Source: Zhongshania marina (GTDB lineage Bacteria; Pseudomonadota; Gammaproteobacteria; Pseudomonadales; Spongiibacteraceae). From it: 64,000 nucleotides of DNA. The position numbers and the translations under genes were made by a program. The DNA is taken from positions 62,001 to 126,000 of the forward strand of contig NZ_PQGG01000019.1 of the NCBI RefSeq assembly GCF_002915595.1, written 5' to 3'. The notes beneath the pieces were generated by a model. The model made no database searches, was not told where the DNA came from, and worked only from the letters and a program-made list of their open reading frames with translations. Shown in pieces: positions 1 through 64,000 of the stretch (its first letter is position 1; each line of letters begins with the position of its first letter).

Positions 1-973
1 CTACGCTGCCACCAGGCTGAACAATCTCATAGGGTGACATCGATGCATCACCGACAAAAATCACCTTATAGTCGGAGCTGTATTTATGCAGAATATCGAG
101 CAGTTGAATACGCTCAGAGTGGCGACGAATATTGTTATCCCACACAGATTCATAAATATAATTGTGGAAATAATAATATTCCATGTGCTTGAACTCGGTC
201 CGCGCAGCAGAGAATAACTCCTCGCAGACGCGAATATGCGGGTCCATAGAACCACCCACATCAAAGAACAACAGCACCTTCACCGCATTGTGGCGTTCAG
301 GCACCATCTTCAGATCAAGCATGCCGCCATTTTTAGCGGTGGAAGAGATCGTGTCGTTAATATCAAGCTCATCCGCCGCACCAGTGCGCGCAAATTTTCG
401 CAAGCGGCGCAGCGCGACCTTGATATTTCGAGTACCCAACTCCACATTGTCGTCGAGGTTTTTAAAATCGCGGCGTTCCCAAACTTTAACCGCTTTTTTA
501 TTTCTGCTTTCGCCGCCAATCCGAATACCTTCAGGGTTGTAACCACTATGCCCATAGGGTGAGGTACCACCGGTGCCAATCCACTTATTCCCGCCGGCAT
601 GGCGCCCCTTTTGTTCATCTAGGCGCTTTTTAAACTCTTCAATAAGCTTATCTAGGCCACCCAGAGACTCGATCTTGGCCTTTTCCTCATCGCTTAGCTG
701 CTTTAAAAACTCTCTTCGCAGCCAGTCGTCGGGAATCATCGCCTCAATAATATCGTCCAAGGTGCTGAGGTCAGAGAAATAGCTACCAAAGGCCTTGTCG
801 AAGCGGTCATAGTATTTCTCATCTTTGACCATGCATATACGAGCAAGCTGATAAAACTCATCGACATCGACAAAGGCGAGACGCGACTCCAAGCCGGCAA
901 TTAAATCTAGCAGTTCGCGAATCGTGACGGGGATACCGGCGTTTCTCAGCCCAAGAAAAAATTGTACTAACAT
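1..973 (-). CDS. VWA-domain (CoxE-like) protein, 3' end cut by window edge
   Basis: Reading leftwards from the ATG at 973, the frame is open to the window edge (about 324 codons). The N-terminal part is helical and charged. The C-terminal part looks like a von Willebrand A domain with the metal-site-like motif LLFFDVGGSMD, where the usual first Ser of DxSxS is Gly. It starts 4 bp after the stop of the MoxR gene, so the two are almost certainly one operon. MoxR ATPases and CoxE-type VWA proteins usually work together as a chaperone-like metal-insertion or maturation pair; the client here is unknown. The family call is firm, the role is inferred. Confidence 0.85.
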   Translation of the reverse strand, partial: MLVQFFLGLRNAGIPVTIRELLDLIAGLESRLAFVDVDEFYQLARICMVKDEKYYDRFDKAFGSYFSDLSTLDDIIEAMIPDDWLRREFLKQLSDEEKAKIESLGGLDKLIEEFKKRLDEQKGRHAGGNKWIGTGGTSPYGHSGYNPEGIRIGGESRNKKAVKVWERRDFKNLDDNVELGTRNIKVALRRLRKFARTGAADELDINDTISSTAKNGGMLDLKMVPERHNAVKVLLFFDVGGSMDPHIRVCEELFSAARTEFKHMEYYYFHNYIYESVWDNNIRRHSERIQLLDILHKYSSDYKVIFVGDASMSPYEIVQPGGSV

Positions 974-977
974 AATA

Positions 978-1829
978 TTAGCCGCGGCTCTCACGGCGAT
1001 GCATAAACGCCAAACGCTCTAGTAAATGCACATCTTGCTCGTTCTTTAATAATGCGCCGTAAAGCGGTGGAATCGCTTTGCTAGCATCGCGGTTTTTCAA
1101 AATTTCGTCCGGAATTTCATCCGCCATCAACAACTTAAGCCAATCTATTAACTCAGAGGTGGAGGGCTTTTTCTTTAAGCCAGGGATTTGGCGGATTTCA
1201 AAAAACATTTCCATTGCATCTGCAACCAGCTGCTTTGAAATATCTGGATAATGAACGGCAACGATTTTCTGCATGGTCGCGCGATCAGGAAAGGTAATAA
1301 AGTGGAAGAAGCAACGGCGCAAAAAGGCGTCTGGCAGCTCTTTTTCATTATTACTGGTAATAATGATTATTGGTCGCTGCTTAGCTTTAACTGTTTCGCC
1401 GGTTTCGTAAACAAAGAACTCCATACGATCTAGCTCAACTAGCAAATCATTTGGAAACTCGATGTCGGCCTTATCTATCTCGTCGATCAATAAAACCACT
1501 TGCTCATCCGCCGCAAAGGCTTCCCAAAGCTTACCGCGCTTAATGTAGTTACCAATATCGTGGACTTTTTCGTTTCCAAGTTGCGAATCGCGCAGACGAG
1601 ATACCGCATCGTACTCATAAAGCCCCTGCTGGGCCTTGGTTGTAGATTTTATGTGCCACTGAATTAGTGGTTTTCCAAGTGACGCGGCAACCTGCTCCGC
1701 TAACAGCGTTTTACCGGTACCTGGCTCACCTTTTATCAATAAGGGGCGCTGCAAAGCCACTGCGGCATTCACTGCCATGCTCAGATCATCTGTTGAAACG
1801 TAAGAATCGGTACCGGTAAATTTCATCAT
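978..1829 (-). CDS. MoxR-family AAA+ ATPase
   Basis: About 283 residues. The start is placed at the ATG at 1829 (or 1826), preceded by AGGA; the longer frame to 1913 has no such support. Walker A is GEPGTGKT, Walker B is VLLIDEIDKAD, and the sensor region IIITSNNEKELPDAFLRRC is typical of MoxR ATPases. The VWA partner follows after 4 bp. MoxR proteins hydrolyse ATP to remodel or mature partner complexes together with a VWA protein. The target is not visible from context. It is divergently arranged from cysK, with about 205 bp between them. Confidence 0.9.
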   Translation of the reverse strand: MMKFTGTDSYVSTDDLSMAVNAAVALQRPLLIKGEPGTGKTLLAEQVAASLGKPLIQWHIKSTTKAQQGLYEYDAVSRLRDSQLGNEKVHDIGNYIKRGKLWEAFAADEQVVLLIDEIDKADIEFPNDLLVELDRMEFFVYETGETVKAKQRPIIIITSNNEKELPDAFLRRCFFHFITFPDRATMQKIVAVHYPDISKQLVADAMEMFFEIRQIPGLKKKPSTSELIDWLKLLMADEIPDEILKNRDASKAIPPLYGALLKNEQDVHLLERLAFMHRRESRG

Positions 1830-2034
1830 TTTTTCCTGACTACAAAAATCGCCCCGTTTATTAACACCGAGCGTGATTAAAAAGACTGCGCAGCAGACTA
1901 CCCAAGCTGGCATTATAAGGCAATTACAAATCAGGCCAGTTATAGTAGAACTACCAGCAAGAATTTTACAATTTCAGCCCTATTTACAGCATTATTGGGC
2001 TAAATTAATCGTTATCAACACTACGGAGACCATT

Positions 2035-2997
2035 ATGTCCGCCCCCTTCGACGATCTAAGCCTAAGCATTGGCAATACGCCTTTAATCAAAATAAACCGG
2101 ATTAGCCAGCACAATATCTTCGTAAAAATGGAAAGCCGGAACCCCGCGAATAGTGTGAAGTGCCGAATCGGCGCCAATATGATTTGGCAGGCCGAGCAAG
2201 ACGGCAAGCTGAAGGCAGGGATGGAGATAGTTGAACCCACCAGTGGAAATACCGGTATTGCACTCGCCTTTGTCGCCGCCGCCCGCGGCTACCCTATTAC
2301 CTTAACCATGCCAAACACCATGAGTATGGAGCGACGCAAAGTATTGCTGGCGCTAGGTGCAAAATTAATTCTGAGCGACGGCAGCAAGGGTATGAAAGGC
2401 GCTATTGCCGCCGCTGAGGCTGTGGTTGAAAGTGATCCCGCGCGCTACTTTATGCCGCAGCAATTTAGTAACCCCGCCAACCCAGCTATTCATGAGCGCA
2501 CCACGGGACCAGAAATTTGGCGTGATACCGATGGTGGCATAGACATATTAATCAGTGGCGTTGGCACAGGCGGCACCCTTTCTGGTATATCTCGCTATAT
2601 TAAAAACACCTGCGGCAAAGCCATCACTACTGTTGCGGTAGAACCGAATTCATCAACCTTGATTCGCAGCGCGCTTGACGGTAGTGAACCCAGCCACGCG
2701 CCCCATAAGATTCAAGGTATTGGTGCAGGCTTCCTTCCAGACAACCTCGATTTGAGTATGGTTGATGCCGCCGAAGCGGTCAGTGATGAAGAAGCAATGC
2801 AATGGGCCCATCGACTGATGAAGGAGGAAGGGATTTTAGCCGGCATCTCCAGCGGCGCTGCAATGGCCGTTGCCGAGCGGGTGGCCTCACAACCGGAAAA
2901 CGCCGGCAAAACTATTGTAGCCATATTACCTGATTCAGCGGAGCGCTACTTAAGCTCAGCGCTATTTGAAGGTGCGTTTACAGAAATAGAAGGCTAA
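2035..2997 (+). CDS. cysK: Cysteine synthase A (O-acetylserine sulfhydrylase)
   Basis: 320 residues, normal for CysK. The start is the ATG at 2035 behind ACGGAGA; the longer frame to 1873 is non-homologous. The PLP-binding lysine lies in [15 protein letters not shown] and the substrate loop is TSGNTG, both CysK-like; PLP phosphate is held by GVGTGGT. The enzyme makes cysteine from O-acetylserine and sulfide in the cytoplasm. The C-terminus [14 protein letters not shown] is also characteristic of CysK rather than CysM. It stands alone and converges on the kinase operon. Confidence 0.95.
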
Positions 2998-3004
2998 GGC
3001 CTAT

Positions 3005-3031
3005 GGCGGAAAAATGCCGTATTTTTCCGCC
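3005..3031. terminator. Hairpin between convergent cysK and kinase genes
   Basis: A perfect 10-bp inverted repeat (GGCGGAAAAA at 3005-3014, TTTTTCCGCC at 3022-3031) with a 7-base loop sits 7 bp after cysK and 8 bp before the end of the opposite-strand kinase gene. The arm carries A/T runs but there is no separate long T tract. Its position suggests a bidirectional terminator. Confidence 0.55.
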
Positions 3032-3038
3032 CACACTG

Positions 3039-4637
3039 CTACTCATTTCTAGCTTGCATAGACTTTTTAAGCGCAAGTAATTTCGCGTTCTGGGCTAGGG
3101 ACTCGTATTTCAATAATTCATCTAGCTGCCGAACGGCTATATCGCTATCAGCTGCGCTCACGGCATCAAGCAGCTTGTCGACTACGGTATCGAGCTTATC
3201 CATTACCTCCTGATTTCGCGGATGCAGGCTGTACGCCCTATCTAAATAAAATAGTGCGCCATTTATATCAGAGAATTTTAGCGCTTGATCTGCCTCGCCA
3301 ATATTATTCAGCAGTTTTTCCTGCACACTTGGCGACAATTCCTCAAAGGGAATGTCTGGCCCAACTTCAGGCGTATAAAGACTCAAATAAGCCGAGAAAC
3401 CTAGTACTACCAATAATAACGCAATACCTAAATGCTTTGCCCTACGACCAGCACCACTAAACTGCCGATAAAACTCATCGGCATTCTGCCAGCGACGTGT
3501 ACGTTCAAAGCTAAGTGCCTTTGATATTGCCTTCCACTGATACTGAGGAATACCCTTTATTCGTTTTGCTTGCATTCCAGCATCGCTGGCTAGGGTCGCT
3601 TTTTTCCGATCGAAAGGATGTTCACCGGTAAAAAGTTGGTAAGCGATAATCCCAAGGGCATAAACATCGTCGGCTGGTGCTGGCGCTGCGCCCTCAAACA
3701 TTTCGTAACTTGCATAGGCTGGCGTTAAGCCGACGACTTCATCAACTTCATCCTGCACAGCACCCTCGACATTTGAGAGTGCGCGAGCGATACCAAAATC
3801 CAGTATTTTTAAAACGCCCTCTTCGGTCACAAAAATATTTTGCGGCTTTATATCTGAGTGAACAATATTACGCTGATGAGCGTAGGCAAGACCTAGACTG
3901 AGTTCATTGATATAGCGGACCGTTTGCTCTCGACTACGCGATGTGTCTTTGATGGCAGTGTCTAATGTTTGCCCCTTTAAGGCCTCCATTGTCATAAAGA
4001 ACACATCACCATCGCGGTCAAAATCGTAAACCGTAATGACATTCGGATGGGCAAGTTTTTGGGACTTATCTGTTTCGCGCTGCAAAGAAATATATGCAAG
4101 CGGGTCTTTGGAAAACTCACCGCTAATCAATTTAATCGCAACGTAGGGATCGTGATGGCGGGCTTCAATTTTGCGCTGATCGACCGCCAAAAACACCGCG
4201 CCCATGCCCCCTTCACCGAGTGTTTTTTCTAATCTAAACCGATCCTTTAGTAAATCACCTACCTTGAATCCGGCGCCACCAGCCCCAGCAGATACCACAA
4301 CAGTATTATCTGGATTAACAATTGCAGTGGCGTCGTCGCTGCCAGCAGTAGTCAGCACCGTGGCATCGTCAAACTGAAAGCTAGCTTCTTCGCCACCACT
4401 AACTATCTCGCTGAGACGCGTCGCGTCATCATCTTCGAGCACCGTTATCGGCGGCGTATCGTCACCAAACTCAAGATTTACAGGGGAGGACAACTCGGTA
4501 ATATCATCGCTAATCACAGAGACATCGCCACAGGCGAGACTGTCGTCAATATCGAATAGCGATTCATCCAGCTCGGTAGACTCATCAATTGAAGAGTTCG
4601 GCCCACCCACTACCTCAGTCTTATCATCCTTCGTCAT
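3039..4637 (-). CDS. Transmembrane Ser/Thr protein kinase (Hanks type)
   Basis: 532 residues from the ATG at 4637, which overlaps the upstream stop by 4 bp (ATGA). Residues 1-125 are acidic and low-complexity with repeated DDAT motifs (about 70, 91, 102). The kinase domain spans about 134-395: glycine loop GEGGMG (141-146), VAIK lysine (169), HSDIKPQN (260-267; Asp262, with HSD in place of HRD) and DFG (280-282). One membrane segment follows (about 402-420), then an extracytoplasmic tail of about 110 residues. It ends a run of genes encoding FHA, caspase-like, barrel and hydrolase proteins. It is likely to phosphorylate itself and the FHA protein's partners; true substrates are unknown. Confidence 0.92.
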   Translation of the reverse strand: MTKDDKTEVVGGPNSSIDESTELDESLFDIDDSLACGDVSVISDDITELSSPVNLEFGDDTPPITVLEDDDATRLSEIVSGGEEASFQFDDATVLTTAGSDDATAIVNPDNTVVVSAGAGGAGFKVGDLLKDRFRLEKTLGEGGMGAVFLAVDQRKIEARHHDPYVAIKLISGEFSKDPLAYISLQRETDKSQKLAHPNVITVYDFDRDGDVFFMTMEALKGQTLDTAIKDTSRSREQTVRYINELSLGLAYAHQRNIVHSDIKPQNIFVTEEGVLKILDFGIARALSNVEGAVQDEVDEVVGLTPAYASYEMFEGAAPAPADDVYALGIIAYQLFTGEHPFDRKKATLASDAGMQAKRIKGIPQYQWKAISKALSFERTRRWQNADEFYRQFSGAGRRAKHLGIALLLVVLGFSAYLSLYTPEVGPDIPFEELSPSVQEKLLNNIGEADQALKFSDINGALFYLDRAYSLHPRNQEVMDKLDTVVDKLLDAVSAADSDIAVRQLDELLKYESLAQNAKLLALKKSMQARNE

Positions 4638-5512
4638 TCCGCGACTCTCCCTAGGGACTCTACTTCCTGCGCTAGTAATTCGGGCCAAAGCTCTACCCAA
4701 CAGCAGCTATGATCAGCATCGTCAAAAATCTTATATTGACCGCCATGCTTCTCTACAAACTTAAGGAGATGGCTAGGAGGAATATTGTCATCCTCAGCGC
4801 CGCTGTAATGTAAGAAATTTATGCCACTGGTATACCCGAGCTGCATGGGATCTAGTGATTCGGACAGTGGCAAATAACGGTGCATTTTTACCCAAGCAGC
4901 CACGTCGAGATTAGCGGACAACGTCACCACCGATTCCAATGTCGGTATTATCGGAGCATAGGTGTCAGAGGCCATCAACATCGCTAAACTTCCCCCACCA
5001 CTGTAACCAATTAAACTAGTAACCCGAATATCGTATTCATCCACCACCTGTTTAAGCGCTGCCGACATGCTCGCCGTAACGGCTGCTGAATAACGCGCAG
5101 AGGTCCAATACTTTTCATTGCATATCCCATCTTGCTCTAAGCCCATATAACAGGGCCGACCAAGATAAAGTACGTTTTCTGGGTCGAGCTTAGCAAGACT
5201 CAATGCCAATGGCCGCTTTGTGGTTGGGTCTTTAGAGATATACTTGCCGCCGAGCCAAGGCCTACCATCACCCTCAATATAAACATGCAAGCGATGGCTT
5301 TCTGGACGGGATATTTTTACATAAGCGATATGATTAAAGGCATCACCAAGAAGTACTCGGCGCTGCATACCATAGTCCTCTGCACGCATATCTAGACGCT
5401 GCGCGGGAGTACTACAGGCGGTAATACAGCTCATCAAAACCAAGCAGCCCAAATACCAAAACGTTCTTTTTCTGAAGGTAGACTGCTTGTTAATAAAACA
5501 CTGGCTATACAT
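4634..5512 (-). CDS. Alpha/beta-hydrolase lipoprotein
   Basis: About 292 residues from the ATG at 5512; a TTG at 5521 is the alternative start. A signal peptide ends in a lipobox (SCITAC), so it is probably membrane-anchored. The nucleophile elbow is GYSGGG and a late DADHSCCW supplies a likely catalytic His, so it fits a serine esterase/lipase-like hydrolase. The 4-bp overlap with the kinase gene means translational coupling and suggests a shared function. The substrate cannot be told from the sequence. Confidence 0.8.
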   Translation of the reverse strand: MYSQCFINKQSTFRKRTFWYLGCLVLMSCITACSTPAQRLDMRAEDYGMQRRVLLGDAFNHIAYVKISRPESHRLHVYIEGDGRPWLGGKYISKDPTTKRPLALSLAKLDPENVLYLGRPCYMGLEQDGICNEKYWTSARYSAAVTASMSAALKQVVDEYDIRVTSLIGYSGGGSLAMLMASDTYAPIIPTLESVVTLSANLDVAAWVKMHRYLPLSESLDPMQLGYTSGINFLHYSGAEDDNIPPSHLLKFVEKHGGQYKIFDDADHSCCWVELWPELLAQEVESLGRVAE

Positions 5513-5585
5513 GGTGCTCAAAGTGGCAGGCTAAAGTGGATTGGCATAAAGGCTTTGCCAGTTTTGTTGCCTATTAAACTATCTA

Positions 5586-6887
5586 TCAAGGTAACTCGTA
5601 TCGTAGACCTACGGTCGCTGTATATTTATCTAAATAGTCATGAAAGAACAAACGCTCGTACACGACGTACGCAGCGAAGCCGCTTCTAAACTGCGCAGAT
5701 GTTCCCCACGATACTGACACCGTACTAGAGTCAGGATCATCCGCCTGATCAGCAAATGTGCTAATGGCACTTTTATCAGCGTCGTTAAGGGTTTGACCAT
5801 TTGAGCTATAGCCGTCGCCACTGTCTGAGATTAACTCTGCTCGCATTGAAGGGAGCAATACCCCCCAGCTTAACAACACGGGGTAATCTGCCTGTACCGA
5901 TAAGGTCAGTATGGTGGTGTCGATATCTTGACTGTCGACACTGCGAATCACACCCGCACCCGATCCTGAGCGTTCGCGGTAGGCATCAATGTCGCCCGAC
6001 AAAAATAGCACCCTTGCCTGAGGTGTTATGCGTAGGCCACCATAGTTTTCTTCAAAACCAACGGCAATATCCCCGTACCAATAATCACCCTCGGTTGACG
6101 CACTAAAACTATCTGCTGCGGTACTACGCGACACATCAATATCTAGAGAACCGTAAGCAAGAAAGCCCGCCACAAAATTATTTCCCCAGTACCTGGCACC
6201 ATGAATACCAAGTGTTGTGGACGACACTTCGCTACCGCCATTCCCGCTGTCTAAATCGCTCTCACCCTCAGATCCGCTAACCGTCATACCTAAGAAAGTT
6301 GCGTCATCTAATCGATAATCAAAGCCGAGAGTAAATGCACTAAGCTCCTGCTCATAACCACTGCTAAGCGCTGTTCCTTTTCGATCACGCTCAGAATATT
6401 CCCCAAAGCTAAATAATGAGATTCGACTGCCATTGCGCAAAGAATCATCATCTGCGTCAGCGCTAGCTGAACCGCCGAAGGCCTGGAAATCAAAGGCAGT
6501 GACTTGCTGGCCTGTATTTCCGCTGCGCTTACGGGCGGCGCGCTGATTAATAATCTTTGTGCCGATAGTCATGGCGACTTCTTGCGCCTGTGTACCGCTA
6601 GACTCACCCACCGTCGCGCCACAATCACCTCGGGTTTCTTGCGTTTCCTGCTCACTAAACTCCGACACTCTCGGTATTCCATTAAAGGCTGATGCAGTAC
6701 TAAATTCACCTGCCCCACCAGTTGCACCCGTCGACGGTGTGCCATCATCAGGATTTTCACCATTATCGGGGTTTGTCACTTTGGGCTTGCATTCCTCCGC
6801 CGCCATAACGGCAGTTGACGGAAGCACACAAAGTCCGCCAAGCGCTAAGCCAATAACCGCAATTTTATTCAAACTGAATTTTTTCAC
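5586..6887 (-). CDS. Outer-membrane autotransporter-type beta-barrel protein
   Basis: About 433 residues from the GTG at 6887; a GTG at 6896 is possible but its purine-rich site is too close. A signal peptide (MKKFSLNKIAV to VMAAEE) is followed by a Gly/Asp/Pro-rich linker, then a barrel of about 280 residues with alternating aromatic strands and the typical end TATVGLRYELP. There is almost no passenger domain, so it is probably a small barrel protein rather than a secreted autotransporter. It lies between the caspase-like and hydrolase genes on the same strand. Confidence 0.75.
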   Translation of the reverse strand: MKKFSLNKIAVIGLALGGLCVLPSTAVMAAEECKPKVTNPDNGENPDDGTPSTGATGGAGEFSTASAFNGIPRVSEFSEQETQETRGDCGATVGESSGTQAQEVAMTIGTKIINQRAARKRSGNTGQQVTAFDFQAFGGSASADADDDSLRNGSRISLFSFGEYSERDRKGTALSSGYEQELSAFTLGFDYRLDDATFLGMTVSGSEGESDLDSGNGGSEVSSTTLGIHGARYWGNNFVAGFLAYGSLDIDVSRSTAADSFSASTEGDYWYGDIAVGFEENYGGLRITPQARVLFLSGDIDAYRERSGSGAGVIRSVDSQDIDTTILTLSVQADYPVLLSWGVLLPSMRAELISDSGDGYSSNGQTLNDADKSAISTFADQADDPDSSTVSVSWGTSAQFRSGFAAYVVYERLFFHDYLDKYTATVGLRYELP

Positions 6888-6963
6888 GCCGCCCACTCTC
6901 TCTTGATATTGCCTCAGCGAAACACGCTACTGCGCAATAATTTTATTCAAAAAAATACCGCCA

Positions 6964-8619
6964 TTAATTGATCTTGGTTTTGGGAACAAAGAAAAAATCG
7001 CCCACTTCATGACCCGCACCCTTAATAATTTTATATACCGGCTCTTGAACAAAGTCATTCAAGCCCGCTTGGCGCTTAACCGGTTCACGAATCGCCGCAA
7101 ATAAATCCGGCGCCGATAACAAACTCGTATTTGAACGCAGGGTATTGATCAACTCCCTAGCAAACACCGAGTGCCCATCGCCTCCCTCATCGATTACTGG
7201 CTTGTCACCGCCGGATGACATCAGTAAGCGAGATCGCCGAGGAAGTTTATATTTAATATACTCGGGGTTATCTGATTCGCGCCCCTGCCCTAAAAACAAC
7301 TGCCCGGGCGCTGACGACAATAAACCGCCATAGCAAGAGTCGGCAATGACCAACACACGCTTAGCCTGAAGGCGACCTAAGTGGTTGCTGACAAATTCAT
7401 TCGACACCCAAAATGCATCGTTAGGCGGTGGATCAGCATTAATCGGCAGCCAGTAACCTGTGTCTCGTTCACCAACATTTACCATGCTGCCGTGGCCCGC
7501 GTAGTAAATAAGCAAATTATCGTTTTCGGTTAATACGCTATGCAGTTCATTGATTGCCTGCATCACCGTCAAGCGATCTGAGTTCAGCAGCAGCTGCACG
7601 TTAAAACCATACTGCTTTTCAAGAATTTCACCAATCTCCTTGGCGTCATTCAGCGGCGTCGCCAAATCATCGAGAACAGCGTAATCTTTGTTCCCAATGA
7701 CCAAGGCGTAATAGCGCCCAAAATCCATGTCATCAACTTTAATACCGTCGCCGCCAGTTGCTGGGGCAACACTAGGCAAAGTTAATGCTGGTGTACGCAA
7801 TTTAGGGATGGTCGAAAGACGGCGCTCAACGCTTGCACGATCATCTTGAACGGATTTTAACAATTGATGCAAGGTCGCCAATTCTGCGGCGGGGGCCGAG
7901 CCATTATTATTCGCCTTTGAAGAATTATTGTTCAGCTGCTTTTTTAGCGATGCTGCCTGCCGATCTAACAAAGCCAATTGCTGATCTTTGGCCTTTAGCT
8001 GGGCAGCCAATTCGGTGCGCAAAGCCTCTTGCTCGCGCTGGGCGGTTTCCTGATAAATTAAGCTGTCTTCAGGCATACCCCAAGCCTGCCGATAATAATT
8101 TATGGCTTTTAACTTGTCTTTCTCAACGCCCAAGCCCTGCTCATACAAGGTCGCCAAATTGAACAGCGCGCTTTTATTGCCCTGTTCCGCCGCTTTTTGA
8201 TACCAAAATATTGCCACCTCATAGTTCGGCTCGGTACCTAGGCCCTTTTCAAAAATCTCACCAACCGACAATTGCGCTTCAGCGTCACCCTCTTCGGCCG
8301 ATGGCAGCCAAACTTTTAAAGCTGTTTTGTAATCGGCGCGATCGTAAGCGACGTATTCGCCGCCACGTATGCGGCAGTCAGCGGCGGTCGTTTTTACAGG
8401 ACGCCTCGGCGTCATATAAGACATATTGCCGAGTTTACGAAGCTGTCCCGGCAATAAGCAGTCCACGATCTGCAGGCCGGCAACAATATCCTCGCTACTT
8501 GGGGGTGCGGCACTCGCCTCGTTATCAGGTGTGTTTGAACATGCCGATACAACTATTAGCGTTAACGCCGCTGAACTGGCAACCCACCACTTATCAAAAC
8601 GTCTCTTCTGATTCGCCAC
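6964..8619 (-). CDS. Sel1-repeat, caspase-like (peptidase C14) lipoprotein
   Basis: 551 residues. A signal sequence ends in VSAC (Cys27 lipidation). Two Sel1-like repeats lie at about 105-180 (GDAEAQLSVGEIFEKGLG, NKSALFNLATLYEQGLG), then a coiled-coil stretch (about 185-230), then a caspase-like domain (about 295-545) with the catalytic dyad His376 (YYAGHG) and Cys429 (ADSCYGG). Bacterial caspase homologues cut after basic or acidic residues in signalling or self-killing systems. Here the enzyme would face the periplasm, which is unusual. It lies in a leftward run with an FHA protein upstream and a kinase downstream. Confidence 0.88.
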   Translation of the reverse strand: MANQKRRFDKWWVASSAALTLIVVSACSNTPDNEASAAPPSSEDIVAGLQIVDCLLPGQLRKLGNMSYMTPRRPVKTTAADCRIRGGEYVAYDRADYKTALKVWLPSAEEGDAEAQLSVGEIFEKGLGTEPNYEVAIFWYQKAAEQGNKSALFNLATLYEQGLGVEKDKLKAINYYRQAWGMPEDSLIYQETAQREQEALRTELAAQLKAKDQQLALLDRQAASLKKQLNNNSSKANNNGSAPAAELATLHQLLKSVQDDRASVERRLSTIPKLRTPALTLPSVAPATGGDGIKVDDMDFGRYYALVIGNKDYAVLDDLATPLNDAKEIGEILEKQYGFNVQLLLNSDRLTVMQAINELHSVLTENDNLLIYYAGHGSMVNVGERDTGYWLPINADPPPNDAFWVSNEFVSNHLGRLQAKRVLVIADSCYGGLLSSAPGQLFLGQGRESDNPEYIKYKLPRRSRLLMSSGGDKPVIDEGGDGHSVFARELINTLRSNTSLLSAPDLFAAIREPVKRQAGLNDFVQEPVYKIIKGAGHEVGDFFFVPKTKIN

Positions 8620-8705
8620 GACCGCCTCCCTTGCTTACGCTAAAGCGTACTCATAAAATCCATCATTTATAGAGCAGTACTGCTTACTTCTAAATTATTT
8701 TAATT

Positions 8706-9518
8706 CTACTGTAACTTACGGAACACCATATCTACTCGACCCAGCGTCACGACGCTTTGATCTTTTAAGACAACTTTTGCACAGGCCTCGTCATCTATAC
8801 GCAGTCCGTTGGTCGAACCGGAATCATCCAAACTCCACTCTCCAGCCTTATATAATAGCCGAGCATGTTGCGATGAAATACTGGGATCATCGACCCGGAT
8901 TTTCACGTCCTGGCCTCGACCGATAGTCCAAAATGCTTCTGTTTTCTTGGCGGAAATACCGTAAACAAGTGGCCTAGCTTGATTGGTATAAAAAACCAGA
9001 ACCACATCCGGATTAAGTTGTTTTGAGGTGATGGTACGTTTTATCAGCTGATCTACTGCTTCTTTGGAGTAAGAAGGGATTTGCTTTGCCACATCTGTCC
9101 AGCCAGAGGGCAGTTGATAAGACTGTTGAAATGAGGTGAGATCGCCGTCTGGCTCCTCATCAATAACGACAGACCCACCACCAGAAAGCTCCTTTTGCGG
9201 TAGGCGCGACGCGACAATGGTTCGACCATCGTCCGCAGTATCTTTAAGGTAATATGCAGTTTCGCCAAACTTGATCACATCACCAACTTTAACCTTGGTC
9301 GGACGCGTTATTTGGCGATTATTCACAAAGGTACCATTGGTAGAGTTGAGGTCCTCCAACAGCCATTCATCATCGACTAAACTTAATTTTGCGTGACGCC
9401 GAGACAGAAGATCTTTTGCAATAGTAATGTCATTAGCACTATCGCGACCGATGAGTACCGATGACGCTGTGATCACATATGAATCACCACCATCTACACT
9501 TACTAATTCCAGATCCAT
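8706..9518 (-). CDS. Double FHA-domain protein
   Basis: 270 residues from the ATG at 9518 (AAGGA six bases upstream; ATGs at 9524 and further up lack this). FHA domain 1 (about 20-88) has GRDSAND, SRRHAKL and NSTNGTFVNN; FHA domain 2 (about 197-266) has GRGQDVKI, ISSQHARL and GSTNGLRIDD. Both keep the Arg, Ser and Asn residues that bind phosphothreonine. There is no membrane segment. It heads the leftward run ending in the Ser/Thr kinase, so it is probably the reader of that kinase's phosphothreonines. Confidence 0.9.
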   Translation of the reverse strand: MDLELVSVDGGDSYVITASSVLIGRDSANDITIAKDLLSRRHAKLSLVDDEWLLEDLNSTNGTFVNNRQITRPTKVKVGDVIKFGETAYYLKDTADDGRTIVASRLPQKELSGGGSVVIDEEPDGDLTSFQQSYQLPSGWTDVAKQIPSYSKEAVDQLIKRTITSKQLNPDVVLVFYTNQARPLVYGISAKKTEAFWTIGRGQDVKIRVDDPSISSQHARLLYKAGEWSLDDSGSTNGLRIDDEACAKVVLKDQSVVTLGRVDMVFRKLQ

Positions 9519-9690
9519 CGGCATCCTTAAAACCGCTTCAAAACGCAAGGCTACAACGCATGCAATCCCGTGCTTCGCGCCTTGGCCTATCCTTATCTTG
9601 AGACATTATTGCTATTAGTAGGCAAAGTATAGCGAATCCGCCGCAATTTAAAAGCAATCACCCTCTGGGAATGCCCCAATGGCCTACGTT

Positions 9691-10092
9691 TTAATCTAGG
9701 CCAATATCCGGCTCAGCACGCTGGCTAACAACTTTGTTACTAGTACTTTTTTTGGAATTACCTGCACTATTGGTAAAAACATAGGGCAGTAAAACACCCG
9801 CAGCTAAGGCGGCAATCTGGGCTATGGCCATCGCCAACAGCATCGGTACTGCAGCCTCTAAACCATCTGTAAAAATAGTTAACACCGCAGCACCGGCGGA
9901 TGGCACCCACAAATCCGTCATATCTGGGTGACGCACAGGTAAAAACAAAAACACTATGCCAGCGATCATTAACCAGTATTTCAATACAGGCACCGACAAG
10001 CGTCGCAATAACATGCACCAAATTACAGCAGCCACCAGTCCGACACTAAGGTAGACCTGCCATGCCAGCCTATAATCGCTGAGATCAATCAT
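9691..10092 (-). CDS. Small membrane protein of unknown function
   Basis: 133 residues from the ATG at 10092 (MIDLSDYRLAW), 7 bp after the ycgN stop, with GGGA before it. Four likely hydrophobic segments alternate with short loops, followed by a polar C-terminal tail rich in Ser and Lys. It appears to be the last gene of the dnaX-to-ycgN run. No family recognised. Confidence 0.7.
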   Translation of the reverse strand: MIDLSDYRLAWQVYLSVGLVAAVIWCMLLRRLSVPVLKYWLMIAGIVFLFLPVRHPDMTDLWVPSAGAAVLTIFTDGLEAAVPMLLAMAIAQIAALAAGVLLPYVFTNSAGNSKKSTSNKVVSQRAEPDIGLD

Positions 10093-10099
10093 GCTATCC

Positions 10100-10555
10100 C
10101 TACTCCACCCAATAAATGATGCGATCTTCGTAATCGACATCTTTTTTAAGATCATTTCCACTAATACAGCGACCGCGGATAGACATACCCGCCTCATGAA
10201 CACTGTTTACGTCGCCAGATATTAGCGGATGCCAATCTTCTAACTCGCGCCCCTCTGCTAATATGCGATACCCGCAGCTGGCCGGCAGCCAATGCATATC
10301 CGCAGGGTCGCTATGTCGCAGCGAAAGACAATCAGGCACCAATTTCTTGCGCGCCTGGTAATCACTGCAACGGCACACGTCAATATCTAATAGGCGACAA
10401 GCAACATCGGTGTAAAAAACTTCGCCGTCGTCATGGTTTTCTAGTTTATGAAGGCAGCATTTTCCACAGCCATCACAAACTGCCTCCCACTCCTCAGCCG
10501 ACATCTCAGCTAGGGTTTTCTGTTCCCAAAATGGGCGCCTAACAATATCTGCCAT
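10100..10555 (-). CDS. ycgN: YcgN family (UPF0260) cysteine-cluster protein
   Basis: 151 residues, matching family length. Conserved cysteines in CDGCGKCC, the [15 protein letters not shown] segment, [15 protein letters not shown] and RGRCIS suggest a metal or Fe-S site; the family's function is not established. It starts 8 bp after the ycgL stop, keeping the rnd-ycgL-ycgN order known in pseudomonads and relatives. Confidence 0.92.
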
Positions 10556-10563
10556 AGTGCGGA

Positions 10564-10842
10564 TTATTCATCTATCTCTGGCACAACGCGAGGGTTCAAA
10601 CGCTCTGGCTGTGGGGGCAGTTGCAAATAAAATCCTTTATCGGCTATCTCTTCCATCACTTTTGCCACGTCAGCGCGAGCCAATTTCCGCTCAGCACTTA
10701 AGACCAAGGTCATTGAGCGCTCAGGCTTTCCAAAACGCGCCAGTAAATCCTCCGGGACGCGGGACAAATCCTCTTTGTGATCCACATACAGATACATCCC
10801 TTCGGTGCGCGAACTTCGGTATACCGCACAAATGCGCTTCAT
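10564..10842 (-). CDS. ycgL: YcgL domain protein
   Basis: 92 residues with the YcgL signature [20 protein letters not shown] and the segment [23 protein letters not shown]. The ATG overlaps the rnd stop by 4 bp. The small cytoplasmic fold is known from structures but its function is not. Context (rnd upstream, ycgN downstream) supports the call. Confidence 0.92.
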
Positions 10843-11957
10843 ATTTTTTTATCACCAAGCATAAGTAACTTATCGCCTATCAGGGGTTTACGCCACGAAC
10901 TTAATGTAGATGGCAACAACCCAGTACGAATAATTTCTTCGAAATCACGCTTTTTAACAAAAACCTCGGGGGCAATATCTAGCTCGCTTGCTAGCTGCTC
11001 AGCTACGCCCTTCATGTCTTTGTAGAGCTGTGTTTGGCTTGGCGTGAGCGGCCTAGGCGCTGGCGGCGGCAACAAGGAATCAGCAGCGTCACGAGCCTGA
11101 GCAAGAAGCCCTAAAATCGTGTCGCCGTAACGGCGCACGCAGCCCGGAGAGACCTCTTTAATACGCCCTAAATGACTATTATCCGAAGGTGACTGCCTTG
11201 CAATCTCAAAGCAGGCCGCATCTTTTAACACCCGCCCGCGCGGGATATTCCGTTCCCTAGCCTCAGTTTCCCGCCAGCCGCAAAGTAGCTGCAAGGCATA
11301 TTGCTGCCTAGCACTTAATTTCCACAGCGATTTTATGCGCAAATAGTATTCGTTTACCGCAACCGGGTTTTCAGCCTGTGCAGTAATGACAGCACAATCT
11401 TCATGCCACCACCCCAAAGCACCCTTTTCCTCTAAGCGCTGGCACAATATTGGATATATGCGCTGCAAATAAAGCACATCTAATGCCGCGTATACACACT
11501 GGCTTTCGCTTAGTGGCCGACGCAGCCAATCTGAGCGGGTTTCACCCTTTTCAACGTGAATTCCTAGGCAATCCATAACCAAGCGCTGGTAACTCAAACC
11601 ACCACCCAAACCCGCTAAGGCAGCGCCAATCTGGGTGTCCAACAACGGCTGCGGCACGCACTGAAACAAAACTTGAAAGACTTCTAAATCTTCACTGCAG
11701 GAGTGAATCACTTTAGGTATATCGCTACGTCGTAATAACGCCGTAAAAGCAGACCAATCCCCTATTGATAAGGGGTCAATGAGGAAGAGCTCACCGCTCG
11801 CCCCCACCTGCAATAAACCCGCAATGGGATAGAAAGTATCGGTACGAATAAACTCAGTGTCGATAGCGAGAAATGGCGCAGTCGCCCAACGGGCACAGGC
11901 AGCGTTAAGTGCGGCATCGGTATCAATATAGACACGAGATTCAACGGGATCAGTCAA
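10839..11957 (-). CDS. rnd: Ribonuclease D
   Basis: 372 residues, near the usual 375. The DEDD exonuclease motifs are visible: Exo [16 protein letters not shown], Exo [14 protein letters not shown], Exo III with [13 protein letters not shown]. An HRDC-type helical region follows (about 210-290). It trims tRNA 3' ends in the cytoplasm. The start overlaps the recR stop by 8 bp, so it is translationally coupled in the dnaX-ybaB-recR-rnd-ycgL-ycgN operon. Confidence 0.95.
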
Positions 11958-12549
11958 TGGGACGGCGTCCTTTCAGTGCATGTGCCAGCGTGCCGCTGTC
12001 CACGTATTCGAGTTCTCCGCCTAAGGGCACCCCGTGAGCAATACGGCTCACGGCAATTCCACGGCTGCGCATTTGTTCGGTGATGTAGTAGGCGGTAGCC
12101 TCACCTTCCACGGTCGGATTAGTCGCCAAAATAAGCTCACTAATTGATAGCTCAGCACTGCGCTGCAGCAATCTATCTATGCCTATTTCCGCAGGGCCAA
12201 TGCCATCGATGGGCGACAAATGCCCCATCAATACAAAGTACAAGCCCTTGTAGTCACCGCTTTGCTCAAAGGCAACAACATCGGCTGGGGACTCGACCAC
12301 ACAGATGGTTTGCTGATCTCTGCGCTTGTCTGCGCAGATAAAACACTGCTCGTTTTCAGTTAAGGTGCGGCAGCTTGTGCAGTGGCCAACATGTTCCGCC
12401 GCCTTGCTCAAGGCCGTCGCCAAACGCGCGGCCCCCGGACGGTTACGCTCTAATAGTTGAAACGTCATGCGCTGTGCGGACTTAACACCTACTCCCGGTA
12501 AACAGCGCAAGGCATCTATTAAATCGTCGATAAGTGGGCTGTAGCTCAT
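11950..12549 (-). CDS. recR: Recombination mediator RecR
   Basis: 199 residues, the standard length. It has an N-terminal helix-hairpin-helix ([20 protein letters not shown]), a zinc finger with cysteines in [16 protein letters not shown], and a TOPRIM domain ([16 protein letters not shown]) ending in [20 protein letters not shown]. It works with RecF/RecO in loading RecA at gaps. It lies 1 bp after ybaB and overlaps rnd. Confidence 0.97.
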
Positions 12550-12550
12550 A

Positions 12551-12874
12551 TCAGAATGGCATCTTAAAGCCGGAGGGCATACCCAGCCCAGACATCATGC
12601 CACCCATTTTGTCTTGGTTATTCTTTTCCACCTTGCGAACAGCATCGTTTACCGCCGCCGCAAGCAAGTCTTCTAGCATCTCTTTGTCCTCAGACATTAG
12701 GCTAGGATCTATAGAAACACGGCGCACATCGTGACGCCCCGTCATTGTCACTTTTACCATTCCAGCACCGGATTCACCCTGAACCTCGATATTGGCAATT
12801 TCATCCTGCGCCTTCTGCATTTTTTCCTGCATTTCAGCCGCTTTTTTCATTAATTCATTCAAATCTGGTTTCAT
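12551..12874 (-). CDS. ybaB: YbaB/EbfC nucleoid-associated protein
   Basis: 107 residues. N-terminal helix [18 protein letters not shown], then the family core [21 protein letters not shown], ending in the Gly/Met-rich [17 protein letters not shown] tail. It forms DNA-binding dimers and nearly always sits between dnaX and recR, as here (12 bp after dnaX, 1 bp before recR). Confidence 0.96.
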
Positions 12875-12886
12875 GTTCTTCTCTCA

Positions 12887-14836
12887 TCAATCAACTAGGC
12901 GCACTGACTCTTCATCCAGCACACCATCAAACTCTTGAATTATACGAGCCACATACGAATCCGTACGCAAGGCATCCTTAGCAATAACCAGCCGCTCATC
13001 CAAGCACCGTTGTTTGTATGCAGCCGGTGTTTCAAACGCCAAAGTGCCAATATTGACGGTGACTTTAAGCGGCTTTTCAAAGTATTCAGACAACAACTCG
13101 CCTAGCCGCTCAATATGGCGATCATTCAATAAAGCGGCATTGGCTTCGTCAATATTAAAACTCAAGCTATCTGTCGCCAAGCTGGCAATTTGACAGTGAC
13201 TTGCTACGCTACCCAACATACCGGGCAACTGAAAAGCATCAAATTGTTCGCGCCAAAGGGTATCGTTTAAATCGCCAAATGCAATTTTTTCTGCCTGCTC
13301 AACCGGCGCACTCGCCGCAGGCTCCGGTGGTTTGGCATCCGGACGGTCCGGAGACGGTATAAATGCCTCATTTGCGGAAAGCATTACCTCCCTCGCAACG
13401 CCACTCAAATCAGGCTCAGGCACCGGTGGTGCTACAACCGATGTCACAGCTTGTTCTTGAGATTCATCAGGGCCTTGCGAGTGTAGCTCTTGTTGCGATA
13501 TGCCTAGCGGTGCCCCAATTACATCGGCTGGATTAGGCACTTCAATATCGTTAGGTATTGTCTGATCGTCGCTCGCTTGGGATAAAACCTGTTCTGAAAC
13601 CACCGTCGCTGAGTTACTGCCTTCAGATATAGACTCACTCGGCGGCGTATCCGCCGCCGGCTTAGGCGTCTGCGGCTTTTTTACCGATGCTGTAGCCTCC
13701 GCCACTGCAGCTATTGGCCGCGCCAAACTTTGGCGAGGGGCATCAATAATGCCCTGAGGTTTAAACGCCAGCATTCTCAGCAACAACATTTCCAGACCGG
13801 AACGGGGGTCTGGAGCCAAGCCTATGTCGCGCCGCCCAGCCAAGGCTATTTGGTAATAAAACTGTACATCTTCTGCAGCAAGTTTAGATGCTAACTCTAT
13901 GATTTTATTGCGATCACCAAGACTATTATCCAAACCTTCTGGCACTGTTTGTGCTACGGCTAAGCGGTGCATCACCACCAATAGCTCACTCACAACACCG
14001 GCAAAGTCTGCACCCATTTCGGCGAGATCGGCAACCACCCCAAGCAAAGCGGCCCCATCACTCGCCGCCAACGCTTCTATTAAACGGTAAACAGAATTGT
14101 GATCGATGGTGCCCAGCATTTGGCGCACATCGCCCTCACCTAATCTGCCAGAACCAAACGCAATAGCTTGGTCTGTGAGACTCAGCGCGTCACGCATACT
14201 GCCATCCGCTGCTCGCCCAAGCAGCCACAGCGACGACTCGTCGAACTGCACCATCTCTTGCTCTAGCACCGTCTTTAAATAATCGACGATACGCTCAGGG
14301 CTTAAATTCTTTAAATTAAACTGCAAACAGCGAGACAAAATGGTCGCAGGTAGCTTTTGCGGATCAGTTGTTGCCAGCAAAAATTTTACGTGCGCGGGGG
14401 GCTCTTCCAAGGTTTTAAGCAGTGCGTTAAAGCTGCTGCTACTAAGCATATGCACCTCATCGATGAGATACACCTTGTAGCGTCCTTGGCTGGGCATGTA
14501 CTGGACGTTGTCGAGAATTTCCCGCGTGTCTTCTACCTTGGTCCGCGATGCAGCGTCAACCTCAAGCAAGTCAACAAAACGACCCTCATTAATCGCCACA
14601 CAGGCATTACACTGCCCGCAGGGCTCTGAACTCACCCCAACTTGGCAGTTTAAGCATTTGGCCAAAATACGGGCGATAGTCGTTTTACCCACACCACGGG
14701 TACCGGTAAACAAATAGGCATGATGGAGACGGTCATGATCTAAAGCGTTCACTAACGCTTTTAAAACGTGATTCTGACCTGCCATTTCACGGAAGGTTTT
14801 TGGGCGCCATTTCCGCGCCAACACCTGATAGCTCAT
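12887..14836 (-). CDS. dnaX: DNA polymerase III subunit tau/gamma
   Basis: 649 residues from the ATG at 14836 (MSYQVLARKWRPKTF); the frame extends upstream to 14896 without homology. AAA+ domain with Walker A GTRGVGKT, a Cys4 zinc module (CLNC, then CGQCNAC), Walker B VYLIDEVHMLS, SRC motif near SRCLQFNLK. A Pro/Ser/Glu-rich linker (about 375-520) is followed by the tau-specific C-terminal domain. It loads the sliding clamp and holds polymerase cores. An in-frame A AAA AAG slip site at codons 385-387 predicts a shorter gamma of about 391 residues. First gene of the ybaB-recR-rnd operon. Confidence 0.97.
   Translation of the reverse strand: MSYQVLARKWRPKTFREMAGQNHVLKALVNALDHDRLHHAYLFTGTRGVGKTTIARILAKCLNCQVGVSSEPCGQCNACVAINEGRFVDLLEVDAASRTKVEDTREILDNVQYMPSQGRYKVYLIDEVHMLSSSSFNALLKTLEEPPAHVKFLLATTDPQKLPATILSRCLQFNLKNLSPERIVDYLKTVLEQEMVQFDESSLWLLGRAADGSMRDALSLTDQAIAFGSGRLGEGDVRQMLGTIDHNSVYRLIEALAASDGAALLGVVADLAEMGADFAGVVSELLVVMHRLAVAQTVPEGLDNSLGDRNKIIELASKLAAEDVQFYYQIALAGRRDIGLAPDPRSGLEMLLLRMLAFKPQGIIDAPRQSLARPIAAVAEATASVKKPQTPKPAADTPPSESISEGSNSATVVSEQVLSQASDDQTIPNDIEVPNPADVIGAPLGISQQELHSQGPDESQEQAVTSVVAPPVPEPDLSGVAREVMLSANEAFIPSPDRPDAKPPEPAASAPVEQAEKIAFGDLNDTLWREQFDAFQLPGMLGSVASHCQIASLATDSLSFNIDEANAALLNDRHIERLGELLSEYFEKPLKVTVNIGTLAFETPAAYKQRCLDERLVIAKDALRTDSYVARIIQEFDGVLDEESVRLVD
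13640..13700 (-). promoter_or_regulatory. dnaX programmed -1 frameshift signal
   Basis: Heptamer AAAAAAG at 13682-13676 is in the correct phase (codons gtA AAA AAG). After a -1 slip the frame reads four codons and meets TAA at 13664-13662. A GGAGG lies 13 nt upstream of the heptamer (13700-13696). A perfect 8-bp stem with a GATA loop (13659-13640) begins 16 nt downstream. This copies the E. coli dnaX arrangement (SD-like element, slip site, hairpin), though the hairpin is further away here. Confidence 0.75.
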
Positions 14837-14942
14837 TGAACAATTCCTAACATGCAAGCCGCAAGGATACACCAGCCCAGCAAGGACATAAACCAATGAT
14901 AAGAGCGGAAAATAAACACAGACAGGGAATCAACAAAGACTT

Positions 14943-15055
14943 GGTGGCGGCCCAACCAGCCACACCCCGGCACACGAGTTGATAACTACCGTTGCTCCCT
15001 TCCGGGCCTGGCGGGGTTTGCTATCTATCGTTGCGAGGGGACCGGAAGGACCACC
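14943..15055 (-). ncRNA. ffs: 4.5S (signal recognition particle) RNA
   Basis: On the minus strand the segment holds the SRP core with CCAGGCCCGGAAGGGAGCAA and, further on, GTGTGCCGGGGTG, the conserved asymmetric and symmetric loops that bind Ffh. The outer ends pair (GGTGG with CCACC). The length of about 113 nt fits the gammaproteobacterial 4.5S RNA. It lies just upstream of dnaX on the same strand, as in Pseudomonas. Exact ends are estimated from the terminal pairing. Confidence 0.93.
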
Positions 15056-15163
15056 GCAGAAGACACATTGCGGCAGTGCTGCAATGCGGGCGCTATTGTC
15101 GACGAAAGGCTTGGCACATGCAAGCGACTCGCCGACGAAATAGCCGGAAAATAGTGAATAATA

Positions 15164-15760
15164 TCAATGCGCCACGGCGGAGCCAGGCGGAAACTCAGCC
15201 AATATCGCAGACACTGTTTCTAAAACGTATAAACGCCGCTCTTCTGGTGTTTTAAGGCTAGGGATGATCCGTTTAGTCATACCACGCCAGAGCAATTTTT
15301 TCGATTTTGGATCGATAACGTCAATCATTAAGGTGCTTTCTTTATAATTGCGCACCCAAATGTCATCGTCGTAAAAATGGCTGTGGCCAAAATAGCCGTA
15401 GCCCGGTCTATAGCCGCAGCGATAGCAGGGATAATAGCCAAAATGGGTATACCAAGATCCAAAATTATCAATGGCAATCTTGTCCTCCTGCCCAAGTTGA
15501 TAGCTAACCAATACCGACGCTTTGCTGGCATCCGATACCTGCGATAGCCCCTTCGCAGTGAATTGCGCATCAACCGCATCTACAACACGAGCACGCACCA
15601 AATCATTATCAACCTCAGGATTGCTGTGCTTAGCAGGTAACAGCCATGCATAGCTAGATACATTGCTGAAATCGAAATCCTGCGAATAGTCGGTGGAAAC
15701 CGGCACCCCTGCACAAGCCGTTAACAACACCAGCAAACCAGCTACCACTAACTTTTTCAT
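15164..15760 (-). CDS. DUF4136 lipoprotein
   Basis: 198 residues with a signal peptide and lipobox LLTACAG, then the DUF4136 fold (DFSNVSSYAWL near the start, LLWRGMTKRI late). A Tyr/Gly/His-rich segment (about 100-130, HFGYYPCYRCGYRPGYGYFGH) is a common low-complexity insert. Probably an envelope lipoprotein; function unknown. It sits 34 bp after the Do-family protease gene on the same strand. Confidence 0.85.
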   Translation of the reverse strand: MKKLVVAGLLVLLTACAGVPVSTDYSQDFDFSNVSSYAWLLPAKHSNPEVDNDLVRARVVDAVDAQFTAKGLSQVSDASKASVLVSYQLGQEDKIAIDNFGSWYTHFGYYPCYRCGYRPGYGYFGHSHFYDDDIWVRNYKESTLMIDVIDPKSKKLLWRGMTKRIIPSLKTPEERRLYVLETVSAILAEFPPGSAVAH

Positions 15761-15794
15761 TACCGCCTCCTAAGCACCAAAACACCAGCCCTTT

Positions 15795-17198
15795 TTATGG
15801 CTGCAACACAATCCATAAGGCCATTTGACCACGCACTACGCGAAGTAACAAACGTCCCTTACTCGCAGACAGAGCCTCACTAAACTGCTTTACGTCAACA
15901 ACCCGACGCTGATTTACCGAGACAATCAAGTCGCCCTGCAATAATTTGCCCGCCGCATCTGCATCGCGGGCCACCTCGGTCACCAAAACACCCTGACCAT
16001 TGTCTGCATCGCGGAGTGTCACGCCCTTGAGCAAACCATCTGCTGACTGACTATTGGTGGCTATCTCCTCTCCAGCCGAGGCCGCCGCCAATACCGCACG
16101 AAACTCCTTGCGCTTACCATCACGCAACACTGTAACAGTAATACGATCACCGACGCGCTTTAGACCAACAGAGTTGCGTAGCTGTGCAGAGCTAAGTATT
16201 TCCTTATCATCAAGCTCAACAACAACATCACCAACTTCTAAGCCCGCTTTGTCCGCTGCGGAGCCCTTTTGTACCTCGGCGATAACCGCGCCACGCTGAC
16301 GCTTACCCACATTAAATGCGTCGGCTAGCTCAGGAGTTAAATCCTGAATGACAACCCCAAGCTGTCCACGGCGCACCTCACCATGCTCTAAAATCTGATC
16401 GATACTGACCTTGGCCATATTGATCGGAATGGCAAAACCAATCCCCACATTCCCACCAGAAGGCGCCAAGATCGCGGTATTAACGCCAACCAATTCACCA
16501 CGCAAATTCACCAGCGCACCACCAGAGTTACCTGGATTAATTGATGCGTCTGTTTGAATGAAATTTTCGTAGCCCTCTATACCCAAACCGGTGCGGCCCA
16601 AGGCACTGACAATACCTGTCGTCACCGTTTGCCCCAGACCAAAGGGATTGCCGATTGCTACGACGTAGTCACCAACTTCCAACTTTTCTGAGTCAGCCAA
16701 CTTAACGCTATGCAAATCCTTGGCTTCAATCTTTAATACCGCAATATCAACATCAGGATCGGAACCCACCAAGGTCGCGGTAAAGCTGCGCCCGTCCTCC
16801 ATACCTACAGTGATTTCGTCCGCACCATTTACGACATGGTGATTGGTAAGCACAATGCCTTTTTTAGCATCAATAATAACGCCCGAACCGGCGCTTTGCG
16901 TACGGCGCTGCTGCGGTTGCTGGAGCTGATGCTCGGGAACATTAAAAAAGCGTCTAAAAAAGGGGTCGTTGAGCAGAGGGTTTTGGCGGACAGTTCGGGT
17001 GGTAAACGTCGAGATATTCACGACCGCTGGATTCACATTTTTTAGCATCGGCGCCAGACTGGGGAGCTCCCGACCCTCGCCATCCTGCTGCGGAAACAGC
17101 GCCCAACTACCCTGCGCAAGCAGTGCAAAAAAACAAAAAACTATGGCTTTAAGTGGTAAATACTGTGCTACGCGAAAAGACCGCAACTGAATAGTCAT
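15795..17198 (-). CDS. Do-family periplasmic serine protease (DegQ/MucD-like)
   Basis: 467 residues. A signal peptide ends near GSWA. Trypsin-like protease domain with triad His121 (NHHVV), Asp151 (DVDIAVL) and Ser225 (GNSGGAL). Two PDZ domains follow (about 275-365 and 385-465). It degrades or chaperones misfolded envelope proteins. The Q-rich loop QLQQPQQRRTQ resembles the LA loop of DegQ/MucD proteins. No algU-mucAB neighbours are present, so the precise orthologue name is left open. Confidence 0.92.
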   Translation of the reverse strand: MTIQLRSFRVAQYLPLKAIVFCFFALLAQGSWALFPQQDGEGRELPSLAPMLKNVNPAVVNISTFTTRTVRQNPLLNDPFFRRFFNVPEHQLQQPQQRRTQSAGSGVIIDAKKGIVLTNHHVVNGADEITVGMEDGRSFTATLVGSDPDVDIAVLKIEAKDLHSVKLADSEKLEVGDYVVAIGNPFGLGQTVTTGIVSALGRTGLGIEGYENFIQTDASINPGNSGGALVNLRGELVGVNTAILAPSGGNVGIGFAIPINMAKVSIDQILEHGEVRRGQLGVVIQDLTPELADAFNVGKRQRGAVIAEVQKGSAADKAGLEVGDVVVELDDKEILSSAQLRNSVGLKRVGDRITVTVLRDGKRKEFRAVLAAASAGEEIATNSQSADGLLKGVTLRDADNGQGVLVTEVARDADAAGKLLQGDLIVSVNQRRVVDVKQFSEALSASKGRLLLRVVRGQMALWIVLQP

Positions 17199-17294
17199 AT
17201 CTAACTCAGACTCCCAATAGTCATTAACTGTAACCGTTAGAACCCCGCGCTATATAAAAAATTCCATAATATCGCGATTTGTTATGCGATTTTA

Positions 17295-17573
17295 TTACGC
17301 CAATTTCTCCGCCATAGAACGCGAGATTTCACTTTCAATAGTCGATTTAAATGCGCTCATCATAAGCCCCAGCTTAATCTCGACCCGGACTTCATTCTCA
17401 CCGAGGGTAATACGCCCATTAATCCCTGGCCGCGCAACCTCAACGGCATCGTTATTCAACCAACGAGCATTGAGCTGATAGCGCTCCTCTAACTTGGTCG
17501 CCATCAGCTTAATAAGCTCACGAAGTTCTTCTGGACTTTTATTATGGCGCTGACGAAGAGATATATTCGGCAC
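17295..17573 (-). CDS. Polyhydroxyalkanoic-acid system family protein
   Basis: About 92 residues from the GTG at 17573 (MPNISLRQRHNKS); a TTG at 17591 is the other possible start. Beginning, length and the pattern EELRELIKLMATKLEERYQLNARWLNNDAVEV, then GRITLGENEVRVEIKLGLMM, fit the small PHA-granule-associated family. It stands alone between the protease gene and tRNA-Ala. Confidence 0.75.
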   Translation of the reverse strand: MPNISLRQRHNKSPEELRELIKLMATKLEERYQLNARWLNNDAVEVARPGINGRITLGENEVRVEIKLGLMMSAFKSTIESEISRSMAEKLA

Positions 17574-17711
17574 TGATGCATCGCTCCCCAAAAGGAATTA
17601 ATTCGTATTTTTCAGACAAATAGTATGGCAGCTAAAAGAGCACGCCACCCACTCGGTCACCACTTAGCGATATATTCGTCGCAGTCAGTGGGCATAACTA
17701 AAAGTATAGGC

Positions 17712-17739
17712 AAAAAAAAACCGCAATTACGCGGTTTTT
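17712..17739 (-). terminator. Terminator after tRNA-Ala
   Basis: On the minus strand AACCGC and GCGGTT pair over a 6-base loop and are followed by a run of T, 9 bp after the tRNA 3' end. The A-run on the other side may make it work both ways. Confidence 0.8.
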
Positions 17740-17747
17740 CAAAACTT

Positions 17748-17823
<76 letters not shown>

Positions 17824-17949
17824 AAAGTGGAGGCTGCGCATATTACGGTTAGCCCCCATACTTGTCAACACATCGACTTGAAATCACTGTATTTTTTCTA
17901 GCAATCGCAATCGGCCAGTCAACACCCTAGCCCAAACCCAGCGCCCCGC

Positions 17950-19446
17950 TCAGACCGAGCTTTGCCCAAGCTCTTGGTATTGTTTCTCCAGCTTTTTCAG
18001 GCGCTTTTTACCTACCCCACCCAAGACCTCAATAGCATGGCGAATTCGCGCCCTACTCATATCTGGCCCCAAGACCTCCATAGAATCCACAACAGAAATA
18101 GATGATGTGGTTCCGGCAATGGCTATAAATAAAGGCGGCATAAAATCCTTGAGTTTAATACCAAGACCATCTGCCACAGATTTCACCTCAGCAAAAATAC
18201 GATCTCGCTGCCAGTCATTCAAGGCTTCTAAACGCCATGCCGTGCATTGAAGCATAGTGACCAGCTCCTCTTCGCCAAGGCTAGAGGCAGCAAAACTTGC
18301 GGGCGTAAGCGGCAACATGCCAGACAAAAAGAACGCTGCTAGCGGCGCCATATCGCTAAATACTTCGATACGCGACTGCACATGTGGCAGCATTTTCATA
18401 AGTGTGTCGCGGTTAAGCGCCCACTCCTGCATGCGATCTGCAAGCTGCTCTAAACTGCAGTCTTCGCGCAGCCACAGGCCATTCAGCCAGCGGAGCTTTT
18501 CAACATCGAATGTCGGCCCACCTAGGCTCACCCGGCTAATGTCAAAATTATCGATCATGGTTTGCAGGCTGAACTTCTCGCTTTCATCCGGCATCGACCA
18601 ACCCATACGACCCAGGTAATTCAGCAGCGCTTCAGGCATAAAGCCCATGCGTTGGTAATACCAAATACTGGTTGGGTTTTTACGTTTACTCAACTTGCTT
18701 TTATCAGGGTTGCGCAGCAGCGGCAGATGACAGAGCACTGGCATTTCCCAGCCAAAATATTGATATAACAATTTATGTTTGGGTGCCGAGTTAATCCACT
18801 CCTCGCCGCGCAGCACGTGGGTGATCTGCATCAAATGATCATCCACCACATTGGCCAAATGGTAGGTGGGTAAGCCGTCTGACTTTAATAGAATTTGAGC
18901 ATCAACCTGCCCCCACTCCAGTTCAATTTTGCCACGTAGCAAATCGTCGATTTCACAGCGACCATCATCTTCAGGGACGTGCATACGAATAACGTAAGGC
19001 TCGCCAGCGGCTTCGCGGCGCGCGTGCTCGGCATCATCCAATTTAAGATCCGAATACTTAAGCGCAGTATGACCACCCGCCGCGCGACGAGCTTCACGCA
19101 GGGCGTCTAATTCCTCAGCAGTTCTGTAGCAGCGAAAGGCATGGCCCGCCGCAATAAGCTGCTCACAATGCGCTTTATAAATCTCACTGCGCTCACTTTG
19201 CCGATAAGGGCCATGCGGACCACCAACATCGGGCCCCTCAGCCCACTCCAGACCGAGCCAGCGCAAAGAGTCTAAAATCGCCTGTTCAGACTCAGGTGTT
19301 GAACGCTGCTGATCGGTATCTTCAATACGCAGCAAAAATTCACCACCCTGGCTTTTCGCAAAACAATAGTTAAATAAAGCAATATAAGCCGTGCCAACAT
19401 GCGGGTCACCGGTGGGCGATGGAGCAATACGAGTGCGAACAGTCAT
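17950..19446 (-). CDS. gltX: Glutamate-tRNA ligase
   Basis: 498 residues from the ATG at 19446 ([13 protein letters not shown]); the longer frame to 19554 is unsupported, and no clear ribosome site is seen. Class I synthetase motifs: [10 protein letters not shown] (HIGH equivalent) near residue 10 and KLSKRK (KMSKS equivalent). Charges tRNA-Glu in the cytoplasm. It is divergent from the stranded dusA start at 19581 and so marks the host side of the prophage's left end. Confidence 0.97.
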
Positions 19447-19580
19447 GGAGTGTTTATTACCATTTGAATACAATAGACATTTTAGCCTCGCATCATTATG
19501 TGTGAGCGGGCCATTCAGGCCGTCATTATACGTGCCCGACGTGGCAAGATTCACCCATCCATAAAGGTATTTAGCGGCAG

Positions 19581-19643
19581 ATGCACAAAAAAATACTTAA
19601 TCGCCGCTTTTGCGTTGCCCCCATGCTCGACTGGCCAGACTAA
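19581..19643 (+). pseudogene. Stranded original 5' end of dusA
   Basis: A 20-codon frame starting at the ATG at 19581 contains [13 protein letters not shown] and then stops. The same segment, [13 protein letters not shown], opens the homologous part of dusA at 58024-59097. The prophage therefore entered dusA here, leaving the native start and presumably the native promoter separated from the rest of the gene by about 38.5 kb. Confidence 0.9.
19623..19639 (+). repeat. attL core
   Basis: ATGCTCGACTGGCCAGA, matching 16 of 17 bases at 58120-58136 (C/T difference at the 13th base). It encodes the MLDW motif of DusA, the known target of DusA-type integrases. Confidence 0.85.
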
Positions 19644-19692
19644 ATTTAAATACCATGAAAAAACAAACAGTTAGAAAGAAATTAAAACAAAA

Positions 19693-19842
19693 TTAAGCAA
19701 ATATTAAGCACTAACTGAATTCCAACGCCCCGCCGCCCACGGCTCTATACAACTGATTCAGTTACAGCGCACCACACCCCCAGAGTGACGTGAACACTAC
19801 CGCAAGACGCTGCTTTTAAAAGCATTAGACCCTAATTAAGCA
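19693..19842. repeat. Candidate integrase arm sites, left end
   Basis: TTAAGCA occurs at 19693, 19704 (extended to TTAAGCACT) and 19836. Its complement TGCTTAA occurs twice beside the integrase start (57955, 57975). Repeats of one motif at both prophage ends are what arm-type integrase or excisionase sites look like; no binding data. Confidence 0.45.
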
Positions 19843-20139
19843 ATATTCAAGAATGAAAGAATTGCGCGATCTGCACGCCTTTATCACGCAGTCAGCGGGT
19901 AACAGTTAAGTCTACACCCACAAGCTCATCATTTTTTGATATCTCCACTGCCAAAATATTTTAACTAGCCTAATCGTTGCCCTCAGGAAAAGGAATTAAA
20001 CGAGACCTCGGGACCAACTTTATCCACAGAAGACACGCGGCATCTTATGCTTGTGGAGGCGTTCGTATCGGATTATCTTGGGATCTTGAGCGCAGAAATT
20101 GAGGGAGGAAAAATTAGCGCGTAACGCTGAAAATAGATG

Positions 20140-20157
20140 GCCCCTTCTAGAAGGGGC
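20140..20157. repeat. 18-bp perfect palindrome
   Basis: GCCCCTTCTAGAAGGGGC is fully self-complementary. No T tract follows, so it is more likely an operator or structural element than a classic terminator. An 11-bp direct repeat flanks it on both sides. Confidence 0.6.
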
Positions 20158-20267
20158 GCAGGTTCTTGGGATCTCGCCGTCAAACTAGACCCAAGGTGTT
20201 ACAACGGAATCATAGCCAATCAGAACCCTATTGGCCAGATTTCATTCAAATTAAAGAGGGCTGCGTT

Positions 20268-20396
20268 ATGCTTATTGCTTTAACAGCAATTGAGTTAACC
20301 TTCTCGATCTTAGCGAATGTAGTGCAGATTACTTTAACTCTCTGCCCCCACATTTGCCAAGATCATATCTGGCGACATTTATTCTTAATGTCGTAA
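20268..20396 (+). CDS. Possible small hydrophobic peptide
   Basis: 42 codons from an ATG with AAGAGGG seven bases upstream. Residues 2-25 (LIALTAIELTFSILANVVQI) form one hydrophobic segment, followed by a Cys/His-containing tail. Small single-span peptides near phage ends can be holins, toxins or exclusion factors, but nothing identifies this one. It may be a chance frame. Confidence 0.35.
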   Translation: MLIALTAIELTFSILANVVQITLTLCPHICQDHIWRHLFLMS

Positions 20397-20459
20397 ACCC
20401 TTTCCGCTTGATCCATTTTGTGGGTCAGGCGGCCTTTAACACCCGCCCATCACACCAAA

Positions 20460-20495
20460 TTGCTCGCTCACAAAATACTGTATATATTCACAGCA
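20460..20495 (+). promoter_or_regulatory. SOS (LexA) box over a sigma70 promoter
   Basis: TACTGTATATATTCACAGCA at 20476-20495 matches 17 of 20 bases of the E. coli LexA consensus, with CTG-N10-CAG intact. It overlaps the -10 of TTGCTC (20460-20465), 17-bp spacer, TATATT (20483-20488). Transcription would start close to the ATG at 20495. Strong candidate for LexA repression of the next two genes. Confidence 0.85.
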
Positions 20496-20830
20496 TGATA
20501 CAGCTAAGATACCGCTACAACGCCGTTTTCAAATCCGTCAGCGAAGCAAGCGCGCCTGATCACGAATACTTGCCCGTGTTAAAAAAGAACGGTGATTTTG
20601 AGCGGGTGCCGTGGAAAGGGTTTATTGATTTAGATGATGCGCGCGAGATAAGCGGCGCCACGCCGGTGAAGTTGGACATTTACCAGTACAGCACATCAGT
20701 CGGGCTGATGCCGAAGTGGCAATATGTGCCCGCTGGGATGGCGGTGCAAGGGTGCTTAACTAAGATCGGGGTTTATGCCGTTGTCGACGACGGTCAGCTA
20801 CGCCTAGTAAAGAGGCCAACACAGCCATAA
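20495..20830 (+). CDS. SOS-controlled protein of unknown function
   Basis: 111 residues from the ATG at 20495, which lies at the last base of the LexA box. There is no room for a ribosome-binding site downstream of the predicted promoter, so the mRNA may be leaderless. The protein is soluble-looking, with no signal peptide or membrane segment: basic N-terminus (IQLRYRYNAVF), acidic centre (FIDLDDAREIS), mixed C-terminus. No family recognised. It is followed 41 bp later by the CsrA-like gene and is transcribed against the tail genes, as expected for cargo expressed in the lysogen under stress. Confidence 0.75.
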   Translation: MIQLRYRYNAVFKSVSEASAPDHEYLPVLKKNGDFERVPWKGFIDLDDAREISGATPVKLDIYQYSTSVGLMPKWQYVPAGMAVQGCLTKIGVYAVVDDGQLRLVKRPTQP

Positions 20831-20871
20831 GCTGCTATATTTCTACAGGCATAGATCACGGAGGATCACCC

Positions 20872-21057
20872 ATGCTTGTACTCACTGTACGCGTTGGCGA
20901 TAGCATTTACATCGACGACAACACCGTAATTACGGTTCTCGATAGATGGCTGGACGAGGTCGACCTGCAGATTGATACCGATCAGGTAATTACGATTGAC
21001 GACCGTCACCTCACAAACAGCCCCGCCACCAATTTAACGCCAAAGTGCCAGACGTAG
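20872..21057 (+). CDS. CsrA-like small RNA-binding protein
   Basis: 61 residues behind a perfect GGAGG. The N-terminus MLVLTVRVGDSIYIDDNTVI aligns with CsrA ([20 protein letters not shown]), and TVLD, VDLQI and ITIDD continue the five-strand pattern. CsrA proteins dimerise and bind GGA in mRNA leaders to change translation. Two RNA-contacting arginines of CsrA appear changed: Arg6 is Val and the Arg44 position reads Asp in the simplest alignment. It may have altered targets or act by heterodimerising with host CsrA. Its 3' end overlaps the convergent peptidase-like gene by 52 bp. Confidence 0.7.
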   Translation: MLVLTVRVGDSIYIDDNTVITVLDRWLDEVDLQIDTDQVITIDDRHLTNSPATNLTPKCQT

Positions 21058-21404
21058 TAGCGTTTTAGGTAGGTGTGGCCCGTTTCTTCGTAAAACTGGC
21101 GCTTGGGTAGCGCGCGTCTTGTGTAGTTGTCGAACCAGAGGCCATTTACGCAGCCGCCCACGTGGAATTCACCGTTGACGGTTTTAAAGCGATGTATTTG
21201 TGCTTTGTGGGTTATGCATACTTGCCAGATAAACTTCCAAAAACCGAGATAGCGATAGAGACAACTGATGGTGAAGTCGTCGCAGTCGCCATGCAGTTTG
21301 CCGTTTTTTTCGCGCATAACAAACCAAGGGTCTATCCATTGGTCTGGGTCTGCGCGGTATTCAAACTTTTTGGCGACGGCGATCACCGCGTCTGTAATCT
21401 TCAT
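21006..21404 (-). CDS. Transglutaminase-like cysteine peptidase-fold protein
   Basis: 132 residues from the ATG at 21404, overlapping the upstream stop by 4 bp. HGDCDDFTISCLYRYLG carries a likely nucleophile Cys; FHVGGCVNGLWFDN carries a His and an Asp/Asn, fitting a Cys-His-Asp triad of the transglutaminase-like superfamily. It is the last gene of the tail operon; it may modify or cut wall peptides at entry or act on host protein. No signal peptide. Confidence 0.6.
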   Translation of the reverse strand: MKITDAVIAVAKKFEYRADPDQWIDPWFVMREKNGKLHGDCDDFTISCLYRYLGFWKFIWQVCITHKAQIHRFKTVNGEFHVGGCVNGLWFDNYTRRALPKRQFYEETGHTYLKRYYVWHFGVKLVAGLFVR

Positions 21405-21838
21405 AGCCCCAGCGCGGCCCGTTGGTCGCGCCCCCACTGTCTGCACTCTTCTACGTATACACCAAAGTCGGCAACCGCATCTGCCTCGCCAGCTTCAAAG
21501 GTGTATTGGCTGGTTAGCACGCCAATGCTGATTCGGGCAAAGTAAAACTCGTCTTCTTGACTGTACTGGTCACGAATCTTCTGCTCTACCCGCTTGGCAA
21601 TTAGTGCGCAGTGCGGGCTTGCGGCTTTAATGCTGGCTTTAAGGGTGTCGGTGAGCGTTACCGTCTCAATGCTTGCTGCAATCTCGGCTGGCTGATTTTC
21701 TGGCAGCGTCTCACCGTCGGGAATGGCCACATAAGTGACCCCTTCAAGCGTGCAAAGCTCGGTTGACCCTTCTGGCGCCAGCAAGCTTTTGGTCGTCACT
21801 GCGTCTGTGTATTTTATGTAGCTAACAATATAGCCCAT
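21401..21838 (-). CDS. Tail-associated protein (possible fibre chaperone)
   Basis: 145 residues beginning MGYIVSYIKYTDAV. The N-terminal half contains two VTYVAIPDGE-like strands; the C-terminal half is helical and charged (KRVEQKIRDQYSQEDEFYFARI). Its position right after the receptor-binding protein is where fibre assembly proteins are commonly found. No family recognised from sequence. Confidence 0.6.
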   Translation of the reverse strand: MGYIVSYIKYTDAVTTKSLLAPEGSTELCTLEGVTYVAIPDGETLPENQPAEIAASIETVTLTDTLKASIKAASPHCALIAKRVEQKIRDQYSQEDEFYFARISIGVLTSQYTFEAGEADAVADFGVYVEECRQWGRDQRAALGL

Positions 21839-21870
21839 GATAAAACTCCTAAATTATTGGCCAACAAAAA

Positions 21871-23220
21871 TCAAAGATACAAGGCCGCACGAAACCCGTG
21901 GCTAGGATTCAAGCTCGCGCGCGAACTGCTCAAACCCAGCGCCCAAACACCGGCGGGCGTGCTGTGGCTCCAGGAGCCGCCAGCACTGGGGAGCATTTGC
22001 GACGTTGAGTAGTCGTTTATGCGGTCATTACCGAATACGTTAGTGCCGGTTGACTCCACCGGAATACCGGCACCTGTCATTTGCCACAGTGTGCCACTGG
22101 TCGCTTCTGAAAAGGTTTTAGACACGCTGCCAACATCTACTGTGCGGTCTGTAAAGTTGAGCGCGGTGCTCGTGAACGTATCCATTACACCAAGGTCGTC
22201 GTACAGAGCGGCATAACCGGTGGCGCCCCATAAGTCAGTAGCTAGCGACGTACCCGCCGTTACGTCTGCCATTGCCACCGATGTTTTTAATACATAAAAG
22301 TGACCAACGCTCTCATCGCCGTCATCCATTGTTAAGCCGGGGCACACATCCCACATGCAGCCGTTTAAGTCTGCAACGCCGCACACTTGGCCATTGTGGG
22401 TCGTCTTAGCCAAAAAGTTAGCACTGCCGGTGAGCGCAGCATTGTCATAGCCGCTTGAGGTAAACGACAGACTGTTATCGTTTACGTCGCCTAGTGCGTT
22501 GTTGTTGCAGCCCTTGGGGAAGTTGGTAATGCCGGCAGCGTCGTACCATGCGCAGTATGTTGGGCTGGTTGCCGCTTGACCGTGGGCGTAGCTGAGCAAG
22601 GCCATTGCTTTAAAAATAAATATGGACTGGCAGAAAAAGCCCGTACCGCGCAAGCTTGCCGCCGTGATAAACGAGGCATTTATATTGCTAGAAACGCCAT
22701 CTAAATCAGCCACAGGGCTATTACTAGCGCTTGATGAAATTGGCGCGCCGTTGCGCAAACTGCTCGCCACACCCGAGTTGTTAGAGCAAAGATATTTGTC
22801 TACAAAAAAGCCTTGCTTTATTTGCCCGCCGTCATAAAAGGCGCGGTGCAGGGCGTAGCCAGCCGCATTGGCTGCAGTTACTGTTGTATAGGCATCTATA
22901 TTTTTTATGTCGCAGGCGTTGATTGCTAGCCCATTGGCGCCGGTGCCGTATTTGTAATAAAAGGCAGGCACCCATACCATTATTGAGCCGTCTGAATATT
23001 GGTAGTTGCCGTAGTTGTCTGACAGCACATCTGTGTAGCCGGGTAGCGCGGTCATGCCGTCTGGCAATGCGGGCGCTATGCCAACACCAAAGCCTGGTTG
23101 CCCAGGTATGCCAATGTCGTTAATGCCGCCAGCACCGGTATTGCCCATGCGTATGCCGCTGGGGAAGTAAACCGGCGCGCCTTCTTTGCCGGCAATTTCG
23201 CTTACAATTAATTGACTCAT
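21871..23220 (-). CDS. Receptor-binding tail protein with C-type-lectin-like C-terminus
   Basis: 449 residues from the ATG at 23220 (GGAG upstream, ATGA overlap with the previous stop). The N-terminal part is Gly-rich and collagen-like (GAGGINDIGIPGQPGFGVG). The C-terminus GGSWSHSTPAGVWALGL followed by SHGFRAALYL matches the closing pattern of formylglycine-generating-enzyme/C-type-lectin folds used in phage receptor proteins such as Mtd. It probably decides host range. Confidence 0.75.
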   Translation of the reverse strand: MSQLIVSEIAGKEGAPVYFPSGIRMGNTGAGGINDIGIPGQPGFGVGIAPALPDGMTALPGYTDVLSDNYGNYQYSDGSIMVWVPAFYYKYGTGANGLAINACDIKNIDAYTTVTAANAAGYALHRAFYDGGQIKQGFFVDKYLCSNNSGVASSLRNGAPISSSASNSPVADLDGVSSNINASFITAASLRGTGFFCQSIFIFKAMALLSYAHGQAATSPTYCAWYDAAGITNFPKGCNNNALGDVNDNSLSFTSSGYDNAALTGSANFLAKTTHNGQVCGVADLNGCMWDVCPGLTMDDGDESVGHFYVLKTSVAMADVTAGTSLATDLWGATGYAALYDDLGVMDTFTSTALNFTDRTVDVGSVSKTFSEATSGTLWQMTGAGIPVESTGTNVFGNDRINDYSTSQMLPSAGGSWSHSTPAGVWALGLSSSRASLNPSHGFRAALYL

Positions 23221-23717
23221 ACTATGCTCCATGTGGCGTTGTCGCCGATTGTGATTGTGACGCCGTCACCGATTGCGATTGGCCCAGCGCTCAAGCCGTT
23301 GTAGCCATTTGCAATGCCGACGCTTTCTGTGATTGTTCTGGGGTTTACTCTTATTGCTGCGTTTGGGTTTGTGCTCTCTGCCAAGCCCGCAAAGTATTCA
23401 GCGTTGGTTGCCCCTTCTTCTGCGCGGTCTGCCTGAGCGCTTGCCTCTGTGACTTTTACGCCGGCGGCAATAACTGAATTGGCGGCATCGTTTTTATACG
23501 TTAGTGCGGTGGCCTCGCTTTCTGCTGCTGCGTTTTTGTAACCCAGCACGGTTTGCGCGGTAGTCTTTACCCAACTTGCCACGGCGACTACTTGCGCCAG
23601 TGCTGGCACAAACCGAGTGCGGTGCCCGTCTTGCGCTAAGCCTGTGCTTGCATTGCCGTCGTCGGTAACGGTAGAGCCGTCGCCGCCTACGTCTTCGCTA
23701 AAAGTTACGCCCGCCAT
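23217..23717 (-). CDS. Tail fibre/needle connector protein
   Basis: 166 residues. The middle is an Ala-rich helical stretch with repeated YKN(A/D)A units (about 80-120), like the coiled shafts of tail fibres. The C-terminus GVTITIGDNATWSIV is beta-rich. Stop and next start overlap (ATGA), so it is coupled to the receptor-binding gene. No named family. Confidence 0.6.
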   Translation of the reverse strand: MAGVTFSEDVGGDGSTVTDDGNASTGLAQDGHRTRFVPALAQVVAVASWVKTTAQTVLGYKNAAAESEATALTYKNDAANSVIAAGVKVTEASAQADRAEEGATNAEYFAGLAESTNPNAAIRVNPRTITESVGIANGYNGLSAGPIAIGDGVTITIGDNATWSIV

Positions 23718-24569
23718 TTATAAAATCTCCTTTAAAGATAAAGCGTGGGAGTGCCGCGCCGCGTCTGGATGCGCCACCGGATCAATTTGCGATGGTCGCG
23801 CAAGCATGGTGCGCTGTGGGTAAGTTGAGTCGACATTAATGCGATGAAAAAACAGCACCTCGCCGCTTACACCAAGGTCGCGCCGCAGCCTAAACATGCG
23901 CGAAAACGCCTCTTGCTCACTAAGCCAGTCAAAAGCCATTGTGACTTCGCGCTTTTGTGGTTTTGCGTCAAAATATTCAGTGCTGTCTAGCGCCTCATCT
24001 GCTTGAGTTGGGTCGCTAAACGTCCACTGCACACCGTAAGAAAAGTTGTATTCTGGTTGATACACTTCGCTTAAAAATCCACGCCCAATAGCTACAAAAC
24101 CGTCTGTGTTGTTTTCGTCAACAATGTCGATAACGGCCTTTTTGGCGTACCAGTTTTTATCTGCCATCCAGATTGCTTGCGGGGTAAAGCGTGAGCGGTC
24201 TTCGTCGTCTGGAATGCCGGTCCAAAAGTTTGGGTTTTCCCATGCGAGCTCAAGGCTTGAGTAAGCCGCAGGCCACGCATTTATAATGCCAGAGTCTTCT
24301 AGCAGCTCGTCTGAGTCGTCATACAATCTAATACGCCAGGTTGCGTCTGCAGACAGGTTATGGCCAAACAAGCCCACCACCCCTACCGGCTTGTTGTCTG
24401 CCAGTGTTGCGGTAAATTGGCTTGTTAAGTCTGTAGTAATGGCGCGGTCTTTTAACACCCGTGCCTGCAGCCGAGTAAGCGGCCGCGTAAAGGTGTTAGA
24501 TGTTGTTAACGTGCAGCCGTCTATTAAGTTGGGCCAGCACAAAGTCGCTTTGTTTTGCGCAAATGGCAT
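23718..24569 (-). CDS. Tail tip protein of unknown family
   Basis: 283 residues with a beta-rich pattern, repeated Trp residues (AWENPNFWTGIP, IWMADKNWYAKK) and no membrane or signal segment. The gene abuts its neighbours (0 and 3 bp), within the tail tip module after the tape measure and hub genes. Probably structural. Confidence 0.65.
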   Translation of the reverse strand: MPFAQNKATLCWPNLIDGCTLTTSNTFTRPLTRLQARVLKDRAITTDLTSQFTATLADNKPVGVVGLFGHNLSADATWRIRLYDDSDELLEDSGIINAWPAAYSSLELAWENPNFWTGIPDDEDRSRFTPQAIWMADKNWYAKKAVIDIVDENNTDGFVAIGRGFLSEVYQPEYNFSYGVQWTFSDPTQADEALDSTEYFDAKPQKREVTMAFDWLSEQEAFSRMFRLRRDLGVSGEVLFFHRINVDSTYPQRTMLARPSQIDPVAHPDAARHSHALSLKEIL

Positions 24570-24572
24570 TGA

Positions 24573-26027
24573 TTAACCCCACAGGTTTAAATAGGTGCGA
24601 TTGGCGTTGGCGTCTAAGCGCCAACCCAGCAATACAAAGCTGCGCGGGTAGCCAATTCGCGTTGTGTTAATGCTTACTGTGGCACCCATGAATAGCTCGC
24701 TTACGTCTAGCTCTTTTACGCCGCATTCCACTACGTCGCGCCGTACTTTAAGCAGCGGCAATATCGCATCAGCTACTGTTTGCGCGTCGCTTAGGTCGCG
24801 CAGTGGGCTGTTTATAATTAATTCGCCGGCAAGTGGGTGACGTGTTTTTGTGGCGCTGTCTGTTGCTACCGCGCTGCGATACTCGGCAGCATAACGCGCT
24901 GGGTTTACCGCGCCTGCTGCCAAGTCATTTTGCACAGTGGCTAGCGCATCTGCTTGCAGCGTTACTTTGTAAATCGGTAGGCCGTTGCTGCCAGAGCCGA
25001 TTGCAGATCGGTCTAGCGTGGCCAGTTGCCAGTCTTCAATAGTTATGTCTGCCGTTGCCGGTGCTGCCAGGGCAATAACGCGAATTTCGTCGTCGTCATT
25101 TAATGCGTAGTAGCAGCCGCAGCCGTGGGCAATGCTTTCCATTGCTGATTTGTAGCTAAGGTCAGACGTAACAAATAGGCCCACATTGCCCAGTGCATTA
25201 AGCGCGGTTATGTCGGTGGCTTTTGCTGTGTAGCCGGCCAGTGTTGCGAGCTCGTCGAACACATCACCGGCACCGATATCATCGCGCTCTGCGTCACAGG
25301 TAATTGACTGGGCAGCAGAACCAAGGCTGATATAGCCCTGATACGTGCGCCAATAACCAGCCGCCGGCGCGGTGGTGAGCAAGTCGCTTAAGTCGGTTGC
25401 TGTGCTCTCAAAGGTAAGCGCCACGCCACGGTCGCGCACAGCGGTCACAGTCACGTCGCTACCATTGTGCACTTGGTAAATAAGTTTTGAGGTGTTTACC
25501 AGTACCGGCGTAGCGTTTACCACACTGCCAAATACTAAAGGCTTGCGCGTGCCGCCAATGTCGTCTGCCGTGCCCTCTACGCCGCTAGGCAGCGTGTTGT
25601 TGCCCGCATAAACATCAACAGCAATGGCGTCATCTAACTGCGCCAACGGGTCGCGCAATGTAAACGCTACCCGCGAGCCGCTAAACGTCATGCGCTCTAC
25701 CGTGGCAGTTAAAAACGTGACCGCTGCGCCGCCGTCTATTCTGCGCACGGTCATGGCTCTGCCATCTACCGCGTAATCCGCTAAATAATCTAAGCCACCG
25801 TCAGTGTTTAATAACTCAACTTGGCCAATGCTGGTGCGCCCACCACCGGGCAACAATAGCCCTGTGTTGGCTCGCACCTGAAAAAGTGCCGGCTGAATTA
25901 GGCGCAACTCATAATAATAATGCGCAGGGCCAGACTCTACTTGTGTGTAATCTTCGCTCGCAAAGCGCAGGGTTTCTGGCGTACCGCTGCCATCGAGCGC
26001 GGCAATATCTACCGCCCAAATGGTCAT
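24573..26027 (-). CDS. Tail hub/distal tail protein
   Basis: 484 residues, beginning MTIWAVDIAALDGSG. Beta-rich with a middle segment resembling hub domains (VFDELATLAGYTAK, MESIAHGCGCYYALNDDDEIRVI) and ending FVLLGWRLDANANRTYLNLWG, common in proteins following the tape measure. Start overlaps the tape measure stop by 4 bp. It should form the tail tip base. Confidence 0.65.
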   Translation of the reverse strand: MTIWAVDIAALDGSGTPETLRFASEDYTQVESGPAHYYYELRLIQPALFQVRANTGLLLPGGGRTSIGQVELLNTDGGLDYLADYAVDGRAMTVRRIDGGAAVTFLTATVERMTFSGSRVAFTLRDPLAQLDDAIAVDVYAGNNTLPSGVEGTADDIGGTRKPLVFGSVVNATPVLVNTSKLIYQVHNGSDVTVTAVRDRGVALTFESTATDLSDLLTTAPAAGYWRTYQGYISLGSAAQSITCDAERDDIGAGDVFDELATLAGYTAKATDITALNALGNVGLFVTSDLSYKSAMESIAHGCGCYYALNDDDEIRVIALAAPATADITIEDWQLATLDRSAIGSGSNGLPIYKVTLQADALATVQNDLAAGAVNPARYAAEYRSAVATDSATKTRHPLAGELIINSPLRDLSDAQTVADAILPLLKVRRDVVECGVKELDVSELFMGATVSINTTRIGYPRSFVLLGWRLDANANRTYLNLWG

Positions 26028-29000
26028 GCTTCAAGCCTTGCCAGTTTTATTTCAGATTCTAGATTTGCAACCTTGGCATTTAAAATTTTAAGCTCGTTAA
26101 CAAACTGCTTGCTGCCAGCCGAACCAATACGAGTTTGGTGATTAACGTCTGCGCTTTGCTGTGCCATTAACGTATTCAAGTCTTTACGCAGCGTTTGGAG
26201 CTCAGCAACTACCTCTGCGTTATTGTTAGCAAGGCGAGGCATTCCCACCGGCGCAACTGGTACAGAGCCAGAATTAATATTGTCTAAAAACCCTACGCCC
26301 AAGCTCTTAACCGCCGCCGCTTTAACAACGTATTCACCGTTAGACAGCATTGCACTAATGCTGTCGCTAGTGCTGGTACCGGCGCCGCTTACGTAACCGC
26401 CGCTGGCAAACTTTGCGAGATTGCTGCCTGATTGATTTTTAGATGTGACGGTAAGCGCATTGCTACCCACGGTAGACGGGGTAACGTAAAGCGGGTTGGT
26501 ATTATTTGCAGACACATTAACCCGCTGGTTGCCAAGGGTGACAGAATTAAGCTTGTCATAAATATTGGCTGTATTTGTGACTATCTCAGATAGCCGCTGA
26601 TACGTCGCCTGCGAATAATTAGCCGTCAGTTGTGTTTGAGACACTATGGCGTCTAACAGGTCGCTCATTGTTGCGTCAGTACGCAGCAACACGTCAGCAT
26701 CGACATTAACGTTTGAGGTGCCGTTGAGCGTGTTCAGCAGCGCTCTTTGATCAGCAGTCAGGCTCCCGCCGCTTGCTTGTATTGCTTTTTGAATAGTGCT
26801 GCTAGCTGCAAATGCAATGTCTGCTGCTTCTTGATTATAGCCAGCCGCCTTTAGCGCTCTCACGGTTTTTTGTATTGCGCCATTGGTAGCTAGCGCATAA
26901 TCAACCGCCTCAAAATTTGTGCCGCTGGCAAACTGTGCTACCACATTGCGAGCAAGCGTGCTGCTCTCTGCAAGCGCCAGCGCTTTTAGGTCGTTCGGCA
27001 GTGTACTGCCCACAACGTAATCGGTTGTTTTGACAAGCGTGCTATAACTTTCTAACGCCAAGTTCATCAGATCATCTGGCAGTTCAGTGCCCGATATATA
27101 GTGCAGCGTTTTAGTTAGTGAGCTGGCAGACGCCAGCGCCAAATCCTTTAGGTCATTTGGTAGGGTGCTACCAACTACGTAGTTTGTGGTTTTTAATAAC
27201 GTGCTAAAACTTTCTAGCGCCAGATTTTTTAAGTCGGTTGGCAGTTGTGTGCCCGCTATATAGTCCAGTGTTTTTGTAAACGTGCTTGCAGATGCCAGTG
27301 CCAACTCTTTTAAGTCGTCCGGTAGCTCGTCTGTGTCGGTAACATATTTAATTAATTTTTCTATTTCTGACGTTGAGGTAAGCGTTAACTCAACTGTTAG
27401 CGCCTCGCCCAAAGCCTGCAAGTAGTCTGCAAGCGTACCCAGAGCATCAACATTAGCTGTTGAGTTTGCAATAGATGTGCTCTCCAGGGCGTTTAGCTTT
27501 TCTAGCTGACTCGCCGTGTCTGCCTCTGTAGATGCCAGCACAGCATTTACAGCGTCAATTTGCTGCTGCATAAGCGCCAGCTGTTGTTGTTCAAAAGACT
27601 GCACATCAACAGACGACACAAAGCCGGCAAGCGTAGACTTAACCTCGTCGTAAATGCTTTGAAACTGCACACCGCTTGCGTACGCGCCGCTTGATAAGTT
27701 GATAGCAGAATCTGCCGCGCTCGTTAATTTCTGTGCCGCCTCAACGTCGCCCTGCATGGCCGCCCCAGCAAGCGCGCGAAACTGGTCTAAAGCATTAATT
27801 GCCTGCTGCTCAGGAGTACCTGCAAACTCACCCAGCTCAAGCTGTAACAAATAATCACTCACGCTTTGCGATACACTGCGCAACTGCTCAAATGACCGCA
27901 CTAACTCATCATTGGCTGCCTTTTGCGCCTCCAGCGCCTCAACTTGATTACGCAGTGATCTATTGGTCTCATCCATTGCGTCAGTCTCTCGCTCACGCTG
28001 CTCAATAGAGCCATCAATAATTGCGTAAAGGCGAGACTCAAGCGCTGCGCGGTCCGTTAAAATACCTTCTATCACGGCCGCTGATTGCCGAGCTGCATCA
28101 GCAGCAGCTTGATTGGCTGCACTCGCTGCTGCATTCGCAGCGGCGTCGGCTGCCTTGGCATCCTCAAGCGCAAAAATATAAGACAAAAGCCCTCTGTTAG
28201 ATTTATCTTGCGCCGCAATTTCGCGGTTACGCAGCTGCACTGTATCTCCCTGCAGTTGCAGCAATCTTGTTTCTAGCGCGTACCGTTGACTGGCAATTTG
28301 CTCACGCTCGCTGGCCAGCGCTTGCTCAGCTTGCACAGCAGACTGTGTGGCTGCCGCCAAATCTTCGGCAGCATAAATTTGAGACAAGATGGCACGCTCA
28401 ACTGCCGTGGCAGCTTTGAGCTCTTGCTCCCGAGTCATTGCCAGAGCTTTTGTTTCGTCGCCCTGTGCACGAGCCAGCCTGATCATTAAGCTGGTGGTAT
28501 CCACCACCTCGTCAACAGCATTCGCAGCCTCTGCCGCCGCTGGCACTAAATCCAAAATGGCATCGGTAAACGGCTCTAGCCCTGCTTTTTGTACGTCGCT
28601 TAAACCGGCAAATAAACTTGCCAGCGCAGCAACGCCGCCTTGGGCTGCTGTCTCTACTACGTCTAAGTTGTGGCCTACCGCTGCCAGTGCGTCGCGCAGT
28701 TCTTTGCGGCCATCGTTTAGGCCAAATGCGGTGTCAAAGTCGTAAGCAGATTTTGTGTAGTCTTCTAGCTTGCTGTAGTAGTCGTCGAGCAAGTCACTGG
28801 CGCTGGTGAGTGTTGTGAAAGCTTTTTGGCCCGCATCAGTAGTTAGATCGAGAGCCCGCACTAGATCCGCAACACCGTCACGGCTCGTGGGCAATGACTG
28901 GTTCAGCCCCTCAAACAGCGCAGCAACACTGCCGCCAATGCGCTCAAATTGTTCGGCATCGGTAAGCGCAAAATCTAGGAAGTCGCTTACGTTGGTAGAT

Positions 29001-32000
29001 AGCTCACTAAACCCGCCCGCCGCCAAAGACAAGTTGTTACCTATCGATGTCAGGCTTTCATTATCAAGCGCTATTCCCAGCGCTGATGATAAATCTTTTA
29101 CAACAGTGACCTGCCCAACAACGCGCGAGAATGTATCAAGCAGTGTTTCGCCGCCCTGCTGAAACACAGCAATGGACGGCATTACATTTTCAATTATTCC
29201 GTCGCCTACATTACTAAAAAAGTCTTGCAGCTTTTCGGAGATTTCATCGGCGCTCATGTTGGCGCCAATTACTAAATCAGGCAGGTCTAGCGCAACAATT
29301 GCATCTCGCACGCCAACGGCTGACCGACCAATAACACCAAAGCCCTCTTCAACAGTTTCAATCATGCCGTTGATAATGCGCTGCAAATCACTTGTTAATA
29401 CAAGCCCAGAAAGTGCATCTTGGTTGTTTGCTAGCTCTGTAGCTGCGCGCTCGGTCGCACCTAGTCTCAAAGCCAAACCGCCATAGCCCGACAAGAACTT
29501 TTGCATGTCTAGCTGCTGCGAGCCAACGTTTGCGTTTATCTCGCCTTTGAGTATTCCACCGACACTATTGCCGCCGGTCATTTCGTATCTGGCGCCTGAT
29601 GGCAGCGCCGCAAACTCAGCCGTTAAACCAACCATACCGGCTTCAATATTTCGCAATGATTGCGCCATTTGCGCCGTATAGCCGAGCTGACTATCTGCAA
29701 TTTCTGACAATGTATCTAGGCTGTTGCTGATTGAGGTGGCGTTCTCTTCCGCGTCGCCCAAAATACTGCCGGAAGCCGCAATACCAGAATCAGAAACTTT
29801 TTGATACGAGCTGCCGCCGCCTCCACCACTCAGCAACACGCCAATGCCCGCCAGCGCCGCGACTGTTGCAGCAAGCGCAGCTAAATTTGCAGGCCAAGGC
29901 ACACCCACCATTGACGATGCCGCTGCCGCCGTCCCTGCGGCTAACCCTTTAGTGGTTTCTGCCGCGACCGTAGGCGCCACGCTTGCAACCGTGGCGGCGG
30001 TAGATGCTTCAACAGTAAATAGCTTGGCCGCTAGCGCCTTGCCCGCCATGGCAATTTCAAACAGCCTAAACGTCTGTTCGGCTTTTTGTAGCGCTTCGTA
30101 GCCGCTGCTGCCTTCGTCAAAAAACTGCTTGCTCGCAGCAGCCATGTCGCCATACAAGCCAACTTGGGCTGACTGGTATTTAGTCGCCGCTTTTGCTTTT
30201 TCAGCATCGGTTGCACTGGCATCTAGCTGCGCTGCGTTGTAAGCCTCTTGCACTTCTAACAGCTCGCTAAAGCCGTCAATAAAGCTGGCGAGCGCCTTGG
30301 ACCCTTGATTAAATCCCTCGGCAAGATTGTCGCCAAAGCTGGCGGTTAGGAATTTTTCCATCGCCTTGCGGCTTTCTTCTGCAGCATCAGCGGCGGCTTC
30401 TGCGGCACGTTTTTGAGCCTCTTCTAAGTCGGCAAGAACGCTGGCCTCTTCTTTGTAAGCATCAATAATGCCTTTCTGTTCACGCTGCTGACGCATGAGC
30501 GCTTTATTAATGTCATTTGCGTGAGAATATGCGACCACAAATCGCGCATCCTCTAGATCATAGCCAAGCCGCAGCAACTCATTTTCTTCACGCAAAAACC
30601 GTATTTTCTGAGAGATTGACTTCTCTTCCTGAGCAACCCTTTCTCGGAATATCTGATCCTGCCTATCCTTCTCAGAATCTATATCTTTTAAGTGCTGCTT
30701 AAAGGTATCTATCTGCCCTGACACCAGCGCAATGGAGGCGCCAATTTCCTTAAGCTCTTCCGATTCGCCACGTAATTGCGAAGCGCTGTAGCCTAAGATG
30801 CCACCCTTATTTTCTAGCTTAGCCGTACCGCGCAGCAATTCTCCTTGTAGCTGTTTCGCCATTGATTCCAGCGAAGCCAAAGACTGTTCAAGCGCGCCAA
30901 TATTACTTATCGTTGCCGCTCGATCTAATCCGCCGATCTCACCAGCCAACTCAGAAATTCTTCTTTTCACATCGCTGGCCGTAGTATCAACCAGCCCCAG
31001 CTCCTCACGGAACATATACAGGCCCGCAGCAGCAATTACAGCAACGCCAACCGGTCCACCAACCAGCGCCATAGCGCCACCCAGCAACGCCTGTGCGCCA
31101 GCGAGTGCGCGCGCACTTAAAGTAGCCGCCGCCGTTGCTGCTGCGTAATTTGCCGTAGCGGCAGTGGCCCGAGCACTTGCCGCAGTTTGAGCAGTCAATA
31201 CAGACGCATGCTCCGCCTCAACTCGAGCAAGCGCCACCGTTGCCGCCGTCAACTCGTGCCGCACCGCAACCATTCGCTGCATAGATGCAGCACGCCCTTG
31301 CTCGCTAATTTGCGATCGCAACCGCACAGCCTCTAACTCCAGCTCTGCCTTTACGGACTGCAAGGTCGCTTTATAACCCGCCACCTCTGCCGAAGAGGCT
31401 GCAAGAGTGGCATCTGCCTTGGCCAGTTCTGCAAGCGCCGTTTTGTTTGCCGCCGCCGCATTAATTGCCTCTGCCTGCACGCCATCATAAACAGCGAAAT
31501 TGCTTTTTAATCTAGCTGCCGTACTGGCAACATACGCAGCAGCAATAGCCCCTTGGCTTTGAACCACAGGCCCCGCTAATCGCGCTACGTAAACCGCTCC
31601 AGCAAGCACGGCTGCCTTTTCTATCAAATCGAGCCCGTTGACAATGGTATCGACCGCAGCATCCGCTAGCTCCGCAGCTGTTCCAAACTCAGCGCCCAAC
31701 CCAAGCACATCAAGAGACGCTTGCGTGATCGCAGGGCTAAGCCGAACTGTGAGTTGCTGCCATAAGCCATCTGCTGCTTTAGCGGCCATAGTAAGAGCAT
31801 CATTAGCCTGCTCAACCTTCGCAGCGTCTACTCGACTAATCGCCAAACCCCACTGCTCAGTGAACTTTTGAGCTTCAAGCGCCGCCGCGCTTCCCCCCTT
31901 CAGCGTGTTAACAAGCGCCACACCTTCTGAGTCGAAAAACTTGAACGCAAGACGCACTTTATCGCCTTGCGATTCAACACCCTCCAACGCATCCGCAATA

Positions 32001-32467
32001 GCGGCAAACTGCTTATCTGGGCTTAATTTCGCCAATTCCTTAGCATCTAAATTTAACTCAGCCAAAGCACCTTTAGCCTCGCCGGTGCCTTCGGCCGCTT
32101 CTGCCAGCCTGCGCACCATGCGCTGCAATGCCATATCCAAGGTGCCTTGTGCCACACCAGTTAACTCAGCCTGAACACGTAAGGCTGTTAAGCGCTCTGT
32201 CGCAATACCAAGTTTGTCGGAGGTTTTTGCAGTGTTATCGATAAGCTCAAGCTGCCGCTGTATGAGCACAGCACTACCGGCCGCAGCCGCGCCCGCTGCT
32301 ACCGCACCCCACTTAACACTCTTGGCGGCAATGTCGCTCAGCTGCGAGCTAACCTGCTTACCTTTGCGATTAAGTGCATCTAGCTCTTTACCAGTAAGCT
32401 GCGAGGCCTTAACAGCGCCACTAGCATCACCGGTGATGATAATGCCGGTCTTGTAGGATTTAGCCAT
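26024..32467 (-). CDS. Tail tape measure protein
   Basis: 2147 residues, the largest gene in the window. The start (MAKSYKTGIIITGDASGA) overlaps the upstream frame by 8 bp. Long Ala/Glu-rich helices, hydrophobic segments (about residues 470-490 and 880-930) that may enter the membrane during ejection, and five 27-residue tandem repeats late in the protein. Tape measures set tail length at about 0.15 nm per residue, so a tail around 320 nm is expected, unusually long for a lambda-like phage. Confidence 0.93.
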   Translation of the reverse strand: MAKSYKTGIIITGDASGAVKASQLTGKELDALNRKGKQVSSQLSDIAAKSVKWGAVAAGAAAAGSAVLIQRQLELIDNTAKTSDKLGIATERLTALRVQAELTGVAQGTLDMALQRMVRRLAEAAEGTGEAKGALAELNLDAKELAKLSPDKQFAAIADALEGVESQGDKVRLAFKFFDSEGVALVNTLKGGSAAALEAQKFTEQWGLAISRVDAAKVEQANDALTMAAKAADGLWQQLTVRLSPAITQASLDVLGLGAEFGTAAELADAAVDTIVNGLDLIEKAAVLAGAVYVARLAGPVVQSQGAIAAAYVASTAARLKSNFAVYDGVQAEAINAAAANKTALAELAKADATLAASSAEVAGYKATLQSVKAELELEAVRLRSQISEQGRAASMQRMVAVRHELTAATVALARVEAEHASVLTAQTAASARATAATANYAAATAAATLSARALAGAQALLGGAMALVGGPVGVAVIAAAGLYMFREELGLVDTTASDVKRRISELAGEIGGLDRAATISNIGALEQSLASLESMAKQLQGELLRGTAKLENKGGILGYSASQLRGESEELKEIGASIALVSGQIDTFKQHLKDIDSEKDRQDQIFRERVAQEEKSISQKIRFLREENELLRLGYDLEDARFVVAYSHANDINKALMRQQREQKGIIDAYKEEASVLADLEEAQKRAAEAAADAAEESRKAMEKFLTASFGDNLAEGFNQGSKALASFIDGFSELLEVQEAYNAAQLDASATDAEKAKAATKYQSAQVGLYGDMAAASKQFFDEGSSGYEALQKAEQTFRLFEIAMAGKALAAKLFTVEASTAATVASVAPTVAAETTKGLAAGTAAAASSMVGVPWPANLAALAATVAALAGIGVLLSGGGGGSSYQKVSDSGIAASGSILGDAEENATSISNSLDTLSEIADSQLGYTAQMAQSLRNIEAGMVGLTAEFAALPSGARYEMTGGNSVGGILKGEINANVGSQQLDMQKFLSGYGGLALRLGATERAATELANNQDALSGLVLTSDLQRIINGMIETVEEGFGVIGRSAVGVRDAIVALDLPDLVIGANMSADEISEKLQDFFSNVGDGIIENVMPSIAVFQQGGETLLDTFSRVVGQVTVVKDLSSALGIALDNESLTSIGNNLSLAAGGFSELSTNVSDFLDFALTDAEQFERIGGSVAALFEGLNQSLPTSRDGVADLVRALDLTTDAGQKAFTTLTSASDLLDDYYSKLEDYTKSAYDFDTAFGLNDGRKELRDALAAVGHNLDVVETAAQGGVAALASLFAGLSDVQKAGLEPFTDAILDLVPAAAEAANAVDEVVDTTSLMIRLARAQGDETKALAMTREQELKAATAVERAILSQIYAAEDLAAATQSAVQAEQALASEREQIASQRYALETRLLQLQGDTVQLRNREIAAQDKSNRGLLSYIFALEDAKAADAAANAAASAANQAAADAARQSAAVIEGILTDRAALESRLYAIIDGSIEQRERETDAMDETNRSLRNQVEALEAQKAANDELVRSFEQLRSVSQSVSDYLLQLELGEFAGTPEQQAINALDQFRALAGAAMQGDVEAAQKLTSAADSAINLSSGAYASGVQFQSIYDEVKSTLAGFVSSVDVQSFEQQQLALMQQQIDAVNAVLASTEADTASQLEKLNALESTSIANSTANVDALGTLADYLQALGEALTVELTLTSTSEIEKLIKYVTDTDELPDDLKELALASASTFTKTLDYIAGTQLPTDLKNLALESFSTLLKTTNYVVGSTLPNDLKDLALASASSLTKTLHYISGTELPDDLMNLALESYSTLVKTTDYVVGSTLPNDLKALALAESSTLARNVVAQFASGTNFEAVDYALATNGAIQKTVRALKAAGYNQEAADIAFAASSTIQKAIQASGGSLTADQRALLNTLNGTSNVNVDADVLLRTDATMSDLLDAIVSQTQLTANYSQATYQRLSEIVTNTANIYDKLNSVTLGNQRVNVSANNTNPLYVTPSTVGSNALTVTSKNQSGSNLAKFASGGYVSGAGTSTSDSISAMLSNGEYVVKAAAVKSLGVGFLDNINSGSVPVAPVGMPRLANNNAEVVAELQTLRKDLNTLMAQQSADVNHQTRIGSAGSKQFVNELKILNAKVANLESEIKLARLEA
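26925..27330 (-). repeat. Five tandem 81-bp coding repeats in the tape measure gene
   Basis: Five 27-residue units begin LP(D/T/N)DLK.LAL. Units alternate between two kinds, one ending TKTL.YI.GT and the other LLKTT.YVVGST, giving an A-B-A-B-A' order. This points to duplication of a two-unit block. Confidence 0.85.
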
Positions 32468-32798
32468 TACGCTTTTTTTCCATTTCGCTTAGCGCGCCGC
32501 GCTCTATGCACTGCACTCGCCAAAAAATGTCGGGGTGGTGTTTGGGTTTAATGCGCTGCAGGCGCAGCACTGCTTCTACCGCTGTGTAGTCCAAGCCGGT
32601 GTAGCCCGCCATGCCCACATGCCATTGCGTGCTACAGGCGTTAAAGACATTCCATGCTTTTAGGTTTTCGGGGTAGAGTTCAAAATGATCGTTGTCTTTT
32701 GGGGGCAAGGCAGAGTCTGGTAATTGTATAAATTCCAGATCTGCCTCGGTGTCGTCCTTACCGGTCGGCCGCGCCCAGTGCCGGCCGGCGTCTTCTAG
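32460..32798 (-). CDS. Tail chaperone frameshift extension (DUF1799-like)
   Basis: This frame has no ATG or ribosome site of its own but is open from 32798, exactly where a -1 slip on A AAA AAC at the end of the upstream chaperone gene would enter it. The product would be a fusion of about 240 residues. The C-terminal part (LKAWNVFNACSTQWHVGMAGYTGLDY) resembles DUF1799, known from this position in phages. It is the equivalent of lambda gpGT. Confidence 0.8.
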   Translation of the reverse strand, partial: LEDAGRHWARPTGKDDTEADLEFIQLPDSALPPKDNDHFELYPENLKAWNVFNACSTQWHVGMAGYTGLDYTAVEAVLRLQRIKPKHHPDIFWRVQCIERGALSEMEKKRNG

Positions 32799-33181
32799 TT
32801 TTTTGCTTCTAGCATCCGGCGCATGCCTTCGTCTTGCACCTTAATGCACTCGCTAGCTAGCGGAGCCATAATGTAGTCGACCTGCGATTCTTCCATCAAA
32901 TCAAAAAACTCAGCAAGCGTGTCGCCCTTTAGCTCTAACGGGCTGCCGTCTTCTGCTGTTGCAAACCATTCCAGCTTGTCTAGCTCAGTGACGAGCTCGC
33001 GGGCGATGTCTACGTCTTTGCGATCTGCAAGGTTGTCTAAAAAGGTTTTTTTGGCATCGCCGTACAGCTTAATAATGCGCGCGGTGAAGGTTTTTTTGTC
33101 GTAACCCGCGCGGCCATCAGACGGCACTTTTGCAGTGATGGTGATTTTGGCGTGGCCTTTTTTAGCTAGTTTAATAGTCAT
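32795..33181 (-). CDS. Tail assembly chaperone (lambda G-like)
   Basis: 128 residues from the ATG at 33181 (MTIKLAKKGHAKITI). Position between tail tube and tape measure, small size and helical C-terminus fit lambda gpG. It ends GCA AAA AAC TAG, so the slippery heptamer lies right on the stop. Coats the tape measure during assembly. A hairpin with A/T tract lies 40 bp upstream. Confidence 0.85.
   Translation of the reverse strand: MTIKLAKKGHAKITITAKVPSDGRAGYDKKTFTARIIKLYGDAKKTFLDNLADRKDVDIARELVTELDKLEWFATAEDGSPLELKGDTLAEFFDLMEESQVDYIMAPLASECIKVQDEGMRRMLEAKN
32798..32804 (-). promoter_or_regulatory. Programmed -1 frameshift site, tail chaperone
   Basis: A AAA AAC in correct phase (gcA AAA AAC TAG). 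A -1 slip bypasses the TAG and continues for 112 codons into the DUF1799-like frame. Canonical X XXY YYZ heptamer. Confidence 0.85.
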
Positions 33182-33217
33182 AATTTTGCATCCGTTATCC
33201 GTTAAATTTTGGGTAAT

Positions 33218-33244
33218 AAAAAGCCGCACAAATGCGCGGCTTTT
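33218..33244. terminator. Hairpin between tail tube and chaperone genes
   Basis: GCCGC and GCGGC pair over an 8-base loop, flanked by AAAAA on one side and TTTT on the other. It looks like an intrinsic terminator inside the late operon. Confidence 0.6.
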
Positions 33245-33306
33245 CGGTTGTCCGTTGTAGGATCGGGGCTGGGCAGCGCGACGGACGGCACACCACTCAG
33301 CACTGA

Positions 33307-34230
33307 CTAGGTCACTACAATAGCGACTTCGTCATCCCCCGAATCTGTTGGCGTCCACAGCGTAGTCATGCTCATCGTGCTGAGGCCGTCGCTGTCGCCA
33401 AGGCTTGGCTGACTAAGCTGCACTTGGCTACCGGTGATCTGCACAATGTTGCCGGCGGTAGTGCCGTGCACAATGTCGATCTCAACCAGCTCGCCAGATT
33501 TGCTAAGCGCCCAAAAGTTTTTGATGCCGATTGCCTCTTGCTCAAACACTAACGTGCCAGCCGGTGCGCGGTCGGTAAGAATAACGCTCTCACTGTTTAC
33601 CACGTTGCGATAAACCACGTTGCAGGCCATGTCCAGCGTAAAGGTCTCTGCACGTACCGCAAAACTGTCTACATCATAGGTAGGCGTGTTGTCCTCAGTC
33701 ACAGGCAGGGGCTGCACAAATGCAGAAGTGTCTGGCGCAATGAGTACAGGTGCCGTTGGGTCGTTATGCAATCCCGTAAAGCTGAACGACATCATTGGGA
33801 TCTGATCGCGACTTAGGTTAAAGTTAACCGTACCCCGTGCGCCGGTGAGCTTATGCAGCTCTTTATCTATGTAGTAATAGATTGTGAGCGAGTCAAAGCT
33901 TTCAGACACAGGCGCGTAAGTTACGCTAGTGTCGGCTACTACTGTTTCGTCAAAGCCACACCCTAGCAACAACACACCCCAACCCGGTGCAGTGCCTGCC
34001 TCGCCAGAGCCCGCAAGCTCAACATCGAAGGTCACCGTAGTAAAACGGCCTGTAGCAATTTCGGCATCATTCCCTAAGCCTGGGCGATCTAAATTACGAC
34101 TAACGCGGTTACCTTGGTGCGGCTGCACTTGGCAGTTGCTGGTTAAAATAGCGTTGGCGCCGTCTGGTGTGGGGTCAGTGCCGTACACAGATTCTGCCAC
34201 AGCCAAAATATATTTCTTTTTCGCTAACAT
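33307..34230 (-). CDS. Phage tail tube protein
   Basis: 307 residues, beginning MLAKKKYILAVAESVYGTDP, a start common to siphovirus tube proteins that have an Ig-like end. Beta-rich with little helix. Position (after the head-tail completion genes, before the chaperone and tape measure) supports the call. Polymerises around the tape measure. Confidence 0.8.
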   Translation of the reverse strand: MLAKKKYILAVAESVYGTDPTPDGANAILTSNCQVQPHQGNRVSRNLDRPGLGNDAEIATGRFTTVTFDVELAGSGEAGTAPGWGVLLLGCGFDETVVADTSVTYAPVSESFDSLTIYYYIDKELHKLTGARGTVNFNLSRDQIPMMSFSFTGLHNDPTAPVLIAPDTSAFVQPLPVTEDNTPTYDVDSFAVRAETFTLDMACNVVYRNVVNSESVILTDRAPAGTLVFEQEAIGIKNFWALSKSGELVEIDIVHGTTAGNIVQITGSQVQLSQPSLGDSDGLSTMSMTTLWTPTDSGDDEVAIVVT

Positions 34231-34232
34231 GA

Positions 34233-34412
34233 TTATTTAGCCTCTTTTTCAGTAACAACCGAGGCGCTTTTGCTTTGCGCTTTCGGTGCGGTTTTAGAAT
34301 CAACGGCATTGCCAGCCTTGGCAGCGCCCTTGCGCGGTTGTGGGTTGGTACGGCTGACTAAGCGGCGCTTGCCGTCTTTTTCGAGCACGTAACGTCCTCC
34401 AGATCTGGCCAT
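34233..34412 (-). CDS. Small basic protein, unknown
   Basis: 59 residues behind a perfect AGGAGG, two bases before the tail tube start. It begins MARSGGRYVLEKDGKRRLVSR and has a Lys/Ala/Ser-rich tail. Similar small basic proteins sit just before tube genes in HK97-like phages; role unknown. Confidence 0.75.
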   Translation of the reverse strand: MARSGGRYVLEKDGKRRLVSRTNPQPRKGAAKAGNAVDSKTAPKAQSKSASVVTEKEAK

Positions 34413-34521
34413 GGCTGACCTCCTGCTTTGGGTTAGTGGTTTAGGGTTTACTTAACGAACGCCCACGCAAACACCCCGCGCAAAGCACGGGGCGTTACTT
34501 GAGTTTCAGATTAATAGAAGA

Positions 34522-35262
34522 TTAAGCAGCGCTTATATAAGTGGTGTCGCCGTAGGTGTCTCGCCAGGCATAAAGCCCGCCCGGTAGTTGCACTGCACCG
34601 CCGCCCACGTACTGCATTTCATAATCAGTTGGCAGCTGCTGCCAGCCAAGCAACGCCGCCTGCAGCTCTGCACGCAACGCACCTACGTTGTCTGAGTTAC
34701 TAACAATGGTAAAACTGTAATTGCGCTCTACACGCTGCTTAACAAAATTGTCGTACGCACTTGGCGAGGCCGAATAGCTCTCTACATCAACCAACAACGC
34801 CGGCCAATCTTCGCCGCCAACAACCGCCGGCACGGCATATATAAGCTCTACGCCGGCTAAGTGGTAATTGTTTACGTCGTCATAATCCAGCATGGCGTCG
34901 GTAATACTAACCGCCTCGGCGCTGGCCACAATTTGCGCCTCAACTGCGCCCAAAGCAGCCATTAATAGTGCGTAAGTTTTTGCGCGCACGGTTACAACAA
35001 ACGATACCGCCGTTAATACCCGCACACCGTCAATCTCTACCGGCTTTGCAGACACCAGCCGGTAAACGGCATCCGTAGGCTCTTTACCCTCTTCTGCCTC
35101 TACGGCATACACATTAGGCACAGCTGCTGCCAATACGGTTTTTAAGGCGTTGCTCGCCGCCGCTGCGTCCACGGTTGTGATTGCCGCGCCACTTGGCGCC
35201 TGCGCAACCACTTCAAAACTGCTTAGCTCGTCATTTAATCGATCAAGAATTGCGCTTAGCAC
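34522..35262 (-). CDS. Tail terminator/completion protein
   Basis: 246 residues from the GTG at 35262, which has GGAG at proper spacing; an ATG at 35277 lacks one. The middle (VSFVVTVRAKTYALLMAALGAVEAQI) and end (YEMQYVGGGAVQLPGGLYAWRDTY) fit alpha/beta tail terminator proteins. Overlaps the HK97 gp10-like gene. Caps the tail tube before joining the head. Confidence 0.6.
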   Translation of the reverse strand: MLSAILDRLNDELSSFEVVAQAPSGAAITTVDAAAASNALKTVLAAAVPNVYAVEAEEGKEPTDAVYRLVSAKPVEIDGVRVLTAVSFVVTVRAKTYALLMAALGAVEAQIVASAEAVSITDAMLDYDDVNNYHLAGVELIYAVPAVVGGEDWPALLVDVESYSASPSAYDNFVKQRVERNYSFTIVSNSDNVGALRAELQAALLGWQQLPTDYEMQYVGGGAVQLPGGLYAWRDTYGDTTYISAA

Positions 35263-35806
35263 GTTGCTTCTCCACATAGCTAATCAAGCCGCTATAAAAC
35301 CGGCTTTCAAAGGCAGACTCAGAGGCCGCTATGCCCACCGATATAAATGGCTTGCGCTTCATGCCCGGATGCTTAACCTTTTTAACAATCAAACCGCCCA
35401 AGCTTAAGCTGCCACCTTTTTTGCGCGGAATAATAACGTGCGCCTTGGTGCCGGTGTTCTCAAACCAGTTGGCTTTATACTGCTGCGAGCGCTTTTTGAT
35501 TTTACTAGTGCCGCCGCTCAGCTTAATCACTTCATTTACTTTGCGGGTTGGCCCAACATAAATAGCCGCGGCATCCGCACCAATACCCAGCGCCGCTCGT
35601 TCACTTTTTTTAAACCGCCGGTACCCAATAGACTTACCCAGCGCGCCCGACTGCTTTGGGGCTGCTGCCTTGATCGCTTTGCGCATTGGTGCGGAGCCCG
35701 CTACCAAACCGCGCATAATGCCCGTTTCGCCAAAGCCTTCTTTCATGGCGTTTAGCTCATCAACCAGCGCCTTAATGGGTGGATCAATTTGCAAGCCTAA
35801 ATTCAT
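35243..35806 (-). CDS. HK97 gp10-like tail completion protein
   Basis: 187 residues from the ATG at 35806 (ATGA overlap with the upstream stop). The core AAPKQSGALGKSIGYRRFKK, then IYVGPTRKV, NWFENTGTKAHVI and GLIVKKVKHPGMKRKPFI, is the HK97-gp10 signature (the HPGxxxxPFI end is diagnostic). Sits at the head-tail join. Confidence 0.88.
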   Translation of the reverse strand: MNLGLQIDPPIKALVDELNAMKEGFGETGIMRGLVAGSAPMRKAIKAAAPKQSGALGKSIGYRRFKKSERAALGIGADAAAIYVGPTRKVNEVIKLSGGTSKIKKRSQQYKANWFENTGTKAHVIIPRKKGGSLSLGGLIVKKVKHPGMKRKPFISVGIAASESAFESRFYSGLISYVEKQRAKRNS

Positions 35807-36120
35807 GACACCACCTTGCAAGGCAAACGCAGTTCGCGGTTTCGCATACCTACATTATTAACGTACAACACCTCATACGTGGTGGCGCCCACTACAAATC
35901 TTGACGCGCCAGTAATATCGCTCCGGTAGCGCGTATTAAGCTCCACACCAACCTCACTACCTGTCTGTTTGGCTGCGTGTGTTTCTTTGCCGCTTACGTT
36001 ACGTATGCCCACGCGAACACCCGTTGCTGTTACTGCGTAACCGCCAACCGTGCTGTATTCATCACCAGTGGCAGACGGATTTTGCAGCGTTGCCACAAAG
36101 CGCATTGGCCCAGCCCGCAT
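35803..36120 (-). CDS. Head closure / head-tail adaptor protein
   Basis: 105 residues from the ATG at 36120, in a TAATG overlap with the connector stop. Beta-barrel pattern with RFVVGATTYEVLYVNNVGMRNRELRLPC, typical of SPP1 gp16-like stoppers. Closes the portal after packaging. Confidence 0.8.
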   Translation of the reverse strand: MRAGPMRFVATLQNPSATGDEYSTVGGYAVTATGVRVGIRNVSGKETHAAKQTGSEVGVELNTRYRSDITGASRFVVGATTYEVLYVNNVGMRNRELRLPCKVVS

Positions 36121-36695
36121 TAGCACGCCCGCCTGTACATACGGTGATCTGCTAGCAGGCTTTTTACACCCCACGGCACCTTGTGCAGCGCTATAGGCGC
36201 GTCATCTTCGCGATTATTCATTAAACTACCTACCAACAACATAATGGCCAGCTTGATACAAGCAGGCACATCATCCGATGTGTCACCAAAGCCCGCCACA
36301 AACCGCACTTTTACCGCCTTTGGAATGGCTCGGGTAGACGGCCAACTTTGACCATAAGCAAGATAAACGCGCCCAGGTTCACTGTCGGCATCTACGGTAT
36401 ACACATCAGGGCTTAGCGTTTGCTCTGCGCCGTCTGTATTGACATAAGTAATGGCCGCTACGGACTGCAATGGCGACCAAGGCAGGCTCATTACCGCTGG
36501 AAAGGCGTCATACCAGCGGTCCCATGTTTGCGTAATTAAGGCGCGGCCAATCATTTGCTCTACCAATTGCCGCGCAGGCGCTATCATTGCAGCAACTTCT
36601 GCATCTAAATCATTGCCATCAATAATTAGCTGCGTCTTTACCTCGTCGATCGTGACCGGCTCAACGCTTGGCGCCACCGCCTGCTTAATAATCAT
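36120..36695 (-). CDS. Head-tail connector (gp6-like)
   Basis: 191 residues. EPVTIDEVKTQLIIDGNDLDAEVAAMIAPAR and LVEQMIGRALITQTW are the family signature, followed by WPSTRAIPKAVKVRFVAGFGDTSDDVPACIKLAIMLL. Forms the ring under the portal. Its start overlaps the previous stop by 4 bp. Confidence 0.9.
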   Translation of the reverse strand: MIIKQAVAPSVEPVTIDEVKTQLIIDGNDLDAEVAAMIAPARQLVEQMIGRALITQTWDRWYDAFPAVMSLPWSPLQSVAAITYVNTDGAEQTLSPDVYTVDADSEPGRVYLAYGQSWPSTRAIPKAVKVRFVAGFGDTSDDVPACIKLAIMLLVGSLMNNREDDAPIALHKVPWGVKSLLADHRMYRRAC

Positions 36696-37399
36696 GCCGC
36701 CCCCTGATAGTTATAGCGCTGTTCAATTTCTTCTGCGCTGGGCAGCACGTCACGCGCTTTAGCCACAACTTGCGGCGCGGCCTTGCCCTCTACATGCTCT
36801 AAGCTCAGATCGTAGGCGTCGTAGCCATAAAGTTTTATATCAAGCGGGCAGCTCGCATCTAACAAAGAACTGTCGGCGGCTACTTGCACACTAATACCGC
36901 GTGCACAGGCAATACCCACCCAAAACTCTAAACAGGCACGGCCCCGCTCCGCTTTGTTTATATCGGCATAGCCAAAGTCGCAGCCAAATAAGCTAATAGA
37001 GGTAAAGCCCTGCATCATGGCGTAAACAAATGCGTACGCGACGGTATTGTTAAAATAGGGATGACCATAGGTGTCGATAGCTTCTTGCAGCGGAAATGCC
37101 ACCGCACCCGGGTAATCGTCGTAGACCTTGCTAGTAACAAAGTTCGGATGACTTTTTAACCATTCGACTAAGCCGGCAATATTGCCGCTTGGGTCAGCCT
37201 TCGCGCGCGACTCCTGTACTCTGCAGTCATCCATAGCAAACAGCAGGTCATGCTCAATCACGCCGCCCATCGAATTAATTGCCCATACCTGATCAGCAAG
37301 GCGATGGCACCCACCAAGGCTGGCAGCCAAGCCGGTATAGCTGCGATGACTAGCACCCATACCAACAATGGCCACGCTTTTAGACTTATTCTGCTGCAT
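36692..37399 (-). CDS. Rossmann-like protein in head module (DUF115/MptE-like)
   Basis: 235 residues. The N-terminus VAIVGMGASHRSYTGLAAS looks like a nucleotide-binding Rossmann loop. ISLFGCDFGYAD and the early WAINSMGG recall DUF115-type proteins, which link to pterin or sugar chemistry. It is not a usual structural protein and may be a moron for surface or cofactor modification. Overlaps the upstream gene by 14 bp and couples to the connector by ATGA. Confidence 0.5.
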   Translation of the reverse strand: MQQNKSKSVAIVGMGASHRSYTGLAASLGGCHRLADQVWAINSMGGVIEHDLLFAMDDCRVQESRAKADPSGNIAGLVEWLKSHPNFVTSKVYDDYPGAVAFPLQEAIDTYGHPYFNNTVAYAFVYAMMQGFTSISLFGCDFGYADINKAERGRACLEFWVGIACARGISVQVAADSSLLDASCPLDIKLYGYDAYDLSLEHVEGKAAPQVVAKARDVLPSAEEIEQRYNYQGAA

Positions 37400-37718
37400 T
37401 ATTTGCCGACTTTGATTTGCGTGGCTTGGCGGCCACTGGCTTAGCAGCTGTTTCAGATTCTAAAACGAGCTCTGCCGTTTCGTTATCTGGTTCTGCCTTC
37501 TCAGCTTCTGCCTTCTCAGCTTCTGCCTTGGCTTCAGCATCTAGCTGATCCTGATAAGCCAAAGCTTCAGCCTCTAGCTCCTGCTCTGTAGGCTCAACCT
37601 CTTCTGCGTAGCCGCCGTCGACCAACGCCAGCCCCTCGGCCTCAGCCACCTCAACTATTTCGCCAATGTTGCGCGTACCACTTGGCCCGCACATTAGCGA
37701 TTTCATTTTAATTTTCAT
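37386..37718 (-). CDS. Head-module protein with acidic helix
   Basis: 110 residues from the ATG at 37718. A short beta N-terminus (MKSLMCGPSGTRNIGEIVEV) is followed by a long Ala/Glu/Lys helix with EAEKAEAEKAE repeats and a basic tail (KPRKSKSANN). Similar small proteins follow capsid genes in HK97-like phages. Function unknown. Confidence 0.65.
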   Translation of the reverse strand: MKIKMKSLMCGPSGTRNIGEIVEVAEAEGLALVDGGYAEEVEPTEQELEAEALAYQDQLDAEAKAEAEKAEAEKAEPDNETAELVLESETAAKPVAAKPRKSKSANNAAE

Positions 37719-37744
37719 GGCATTCACCACCGTAATTAAATTAT

Positions 37745-37770
37745 AAAAATGCCGGCGCTTGGCCGGCATT
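37745..37770 (-). terminator. Intrinsic terminator-like hairpin in head module
   Basis: A perfect 9-bp stem (AATGCCGGC/GCCGGCATT) with a 5-base loop, followed on the minus strand by TTTTA. It lies between two co-directional head genes, so read-through would be needed. Confidence 0.65.
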
Positions 37771-37793
37771 GGTCGCAAACTAGCAATTAACTA

Positions 37794-38201
37794 CTAAGCA
37801 GCGGGCGCCTTGCGAGGCGATCCTTTAATTGCCGTTACCGCATACACGCCGGTAGCCGCACCAGTCACCACAAGATCACAGGTAACGTAACGATCATTGC
37901 CTACGTAGCCAATTTTAGTTACGCCATTGGCTCCCGCAGCGCCATCTAATGCCGCCGCAGCCTCTGTACCAAGCAGTTTGGTATCAGCCACCGCAGACAA
38001 TGCACCCGTAGCGCTACCAGACTTAACCACTGGCGTAACAGTTATACCGCCGGTCGTTTGCGCGCCAGACTGAATAACAAACTCGCAAGAATTAAAATTT
38101 GCCATGTCAATTACTTGACCAGCGATGACACCAGTTGCCGCAGGCGAAATGGGCGAAATTACCCGCGCCACAGCAATGGCATTGTGAATATCTTTACTCA
38201 T
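37794..38201 (-). CDS. Capsid decoration-like protein
   Basis: 135 residues, Ala/Gly/Thr/Val-rich and beta-predicted, with a helical start (MSKDIHNAIAVARVISP). It follows the major capsid gene, where decoration or stabilising proteins lie. No family recognised; separated from its neighbours by two hairpins. Confidence 0.55.
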   Translation of the reverse strand: MSKDIHNAIAVARVISPISPAATGVIAGQVIDMANFNSCEFVIQSGAQTTGGITVTPVVKSGSATGALSAVADTKLLGTEAAAALDGAAGANGVTKIGYVGNDRYVTCDLVVTGAATGVYAVTAIKGSPRKAPAA

Positions 38202-38230
38202 GATTATTTCCTCATGGCACTACAATTAAA

Positions 38231-38256
38231 AAGCAAAAGCCCAGCACTGCCGGGCT
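38231..38256 (-). terminator. Terminator-like hairpin after major capsid gene
   Basis: Stem GCCC.GC/GC.GGGC with one mismatch and a 3-base loop, followed by TTTT on the minus strand, 19 bp after the capsid stop. Confidence 0.6.
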
Positions 38257-38274
38257 CAATGACTAGGCTAGAAC

Positions 38275-39498
38275 TTAACCAGACGCCAACTTCACACGGG
38301 CAAAGGCTTCGCCTAACACGGGCGCACCGTCACCTTGGTAGCGGCCAATAAAGCCGGTTTGGTTTGACTCTGCGTACAGCTCTACCAGACGCTGCAAAGT
38401 GAATTGCATATTGTCTAGAATCCAGTAGTTGCTGAAGTCACCCAAAATACCCACGTACTGCGAGGCCGTTTTGGTGTTTGGCGCGTACTCAGACTCAGCC
38501 AGCGGCAAGTTAAGCAAGCGATCTGGCTCACCAGCAGACAAACCCTCACGCCAAATGTACTGATTATCGGTGCCTTTCAGCAGCGCGATATCGGTAATAA
38601 TGTCACGGTGGAACAACCACTGCGCTTTGCCACGGTACTGCTGCTTAAGCGCGTATTTAACCCGTTTTAAGTTGTCTGCAGTGATGGCGGTAGAGGTGTT
38701 GCCCTCGCTTACATCGCGAGAGGTAGCAATACCATTATTACTTGCGGTGAATACACCGAGCGGTTTTTTATTACCGTCACCTGTAAGGTAGGCTTTTTCT
38801 TGGGTAACACCCAATTTGTACACCAAGCGCTGGCGAACGATGTCTTCTGCATTTAAACCGGTGCTGCGCAGCAAGGCATTACTAACCTTAATACGCTTAG
38901 CCATTGCATTAGGCTCCATTGCGCGCTTACCAAAACGCATGGCGCTATCTTCGCCGCCTGTGGCCAGCTCTTCGGTCCATTCAAAATCATCAAGGTCTGC
39001 ATCTAACGTTGGCACACCAATACCATTCGTACCGCCAGGAATAACATTGGCCAGCTTGCGAATATGCACCATGTTGTCTAGGTCTTTAATGAGCTGAGCA
39101 ACAAACTGCTGAGGCGTAATAATATTGCCGCCCTTGGTGGCATCAGTTACTTGCAGATCGCGGCGCTCATCAGCGGTCATCTCAGACACGCCACCGCTCA
39201 AGAAGCTACGGAATGCAGACATTTGGCGAGCCTCTGCAGACTCACCGCCACGGTTTTCACCACCGCCGTGACCGGCCGGTGCGCCAGAGGCAGCCAATGC
39301 GCGCTCTTCTTCAACCAGCTGTTCTTCAGCGGCAATATCATCCTTTAGCTCGCCAGCTTTTTTCATTGCCGCATCAAACTGCGCCCGCTCTTCGGCAGAC
39401 AAACTGCGCTTTTCTTCACCGGCTTTGTCGCTGATCTGACGCGCCTTGTGAATTACTTCTCCGCGCTCTTGGCGGAGTTCATTTAGTCGTTTTGTCAT
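38275..39498 (-). CDS. HK97-family major capsid protein
   Basis: 407 residues from the ATG at 39498, which has GGAG at good spacing. An N-terminal coiled-coil scaffold (delta) domain (about 1-90) is followed by the HK97 fold starting near TDATKGGNIITPQQF, with MEPNAMAKRIKVSNALLRST and AYLTGDGNKKPLGVF typical of the family. The delta domain would be cut by the protease encoded upstream. Confidence 0.95.
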   Translation of the reverse strand: MTKRLNELRQERGEVIHKARQISDKAGEEKRSLSAEERAQFDAAMKKAGELKDDIAAEEQLVEEERALAASGAPAGHGGGENRGGESAEARQMSAFRSFLSGGVSEMTADERRDLQVTDATKGGNIITPQQFVAQLIKDLDNMVHIRKLANVIPGGTNGIGVPTLDADLDDFEWTEELATGGEDSAMRFGKRAMEPNAMAKRIKVSNALLRSTGLNAEDIVRQRLVYKLGVTQEKAYLTGDGNKKPLGVFTASNNGIATSRDVSEGNTSTAITADNLKRVKYALKQQYRGKAQWLFHRDIITDIALLKGTDNQYIWREGLSAGEPDRLLNLPLAESEYAPNTKTASQYVGILGDFSNYWILDNMQFTLQRLVELYAESNQTGFIGRYQGDGAPVLGEAFARVKLASG

Positions 39499-39530
39499 GG
39501 TCATTCTCCAATTAGACAAATTTCACACAT

Positions 39531-39554
39531 AAAAAAGCCCAGCGTGTGCTGGGC
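39531..39554 (-). terminator. Terminator-like hairpin between protease and capsid genes
   Basis: GCCCAGC/GCTGGGC with a 4-base loop. On the minus strand it is followed by TTTTTT. Placed just before the capsid gene, so late transcription must pass it. Confidence 0.7.
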
Positions 39555-39597
39555 CTTTGGCTTTAACCTTCGCCTCCGCGCGGGTTAAAAATTCTTT

Positions 39598-40197
39598 CTA
39601 TTCAACGTCTGCCAACTGCAGGGCAAGCGCCCTTTGCTCATCTTCATAGCTATTTGGCTCAGGCTTTTTAATTTCGTCGCGCCACTCGTCCAAGCTGCGC
39701 TGAGCCACACTGGTGTCTGGGTACGCTGGGTAGGTAACCGGCGACACATCAATGAGCCGTTTGAACTTTTTAATGGTGCGCACCACGCGGCCGTCGTCGT
39801 CTTCGTCCCAGCTATCTTCATCAACCGTAAAGCGGAAGCTAGACTGATCCACATCTTTGCGCTCAAGACTTACCATTAAGTCCCGCGCAACTTGCGTGTC
39901 CGGCGGATCACACTCATAACGCAAGCCGGTGCCGTCAACACTAATCCGCAATGTGCCGCTTACAGTGCGCCCTAAAATCATGCTGGGGTCATGGTTAAAT
40001 GCGCAACGAACATCATCACCTAACACCCCATCAAAGGCGCCAACCGCAATTTGTTCACGAAAGCCACCCAAATTCTCACTCAGCGAATCAAACACCGCGG
40101 CATAACCAACGATCATAGGCACTTTATTGTCGCCTTCAGCGCGTTGCTCAATCTTTAAACTTGAGCTAAAGACCCGCTCCTCGGTTTTATTCTTCAT
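39598..40197 (-). CDS. HK97-family prohead protease
   Basis: 199 residues. VPMIVGYAAVFDSLSENLGGF, the catalytic region CAFNHDPSMILGR (His) and SSFRFTV (Ser) fit the U35 herpesvirus-like protease family. It matures the capsid by removing the delta domain. Overlaps the portal gene by 11 bp. Confidence 0.93.
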   Translation of the reverse strand: MKNKTEERVFSSSLKIEQRAEGDNKVPMIVGYAAVFDSLSENLGGFREQIAVGAFDGVLGDDVRCAFNHDPSMILGRTVSGTLRISVDGTGLRYECDPPDTQVARDLMVSLERKDVDQSSFRFTVDEDSWDEDDDGRVVRTIKKFKRLIDVSPVTYPAYPDTSVAQRSLDEWRDEIKKPEPNSYEDEQRALALQLADVE

Positions 40198-41824
40198 TTA
40201 AAATACCCTCCAATGCCAGGCTTGCAATGTTGTTGCACAGACCAATTTGGTATTCATTACCCTGCCAGCGCTTAATCAATGAGCGCAGGCCGTCTGCTGG
40301 TTCTGATTGCTCAAAAACACTCTGCAAGCTGCGCAGTGCGTTGCTTAGGTGCGCCTTAATAACGCTTGGCGCATAGTCACCAGCGACCGGCTCCAAATGC
40401 CGACACAAAAAGCGATTGTGGTCTGCGTAGAATTCGGTAACACGCCTTTCCAATGCTTTGGCATCATCGCCCGACGCTTGCAGTGCACGCTCTAAAGCAC
40501 GAGCTTCACAAGACGCAATCTTAGCAACGGCTTGGCGTAACATCCGAGCGTGAAAGCCACGCAGCTGATCGTCCTTTTCATCATCAACCAGCTCACCCTC
40601 TAAAGGCTTATCGATCGCAGCCACGTCCACCAAGTTCAATGGCACAAAGAAGCGATCGCCGTCGTCAATAGGGTTCATGTTTTCCTTTTTGCGAATCTCG
40701 TTTTGCGATATAGCGCCCATTGAGAACAGCGCTTTATAAAACTCTGCCCGCGCTTTAGAGTCTCCGCGCAGTAAGCCCTCAACGCTAAACTCAATGTAAA
40801 CCGACTTATCTTTGGTGGCGTTCAACAAATCTCGTTTGCCTGCCTGTTCCCAACGGGTAAGGTGTGGCTGCAGCGAATACACTACATAGCCAATACCTTG
40901 CGATTCAATGCCACTTCCCCAACTGGTCGAGCCAGACACATCTGCAATCATGTGAGGCGGCAAGCCAAAAATACGCGCGATTTCCGACACCTGAAAACGA
41001 CGGGTCTCTAAAAACTGCGCCTCTTCAGGATTAACCGTTAACGACTGCCACTTAAGGCCGTCTTCCAATATTGCGGGGTTATGGGCATTGCTTACACCTT
41101 GGTGGCGGCTTGACCAGTCTGCCTTTAGACGGTCAAAAGCAGCGTCGCTAAGCTCTTTGTCCGTTTGCAGCACACCGCTAACAACAGTGCCATTGCCAAA
41201 ATAGGTCGCGCCGAATTGCTCGGCGGCCAAACTTAGGCCAATGGTTTCGCGCAGACTGTTAATAACACTCAGGCCTTTTAGGCCGTCGCTGCTCATACCG
41301 CGAAGATGAAAAACCTCATGCTGCAAATAGACGTGCTGCTTACCTTGCGCGTCTGTATGCGCGTAAGCAATGTCACCATTTGGCGCCCAAAATGGTTCGG
41401 TACGGTCTGGGTGCAGCGGCTTTAACGCTCGCAACTTACCCCCGCCGTCATACTCTTTGTAGCAGTAAGCATTGCCACGCAGCAACAAATGCCCCTGCAG
41501 CATTTCGCGCCACTCAAAGCTTGTTTGCCAACTGTTTGGCTGCCAGCGCAGAAGCTGGTACAGCTCATGCTCTTCTGCCACTTCGCGGCCACCCGCTTTA
41601 ATGTTGCGGTATGGTTTAAGTGGCAGCATAGCCAAGGATGAACTTAGTATGCGAACACACGCATAAACCGCACTGAGCTGCATGGCTGTCTCCGCAGTAA
41701 CTGTAACACCAGACGCAGTAGAAGCACCGCCACCAAACCAGCTGGCAACAACTGGGTCGCGCGGGTGCGCAGACATGGCGCTACTGCGCTGCTCTCCCAA
41801 AAATAAACGGCTCGCCATACTCAT
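40187..41824 (-). CDS. HK97-family portal protein
   Basis: 545 residues, longer than the usual 400-450 because of a C-terminal helical extension. The portal core is clear: AVYACVRILSSSLAMLPLKPYR, LLRWQPNSWQTSFEWREML, FHLRGMSSDGLKGLSVI and FGLPPHMIADVSGSTSWGSG. DNA passage ring at the head vertex. TAATG overlap with the small membrane gene upstream. Confidence 0.95.
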   Translation of the reverse strand: MSMASRLFLGEQRSSAMSAHPRDPVVASWFGGGASTASGVTVTAETAMQLSAVYACVRILSSSLAMLPLKPYRNIKAGGREVAEEHELYQLLRWQPNSWQTSFEWREMLQGHLLLRGNAYCYKEYDGGGKLRALKPLHPDRTEPFWAPNGDIAYAHTDAQGKQHVYLQHEVFHLRGMSSDGLKGLSVINSLRETIGLSLAAEQFGATYFGNGTVVSGVLQTDKELSDAAFDRLKADWSSRHQGVSNAHNPAILEDGLKWQSLTVNPEEAQFLETRRFQVSEIARIFGLPPHMIADVSGSTSWGSGIESQGIGYVVYSLQPHLTRWEQAGKRDLLNATKDKSVYIEFSVEGLLRGDSKARAEFYKALFSMGAISQNEIRKKENMNPIDDGDRFFVPLNLVDVAAIDKPLEGELVDDEKDDQLRGFHARMLRQAVAKIASCEARALERALQASGDDAKALERRVTEFYADHNRFLCRHLEPVAGDYAPSVIKAHLSNALRSLQSVFEQSEPADGLRSLIKRWQGNEYQIGLCNNIASLALEGILNEE

Positions 41825-42027
41825 TAGGGTGCAACCTTAACGTCAGACTTGTCTGGCAAGCCCATCCAAATAAGCGCCGCACCCACAAACACATAAGATG
41901 CCGGCGGAAAAACCTGCCAAATTCCGTAAGCGATTGCCGCTATACCGATCACTACCAACAGGCCATTTAAGCCCTTGGTCAACACTATGATCGCCGCTGC
42001 TTTAATGGCTGTTTTATTGAGCGTCAT
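41824..42027 (-). CDS. Small two-span membrane protein
   Basis: 67 residues with two hydrophobic segments (GLLVVIGIAAIAYGIWQVF and YVFVGAALIWMGL) and a basic N-terminus. Coupled to terL (ATGA) and to portal (TAATG). Small membrane proteins between terL and portal occur in HK97-like phages; function unknown. Confidence 0.75.
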   Translation of the reverse strand: MTLNKTAIKAAAIIVLTKGLNGLLVVIGIAAIAYGIWQVFPPASYVFVGAALIWMGLPDKSDVKVAP

Positions 42028-43808
42028 AGTCGTCGGATTCCTCGGGTTTCATAAACAGATTTTTTAGGTTTTTCGCCAATGGACTTACCCACAGCCATCA
42101 CAAGAGCAACAATGCCATCGATACGGCCAACAGCTTTGTCTTTTGCTGGCTTGCGGTTGCCGGCTGGGTCAGTTGCCCATACCGCGTTGGCGGCGCACAT
42201 GGTCATTACCGGATTGCCGTTGTGCTTTAGCTCACCGTTTAGCAAGCGCTTCTCAAACTCATCAACACCCGGAGCCATATCCTTAAACCCCTGCCCGTAT
42301 GGCTCCATCGGAGGTAGCTTTACACCTTCGTCATCAGCTAACTGCTTAAGGTCTTCTATGCGCCAGCGGTCAAAGGCCAAGCACTCAATATCAAAACTAT
42401 CTTGCAGCTGCGCTATACGGTGCAGAACAAACAAACGGCTTACCGCCCGCCCAGGTGTTGTTTCTAACCAGCCTTGGTCGCGCCATACGTTGTATGGCTG
42501 TCTGTCTTTGTCCGCCTTTTCTGCCAAGCCATCGTTGGGCAGCCAAAAGTAAGACAGCGTTGGCCACTCCCGCTCATCGCCCACCGGCGGGAAGATAAGC
42601 TGCAGTGACGTAAGGTCGATTGTGCTTCCCAAATCTAGAGCGCCAATACAACGCCGGCCGCGCAAATCTTCAGCCGTGTAGTCGCCCTGCGCTTGCTGCC
42701 AAATGTGGTAGCTGATTGCTGGGTTATGGCCTTCAACCCACATACAAAAGTTAAGGCGCTTTACTATCGACTCTTTGCCCGGCATCCCCTTCGCTTGAAT
42801 CACCTGATCCAGCAAATACTTGGGCTGAATCGTTATGCCCAGCGACGGGTTTGCCTTGTACCAGCAGTCCGGCACGGCGAAGTTACGCAAGAATTCTGCG
42901 AGCGCTTCTGGATCATCAGGATTGTGAACGTAGCCAATATCAAAAGGGTCGTCGTCTTCGTCAACCGCGCAGATATAGCTAAAGAACGTATCGTCGTGCC
43001 GTACACCAGCTGCGACTTCTGCGCCGTATTGGTGATACTCCCAGCACACCGACTGCTTGTTGGTGCCGCTGTTGGTGATCATAAAGATCAACGGATTGCG
43101 GCGCCCTTTGGTACCTGCCCGAATCATTTCAACAACGCGACCATCGCGGTGCTCATGAATTTCATCGAGCAAGGCCATGTGCGGCCGTGGACCAGACTGG
43201 CCATCGTCGGCACTAATCGGCCTAAAGAAACTGTCTGACTCGTGGTAAGCCAGATTCCACTCTTTACCACGGCTACCGCTGCGAGCAATTCTTGAATCTA
43301 GCTCAGGCGACATATCAACCATGGCTACCGCGTCACGGAACAAGATCATTGCCTGATCTTTCTTGGTGGCCGCTGCGTACACTTCAGCTCGCGATTCGCC
43401 ATCAGCCGTCATGCCGTACAAACCAACACCAGCCGCAAGTGGCGACTTGCCCGAGCCCTTGCCGGTCTCTACATAAGCAAGCTGAAAACGGCGGGTGCCA
43501 TCGCGATTCTTCCAGCCAAACAAGCTACCAATAACAAACAGCTGCCACGGCTCAGGATAAAACGGCTTACCCTCAAACTCGCCACCGTTAAGGCAAAGCA
43601 CCTCGCGGTAATACTGGATCGTATGCAGCGCGGCATCTACATCCCAAACTAACCCGCGCGATCCACCTTCCTCTAGGTCTTTTAAGTGGCGAGCACAAGA
43701 CGCACGAACATGCGGCCCCGCAATGATCTCGCCAGAGGCTACACCTTGCGCGTAGCCCGTAACCGGATCATCACTTGAAGAATCTTCCGGTGACAGATTG
43801 TTGTCCAT
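42024..43808 (-). CDS. Terminase large subunit
   Basis: 594 residues. ATPase domain with Walker A-like VETGKGSGKSPLAAG, Walker B and catalytic Glu in MALLDEIHEH, coupling motif TNSGTN. Nuclease domain with acidic residues in GALDLGSTIDLTSL and AFDRWRIEDLKQLADDEG. Packages DNA at the portal. Overlaps terS by 38 bp. Confidence 0.95.
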   Translation of the reverse strand: MDNNLSPEDSSSDDPVTGYAQGVASGEIIAGPHVRASCARHLKDLEEGGSRGLVWDVDAALHTIQYYREVLCLNGGEFEGKPFYPEPWQLFVIGSLFGWKNRDGTRRFQLAYVETGKGSGKSPLAAGVGLYGMTADGESRAEVYAAATKKDQAMILFRDAVAMVDMSPELDSRIARSGSRGKEWNLAYHESDSFFRPISADDGQSGPRPHMALLDEIHEHRDGRVVEMIRAGTKGRRNPLIFMITNSGTNKQSVCWEYHQYGAEVAAGVRHDDTFFSYICAVDEDDDPFDIGYVHNPDDPEALAEFLRNFAVPDCWYKANPSLGITIQPKYLLDQVIQAKGMPGKESIVKRLNFCMWVEGHNPAISYHIWQQAQGDYTAEDLRGRRCIGALDLGSTIDLTSLQLIFPPVGDEREWPTLSYFWLPNDGLAEKADKDRQPYNVWRDQGWLETTPGRAVSRLFVLHRIAQLQDSFDIECLAFDRWRIEDLKQLADDEGVKLPPMEPYGQGFKDMAPGVDEFEKRLLNGELKHNGNPVMTMCAANAVWATDPAGNRKPAKDKAVGRIDGIVALVMAVGKSIGEKPKKSVYETRGIRRL

Positions 43809-44274
43809 TGGCGTCCTGTGGGAAAAGCTCTTGCTGCGGCGTCACAGATACACGGTTACGGGCAGATGGCGTCATACCAAACTCAGCCAAGAACTTGTGC
43901 ATTTGCTCAACAGCACGGTTACTGATTTGCAGCCAAACACTAATCTGCTTGTACTGACTGGGCGTGGTGTCAATCAAACCGTCATCGCCCATATTTTTTA
44001 AATTCTTCTCTGCCTTGGCCCAGCGCGAATACGCCACGCAATAAACGCCAAGGGCGGCGCGATCGATCTTAGCGACCAAGCCCAATTTTTCTAACTCTAC
44101 GCTGATACGCTTCCACTCTTTGCGAGCCTCGGTATCAAGGTGCGACGGCATGTCCGGTATTTCCACCGGTACCCGCGCACCGTCATGCAAAGCGGCCAAC
44201 CGCTTTTTACTTGGATTGCCGTTAAGGGCATGGACGTTAGCCGGCAACGGCTTTGGTCCGCGTTGTCCTGCCAT
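43771..44274 (-). CDS. P27-family terminase small subunit
   Basis: 167 residues from the ATG at 44274 with GAGGTGG upstream. AGQRGPKPLPANVHALNGNPSKR-like start and MPSHLDTEARKEWKRISVELEKLGLV identify the P27 family. Recognises the packaging site, probably in the adjacent non-coding stretch, and hands DNA to TerL. Confidence 0.92.
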   Translation of the reverse strand: MAGQRGPKPLPANVHALNGNPSKKRLAALHDGARVPVEIPDMPSHLDTEARKEWKRISVELEKLGLVAKIDRAALGVYCVAYSRWAKAEKNLKNMGDDGLIDTTPSQYKQISVWLQISNRAVEQMHKFLAEFGMTPSARNRVSVTPQQELFPQDANGQQSVTGRFFK

Positions 44275-44331
44275 ATTCCACCTCAAGAATTGCAAAAGTG
44301 ATCAGACTGATCACCACCTAAATACCCCCTC

Positions 44332-44426
44332 CTCCAGATACCCCCCCTCCCGAAATTCCCGCTCGTGCCAGAAAAGGGAGGGGGGCGGTCTAGGTTCGCA
44401 GGGCTCTGTAGTTTTAATACCCCCTA
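44332..44426. promoter_or_regulatory. Candidate cos/packaging region
   Basis: In the gap between HNH and terS genes, CCCCCCTCCC (44342-44351) and GGGAGGGGGG (44376-44385) form a perfect 10-bp inverted repeat around 24 bases. ATACCCCC occurs at 44332, 44338 and about 44418. HNH next to terS is typical of cos-packaging phages, whose cos site lies nearby. The cut position is not visible. Confidence 0.45.
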
Positions 44427-44717
44427 CCCCTTGGCCCAAGGGTGCGAAGGGTCTAAAGGAAAGCCGTTGACATCACTACCAACCTGCACACCAGACTTTT
44501 CAAGCCGCTGCTTATGACTGTCATGACAGTGGCCACACAAACCCTGCCAGTTGTTCTTATCCCAAAACAACTTCATGTCGCCTCGGTGGGCAACCTTGTG
44601 ATCAACAACGGTAGCTGTAACGTAAACACCCCGCGCCTTATGATCTGCACACCAAGGATTGCGACGCAGAAAACCCTTGGCTGCCTGCTGCCATTTGTAG
44701 CAGTAAGGCCAAGCCAA
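44424..44717 (-). CDS. HNH endonuclease
   Basis: 97 residues from a TTG directly after the previous stop. WCADHKARGV, VVDHKVAHRGDMKLFWDKNN, LCGHCHDSHKQRLEKSG and the HPWAKG end are the standard phage HNH form with a Cys4 zinc and the HNH metal site. These enzymes join TerS/TerL in cos cleavage. Confidence 0.92.
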   Translation of the reverse strand: MAWPYCYKWQQAAKGFLRRNPWCADHKARGVYVTATVVDHKVAHRGDMKLFWDKNNWQGLCGHCHDSHKQRLEKSGVQVGSDVNGFPLDPSHPWAKG

Positions 44718-45086
44718 CTAACGTGGCCTCGCCTTGTCGGACGGTGGATTAAACGCCAAGCGATCTAGCCACTTCTGCACCTTAACAACTGCTCGATAAG
44801 CCTGATTAACATACTCATCATCACGCGTGCTCGGCGTAATACCTGTCACGGCAGCAATACCCTGCAGCAGCAAAGAAGCCGCACCCACAGCAGTGACCGC
44901 ATAGCCAATGTACACGCCCGCACTACCCAGTAAGCCCGCAGAACTTGCCGCACCAATCAACACGCCAATTGCATCAGCTGACTCATCAGCAAGAGCAGGC
45001 AAAGAACTCAACACAAACAGCGCCGGCAACACACATATCGCCAGCGCAATGACGACCCCAAAGGAATAACGCCCCAAAGCTTTCAT
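44718..45086 (-). CDS. Membrane protein in lysis/packaging region
   Basis: 122 residues from the ATG at 45086 (GAGG upstream). Two or three hydrophobic segments (FGVVIALAICVLPALFVLSSL; VLIGAASSAGLLGSAGVYIGYAVTAVGAASLLL) and a charged cytoplasmic tail. It lies between the holin and HNH genes; a second holin or antiholin is the likeliest role. No family recognised. Confidence 0.65.
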   Translation of the reverse strand: MKALGRYSFGVVIALAICVLPALFVLSSLPALADESADAIGVLIGAASSAGLLGSAGVYIGYAVTAVGAASLLLQGIAAVTGITPSTRDDEYVNQAYRAVVKVQKWLDRLAFNPPSDKARPR

Positions 45087-45112
45087 AGCACACCTCAATT
45101 CAATAATTAGGT

Positions 45113-45322
45113 TCAAAGGTCTGAACGCTGATCGCCAAGCGCATGACGCTGCTCACGCTGAATTTTCAACTGCTCTCGACGAAACCACAGATTAGTGAGA
45201 AAGGTGCCAAACCCAATCAGTAAGCCACCCAAAGCGACCCACTCATTGATCGACAAGCCCAACAACGTAGTAAACGCAGAAGCCGCATAGCTCCCCGCAG
45301 TAGACACTTTGTCCGGCGTCAT
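45113..45322 (-). CDS. Putative holin
   Basis: 69 residues from the ATG at 45322 (MTPDKVSTAGSYAASAF); the longer frame covers two terminators. One clear membrane span (EWVALGGLLIGFGTFLTNLWF) after an amphipathic start, then a basic tail FRREQLKIQREQRHALG, the HP1-type holin layout. First gene after the antitermination region, as expected for late lysis. Confidence 0.75.
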   Translation of the reverse strand: MTPDKVSTAGSYAASAFTTLLGLSINEWVALGGLLIGFGTFLTNLWFRREQLKIQREQRHALGDQRSDL

Positions 45323-45344
45323 CCAAATACCCTTCTTACCAAAT

Positions 45345-45369
45345 ACAAAAAAGCCCCATGCAGTGGGGC
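45345..45369 (-). terminator. Late-leader terminator 2
   Basis: GCCCC/GGGGC stem with a 7-base loop, followed by TTTTTTG on the minus strand, 23 bp before the holin start. Confidence 0.75.
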
Positions 45370-45421
45370 AAGACAGGTGAAACCGGCCAAGGCACTCACC
45401 CAGAAACAAAAAATTCAGGTA

Positions 45422-45449
45422 CAAAAAAGCCCAGCGCGATGGCTGGGCT
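45422..45449 (-). terminator. Late-leader terminator 1
   Basis: An 8-bp perfect stem (AGCCCAGC/GCTGGGCT) with a 6-base loop and TTTTTT on the minus strand. Placed after the Q-like gene and before terminator 2. Strong intrinsic terminator. Confidence 0.85.
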
Positions 45450-45614
45450 TTCTTGGCAGTCACGTATTGCGACCGTGCCATAAACGTACTAGGTAGAGTC
45501 CAAGGATTCAACAAGACAAAATGTCCATCGCTGTTGATAACTCAAAATAAAATATTAAATTCAAATACTTAAAAAATAAAAATAATTTAAAAAAATATCT
45601 AATTAGTGGCTTGC
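45450..45614. other. AT-rich gap after the Q-like gene; likely late promoter region
   Basis: No gene. 45540-45605 is almost only A and T. Any late leftward promoter should lie here, because it must sit between the Q-like gene and the tandem terminators, but no clean -35/-10 pair stands out. Confidence 0.4.
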
Positions 45615-46130
45615 TTAACCAGAAAGCGCCGCTAGTAGCCGATCTAGCTCAGCAGACGACAAGGCCGCCTCATCACGCACCGCAGCAGAGGGCCTAAAGA
45701 ATCTATCAATCACCACATGCAGCTCAGAAATCTTCGCAAACATACCCGACCGCGAACAACCCAACCGCCCCGCCTTCTCATCAGCAGTATGAAAAACATC
45801 AACATAAAACACCTCAAGCAAGGTGCGCTCAGCCTCACTCAGCTCAGCAGAAATAAACCGATCCAAGCGCTCAACATCACCCAGCATAGGCGCCCTATTC
45901 ACCACCCTGCTAGGCCTAGACGCCACCGCATGGGCAGTCACACCCGCAGACAAACCCGCACGCAACACCGCCGCTGTACGCTTGTCGGCGCCACTGCGCC
46001 GCGCCCTGCTCAGCTCTGCCACCACAACAGGCCCAGACCCAGACGGATAACCAATGCCCGCCACGTCAGACTCACCCAGACGCACACACTCAGCCCAAGA
46101 ATCTAACAACCTGCCCACCCAAGCAATCAT
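45615..46130 (-). CDS. Q-like late antiterminator
   Basis: 171 residues from the ATG at 46130 behind GGAGGCAGCG, overlapping the previous stop by 4 bp. The N-terminal LLDSWAECVRLGESDVAGIGYPSGSG recalls the short W..W and GYPS region of phage Q proteins. The C-terminal helix-turn-helix (SEAERTLLEVFYVDVF to CSRSGMFAKISELHVVI) is sigma-region-4-like. It lies just before two strong terminators and the late genes, the place of Q in lambda-like phages. Confidence 0.75.
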   Translation of the reverse strand: MIAWVGRLLDSWAECVRLGESDVAGIGYPSGSGPVVVAELSRARRSGADKRTAAVLRAGLSAGVTAHAVASRPSRVVNRAPMLGDVERLDRFISAELSEAERTLLEVFYVDVFHTADEKAGRLGCSRSGMFAKISELHVVIDRFFRPSAAVRDEAALSSAELDRLLAALSG

Positions 46131-46909
46131 CGCTGCCTCCACGAAAAACGTCTTAGCTTCCACTGATCCAAGCACTGCCGAAAAAACACAGCATCCCAAG
46201 ATGCCTTAGCCACACCGGACTCAGTCCAAAACATCACAAACTCAGCCGTGTACTCATCCACAAACTGCGCATCCACAAATTCATCACGCACTAGCCTAGT
46301 CATCGTATCGACAGCAGGCAACCAATCAGCAGCCAACAATTTGCCGCCATTCGCGCTAGATATATTTTTAGTAGTTGTAGTAGATAACGGAAGTACGGAG
46401 GTATGACGCTGCTCACAATTATTAATATGCTGGTCATCTATGTCGGCGCTTACCTCTGCAGCCCTTATAACAAACTGTTTTACATTGCTTTTATCGGTAT
46501 TCTTCTGTGTTGCTGCTTTGCGCGATCCACCTATGACGGAGATATGACGCTGCTCACCGGAACGGATTTTTTCGTCAACAATAGCCAATGGCAATTTAAA
46601 CACCATCGCATCAACTCGGCGCCGCTGCGGAATCTTCTCAACAAGGCCATGACGCTCCAGCAACACCAGCAGATTACGCACCAAAGACTTACTTGGCGCA
46701 CTAACCGCACCCAGCTTACTACCCCTATCAGGCGCAACCTCTAACAGCTCACGAAAACCCTTGTAACAAACAATCCGCTTCACACCGACAATACCTGTTG
46801 AGTAATCCATAAACGGACGAATGCCCATCAAATAAAGCAGCCTAGCATCAAGCCGCAGCCCCCTTAGCGCATCCTCTTCATCGTCACTCAAGCGAATAGA
46901 AACAGACAT
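46127..46909 (-). CDS. DnaT-like replication initiation protein
   Basis: 260 residues from the ATG at 46909 (TGATG overlap). The N-terminal half is a winged-helix-like unit (SVRNLLVLLERHGLVEKIPQRRR-type pattern), the middle is a polar linker, and the C-terminal WLPAVDTMTRLVRD to WDAVFFRQCLDQWKLRR matches DnaT/phage-O C-terminal domains that bind ssDNA and recruit helicase. No helicase gene is present, so host DnaB is presumably used. Confidence 0.7.
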   Translation of the reverse strand: MSVSIRLSDDEEDALRGLRLDARLLYLMGIRPFMDYSTGIVGVKRIVCYKGFRELLEVAPDRGSKLGAVSAPSKSLVRNLLVLLERHGLVEKIPQRRRVDAMVFKLPLAIVDEKIRSGEQRHISVIGGSRKAATQKNTDKSNVKQFVIRAAEVSADIDDQHINNCEQRHTSVLPLSTTTTKNISSANGGKLLAADWLPAVDTMTRLVRDEFVDAQFVDEYTAEFVMFWTESGVAKASWDAVFFRQCLDQWKLRRFSWRQR

Positions 46910-47187
46910 CACCACACCACCACAGGCCGCTCGCGACCACTAGATTCAACAACCAACATAGAATGCTCAATACTCAGCAAAACAGACTGCAACTGCACCG
47001 CAGACAACCCGCCCGCATCCGCAGCTTTTATCAGTAAGTCATACGTCACCTCTAAGCGATTAAGCGCCACAGATCGACACACCTGCTCATTACAGCGCGC
47101 CGCCTCAAGCAACCGCGTAATCTCGCTTAACTTGTGCTCGCAAGGGTTCAAAGTCTTATTATTTACACTCAAAGAAATATCACTCAC
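46909..47187 (-). CDS. Early-region protein of unknown function
   Basis: 92 residues from a GTG at 47187 overlapping the end of the upstream gene; a longer frame to 47235 is possible. Mainly helical with a Cys-containing segment (HKLSEITRLLEAARCNEQVC) and a leucine-rich end. Coupled to the replication gene. No family recognised. Confidence 0.6.
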   Translation of the reverse strand: MSDISLSVNNKTLNPCEHKLSEITRLLEAARCNEQVCRSVALNRLEVTYDLLIKAADAGGLSAVQLQSVLLSIEHSMLVVESSGRERPVVVW

Positions 47188-47383
47188 TCTTCTGCGCAGC
47201 CAAAAGAAATGCTTCCGGAGTTCTAAATAAAACATCCTTCAAGCCATCCACCTCTTTCTCTAAGCACTTAAAATAAGCATCTAGCTTCATGCCCGACAAA
47301 TTAATGTCATGCCGCTGATGCTTAATCATCCACTCCAGCTTAGCTACCCGCTCTGCCACATTGGGCACGTAAGGCTTCGCCAC
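47180..47383 (-). CDS. Small early-region helical protein
   Basis: About 67 residues if started at the GTG at 47383, five bases after the DUF2513 stop. Helical, with WMIKHQRHDINLSGMKLDAY and a charged tail. No family recognised; real because of tight packing on both sides. Confidence 0.55.
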   Translation of the reverse strand: MAKPYVPNVAERVAKLEWMIKHQRHDINLSGMKLDAYFKCLEKEVDGLKDVLFRTPEAFLLAAQKSE

Positions 47384-47387
47384 CCGC

Positions 47388-47750
47388 CTAATCCAACATC
47401 TGTTTAAGCAAAGACGACGCTGCAAGCCGCACAGCCTCAACACTGGCATCAACACCACTTTGCATTAGCCGAGCCTTAATGGCGGCCCACACCGTGTCGC
47501 GCCTAATTTGATCCAGCAACTCATGACCCTGCCACGTCAAACGAAAAGCAAAACGATAAGGACTGCTAGACCCTTTGCGGCCACCGCCCTCAATAATCCC
47601 AGCCTCTTGCAGCAACGCCATGTGATAAGCCGCCACCTCATTGGGAATACCTCGGTCCTCAAACTCAGTAGAATCAACCTGACTATCATCGGTAGGCAGC
47701 GACTCAACCTTTAACAGAATCTTTCTAATCACATCCCAATCGCGCTTCAC
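47388..47750 (-). CDS. DUF2513 protein
   Basis: 120 residues opening MKRDWDVIRKILLKVESL, the DUF2513 signature, followed by a winged-helix pattern (YHMALLQEAGIIEGG, FRLTWQGHELLDQIRRDTVW). Common in prophages and mobile DNA; likely DNA-binding, role unknown. ATGA overlap with the upstream gene. Confidence 0.9.
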   Translation of the reverse strand: MKRDWDVIRKILLKVESLPTDDSQVDSTEFEDRGIPNEVAAYHMALLQEAGIIEGGGRKGSSSPYRFAFRLTWQGHELLDQIRRDTVWAAIKARLMQSGVDASVEAVRLAASSLLKQMLD

Positions 47751-48061
47751 GCAACACCCCCAAAATTACCCAACGTCCGCCGTAAATCGGCAGCACCATA
47801 GCGATGAATTCGCGCCCGCCGCTCAAAATCATTTGCCTCAGCCTCAAGCTGCGCAGCCAGCTCCGCAATACACGCCAGCGCCGGATCTTCACCGTCTGCC
47901 AGCACAACCGCATCTGCATACTGAACAAAATTAACAAAGCCAGACGGCTCGCGGCTTTTATACTCGGTGCCCACATCAGCTAGGTACGGCACACACTGCC
48001 CCACCAAACCGGCATACCAGCGCATAGAGTCACCGCAACCTGTAATAAGCAGCCTAGGCAT
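47747..48061 (-). CDS. Phage early protein, conserved type
   Basis: 104 residues. GCGDSMRWYAGLVGQCVPYLAD followed by SREPSGFVNFVQYADAVVL looks like a small beta-barrel domain found in other phages, with a helical C-terminal half. TAATG overlap with the winged-helix gene. Function unknown. Confidence 0.65.
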   Translation of the reverse strand: MPRLLITGCGDSMRWYAGLVGQCVPYLADVGTEYKSREPSGFVNFVQYADAVVLADGEDPALACIAELAAQLEAEANDFERRARIHRYGAADLRRTLGNFGGVA

Positions 48062-48342
48062 TACGCCGCATCCCGCTTTAACCGATACACATCACAATGA
48101 TCCACATCCCGCGCCATACGATCGCGGTCAGACGTAAACGTGTCTTGCAACACCACACCTTTACGAATCAAACCAACAAGGCAATTGCGAACCGTACCCG
48201 CCATAACGTCACCGCTCAGCGCCTTTCTAATCTCAAAAATAGTCGCCCCATCAGCACCGTAGCGGCCCAAAATCTTAAACACCTTGCGCTCCATTGGCGT
48301 AACCAGCTTAGCCGCGCAATCAACCTGCAAAACAGCACTCAT
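48061..48342 (-). CDS. Winged-helix regulator (copy A)
   Basis: 93 residues behind GAGAGGTGG. Core ERKVFKILGRYGADGATIFEI and AGTVRNCLVGLIRKGVV form a winged helix; the end DRMARDVDHCDVYRLKR is basic. It is a paralogue of the gene at 48977-49246 (ATxFExRK, GTVxNC and DVY are shared). An operator-like repeat lies upstream at 48375-48410. Confidence 0.75.
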   Translation of the reverse strand: MSAVLQVDCAAKLVTPMERKVFKILGRYGADGATIFEIRKALSGDVMAGTVRNCLVGLIRKGVVLQDTFTSDRDRMARDVDHCDVYRLKRDAA

Positions 48343-48374
48343 TTACCACCTCTCCACCTAATAAAAAACAAGGA

Positions 48375-48410
48375 GCGGCAGCCCGCAAACCTCACCAGTG
48401 CGCAGGTGAC
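48375..48410. promoter_or_regulatory. Repeated operator A
   Basis: A 21-bp segment (48375-48395) recurs with one change at 49270-49290. It ends in TCACC-N8-GGTGA (48392-48409). It lies between copy A winged-helix gene and a divergent small gene. Confidence 0.65.
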
Positions 48411-48465
48411 GCGATTCCTGCTAGGATTAATGCACCACACACCACCTACAAGGAATACAGATACT

Positions 48466-48684
48466 ATGAAGGACAATAAAGTTGTTGAATTTACCGGAGC
48501 CGAGGCGACGCTCGCATGCGGAATCACTAACGCGTACTTCACAAACCTACTCCTAAAGCAAAGCCAAGGACAAAACACAGAAGACCCAGAAGTAAAAGCC
48601 GCATGCCTAAGCGAGGCGCGACAGGCTGTTCTAGACGAGATAAAACTGGGGCAGGCTCAACAGAAGCAAATCTCGCAGCTTTAG
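48466..48684 (+). CDS. Small divergent protein A
   Basis: 72 residues beginning MKDNKVVEFTGAEATLACG, with AAGGA about 11 bases before the ATG. Charged, helical, Gln-rich end. It overlaps the opposite-strand gene 48539-48769 by 146 bp, so one of the two may be false; the matching position in the duplicated cassette favours it. Confidence 0.5.
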   Translation: MKDNKVVEFTGAEATLACGITNAYFTNLLLKQSQGQNTEDPEVKAACLSEARQAVLDEIKLGQAQQKQISQL

Positions 48685-48769
48685 TAAGCTTCACCTGCTC
48701 CAACGAATAGCGCCGCAGGCCTTCCTCCAATCGAGCAACTGCGGCGCTGCACTCACACTTGTCACACAT
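48539..48769 (-). CDS. Small Cys-containing membrane-anchored protein
   Basis: 76 residues from an ATG in a TGATG overlap with AAGGAG nine bases upstream, strong start signals. MCDKCEC gives three close cysteines; the C-terminus GMRLLLLGLLCFVLGFALGVGL is a membrane span. It overlaps the + strand frame 48466-48684. Confidence 0.6.
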   Translation of the reverse strand: MCDKCECSAAVARLEEGLRRYSLEQVKLTKAARFASVEPAPVLSRLEQPVAPRLGMRLLLLGLLCFVLGFALGVGL

Positions 48770-48984
48770 CAGCCCGCACTCCTTAACGTATAAACACCCT
48801 GCGTACGCACAAGATGAATAGAATCCATAACCCGCTCAATCCGCTGCTCATGCCGCAACAAACTGTGCCTACGCTCACCCATCGTTCCAACCCGCAAGGT
48901 CGGCCATAAATCAAAATTGTTCAACGCATCAAGCGCCTGCTGACTTAAAGCCTCGCCGGCGCGTTTAGAAATAGACTTAGCCAT
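48769..48984 (-). CDS. Small early-region protein
   Basis: 71 residues, beginning MAKSISKRAGEALSQQ. Basic and helical with RHSLLRHEQRIERVMDSI. Overlaps the winged-helix copy B stop by 8 bp and the next start by 1 bp. No family recognised. Confidence 0.65.
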   Translation of the reverse strand: MAKSISKRAGEALSQQALDALNNFDLWPTLRVGTMGERRHSLLRHEQRIERVMDSIHLVRTQGVYTLRSAG

Positions 48985-49246
48985 TTACCGCAACCCTCGC
49001 CTTATAAACATCAGCCTCACCATAGCCGCGACCAATACGCTCAGCCTCAGTAGTGCAACCAACATGATCAAGCAAGCCGCGCTTACTCAAATTACGAATA
49101 CAGTTATTTACCGTACCAGGTAACACCTGCAAACCAATCACCTTGCGCACCTCAAACACCGTCGCGCCACAATCACCAAACTTAGAAATAGTCCGATGAA
49201 CCCGCCGCTCACGTGGCGATTTATAAGTTATTTCTGTAGTGCTCAT
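48977..49246 (-). CDS. Winged-helix regulator (copy B)
   Basis: 89 residues from the ATG at 49246 behind GGAGGGGG. ERRVHRTISKFGDCGATVFEV and PGTVNNCIRNLSKRGLL parallel copy A. Together with its upstream repeat at 49270-49305 and the divergent gene at 49360, it forms the second copy of a regulator/operator/target cassette. Confidence 0.78.
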   Translation of the reverse strand: MSTTEITYKSPRERRVHRTISKFGDCGATVFEVRKVIGLQVLPGTVNNCIRNLSKRGLLDHVGCTTEAERIGRGYGEADVYKARVAVNG

Positions 49247-49269
49247 AGCCCCCTCCAAAATCAACAAAA

Positions 49270-49305
49270 GCGGCAGCCCGCAAGCCTCACAACTTCCCAT
49301 GTGAC
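49270..49305. promoter_or_regulatory. Repeated operator B
   Basis: The same 21-bp element as at 48375 (one mismatch), followed by TCACA-N8-TGTGA (49287-49304). Spacing of the two half-sites is identical to operator A. Confidence 0.65.
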
Positions 49306-49359
49306 TGGATATCTCCTAAGCTGAAAAGAGCGACCAACCCAACCAAGGAGAAAATCAAA

Positions 49360-49746
49360 GTGGACACCAAAGAAAAACAAGCACGCGCCGTCATAAACGC
49401 ATTGCACACAATCAACCACCAAATCGACGACATTCTTAACGAGCTTACAGACGGCAAACCCATAACCAGCACAAAAAAAGCAGACCTTCAGGAAAAACTG
49501 GGCGCACTCAAAGACAAACTGAAAATATCGGCCAAAACTGGCACCATCGACGGCAAAATACGCGAGCAGAACAGCTTTGAGCGCCGCTACTTTCATCCCG
49601 CCACCCAATCGGCAGACGCAAACCTCATGCTGGCCCGCAACAGCAACCCCGCAAATGGCAACTGGCTCGAACGGCTTATGATTGCCCAAGAAGACATCAC
49701 CCATCTTCTCTCACAACTGACGGAACTGTACCCGCCATCCCAATAA
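49360..49746 (+). CDS. Small divergent protein B
   Basis: 128 residues from a GTG with AAGGAG upstream. Helical: INALHTINHQIDDILNELTD, then KKADLQEKLGALKDKLK, ending in a second helical unit. No family recognised. It is transcribed away from winged-helix copy B across operator B, and overlaps the convergent gene by 50 bp. Confidence 0.7.
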   Translation: MDTKEKQARAVINALHTINHQIDDILNELTDGKPITSTKKADLQEKLGALKDKLKISAKTGTIDGKIREQNSFERRYFHPATQSADANLMLARNSNPANGNWLERLMIAQEDITHLLSQLTELYPPSQ

Positions 49747-50038
49747 TCGAAAGACGAATCTCATTGGCGCGCCACTCCAGCGACTTAAACACCGCGTCAC
49801 AAAATAACTCAGAGCGCGCCGCACTCTCCGGCGCCTGCCGAATAGCAAACAACAGCGTCTCCACGCGCCCCAACAAACTATTAGGGTCAGTCCACCCATA
49901 GCCTTCCGGCAGCACACAAATATCATCCAGCAGATCATCTGAAGCACCAACAACCAGAGACCTTGGTGGCCTCACCGCAAAGCCTCGACGGCAAGACTTA
50001 GCGCCGTAACGACTAACACGGCTAGGCTTAAACCTCAT
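49697..50038 (-). CDS. Early leftward protein, unknown
   Basis: 113 residues from the ATG at 50038 with GGAGG upstream. Basic start (MRFKPSRVSRYGAKSCRRGF), then an acidic helical centre (ASDDLLDDICVLPEGYGW, ESAARSELFCDAVFKSL). Follows the Cro-like gene. No family recognised. Confidence 0.65.
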   Translation of the reverse strand: MRFKPSRVSRYGAKSCRRGFAVRPPRSLVVGASDDLLDDICVLPEGYGWTDPNSLLGRVETLLFAIRQAPESAARSELFCDAVFKSLEWRANEIRLSIIGMAGTVPSVVREDG

Positions 50039-50128
50039 ACCCACCTCCACTCTCTACACTAATAACACCGCTAATTAGCGGCTTAAACGTAACCTGCTAC
50101 TTGGTTAAGCTAATTTCAAATGACCAAA

Positions 50129-50344
50129 TCAGGCCGCAGACGCCTCTTCAATAAACAAAGTTTCAAAGCTAACGTCTGCGCCGCAACCGGCTAAAACAGC
50201 AAGGATCTTCTTAATGTCATCAGCATCAGGAGTACGCGCACCGGTTTCGTATGACGACCAACGGCTCTGCCCCCATCCAGCCAATTCACCGGCTTGGGAC
50301 TGGGTGAGTGCCACCTGTTTTCGATAATCCGCAATCTTATTCAT
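50129..50344 (-). CDS. Cro-like repressor
   Basis: 71 residues from the ATG at 50344 (GGAG six bases upstream). Helix-turn-helix VALTQSQAGELAGWGQSRWSSYETGAR, typical XRE/Cro. Divergent from CI with 103 bp between. It should turn early leftward transcription up and switch off CI. Confidence 0.85.
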   Translation of the reverse strand: MNKIADYRKQVALTQSQAGELAGWGQSRWSSYETGARTPDADDIKKILAVLAGCGADVSFETLFIEEASAA

Positions 50345-50370
50345 TGAAGGCTCCAATATGCTCACAGCTA

Positions 50371-50399
50371 GAATAATCGCGAATCGTGATAATTGTCAA
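50371..50399 (-). promoter_or_regulatory. Leftward early promoter and CI/Cro operator
   Basis: TTGACA (50399-50394), 18-bp spacer, TATTCT (50375-50370). The imperfect palindrome TATCAC-N5-GCGATT (50391-50375) fills the spacer and matches 14 of 17 bases of the perfect site at 51698. The stretch TACGTGTTGACA also occurs at 51658-51669. Confidence 0.75.
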
Positions 50400-50447
50400 C
50401 ACGTAACGAGTTATGCAGATAACGCGCAGCGTGGTAAAAAGTGCACT

Positions 50448-51134
50448 ATGAATATCGCAATCAGACTCAAACAACTCAGAAATCGAAAAGGACTGTCACA
50501 AGCAGACCTTGCAGACGCCTGCGGATGGGATCACCAAAGCCGCATATCAGGCTATGAGCGCAACGAACGAGAACCATCTTTCAGTGACCTAAGCGCCATT
50601 TGCGCCGCGCTAGGGATAACCGTTGCAGAATTTTTCGAATACCAAGTTAAAGAAAGAGCCGCCTCTTACGCGACAGGCCTGAAAGATGCCGACTACAACA
50701 ATATAAACAACGATGTGAGCTCAGGCCCAGACACCCGCGGATTCGTACCCGTCATATCATGGGTACAGGCAGGACAATGGCACGAAGCCGAAGACTTACA
50801 CCAGCCAGGACTAGCTGAAAAATTGATTCCATGCCCCAAAACCCATAGCCGTCAAACTTACGCACTACGCGTACAAGGCGACTCTATGACAGCCCCCATC
50901 GGTCGCAGCTACCCAGAAGGCGCCATTATCTACGTAGACCCAGAGCTTCGAGGAAGCGTAGGCATAGGCGACCGAATAATTGCGAAACTAGACAAAGAAG
51001 ATCGCGTCACGTTCAAACAGCTTGCAAGCGACGGCGATAAAATGTACCTAAAGGCACTAAACCCAAGCCACCCCCCAATATTTGACGAGTTTCGCATTCT
51101 TGGCAAAGTTATAGGCTCTTGGATAGATGACTAA
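50448..51134 (+). CDS. CI-type (LexA-like, S24) phage repressor
   Basis: 228 residues from the ATG at 50448; no ribosome site, as in leaderless lambda cI. XRE helix-turn-helix (about 5-58: GLSQADLADACGWDHQSRISGYE), linker, then S24 peptidase domain with cleavage Ala108-Gly109 (WVQAGQW), Ser146 (GDSMTAP) and Lys190 (VTFKQL). Keeps the prophage silent and is cut on RecA activation. Confidence 0.95.
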   Translation: MNIAIRLKQLRNRKGLSQADLADACGWDHQSRISGYERNEREPSFSDLSAICAALGITVAEFFEYQVKERAASYATGLKDADYNNINNDVSSGPDTRGFVPVISWVQAGQWHEAEDLHQPGLAEKLIPCPKTHSRQTYALRVQGDSMTAPIGRSYPEGAIIYVDPELRGSVGIGDRIIAKLDKEDRVTFKQLASDGDKMYLKALNPSHPPIFDEFRILGKVIGSWIDD

Positions 51135-51145
51135 AAAAGTGACAC

Positions 51146-51571
51146 ATGATGAACTGCGAAATATGTAAATGCGAGCTAACCGAAAGCTCTGCTCGATATG
51201 AAATGAATATAGCCCACTGCAAGAATTGCTTTGGAAGCGCGCAAGCAAAAGAATACATCTTATCGAAAACAGCCCTCAGCAAATCAGCATCAGAAGCCAA
51301 CCTCCCTATAACCGCTGACGATGAATACTCGCCACTTTCCTTACTCTTATTTCTACTGTCCGCAATTGCACTGCTAGGAGGTATTTTTATTTGCGCTGTA
51401 ATGTGGCCAGATGCCACCGAACACGAATTGAAAATACTGACTTATACGCCATCTATTACTTGGCTCATCACAGGCGTGATGCAATTCTCCTTATATGCCG
51501 CCCTAGGACAAGGCCTGCACTATTTAAAGCTAATATCAAAAAGCTCCAAACACACGCCACCAAACAACTAA
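51146..51571 (+). CDS. Zinc-ribbon membrane protein (lysogeny cargo)
   Basis: 141 residues. N-terminal four-Cys cluster (CEICKCE and HCKNC), then two membrane spans (LLLFLLSAIALLGGIFICAVMW and a second about 35 residues on). Co-transcribed with CI (11 bp after it) and followed by a terminator, so expressed in the lysogen; superinfection exclusion is possible. No ribosome site is clear. Confidence 0.7.
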   Translation: MMNCEICKCELTESSARYEMNIAHCKNCFGSAQAKEYILSKTALSKSASEANLPITADDEYSPLSLLLFLLSAIALLGGIFICAVMWPDATEHELKILTYTPSITWLITGVMQFSLYAALGQGLHYLKLISKSSKHTPPNN

Positions 51572-51598
51572 TCACACCCGCTAGGATCTCCTACAAAG

Positions 51599-51622
51599 CC
51601 CGCTCCAAACGGGTTTTTTTTC
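51599..51622 (+). terminator. Terminator after the CI operon
   Basis: CCCG/CGGG stem with a 7-base loop followed by eight T. Separates CI from the rightward early promoter. Confidence 0.8.
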
Positions 51623-51649
51623 GCCTCCAAAAAAGCACGCAATAAAAAA

Positions 51650-51714
51650 TATCGCGCTACGTGTTGACATAATAATCACATTAAGCGATATTTGAATTAT
51701 CGCAATTCGCGATA
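51650..51714 (+). promoter_or_regulatory. Rightward early promoter with CI/Cro operators
   Basis: TTGACA (51664-51669), 17-bp spacer, GATATT (51687-51692). Perfect operator TATCGC-AATTC-GCGATA at 51698-51714; a further GCGATA at 51685-51690 pairs with TATCGC at 51698, and TATCGCG lies at 51650. Start of the early operon at 51748 and on. Confidence 0.8.
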
Positions 51715-51747
51715 GTTTGAATATAACCAAGCTTTCCGGAGACACCC

Positions 51748-52002
51748 ATGCAAAACAGCCAATCACTACCCGAACTGTTTTACGAATTTCACGGCCTTTG
51801 CTTCTGCACCGCGCCGTTTGAATCGTTGTTGCTGCAACGTCTTCGCGCCACCAACAAACCGCCAGAAGATTTAACCCTGGGCGAAGTGCGCAACATAGTT
51901 CTAAGCGCCCAAGGCGACTACAACGACGCCGCCGAGTGCGAGCAAACCGACTGGCCGCAAATTTGCCTTGCTGCAAAAGAGGCACTGGGGCAAGCGGCAT
52001 GA
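51748..52002 (+). CDS. First protein of rightward early operon
   Basis: 84 residues, beginning MQNSQSLPELFYEFHG, after CCGGAG. Helical with a TNKPPEDLTLGEVRNIVLSAQ middle. ATGA overlap with the next gene. No family recognised. Confidence 0.7.
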   Translation: MQNSQSLPELFYEFHGLCFCTAPFESLLLQRLRATNKPPEDLTLGEVRNIVLSAQGDYNDAAECEQTDWPQICLAAKEALGQAA

Positions 52003-52451
52003 CTAGCCACGGCAACCTCAAATACAAATCTGGCATGGGCCTAGCCCCTCGCGAGGGCGAAGCGCTGTTACTCGCCGCCCTAGGCAACAGCACCAAAGAA
52101 AGCGCACGGCTAATGAACGCCGCAGCCGCCACCATAAAGTGCTACCTAGACCGCGCCCGCGAAAAACTCAGCGCCCGCAACATAGCCCACGCGGTAAGCC
52201 TTGCGTGGGAGCACGGCCTAATTGTGAGCAAGCACATGTGCACCGTGCTTTTAATTATTACCGCGCTGAACTCTGCAGCGGGTGGCGACATAGACCAACG
52301 CAACGTAGGCCGCCTGCAGCGCACCAGAAGCGGCCGCCGCAAAGACGATCAAGGCCTGCTACCCACAGACCTAGAAAGCACAGACAGCTTTAAGCCCATG
52401 AGTCTAAACCAGTGGAAAGCACTCATCGCATCAGCAAGGAACGCAGCATGA
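51999..52451 (+). CDS. LuxR-type helix-turn-helix regulator
   Basis: 150 residues from the ATG at 51999 (ATGA overlap). LAPREGEALLLAALGNSTKE followed by AATIKCYLDRAREKLSARN is the LuxR-type DNA-binding domain, near the N-terminus; the C-terminal part is unlike sensor domains. Regulator of early genes or of the host. Confidence 0.78.
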   Translation: MTSHGNLKYKSGMGLAPREGEALLLAALGNSTKESARLMNAAAATIKCYLDRAREKLSARNIAHAVSLAWEHGLIVSKHMCTVLLIITALNSAAGGDIDQRNVGRLQRTRSGRRKDDQGLLPTDLESTDSFKPMSLNQWKALIASARNAA

Positions 52452-52852
52452 ACATAAACCAAGTGATCAGCGCCGCCCGCGAAGCCATTGCCGCCAAAGG
52501 CTTAGAGGTAAAAACCAGCTCGCGCTCAGACACAGAACTGCTACTAGGCGTGCGCAGCAAGCAGCATCACCGCGTATTTGGCCCAGCCTCACCATTAACG
52601 TGCTGGACAGATGCCTACGAATACGCCACCGGCAAAAGCTGGGTATCGCTACTTACCCAATGGCGCAGAACCTCACCGGCACGGCCACCGCACATTGCCG
52701 CCGACAATCGCGGCGAATTAAGACTCATTGCCGGCAACGCAGTATCGGTAGAGCAGCAACTAAAGCAGCTAGAAGCAAACGGCCAGCTACTCAGCGCCGT
52801 GTATACCCGCCGTGGTCAGCGCCAAACCATCGTCCACGCAGAGGTCATTTGA
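52448..52852 (+). CDS. Early operon protein, unknown
   Basis: 134 residues from the ATG at 52448 (ATGA overlap). INQVISAAREAIAAKGLEVKT, then CWTDAYEYATGKSWVSLL. No family recognised; soluble. Confidence 0.65.
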   Translation: MNINQVISAAREAIAAKGLEVKTSSRSDTELLLGVRSKQHHRVFGPASPLTCWTDAYEYATGKSWVSLLTQWRRTSPARPPHIAADNRGELRLIAGNAVSVEQQLKQLEANGQLLSAVYTRRGQRQTIVHAEVI

Positions 52853-53181
52853 TGAGTAGCGACGTATCGGCAAAGCAGCAAGAGCAAATCAGCAAACTCA
52901 CGCATGCGAACACCAAGCTAATGAACTGGAATTTTAAACAAGACAAGGCCATCGCCAACACCAATCGGCGGCTGTCGCGCACCGTGGCCAGACTTAACGA
53001 AAAAGACGCCCTGCGCGAGCAAATTGCCGCCGTGAGCGAAAAAGTAGAAGAGCTAAGCGCACAAGTAATGATGCTAAGCGAGCTAAACCACAACCTCACC
53101 CGCCAGCTGCACCAAGCCATTACGCAGCTAGCGCCACAAGAGGCCAGAGACAATGTTACGCACCTTAAAAGAAGCGTGTGA
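52852..53181 (+). CDS. Coiled-coil early protein
   Basis: 109 residues in a TGATG overlap. Long heptad helix (NEKDALREQIAAVSEKVEEL to LSELNHNLTRQLHQAITQL). Its 3' end overlaps the next gene by 29 bp. Probably a dimeric scaffold; function unknown. Confidence 0.65.
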   Translation: MSSDVSAKQQEQISKLTHANTKLMNWNFKQDKAIANTNRRLSRTVARLNEKDALREQIAAVSEKVEELSAQVMMLSELNHNLTRQLHQAITQLAPQEARDNVTHLKRSV

Positions 53182-53461
53182 CCAACACGGCCTGCGCCAC
53201 CGCGCAGTAAGCAACCGCCTTAAAAAGCTGGGCTACATCAAAACCAGCATACACGGCACCGGACTGGTACCGGACTACAGCCGCAAGGCCTCGGCCGACC
53301 ATTTTAAATTGCGAGAACAGCAGTTTTACATACTGCACAACGGCAACCGCATTCAAAAACACCGCACCGTCGTTGCCGTAACAGACGCCGGCGAAGAACT
53401 GGTCTGCAAACTCTGCCCAGACCTAACCAAAGAACCAGAACAGGAGCACTCTGCATCATGA
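53153..53461 (+). CDS. Small HTH-like early protein
   Basis: 102 residues. LKEACDQHGLRHRAVSNRLKKLGYI looks like a helix-turn-helix; the rest is basic with CKLCPD late. Possibly a DNA-binding regulator. ATGA overlap with the lytic transglycosylase gene. Confidence 0.6.
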   Translation: MLRTLKEACDQHGLRHRAVSNRLKKLGYIKTSIHGTGLVPDYSRKASADHFKLREQQFYILHNGNRIQKHRTVVAVTDAGEELVCKLCPDLTKEPEQEHSAS

Positions 53462-53955
53462 GCACACCGTACAAAAACACCATCGTAGGCATGACGCAAC
53501 GCTACCTGCCCAACTACGACCCGCGCCTAATTGCTGCCCAAATCCAGCAAGAAAGCGCGTGGAAAACAGACGCCCGCTCCCCCGTTGGCGCACAAGGCCT
53601 AATGCAAATCATGCCCGACACATGGGCAGAAGAAGCCAGCCAACTAGGCCTTATTAACGCCAACCCAGACGAACCCACCACCAACATCCAAGTTGGCTGC
53701 GCCTACATGGCACAAATGCTCAACGGCTGGACCGCACCGCGCCCACCGCTAGACCGCATCTGCCTAGCCCTAGCCAGCTACAACGCCGGCTTTGGCCACC
53801 TGCTAAAAGCCCAAAAACTAGCAGGCAACGCCAACGACTACGCCAGCATTATTGCAGCGCTCCCCCGCGTAACCGGCACACACGCCACAGAAACACGCAC
53901 CTACGTAAAGCGCATTCTCAAGTTTTATAACGAGTTTGTGATTTACGGCTGGTAA
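53458..53955 (+). CDS. Lytic transglycosylase (SLT domain)
   Basis: 165 residues. Catalytic Glu in QIQQESAWKTDARSPVGAQGLMQIMP, then LASYNAGFGH and ETRTYVKRI close the SLT fold. Cleaves peptidoglycan without water. No signal peptide, so it needs a holin or acts in the virion. Placed in the early operon, away from the late holin. Confidence 0.9.
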   Translation: MSTPYKNTIVGMTQRYLPNYDPRLIAAQIQQESAWKTDARSPVGAQGLMQIMPDTWAEEASQLGLINANPDEPTTNIQVGCAYMAQMLNGWTAPRPPLDRICLALASYNAGFGHLLKAQKLAGNANDYASIIAALPRVTGTHATETRTYVKRILKFYNEFVIYGW

Positions 53956-53985
53956 GGCCAACGCCAACAAATAGAGACCAAGACC

Positions 53986-54156
53986 ATGAAAATATTTTTG
54001 ACCATGTATTTATTGCTAGGCCTATTTGTAGCCATTTGCATAGTCGATGGCTACACGCAAAGACGCACCAAAAAACAACCCGCATTAGCCGTAAGCGTTG
54101 CATTTGCGATCTTGGTGGCGTCATGGCCTTACTGGGCATGGCGACTGCTGAAATGA
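53986..54156 (+). CDS. Holin-like small membrane protein
   Basis: 56 residues with two spans (FLTMYLLLGLFVAICIV and AVSVAFAILVASWPYW) joined by a basic loop. 30 bp after the transglycosylase gene and coupled to the next by ATGA. Fits a class II holin for the neighbouring muralytic enzyme. Confidence 0.7.
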   Translation: MKIFLTMYLLLGLFVAICIVDGYTQRRTKKQPALAVSVAFAILVASWPYWAWRLLK

Positions 54157-54299
54157 AACCCTTTGCCGTATTCCAAGGCACCACCGACGAAGACGGCAAA
54201 TTTGTCAGATTCGACATGCAAGGCAAAAAGCGCCGCCGTTACCGCGTGGTGCTTTGGATCAAAACCAACAACGGCGACCGGATAGAGCACGAGTTCTAA
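54153..54299 (+). CDS. Small basic protein
   Basis: 48 residues from an ATG overlapping the holin-like stop. FAVFQGTTDEDGKFVRFDMQ then GKKRRRYRVVLWI; a beta-rich small fold. No family recognised. Confidence 0.55.
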   Translation: MKPFAVFQGTTDEDGKFVRFDMQGKKRRRYRVVLWIKTNNGDRIEHEF

Positions 54300-54329
54300 A
54301 CAAAAACACCGTGCCGGTTCACCGACTTT

Positions 54330-54431
54330 ATGGCCCAAATCATAAGGCCAGCAGTAGACGACATTATTGAAGAAGCCGCAGAAAACGGCGGCACAGAACG
54401 TTACGGCTTTAGCTGTTACAAGTGGGGATAG
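54330..54431 (+). CDS. Possible 33-residue protein
   Basis: Short frame MAQIIRPAVDDIIEEAAENG with a Tyr/Cys tail (GFSCYKWG). No ribosome site. Kept because it fills the gap in a tightly packed operon. Confidence 0.3.
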   Translation: MAQIIRPAVDDIIEEAAENGGTERYGFSCYKWG

Positions 54432-54433
54432 AT

Positions 54434-54604
54434 ATGACACTCCAACAATCACACGCAGAGCTTTTAGCTTTTGTGATCGCAGAGCGCGACTGCTTTTACG
54501 ACTGCTGCAGCAATGAAGACGGCACCATTTCAGACCCCGACGATATCCGCGAGCTCGAAGAAATAGACGCGATTATTGACAGAGCGAAACAGGCATCAGC
54601 ATGA
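54434..54604 (+). CDS. Small acidic protein
   Basis: 56 residues from the ATG at 54434 behind GGGGA. LLAFVIAERDCFYDCCSNED and an Asp/Glu-rich helix (DDIRELEEIDAIIDRA). Acidic phage proteins of this size sometimes mimic DNA, but there is no direct sign. Confidence 0.5.
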   Translation: MTLQQSHAELLAFVIAERDCFYDCCSNEDGTISDPDDIRELEEIDAIIDRAKQASA

Positions 54605-54666
54605 AACTCACACCCGCAAAACGCTGGATCAACGAAACCTTTTTCGACGCTGACCGCGCCGGTTAA
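54601..54666 (+). CDS. Possible 21-residue peptide (excisionase-like start)
   Basis: ATGA overlap with the previous gene. KLTPAKRWINETFF recalls the beginning of small excisionases, but the frame stops at residue 21, so it may be a remnant or nothing. Confidence 0.25.
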   Translation: MKLTPAKRWINETFFDADRAG

Positions 54667-54690
54667 TTTTTGATTGACAGGATCAATAGT

Positions 54691-54969
54691 ATGCAAACCC
54701 TATTTCTACTCATGGCCCAATACAACGGCAAAGCCATCATACCCGTAGAGCAGATCTGCACAGACTTTTTCAGCCACCTCACGCCCGGCGTCTTCATGCG
54801 CCGCGTTGCCGCCGGCGAACTGGATCTACCCATCACCCGCATGGGTGACAACCAAAAAGCCGCCAAAGGTGTGCACCTAGAAGACCTCGCCACCTACCTA
54901 GACAAACAACGGCAAAAGGCGATTGCAGAGAATGACAAATTACATGGGCGGTATAGGAAGGTTTCTTAA
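54691..54969 (+). CDS. PrtN-family activator
   Basis: 92 residues from the ATG at 54691 (AGGA upstream). TLFLLMAQYNGKAIIPVEQIC, FFSHLTPGVFMRRVAAGELD and NQKAAKGVHLEDLATYLD are the pyocin-activator PrtN pattern. In Pseudomonas PrtN switches on pyocin genes after DNA damage. Here it closes the early operon and may activate late or excision genes. Confidence 0.88.
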   Translation: MQTLFLLMAQYNGKAIIPVEQICTDFFSHLTPGVFMRRVAAGELDLPITRMGDNQKAAKGVHLEDLATYLDKQRQKAIAENDKLHGRYRKVS

Positions 54970-55017
54970 CTAGCAGGGCGGCGGCGTGAAATGAATTCAG
55001 CGTTGGATGATCCTTTG

Positions 55018-55413
55018 CTATTCATTATCTATCACCAAATAGCTCTCAGGGGGAAAATAAAACTCCCCTGCAGAGGTGTAGTGCGAATACAGGTCTACAA
55101 GAATAATTCTTTGCGATGACTGCCGGACAAAATGCAGCAACCAGTCAGAGGTTTGATATTTATCATGCCTGGCTTTGTAATCAGGTATACCAACGTGGTA
55201 ATGCCAGAGGTCGTGTTTTCGAGCGAATTCGAAATTCTTTTGGGAGATATCACCAGACCACGAGGGCGCAATTTTACCGGTATAACGAGTGAAATCATCA
55301 AACCCGTTTATTTCAAATATATCAGTAAAGTCGAGTATTTTATCTTGATCAATCTGGGAAAGGTTTTGAAATTCAGAGGCAAACTTACAACCAAAGCTCC
55401 ACTCGTACGCCAC
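55018..55413 (-). CDS. Putative toxin of a two-gene addiction-type module
   Basis: 131 residues from a GTG, three bases after the small upstream gene. FEFARKHDLWHYHVGIPDY, TSDWLLHFVRQSSQRIILVDLYSH is a compact alpha/beta pattern reminiscent of RelE/YafO-like RNase toxins; no catalytic residues can be assigned with confidence. Confidence 0.55.
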   Translation of the reverse strand: MAYEWSFGCKFASEFQNLSQIDQDKILDFTDIFEINGFDDFTRYTGKIAPSWSGDISQKNFEFARKHDLWHYHVGIPDYKARHDKYQTSDWLLHFVRQSSQRIILVDLYSHYTSAGEFYFPPESYLVIDNE

Positions 55414-55416
55414 GCG

Positions 55417-55569
55417 CTATGCCTTGGACAATATTAGAGCCCTTTTCTGCTCACGAGTAAGACCTACCGGAACTTTATAAACCGGCGATTGAAGTGCTTT
55501 TTCCATACGCTTCAAATCAAACTTTGGCGTTTGATTTTTTACAGATGGTTCTACACACACAGCAGACAT
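55417..55569 (-). CDS. Putative antitoxin (small partner)
   Basis: 50 residues: MSAVCVEPSVKNQTPKFDL, then KRMEKALQSPVYKVPVGLTR. Directly upstream of the putative toxin on the same strand. No visible DNA-binding domain, so regulation may rely on another protein. The pair lies among lysogeny-type genes. Confidence 0.5.
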   Translation of the reverse strand: MSAVCVEPSVKNQTPKFDLKRMEKALQSPVYKVPVGLTREQKRALILSKA

Positions 55570-55870
55570 ATTAGAGCCTATTTTTCAAATTTACTAAAAC
55601 GGTCCCATGGCATTAAAACCACATCACCTGACTATCTTAGGCTCGACAAACTAAAATTGCAAATTTGAAATTATCCGGTGTTACCACAAGGCCTGTAGGT
55701 ATACATGTACAGCAAAGGCCAAAACACTGCTAATTTCCGCCGCACCGACATAACCAATAGCTTGGTTATGTTTTGGAAAAAAAACGGCACTTTAATATGT
55801 TTTTTCAATATATTTCAACAACTTAACCTTGGTTATAATTTTGATCAAAAAACAACCAATCATAGGTCTT
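55570..55870. other. Promoter region of the toxin/antitoxin-like pair
   Basis: 300 bp without a gene. Contains the palindromes described at 55748 and 55824 and several T/A runs. Leftward transcription into the 50-residue gene should begin here. Confidence 0.5.
55748..55837. repeat. Perfect palindrome and related half-sites
   Basis: ACATAACCAA-TAGC-TTGGTTATGT (55748-55771) is a perfect 10-bp inverted repeat. TAACC-TT-GGTTA at 55824-55835 repeats its inner half-sites. Two related palindromes in one intergenic gap suggest an operator. Confidence 0.6.
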
Positions 55871-56764
55871 TTACTCAAACTCTATATCAAATTCACCTTG
55901 ATCACCGATCTGAGGAAATGCCCGCTTAAAGTGCGTGCTAAATGACTCTTTGGAGCGAACAGAGGCGCCAATACCAATAACCTGCCACAAATGCTCGCGC
56001 AAAGCAGGCACGCCAATCTCTTCGGTAAGAAACTGGTGCATTCTATATTTGCGCCCACCCAAACCAAATACGACTGGGTTTTTCACGTCAAGCTGCTCAA
56101 GAATTGCGCCATTACTCGCAGCCAATGGCTGGTACACGTATTTACGGATAAAACCACCAAAAAATTGCGGGTGATTCCCTTTGGTGCGTGGAATACCATA
56201 AAGCCTATAGATCATATCGAAGAACTGCTGCGGAAACTCCTTTTCCCACTCGCGCATTTCAGCGCGAATAAATTCCGTAAATAGAGCTCGATATTCATCC
56301 TTCGCCTTATCCTGAGAATAACCAGTCGCCTCATCAATAAGAGCCATGATGCCGACTTTCGCGCAAGATACTACAAAGGCCTCGCACGACATGGCATAGC
56401 GCTTTTCTGCAGCGGTAGTCATGTACCCTGCTCTACGTGCCTCGAGAATTGCCTTGCAGAATTCGATCAGCAGGTCGCCCTCATAACCGAACGCAGTTGG
56501 CCCGCTCGACATCTTAAATATGACAGGATTTTGAATTTTTTCAGAAAGACGTGCGATATTCTCAGACTTAAGCGCTGGAATATTAAGGAAGCCAGCAAGT
56601 TTGTCGCCAGCCTTTTTAGTCCCTCGTTTGAGACCAATAATGTCAGTAAACGATCGCTGCGTAATTACACGTCGTCCATTGCTAAGGTGGTGACAATCTA
56701 TCAACCACCCACCTAACTCTAGCTGACCTTCCCGCTCAGCTACCAATTCCTGTGGCAAGCCCAT
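55871..56764 (-). CDS. P63C-domain protein
   Basis: 297 residues from the ATG at 56764 (GGAG seven bases upstream). FKMSSGPTAFGYEGDLLIEF and YRLYGIPRTKGNHPQFFGGFIRKYVYQPL to LEQLDVKNPV, ending in a HQFLTEEIGVPALREHLWQV unit, are the P63C family pattern, found on phages and plasmids. Role unknown. Confidence 0.85.
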   Translation of the reverse strand: MGLPQELVAEREGQLELGGWLIDCHHLSNGRRVITQRSFTDIIGLKRGTKKAGDKLAGFLNIPALKSENIARLSEKIQNPVIFKMSSGPTAFGYEGDLLIEFCKAILEARRAGYMTTAAEKRYAMSCEAFVVSCAKVGIMALIDEATGYSQDKAKDEYRALFTEFIRAEMREWEKEFPQQFFDMIYRLYGIPRTKGNHPQFFGGFIRKYVYQPLAASNGAILEQLDVKNPVVFGLGGRKYRMHQFLTEEIGVPALREHLWQVIGIGASVRSKESFSTHFKRAFPQIGDQGEFDIEFE

Positions 56765-56821
56765 AAGCACACTCCATGTATATCAGTGCTCGAGAATATC
56801 ACCCAACTCTAAATCCGTAAA

Positions 56822-57949
56822 CTAACGGCCACCCTCCCTAGCCCCTAAATCAACCGGCGCCGCCAGAATCTTCGCCAACCAAGGCCAGCCCACATACTTG
56901 TCACCACGCCCCCGCAAATGAGTATAGCGACGGAGCGAATTCCAGTTTCGATGCCCAGAAACACTGGCAACACGCGGGATATCCCAATCCATTTCAAATA
57001 GCCGGCTTACCCCCTCGTGCCGCAAATCATGGAAGCGCAGATCCTCAATCTCTAAAAACTTGCATGCTCGAGTAAAGCTGGCTGAAATCGAGTCGCTGTT
57101 ATACGGAAAAATCTCAGCACAAACCTGCGGCATACTCTTCACAATCGCCATCGCCTCGTCCGGCAGGGCACACCAAATATCATTACCAATCTTCTGGCCC
57201 GGATTTTTCATATCCCGCACCAACACCCGCTGCCCCGCCTCGTCTAAATCAGCCCAGCGAATACGGGTGATCTCCTCCTGACGACGGGTAGAAAACAGAG
57301 CAAAGCCAACCACCTTGAGCATATTAATCGACGCAGGCCGCCGCTTTTGCATCTCGGCATAATGCAACAACAGCGCATCAAGCTCCTTAAAACTTGGCCG
57401 GCGATCGCGCTCGCGGCTGCGGCTAACCATACCCATCTTGCGCAACACCAGCCGCGCATCAGTCATCGCGTGGGGATCCACGTCAAACCCCCAAGCAGGC
57501 CGCGCCACTGACATAACCGCGCCGAGGTGCGCCAAATCATTACCCACTGTCTGTGGCTGCACCGCCCCGCCGTCCGCACCAATTCGCCAGTGAGCATACT
57601 CAACTAAGCGCTGACTGTTTAAATCGGCGAGCAACAAATTACCGAGCCACGACGCCGCAATAGCCTTTAACGTATTCCGCTTAGTATCACCCAGCGGCCG
57701 CAACTTACCGTACTCATCCAAATACTTATGAATTGCATCATGCACAGACACCGAAACCTTACTCGCCTTCTCAAGCGCCCCAGGTTCGGCCAACTCATAT
57801 TCCCGCTTCTTAATCCAAGCGGCCGCCGCCGGTTTACGTTCAAACGTCTGCGTTTCTTGATAGACTATCGCCCCGTCACGGCGAATGCGGATCTGCGCAC
57901 CGTAGACCTTAGAACCATCTTTTTTATTGCGCTGTGTAATCGTGCCCAT
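56822..57949 (-). CDS. Tyrosine integrase (DusA-targeting type)
   Basis: 375 residues. N-terminal arm-binding domain (GSKVYGAQIRIRRDGAIVYQE), SAM-like core-binding domain (about 65-165), catalytic domain with Arg223 (RRQEEI), His307 and Arg310 (HDLRHEG), His333 (SGHRNW) and Tyr342 (RRYTHL). Gene abuts attR in dusA, matching DusA integrases. All catalytic residues are intact. Confidence 0.97.
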   Translation of the reverse strand: MGTITQRNKKDGSKVYGAQIRIRRDGAIVYQETQTFERKPAAAAWIKKREYELAEPGALEKASKVSVSVHDAIHKYLDEYGKLRPLGDTKRNTLKAIAASWLGNLLLADLNSQRLVEYAHWRIGADGGAVQPQTVGNDLAHLGAVMSVARPAWGFDVDPHAMTDARLVLRKMGMVSRSRERDRRPSFKELDALLLHYAEMQKRRPASINMLKVVGFALFSTRRQEEITRIRWADLDEAGQRVLVRDMKNPGQKIGNDIWCALPDEAMAIVKSMPQVCAEIFPYNSDSISASFTRACKFLEIEDLRFHDLRHEGVSRLFEMDWDIPRVASVSGHRNWNSLRRYTHLRGRGDKYVGWPWLAKILAAPVDLGAREGGR

Positions 57950-57951
57950 GC

Positions 57952-57993
57952 CAGTGCTTAAATTTAGAAATCAGTGCTTAATTCTAGCACTGA
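57952..57993. repeat. Candidate integrase arm/operator repeats
   Basis: CAGTGCTTAA at 57952-57961 and 57972-57981, 20 bp apart, plus TCAGTGCT-N7-AGCACTGA (57971-57993) as a perfect inverted repeat. The motif recurs inverted at the left end (19693-19842). Sits between the integrase start and dusA. Confidence 0.55.
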
Positions 57994-58023
57994 CATCTAA
58001 AAAAAGGGCAGAAATGGGCAAAA

Positions 58024-59097
58024 ATGATCGAAAATAGAACAAGCCGAGAACACCCAAAAGCACCGGCAAACCCACCAATCACGCGCAAAAGCCTTGATAG
58101 ACGGTTCTGTGTAGCACCGATGCTCGACTGGTCAGATCGGCATTGCAGGGTATTTTGGCGTCAGTTGACCACCGAAGCGGTGCTTTACACCGAAATGATC
58201 ACCACCGGTGCTCTGATTCACGGCGATGCTGAGCGACACCTAAATTTTAGTGATGTAGAACATCCGGTAGCATTGCAGTTAGGCGGTAGCGATCCAGAGG
58301 CACTAGTCCACTCAGTTCGACTTGCAGAACAATGGGGCTACGACGAAGTTAATTTAAATTGTGGTTGCCCATCAGACCGCGTTCAAAATGGCTTTTTTGG
58401 CGCCTGCTTAATGTCGCGCCCCGCGCTGGTCGCAGACTGTGTTAAGGCCATGAAAGACGCCTGCTCCCTACCCATTACCGTAAAACACCGCATCGGCATT
58501 GATGAGCAAGAAGGATATGAACCTCTACAAGAATTCGTCGCCGCCATTGCAGAAGCCGGTAGCGACGCGATTATCGTCCACGCCCGCAAAGCCTGGCTAG
58601 AAGGCTTGAGCCCAAAAGAAAACCGCGAAATTCCTCCCTTAAACTACGGTTTGGTGCACCAACTAAAGCAGGACTTCCCAGATCTTGAAATCATCATTAA
58701 CGGTGGTATTCAAACCATCGATGATGCCGCCTCGCAATTGTCATATGTGGATGGCATCATGATGGGCCGCAGCGCGTATCAAACCCCGTTTATTCTTGCC
58801 GATGTAGATTCACAATTTTACGGCCAAGACCGGCAGACACCCGTACGCGGCGATGTCATACGCAGCATGTTCCCCTATATTGAAGCGGAACTCGCCAAGG
58901 GCACCCGACTCAATCATATGACTCGACATATATTAGGTCTATTTAATGGAGAACCCGGCGGCCGCCTATTCCGGCGCCATATAAGCGAATACGCCCATCG
59001 CCCAAATGCCGGCATTGAGATATTGGAACAGGCGCTTCAACTAACAGATGACGCCCTGCAAACCATGATGACTAAAAGGACAGTGAGTAATGAGTAG
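58024..59097 (+). CDS. dusA: tRNA-dihydrouridine synthase A with phage-supplied 5' end
   Basis: 357 residues. Reduces U20/U20a of tRNA using FMN. Active-site Cys in [21 protein letters not shown] and VHARKAW segments are family standard. The first 24 or so codons come from the prophage; homologous sequence starts at [12 protein letters not shown]. The original first codons are at 19581. The stop overlaps talB by 8 bp. Confidence 0.96.
58120..58136 (+). repeat. attR core
   Basis: ATGCTCGACTGGTCAGA, 16 of 17 bases identical to the left copy at 19623. Lies in codons for MLDWSD of dusA. Confidence 0.85.
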
Positions 59098-60040
59098 TAA
59101 GCTAGAACAACTCAAACAATTTACCGACGTAGTTGCCGACACCGGCGACATTGAGGCGATTCGCCGCTTCGCCCCGCAAGACGCAACCACCAACCCGTCG
59201 CTCATTCTAAAAGCAGCGCAGCTTCCACAATACCAAGCACTCATTCAAGGGGTGATTGAAAGCCAAGGCGACGGCACCAGAGATGCCCAGTGGCTGCAAA
59301 AGACCGCCACTAAGCTAGCTGTAGAAATTGGCGCAGAAATCAGCAAATTAGTGCCGGGCAAAGTCTCTACTGAAGTCGATGCCCGCCTCTCATTTAATAC
59401 CGAAGCGATGATTGCCGAAGGCCGCTATATAGCAGAACTTTACCAAGAAAAAGGTATCGCCAAGGACCGTCTATTAATTAAAATTGCCTCGACCTGGGAA
59501 GGTATACAAGCCGCCGCAGTATTAGAAAAAGAAGGCATAGAGTGCAATCTCACACTGCTTTTCAGTCTTATTCAAGCCGCTGCCTGCGCAGAGGCTGGCG
59601 CAACCTTAATTTCACCCTTTGTTGGTCGTATTTTAGATTGGCATGTGGCGCGAGGCGCCAAGCCCGAAACTGCCAACGATGACCCCGGCGTGCAATCGGT
59701 TATTGCGATTTACAGTTATTACAAACAACACAATTATAAAACCATCGTCATGGGCGCAAGCTTCCGCAATATTGGCGAAATAGAGGCGCTTGCAGGCTGC
59801 GATCGTTTAACCATCAGCCCTGCGTTACTCAATGAGCTAAGTGAAGACAGCCAGCCCTTGCCGCGCCGGCTAGCAACCGATATGGATTTTGCCGCCCACG
59901 ACAAACTGGACATCACGGAATCCGGCTTCCGCTGGGCGCTTAACGAAGACGCAATGGCGACAGAGAAGCTAGCCGAAGGCATTCGCGCCTTTGCCGCCGA
60001 CCAAGTTAAACTCGAAACCCTACTTAGCGAGTGGAATTAA
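59090..60040 (+). CDS. talB: Transaldolase
   Basis: 316 residues, the TalB/A length. [14 protein letters not shown] and [15 protein letters not shown] (Schiff-base Lys) are diagnostic, as is FVGRILDWH. Pentose phosphate enzyme linking to glycolysis. Coupled to dusA by an 8-bp overlap. Confidence 0.97.
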
Positions 60041-60043
60041 GCG

Positions 60044-60496
60044 ATGTTTGAAAAATTAAAACAGCTCTTTAGTGGCGCAGACGAAGACAGCAAAGATTCT
60101 GCCATGTCGCTAGAGCTCGCCGCGGCGGCCCTGCTCATTGAAGTCAGCAAGTCTGACTACCAGCAAGATCCTGCGGAAATTGAAAAAATACGCGGCCTGC
60201 TAGTTAGCCGCTTTTCGGTTTCCCTGGCGGACATCGAAGAGTTTATGGCAACGGCTGCCGCGCTTAACAAAGACAGCACCTCGCTCTACCCCTTTACACG
60301 CTACATCAATGACAACTGCAACAATCTAGAAAAATACGAGTTGATTGTGGCGCTGTGGGAAGTGGCAATAGAAGATGGCAATATCGATAAATACGAAGAC
60401 CACTTAATTCGCAAAATATCTGACCTTATCTATTTACCCCACACCGAGTTTATCCGCGCGAAGTTAACATGCACAGAAAAAGCGGCTGGCAAATAG
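60044..60496 (+). CDS. TerB-family protein
   Basis: 150 residues. SLELAAAALLIEVSKSDYQQDPAE and VALWEVAIEDGNIDKYEDHLIRKI are the metal-binding TerB pattern with acidic residues. Three bp after talB. Role unclear; not evidence of tellurite resistance by itself. Confidence 0.85.
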   Translation: MFEKLKQLFSGADEDSKDSAMSLELAAAALLIEVSKSDYQQDPAEIEKIRGLLVSRFSVSLADIEEFMATAAALNKDSTSLYPFTRYINDNCNNLEKYELIVALWEVAIEDGNIDKYEDHLIRKISDLIYLPHTEFIRAKLTCTEKAAGK

Positions 60497-60525
60497 ATTG
60501 GGATGGGGTTTGCGTTAGCAGAAAA

Positions 60526-61014
60526 TTAAAAACACTGACCTTCAAGCAGCGACACTAACTCACGAAACTTTGCGTGATTGCTGTCGCTCAATCCCATTAG
60601 TGTACGATGCGCCTCCAGCACACGCTTTTTAACGGCGTCTTCGCTACAGGGTAAGACCGGCAATTCGCCAAGGTCTTCATCGTCAAGCAAGGGCTCTTCT
60701 CGAATTCTAAACACCCTATCAAAGCCCATGCTTTCTAGCACGCGGGTGATATCAGGGTTGGTGGACAAAATAAGGGGAACAAACTTAAAACGCTCTTTGG
60801 CCTTAATGGCTAATTTAGCCAGCAAGCCCAAGGTGGTGCTATCGACATTTAAGGCGTCAGAAAGATCTACGACAACGCTGGCGAAGCCTTCGACAGACAG
60901 CATCTCGTCGAAAAACTCGTCTAAGGTTGTACAAAGCGTCAGCCGCACGTCACCAACTAATTTGATAACAAACGCGCCGTCCTGTCCTGCTACCAATATC
61001 CTACCAGGCTGCAT
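60526..61014 (-). CDS. STAS-domain anti-sigma factor antagonist (RssC-like)
   Basis: 162 residues. LVGDVRLTLCTTLDEFF, VDLSDALNVDSTTLGLLAKLAI with the phosphorylatable Ser59, then a C-terminal helical tail not seen in short SpoIIAA. Four bp after the PP2C-type regulator, as in Pseudomonas rssB-rssC. The phosphatase probably acts on it. Confidence 0.88.
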   Translation of the reverse strand: MQPGRILVAGQDGAFVIKLVGDVRLTLCTTLDEFFDEMLSVEGFASVVVDLSDALNVDSTTLGLLAKLAIKAKERFKFVPLILSTNPDITRVLESMGFDRVFRIREEPLLDDEDLGELPVLPCSEDAVKKRVLEAHRTLMGLSDSNHAKFRELVSLLEGQCF

Positions 61015-61018
61015 TTGC

Positions 61019-62200
61019 CTATAACCTACACACGACTAAAATTGCGATATCGTCTGGCGCTTCGTCTATTTCTGATAGACCAAAGGTTTCCGCCAGTCCC
61101 GTGGACGAACTCTCACCATCTTTGAGAATATCGAGCACTTTTTGCTCTTTTTCCTCAAGGGTGTCGCTGTCCAAGACCTCTAATATACCATCAGAGAACA
61201 AGGTCAGCACAGCCCCCGCCGGGAAGCTGATCATGTGATCACTGTACTCGGCATCAGCGAATAAACCAACCGGCATGTCGTGCTCCGGCAAAAACTCCGC
61301 TTTACCGTCTAGTGCCATTGCTGGCGCAGGCAAGTGACCCGCCACCGAATAACATAGCTGATGACATTTTAAATCAAACGCGCCAACGCACATGGTGACA
61401 TGCTTGCCGATACCCATTTCCAATAATTCACGATTAGCAATAGCAAGCATCTTGGCGGGTGACAAAATCGCCGTTGAACCACGGTGCAAAAAATCACTGC
61501 GCTTACGGGCGAACAAATTCTTAAGGAATACCGTCACGAATGCCGAACTTGCGCCGTGACCAGACACATCGGCCACAAAAAACACGGCGTGATCGTCACC
61601 AACCAAAAAGTAATCAACGAAATCACCGCTTAAATACAAGGACGGCAAAATATAGTGGCAGAAACTATAACCACCAATTTGCTTTGGCGTATCGGGAAGT
61701 AAAAGTTGCTGAACGTGCTTGCCCGCTTGCTGGTCTTGCTGCAATAGCGTCAGGCTTTCAAGCAGGTCGCGGTTAGCATTTTCGAGCTTGGTACGGTAAG
61801 CCAAGTTTTCGCGCTTTAAAGTACCGCGCTCCACGGCGCGGTCTATGACGTGGCGAATAACGTCTAAATTCTCTGGCGGCAGCATTAAGTAATCTGTCGC
61901 GCCGTGGCGCACCGCCTCAACAACATCCGCCAAACTCTTACGTCGGGACACACCAATTAACGGTAATTCCCGAGGGTCAGCGGCCATTTTCCCCAATAGA
62001 TCTATTCCTCGATCGTCGGGAAAATCTATATCGACCATCACTATATCGATGTCTTCTTCCCTAAAACCCAACATTGCAGCCGCGCAATCGGCGACGGCAA
62101 TCACAGACATGCCGAGTTTTTTCAAAGAGGACACAAGCTCCGCGTGTACAGCGTCAGCCTGCTGGACCAATAAGATGCTTTGGGGGAAGGTTGCGTTCAT
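61019..62200 (-). CDS. Response regulator fused to PP2C (SpoIIE-type) phosphatase (RssB-like)
   Basis: 393 residues. Receiver domain with Asp57 (IVMVDIDFPDD), coiled-coil linker (about 125-155), then PP2C domain with GDFVDYFLVGDDHAVFFVAD and DVSGHGASSAF metal residues and LFSDGILEVLD. Removes phosphate from the STAS partner after receiver signalling. No histidine kinase nearby. Confidence 0.92.
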   Translation of the reverse strand: MNATFPQSILLVQQADAVHAELVSSLKKLGMSVIAVADCAAAMLGFREEDIDIVMVDIDFPDDRGIDLLGKMAADPRELPLIGVSRRKSLADVVEAVRHGATDYLMLPPENLDVIRHVIDRAVERGTLKRENLAYRTKLENANRDLLESLTLLQQDQQAGKHVQQLLLPDTPKQIGGYSFCHYILPSLYLSGDFVDYFLVGDDHAVFFVADVSGHGASSAFVTVFLKNLFARKRSDFLHRGSTAILSPAKMLAIANRELLEMGIGKHVTMCVGAFDLKCHQLCYSVAGHLPAPAMALDGKAEFLPEHDMPVGLFADAEYSDHMISFPAGAVLTLFSDGILEVLDSDTLEEKEQKVLDILKDGESSSTGLAETFGLSEIDEAPDDIAILVVCRL

Positions 62201-62281
62201 CCGGCCTTTTTACTCGCATCTAAGTGCACACACAAGCCGTATTTATGCGGAGAATTTACGCTCGGGGTAAAACAAGCACAT

Positions 62282-63001
62282 TCAGAAATCAAAGGATTCG
62301 AAATCTTCATCGCCAAAATCGTCTTCAAGCTTGCCGTCATTGATAAGAAAGTCCCGACGTTGCAAATAGACATCTTTGAAGAAGGTATATTTATCACCAG
62401 ACACCAAATCTTCGGAGCCCAGCAAAGACGCCCTAACCTGTAGTAAGTCTAGCAGAGTCATACCGTATTGCGCCCTTTCCGGGTCAATCTCCCGCGTAAT
62501 GGCTGTGTAGGAGTCAACACCAAGTCCCACACCGTCACGCAGGGTGCTGGGGCCAAGCAATGGCAGCATAATAAAAGGGCCATTACCGACACCCCATACC
62601 GCAAGGGTTTGACCAAAGTCTTCGGAGTCGCGTTTTAAACCAATTGCACCTGCTACATCAAAAATACCCAATACACCTACCGTGGTATTGATAACGAAGC
62701 GACCAGTGCTAGTAAGGGCATCAAGGCCCTCGCCCTGTAATATATCGTTACCGATGTTTTGCACTTCACCGATATTATTAAAAACATTGGCTAAACTTTG
62801 ATCAACAAACGTAGGGGTCACTTTTTTGTAACCGCGCGCAACGGGCTGCAGCAAATAAAGATCTGCAGTGTCATTGAATGCGAAAATCGCTCGATTGAGC
62901 CCCTCCCAAGGGTCGCGAGGATCTCCACCCTCATCCGCAAACGCTAGCGCGCCGTAAAATACCGACAGCAGCAGTACCCAAGTGCAGGCGATTCGTTCCA
63001 T
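62282..63001 (-). CDS. mlaA: MlaA-family outer-membrane protein (VacJ)
   Basis: 239 residues. DPWEGLNRAIFAFND, TGRFVINTTVGVLGIFDVAG, FGQTLAVWGVGNGPFIMLPL and GPSTLRDGVG are unmistakable. Removes phospholipids from the outer leaflet with the Mla ABC system. The signal peptide (WVLLLSVFYGALAFADEG) has no lipobox Cys, so it is not a lipoprotein here. Confidence 0.94.
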   Translation of the reverse strand: MERIACTWVLLLSVFYGALAFADEGGDPRDPWEGLNRAIFAFNDTADLYLLQPVARGYKKVTPTFVDQSLANVFNNIGEVQNIGNDILQGEGLDALTSTGRFVINTTVGVLGIFDVAGAIGLKRDSEDFGQTLAVWGVGNGPFIMLPLLGPSTLRDGVGLGVDSYTAITREIDPERAQYGMTLLDLLQVRASLLGSEDLVSGDKYTFFKDVYLQRRDFLINDGKLEDDFGDEDFESFDF

Positions 63002-63078
63002 TGAAATTATTACTCATCAAGTCTTGATAACAGTCATTACTATACGCAATGCATTGAAGCTTGGCACTATTTTGATAA

Positions 63079-63825
63079 TTACGACTCGGCAATAATCAGA
63101 ATATCGAGACTGACTAATTGCGCCACCAGCTCGCGACCAAAGCCGAGCAGCGATTCTAAATTGCTAGCCAGTTCATCGGCAATGATACTAAGTACGGAAA
63201 GACCTGTTTGCGGAGTTTCACCGTCAAACAAAGCCAATAAGCGCGCGGTCACTGCATTGATTTCTAAAAATTCAACACTGTCAGCACGATTGCGGTACAC
63301 AACGATATAGGTCGGGTCGTCACCCGGCTGTGTAGGCTGATTGTCACTACTAATTAAATGTACCGGAAATTGATAGGCCAAGGACCACGCCAAGGGTGAC
63401 AAAGATAACTGATTGCTCAATACATCATCAGTCGCATCACACTGGGGTGCTAGTTCTTCTTCTGCAACGTCGAGGGCAAGTTCCACCCATTCGTAATGTG
63501 CGAGTTCAATGAGAAACGGCGGATCATTATCAAGCTTGTTGCGCTGCTGCAAATAAGCCAGAAACTCTTCAGCAATTTTTAAAAAGTAAGGGCTTGAGCA
63601 TTGATACTGAATCATAAAATCCCGCACCATCGCGTCCCAGTCTGCGTCGCAGTACAAGCTCCGACAAACGGGAAAGCCATTGCTTAAAAAGCCATGAATA
63701 TTGTTAAAAAATAAGTCACGGTAAATATCTAATCGGCGAGACTCTATGCCGCTTGGCCCCGCGCAATGCTCTGGGTCGCGGATAAACTGTGTTAGTTCAC
63801 GCTGAACCTGCTGAAATGAGCTCAT
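63079..63825 (-). CDS. HvfC-like (DUF2063) protein
   Basis: 248 residues from the ATG at 63825, an ATGA overlap with the upstream gene that fixes the start. [44 protein letters not shown] and [15 protein letters not shown] fit DUF2063, the partner of DUF692 enzymes in ribosomal-peptide maturation (HvfB/HvfC). Confidence 0.88.
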
Positions 63826-64000
63826 CGAATCGCCGCACTGAATTGAGCAGGTGTCGCTTGCAGACATACCTGCTGAGCCCGCTTAATACGCTGTACTTCC
63901 ATTAACAACTCAGTCATCGGTGGAAAATTAAAATCGCGCTCTAATAAAGTTGGCAATGGACCGCAGCGCTCATAAGCGGCATCTAACAAGGCCCACACAG
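63822..64000 (-). CDS. DUF692 (HvfB-like MNIO enzyme), C-terminal end only
   Basis: The last 59 codons before the window edge: [39 protein letters not shown], as in DUF692 multinuclear non-haem iron oxidases, which modify Cys-rich peptides. It overlaps the HvfC-like gene by 4 bp. The precursor peptide gene should be upstream, outside the window. Confidence 0.85.

Follow-up and report, generated by a model that had tools for sequence, protein, structure and literature searches.

A putative LexA operator on the start codon of a mobile-element gene: a candidate leaderless SOS unit in a dusA-associated prophage

The closest described systems are genes and operons of prophages that are controlled by the host repressor LexA. 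In Gifsy-1, Gifsy-2 and Gifsy-3, a LexA-controlled operon that lies outside the immunity region consists of a dinI homologue, an antirepressor gene and irsA, in that order, while Tum of phage 186 and AntC of N15 are LexA-controlled prophage antirepressors (PMC3121763). In the parts of that account drawn on here, the LexA-controlled prophage genes are antirepressors and DinI relatives. Messages that lack a leader provide a second point of comparison: the translational start of the Mycobacterium tuberculosis lexA mRNA coincides with its transcription start (PMC2897130), and the same mRNA is named as leaderless elsewhere (PMC3062782). Finally, a group of islands and prophages associated with dusA is described as having an integrase beside that gene, imperfect att repeats and a replaced dusA 5' end (PMC4482086).

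The window (the whole 64-kb stretch of DNA that was analysed) contains a prophage of about 38.5 kb, with terminase, portal, major head and tape-measure genes between its edges. An integrase lies beside dusA, att repeats are found at both ends, and the 5' end of dusA has been replaced (Table 1), which places it among the dusA-associated prophages. The two-gene unit of interest is likely to be a mobile-element accessory unit belonging to the host LexA regulon, the first gene of which would be LexA-repressed and leaderless or nearly so. A preliminary description had placed the unit at the left end of the prophage, rightly, since about 0.85 kb of prophage DNA separates it from the left attachment site, and had listed a 111-residue protein and a CsrA-like protein, both of which are present as open reading frames (ORFs). 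It was also said to oppose the tail genes, and indeed it converges on minus-strand ORFs. (PHROGs match neither of the two nearest; the third gives a weak match to a tail protein, with an E-value of 1.6e-6, and the tape-measure gene lies beyond.) Its proposed separation from the lytic switch agrees with the position of the prophage's own HTH and S24 repressor, 30 kb away.

Table 1. Positions of the unit, its putative control elements and the prophage landmarks in the window.
Feature	Position	Strand	Remarks
Stranded original 5' end of host dusA	19581..19643	+	21 codons including stop
attL core	19623..19634	+	12 nt common to dusA
-35-like hexamer TTGCTC	20460..20465	+	3/6 match; 17 nt ahead of -10; absent from promoter scan
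LexA box	20476..20495	+	TACTGTATATATTCACAGCA; 17/20 to consensus; last base is the A of the start codon
-10 hexamer TATATT	20483..20488	+	Inside LexA box; predicted +1 at 20495
First gene, 111-aa protein, phrog_15882-like	20495..20830	+	All-beta model, pLDDT 90; predicted leaderless
Ribosome-binding site GGAGG of second gene	20860..20864	+	Sequence; duplex energy -9.5 kcal/mol
Second gene, 61-aa CsrA-domain protein	20872..21057	+	Asp at position 44, Val at position 6
CI-type repressor, HTH + S24 peptidase	50358..51134	+	PF01381, PF00717; separate lytic switch
Tyrosine integrase adjoining dusA	56822..57949	-	PF00589
dusA, 5' end supplied by prophage	58024..59097	+	NF008774, 523 bits
attR core inside dusA	58120..58131	+	

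Two features flank the unit. Downstream, the CsrA-like ORF shares 52 nt (21006-21057) with the convergent ORF at 21006-21446, and a scan of 19400-21500 gave no plus-strand terminator-like site; as a result, damage-induced transcription could enter the tail side antisense. Upstream, between attL and the unit (20130-20440), lies a hydrophobic 42-aa ORF (20268-20396) with a hairpin-rich leader, which is kept in the related viral contig L013 (about 1900-2220). By eye, the inverted repeat that follows this ORF and ends GTCAGGCGGC is clear in L013 and weaker in the window. The region resembles a type I toxin layout, and it has no DNA match in the 20 other genomes of the same bacterial family. An Rfam search of 19500-21500 (E limit 1) returned a single match (E 0.25; 16 bits versus a gathering score of 40), which was discounted.

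Does the unit belong to the host regulon? The LexA box matches 17 of the 20 consensus positions, as first claimed, and is the sole site in the whole 64 kb that fits TACTGTATATATATACAGTA with at most three mismatches; none arose in 100 dinucleotide shuffles of the window. (Two further CTGT-N8-ACAG sites, at 22074 and 33345, were set aside: the shuffles expect 0.55 of them, and three were reached in two of 100.) Within the 4.13-Mb host genome (46 contigs), six sites match the LexA pattern with up to three mismatches, compared to one for the reversed control. The five that lie outside the window precede recN, a umuD-like/SRAP-like pair, a yebG-like gene and two integron integrase genes. The umuD-like gene (NF007621, over cut-off) is divergent from the SRAP-like gene and shares its box; the latter was named from its MCGR start, its sole NCBIfam match being under cut-off. 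The yebG-like gene, at 29.6 bits, is also under its cut-off, and both integron integrases are over theirs in NCBIfam. Because these five boxes precede SOS-type genes, the window box, which at 17/20 falls under the same pattern, would be a host-type SOS operator, and the LexA control that had been proposed is supported to that extent. What is unusual is its zero spacing: the other host SOS genes have 15-43 nt between box and start codon, and the SRAP-like gene has 74 nt. In the two integron integrase genes (L051 and L054, of the same genome), the box is 15-16 nt ahead of the ATG.

The arrangement is not confined to this prophage. Homologues were found in four of the 21 genomes of the same bacterial family, the host's own included, and eight close loci were compared: the window, four viral contigs (L003, L004, L005 and L013) and three same-family genomes (L006, L007 and L008). 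The close homologues are 45-82% identical to the window protein. In 8/8 loci, the first gene starts with ATG, and the best box, which scores 15-18 of 20, has its end at -1 to +1 nt relative to that codon. In 3000 shuffles per locus, the observed box score was never reached for seven loci, and L005 gave a rate of 5.5e-6 per position. Since the eight loci are related, they do not amount to independent trials. Mean pairwise identity among them is 78% for the box versus 32% for the 60 nt upstream, and dN is 0.09-0.25, with dS at 1.7-2.9 or saturated, when the window is compared with the four viral contigs; by this measure, the first gene is under purifying selection. Gene and operator thus look selected, while their surroundings turn over. 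L013 occupies the same gltX-dusA site, yet has different DNA immediately before the box; L003 and L004 are prophages adjoining tRNA-Asn. Of the two features that the preliminary description had proposed to compare among dusA prophages, the box is kept in 8/8 of these close loci and the gene order in 2/8. In L006 (1825-1880, genome G020), the box is common to the homologue and a divergent SRAP/HMCES gene (PF02586), resembling the umuD/SRAP-like pair on one box in the window's genome.

What does the first gene encode? The window protein matches phrog_15882 over residues 4-108 (E 1.6e-5, 25.8 bits), as do 11 of 13 family members, and this PHROG carries no assigned function in the library. Its predicted model is all-beta and confident (pLDDT 90.4, pTM 0.82). 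Foldseek gave no match to this model in PDB or BFVD at E<=0.001, and a PDB profile search returned only an antibody chain at E 0.87. Pfam and NCBIfam offer no family for the window protein and no credible one for the 13 members, weak matches being limited to one to three members each (the best is Paratox, E 0.0079, in one member). Neither DinI nor PsiB is among the weak matches listed for these 13; models for both are presumably present in the two libraries. PADLOC gave no match for family members. When phages were searched with tblastn, the window protein and those of L006, L018 and L021 found no match, and those of L047 and L050 found one phage, HY01.

Could the unit be a LexA-controlled antirepressor operon, whose small protein inactivates the prophage repressor and thereby couples induction to SOS? 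The product is small, apparently LexA-controlled and encoded outside the immunity region, as in the Gifsy operon, where the dinI homologue comes first and the antirepressor next (PMC3121763). However, the S24 peptidase domain of the window prophage's repressor is complete, and an Ala-Gly pair and Ser/Lys were recognized by eye in the sequence, so that this repressor should cleave itself. Homologues are moreover found on plasmids, in an ICE-like gene neighborhood (L040, by eye) and on an island (L039) that carries a serine recombinase gene and, by eye, an ORF resembling ComM, where no repressor-like gene was seen by eye among the listed ORFs. An antirepressor operon is therefore improbable, and the occurrence on unrelated element types favors a host-directed role. 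As a guess, which is possible and still rather unlikely to be right, the 111-aa product would be a small modulator of the host's damage response or cell cycle, with a DinI- or PsiB-like role in the absence of homology.

In the preliminary description, the unit was read as a damage-induced module for host control, a view under which the CsrA-like protein would rewire host mRNAs. The domain itself exceeds the Pfam cut-off (PF02599, 35.7 bits versus 27), csrA genes are known on phages and plasmids (PMC7366521), the two-gene order is repeated in L013, and the CsrA-like neighbor in L007 retains Arg44. Against this, the CsrA equivalog cut-offs in NCBIfam are missed (TIGR00202, 26.2 versus 70.1; NF002469, 23.9 versus 73). 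Arg44, which is termed essential for RNA binding (PMC7366521), is replaced by Asp in the window and by Asn in L013, and Arg6 by Val in both, whereas the three csrA copies found in the host keep both arginines. Nor is the gene a constant partner. It directly follows the first gene only in the window and L013, lies 0.5-0.9 kb downstream in L003, L004 and L005, is upstream and in opposite orientation in L007, and is missing by eye from the nearby ORFs listed for L006 and L008. Thus, the CsrA domain stands, and its service as a host-control module is unlikely. The CsrA-like protein of the window is modeled with moderate confidence (pLDDT 69.8); the model shows three strands in its center and no structure past residue 36. 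Under a bolder extension of the SOS-effector reading given below, the Arg44-less partner would act as a decoy, poisoning the CsrA dimers of the host. In the related prophage L012, a DUF2971 protein (2340-2975) that matches the PADLOC candidate PDC-S31 adjoins the CsrA-like gene; this spot may be an accessory or defense position.

Where would transcription of the unit begin? The seventh base past TATATT is the A of the ATG (20495-20497), so the hexamer spacing agrees with the earlier prediction of a start on this codon. The same description had spoken of a good promoter with the box on its -10. The overlap is there; the quality is not, since the -35 matches in only three of six positions and is not called by the promoter scan, and two other hexamer pairs tie with the window pair at 8/12. 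A TTGC-type hexamer 16-18 nt ahead of the -10 is nevertheless recurrent in several homologues. In 7/8 close loci TATATT or TATAAT lies within the box, and in 7/8 hexamer spacing from a -10 inside the box puts the predicted +1 0-3 nt before the ATG. (L007 has no good promoter that would yield a short leader, and in L013 a hexamer pair farther upstream scores one point above the in-box promoter.) None of the eight close loci has a ribosome-binding site ahead of the first gene (duplex +0.9 kcal/mol). Among the controls, duplexes were -2.9 to -6.8 kcal/mol for six host SOS genes and -9.5 kcal/mol for the csrA-like second gene in both the window and L013. The leaderless possibility raised previously is supported, as a prediction, by this absence and by the box-ATG geometry kept in 8/8. 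The message of the first gene probably opens with the coding part itself, with the damage switch on its start codon.

It is quite improbable that the message instead starts at a promoter farther upstream and carries a normal leader, with LexA acting as a roadblock on the start codon. The weak, uncalled -35 would fit such an arrangement, but no ribosome-binding site precedes the ATG wherever the start lies, and the 60 nt upstream are poorly conserved, whereas the in-box TATATT/TATAAT recurs. In more distant relatives the geometry loosens. In L021, at 28% identity, 10 nt separate the box from the gene, and a ribosome-binding site is again missing; the promoter that scores best there uses another -10, yet it too places the predicted start on the ATG. 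Gaps between box and gene are 12-14 nt in L017 and L050, both of which have ribosome-binding sites, and 30 nt in L019; the leaderless start would therefore be the property of one branch, not of the whole family.

A profile of the family found members at 13 places in 12 of 390 genomes of the order, all with a sense-strand box of at least 15/20 upstream. At three of the 13, of which two are in a single genome, box and gene are separated by a further ORF or what remains of one. In one genus (L018, L020 and L025), a different ORF comes after the box and ends in a stop that overlaps the ATG of the family gene; this ORF encodes 84 aa in L020, without a Pfam family, and is broken in L018. The arrangement makes up another SOS operon, in which the family gene is the second member. 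In L022, L023 and L024, three genomes of a single genus, a LexA-like box accompanies an in-frame stop after 74 residues; they and L025, with its disrupted N-terminus, were included in the order tally and left out of alignments. Two broken fragments without a box (L028 and L037) were kept outside the counts. Also left out before counting were copies of the window's own element (L001, L002, L010, L014, L026, L027, L052, L057 and L063) and duplicates of the same places (L009, L011, L012, L015, L016, L029-L036 and L064).

A class-wide draw of 369 genomes matched only in the host's own genome and L028, and the phrog_15882 profile matched three of 398 genomes of the phylum (own included) and none of 14 control genomes. 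Through L050, a relative carried by a plasmid, 22 records of Vibrio plasmids were reached. Fifteen members outside the order tally were considered, namely 11 of these 22 plasmids, phage HY01, a Marinobacter plasmid and two genomes; one, L067, has a broken frame in two pieces. A box of at least 15/20 within 300 nt upstream is present in three of the 15 (16/20 in L050, 15/20 in L066 and L046) and absent from the other 12, including the Marinobacter plasmid. SOS control is thus not universal in the family: the wiring is consistent within the order (13/13) and sporadic elsewhere (3/15). The relatives L065-L074 reside on Vibrio plasmids of 42.6-341 kb, several adjoining parA/parB and some after a large ORF, as in HY01, and some of these may be phage-plasmids. 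The idea that the box is a trait of dusA prophages was rejected, given L003 and L004 at tRNA-Asn, the serine recombinase of L039 and an integrase-like ORF (by eye) at L041. The first-gene family is found on prophages, islands and plasmids, and the unit is not peculiar to dusA prophages. The first gene is very unlikely to encode an accessory protein of the virion or tail that acquired its LexA box by chance in one lineage. The HY01 relative, which has no LexA box, does begin on the last base of a 3.6-kb ORF, and the window unit adjoins tail genes. However, the window copy is transcribed against these, plasmids also carry copies (in some cases close to parA/parB), and so does an island in which no structural genes were seen by eye along the stretch read.

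How, then, would an accessory unit of the LexA regulon operate? In the undamaged cell, LexA would occupy the -10 and the start codon and block RNA polymerase from starting. Upon damage, RecA-stimulated cleavage of LexA would free the promoter, and transcription starting on the AUG or no more than about 3 nt from it would give a leaderless or nearly leaderless mRNA. The first gene would be translated from this 5'-terminal AUG and the second, CsrA-domain gene from its strong GGAGG site. The 111-aa product would be made in the lysogen before, and independently of, cleavage of the prophage repressor.

Quite possibly, if a little short of probable, the first gene represents an undescribed family of SOS effectors of mobile elements, with a fold unmatched in the PDB and an operator fused to the start codon. 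If so, one element of about 20 bp would be repressor site, -10 and translation start at once, a zero-leader damage switch that selection has kept in prophages and islands alike, despite the turnover of the DNA around it. With this layout, a gammaproteobacterium with damaged DNA is predicted to translate the gene without a leader. Is leaderless translation favored during the SOS response? And what do mobile elements do to a damaged host before committing to excision?

Compared with the systems described at the outset, the dusA-associated elements share with the window prophage the integrase beside dusA, the att repeats and the replaced dusA 5' end; the main text of their account describes no LexA unit ('lexa' occurs 0 times; PMC4482086). 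Similarly, RsmM and other CsrA homologues of phages and plasmids are CsrA-domain proteins on mobile elements (PMC7366521). The Pseudomonas Rsm subfamilies are said in that paper to retain the RNA-binding residues, unlike the window protein, which lacks Arg44 and Arg6. Among the literature matches listed, mostly from non-subscription literature, none has an operator on the start codon in gammaproteobacterial mobile elements, and the only leaderless SOS genes recognized, at the level of titles and abstracts, are mycobacterial lexA and recX. The lexA of M. tuberculosis is a core chromosomal gene of another phylum, whereas the window gene is mobile and gammaproteobacterial, and it differs from the six other SOS-type genes examined in its own host, which have ribosome-binding sites. 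Like Tum and AntC, the first gene product would be a LexA-controlled prophage protein; unlike these, its family also occurs on non-prophage elements. The Gifsy operon resembles the unit in that it belongs to a prophage, lies beyond the immunity region, has a LexA box on its promoter and encodes a small protein first. The window unit, however, matches no DinI or antirepressor family, its box lies on the start codon, and its prophage has a CI-type S24 repressor, whereas the cognate Gifsy repressor is stated to be non-cleavable (PMC3121763). In the window, by comparison, an unnamed family found on several kinds of mobile element is tied to SOS by a putative operator-on-start-codon layout.
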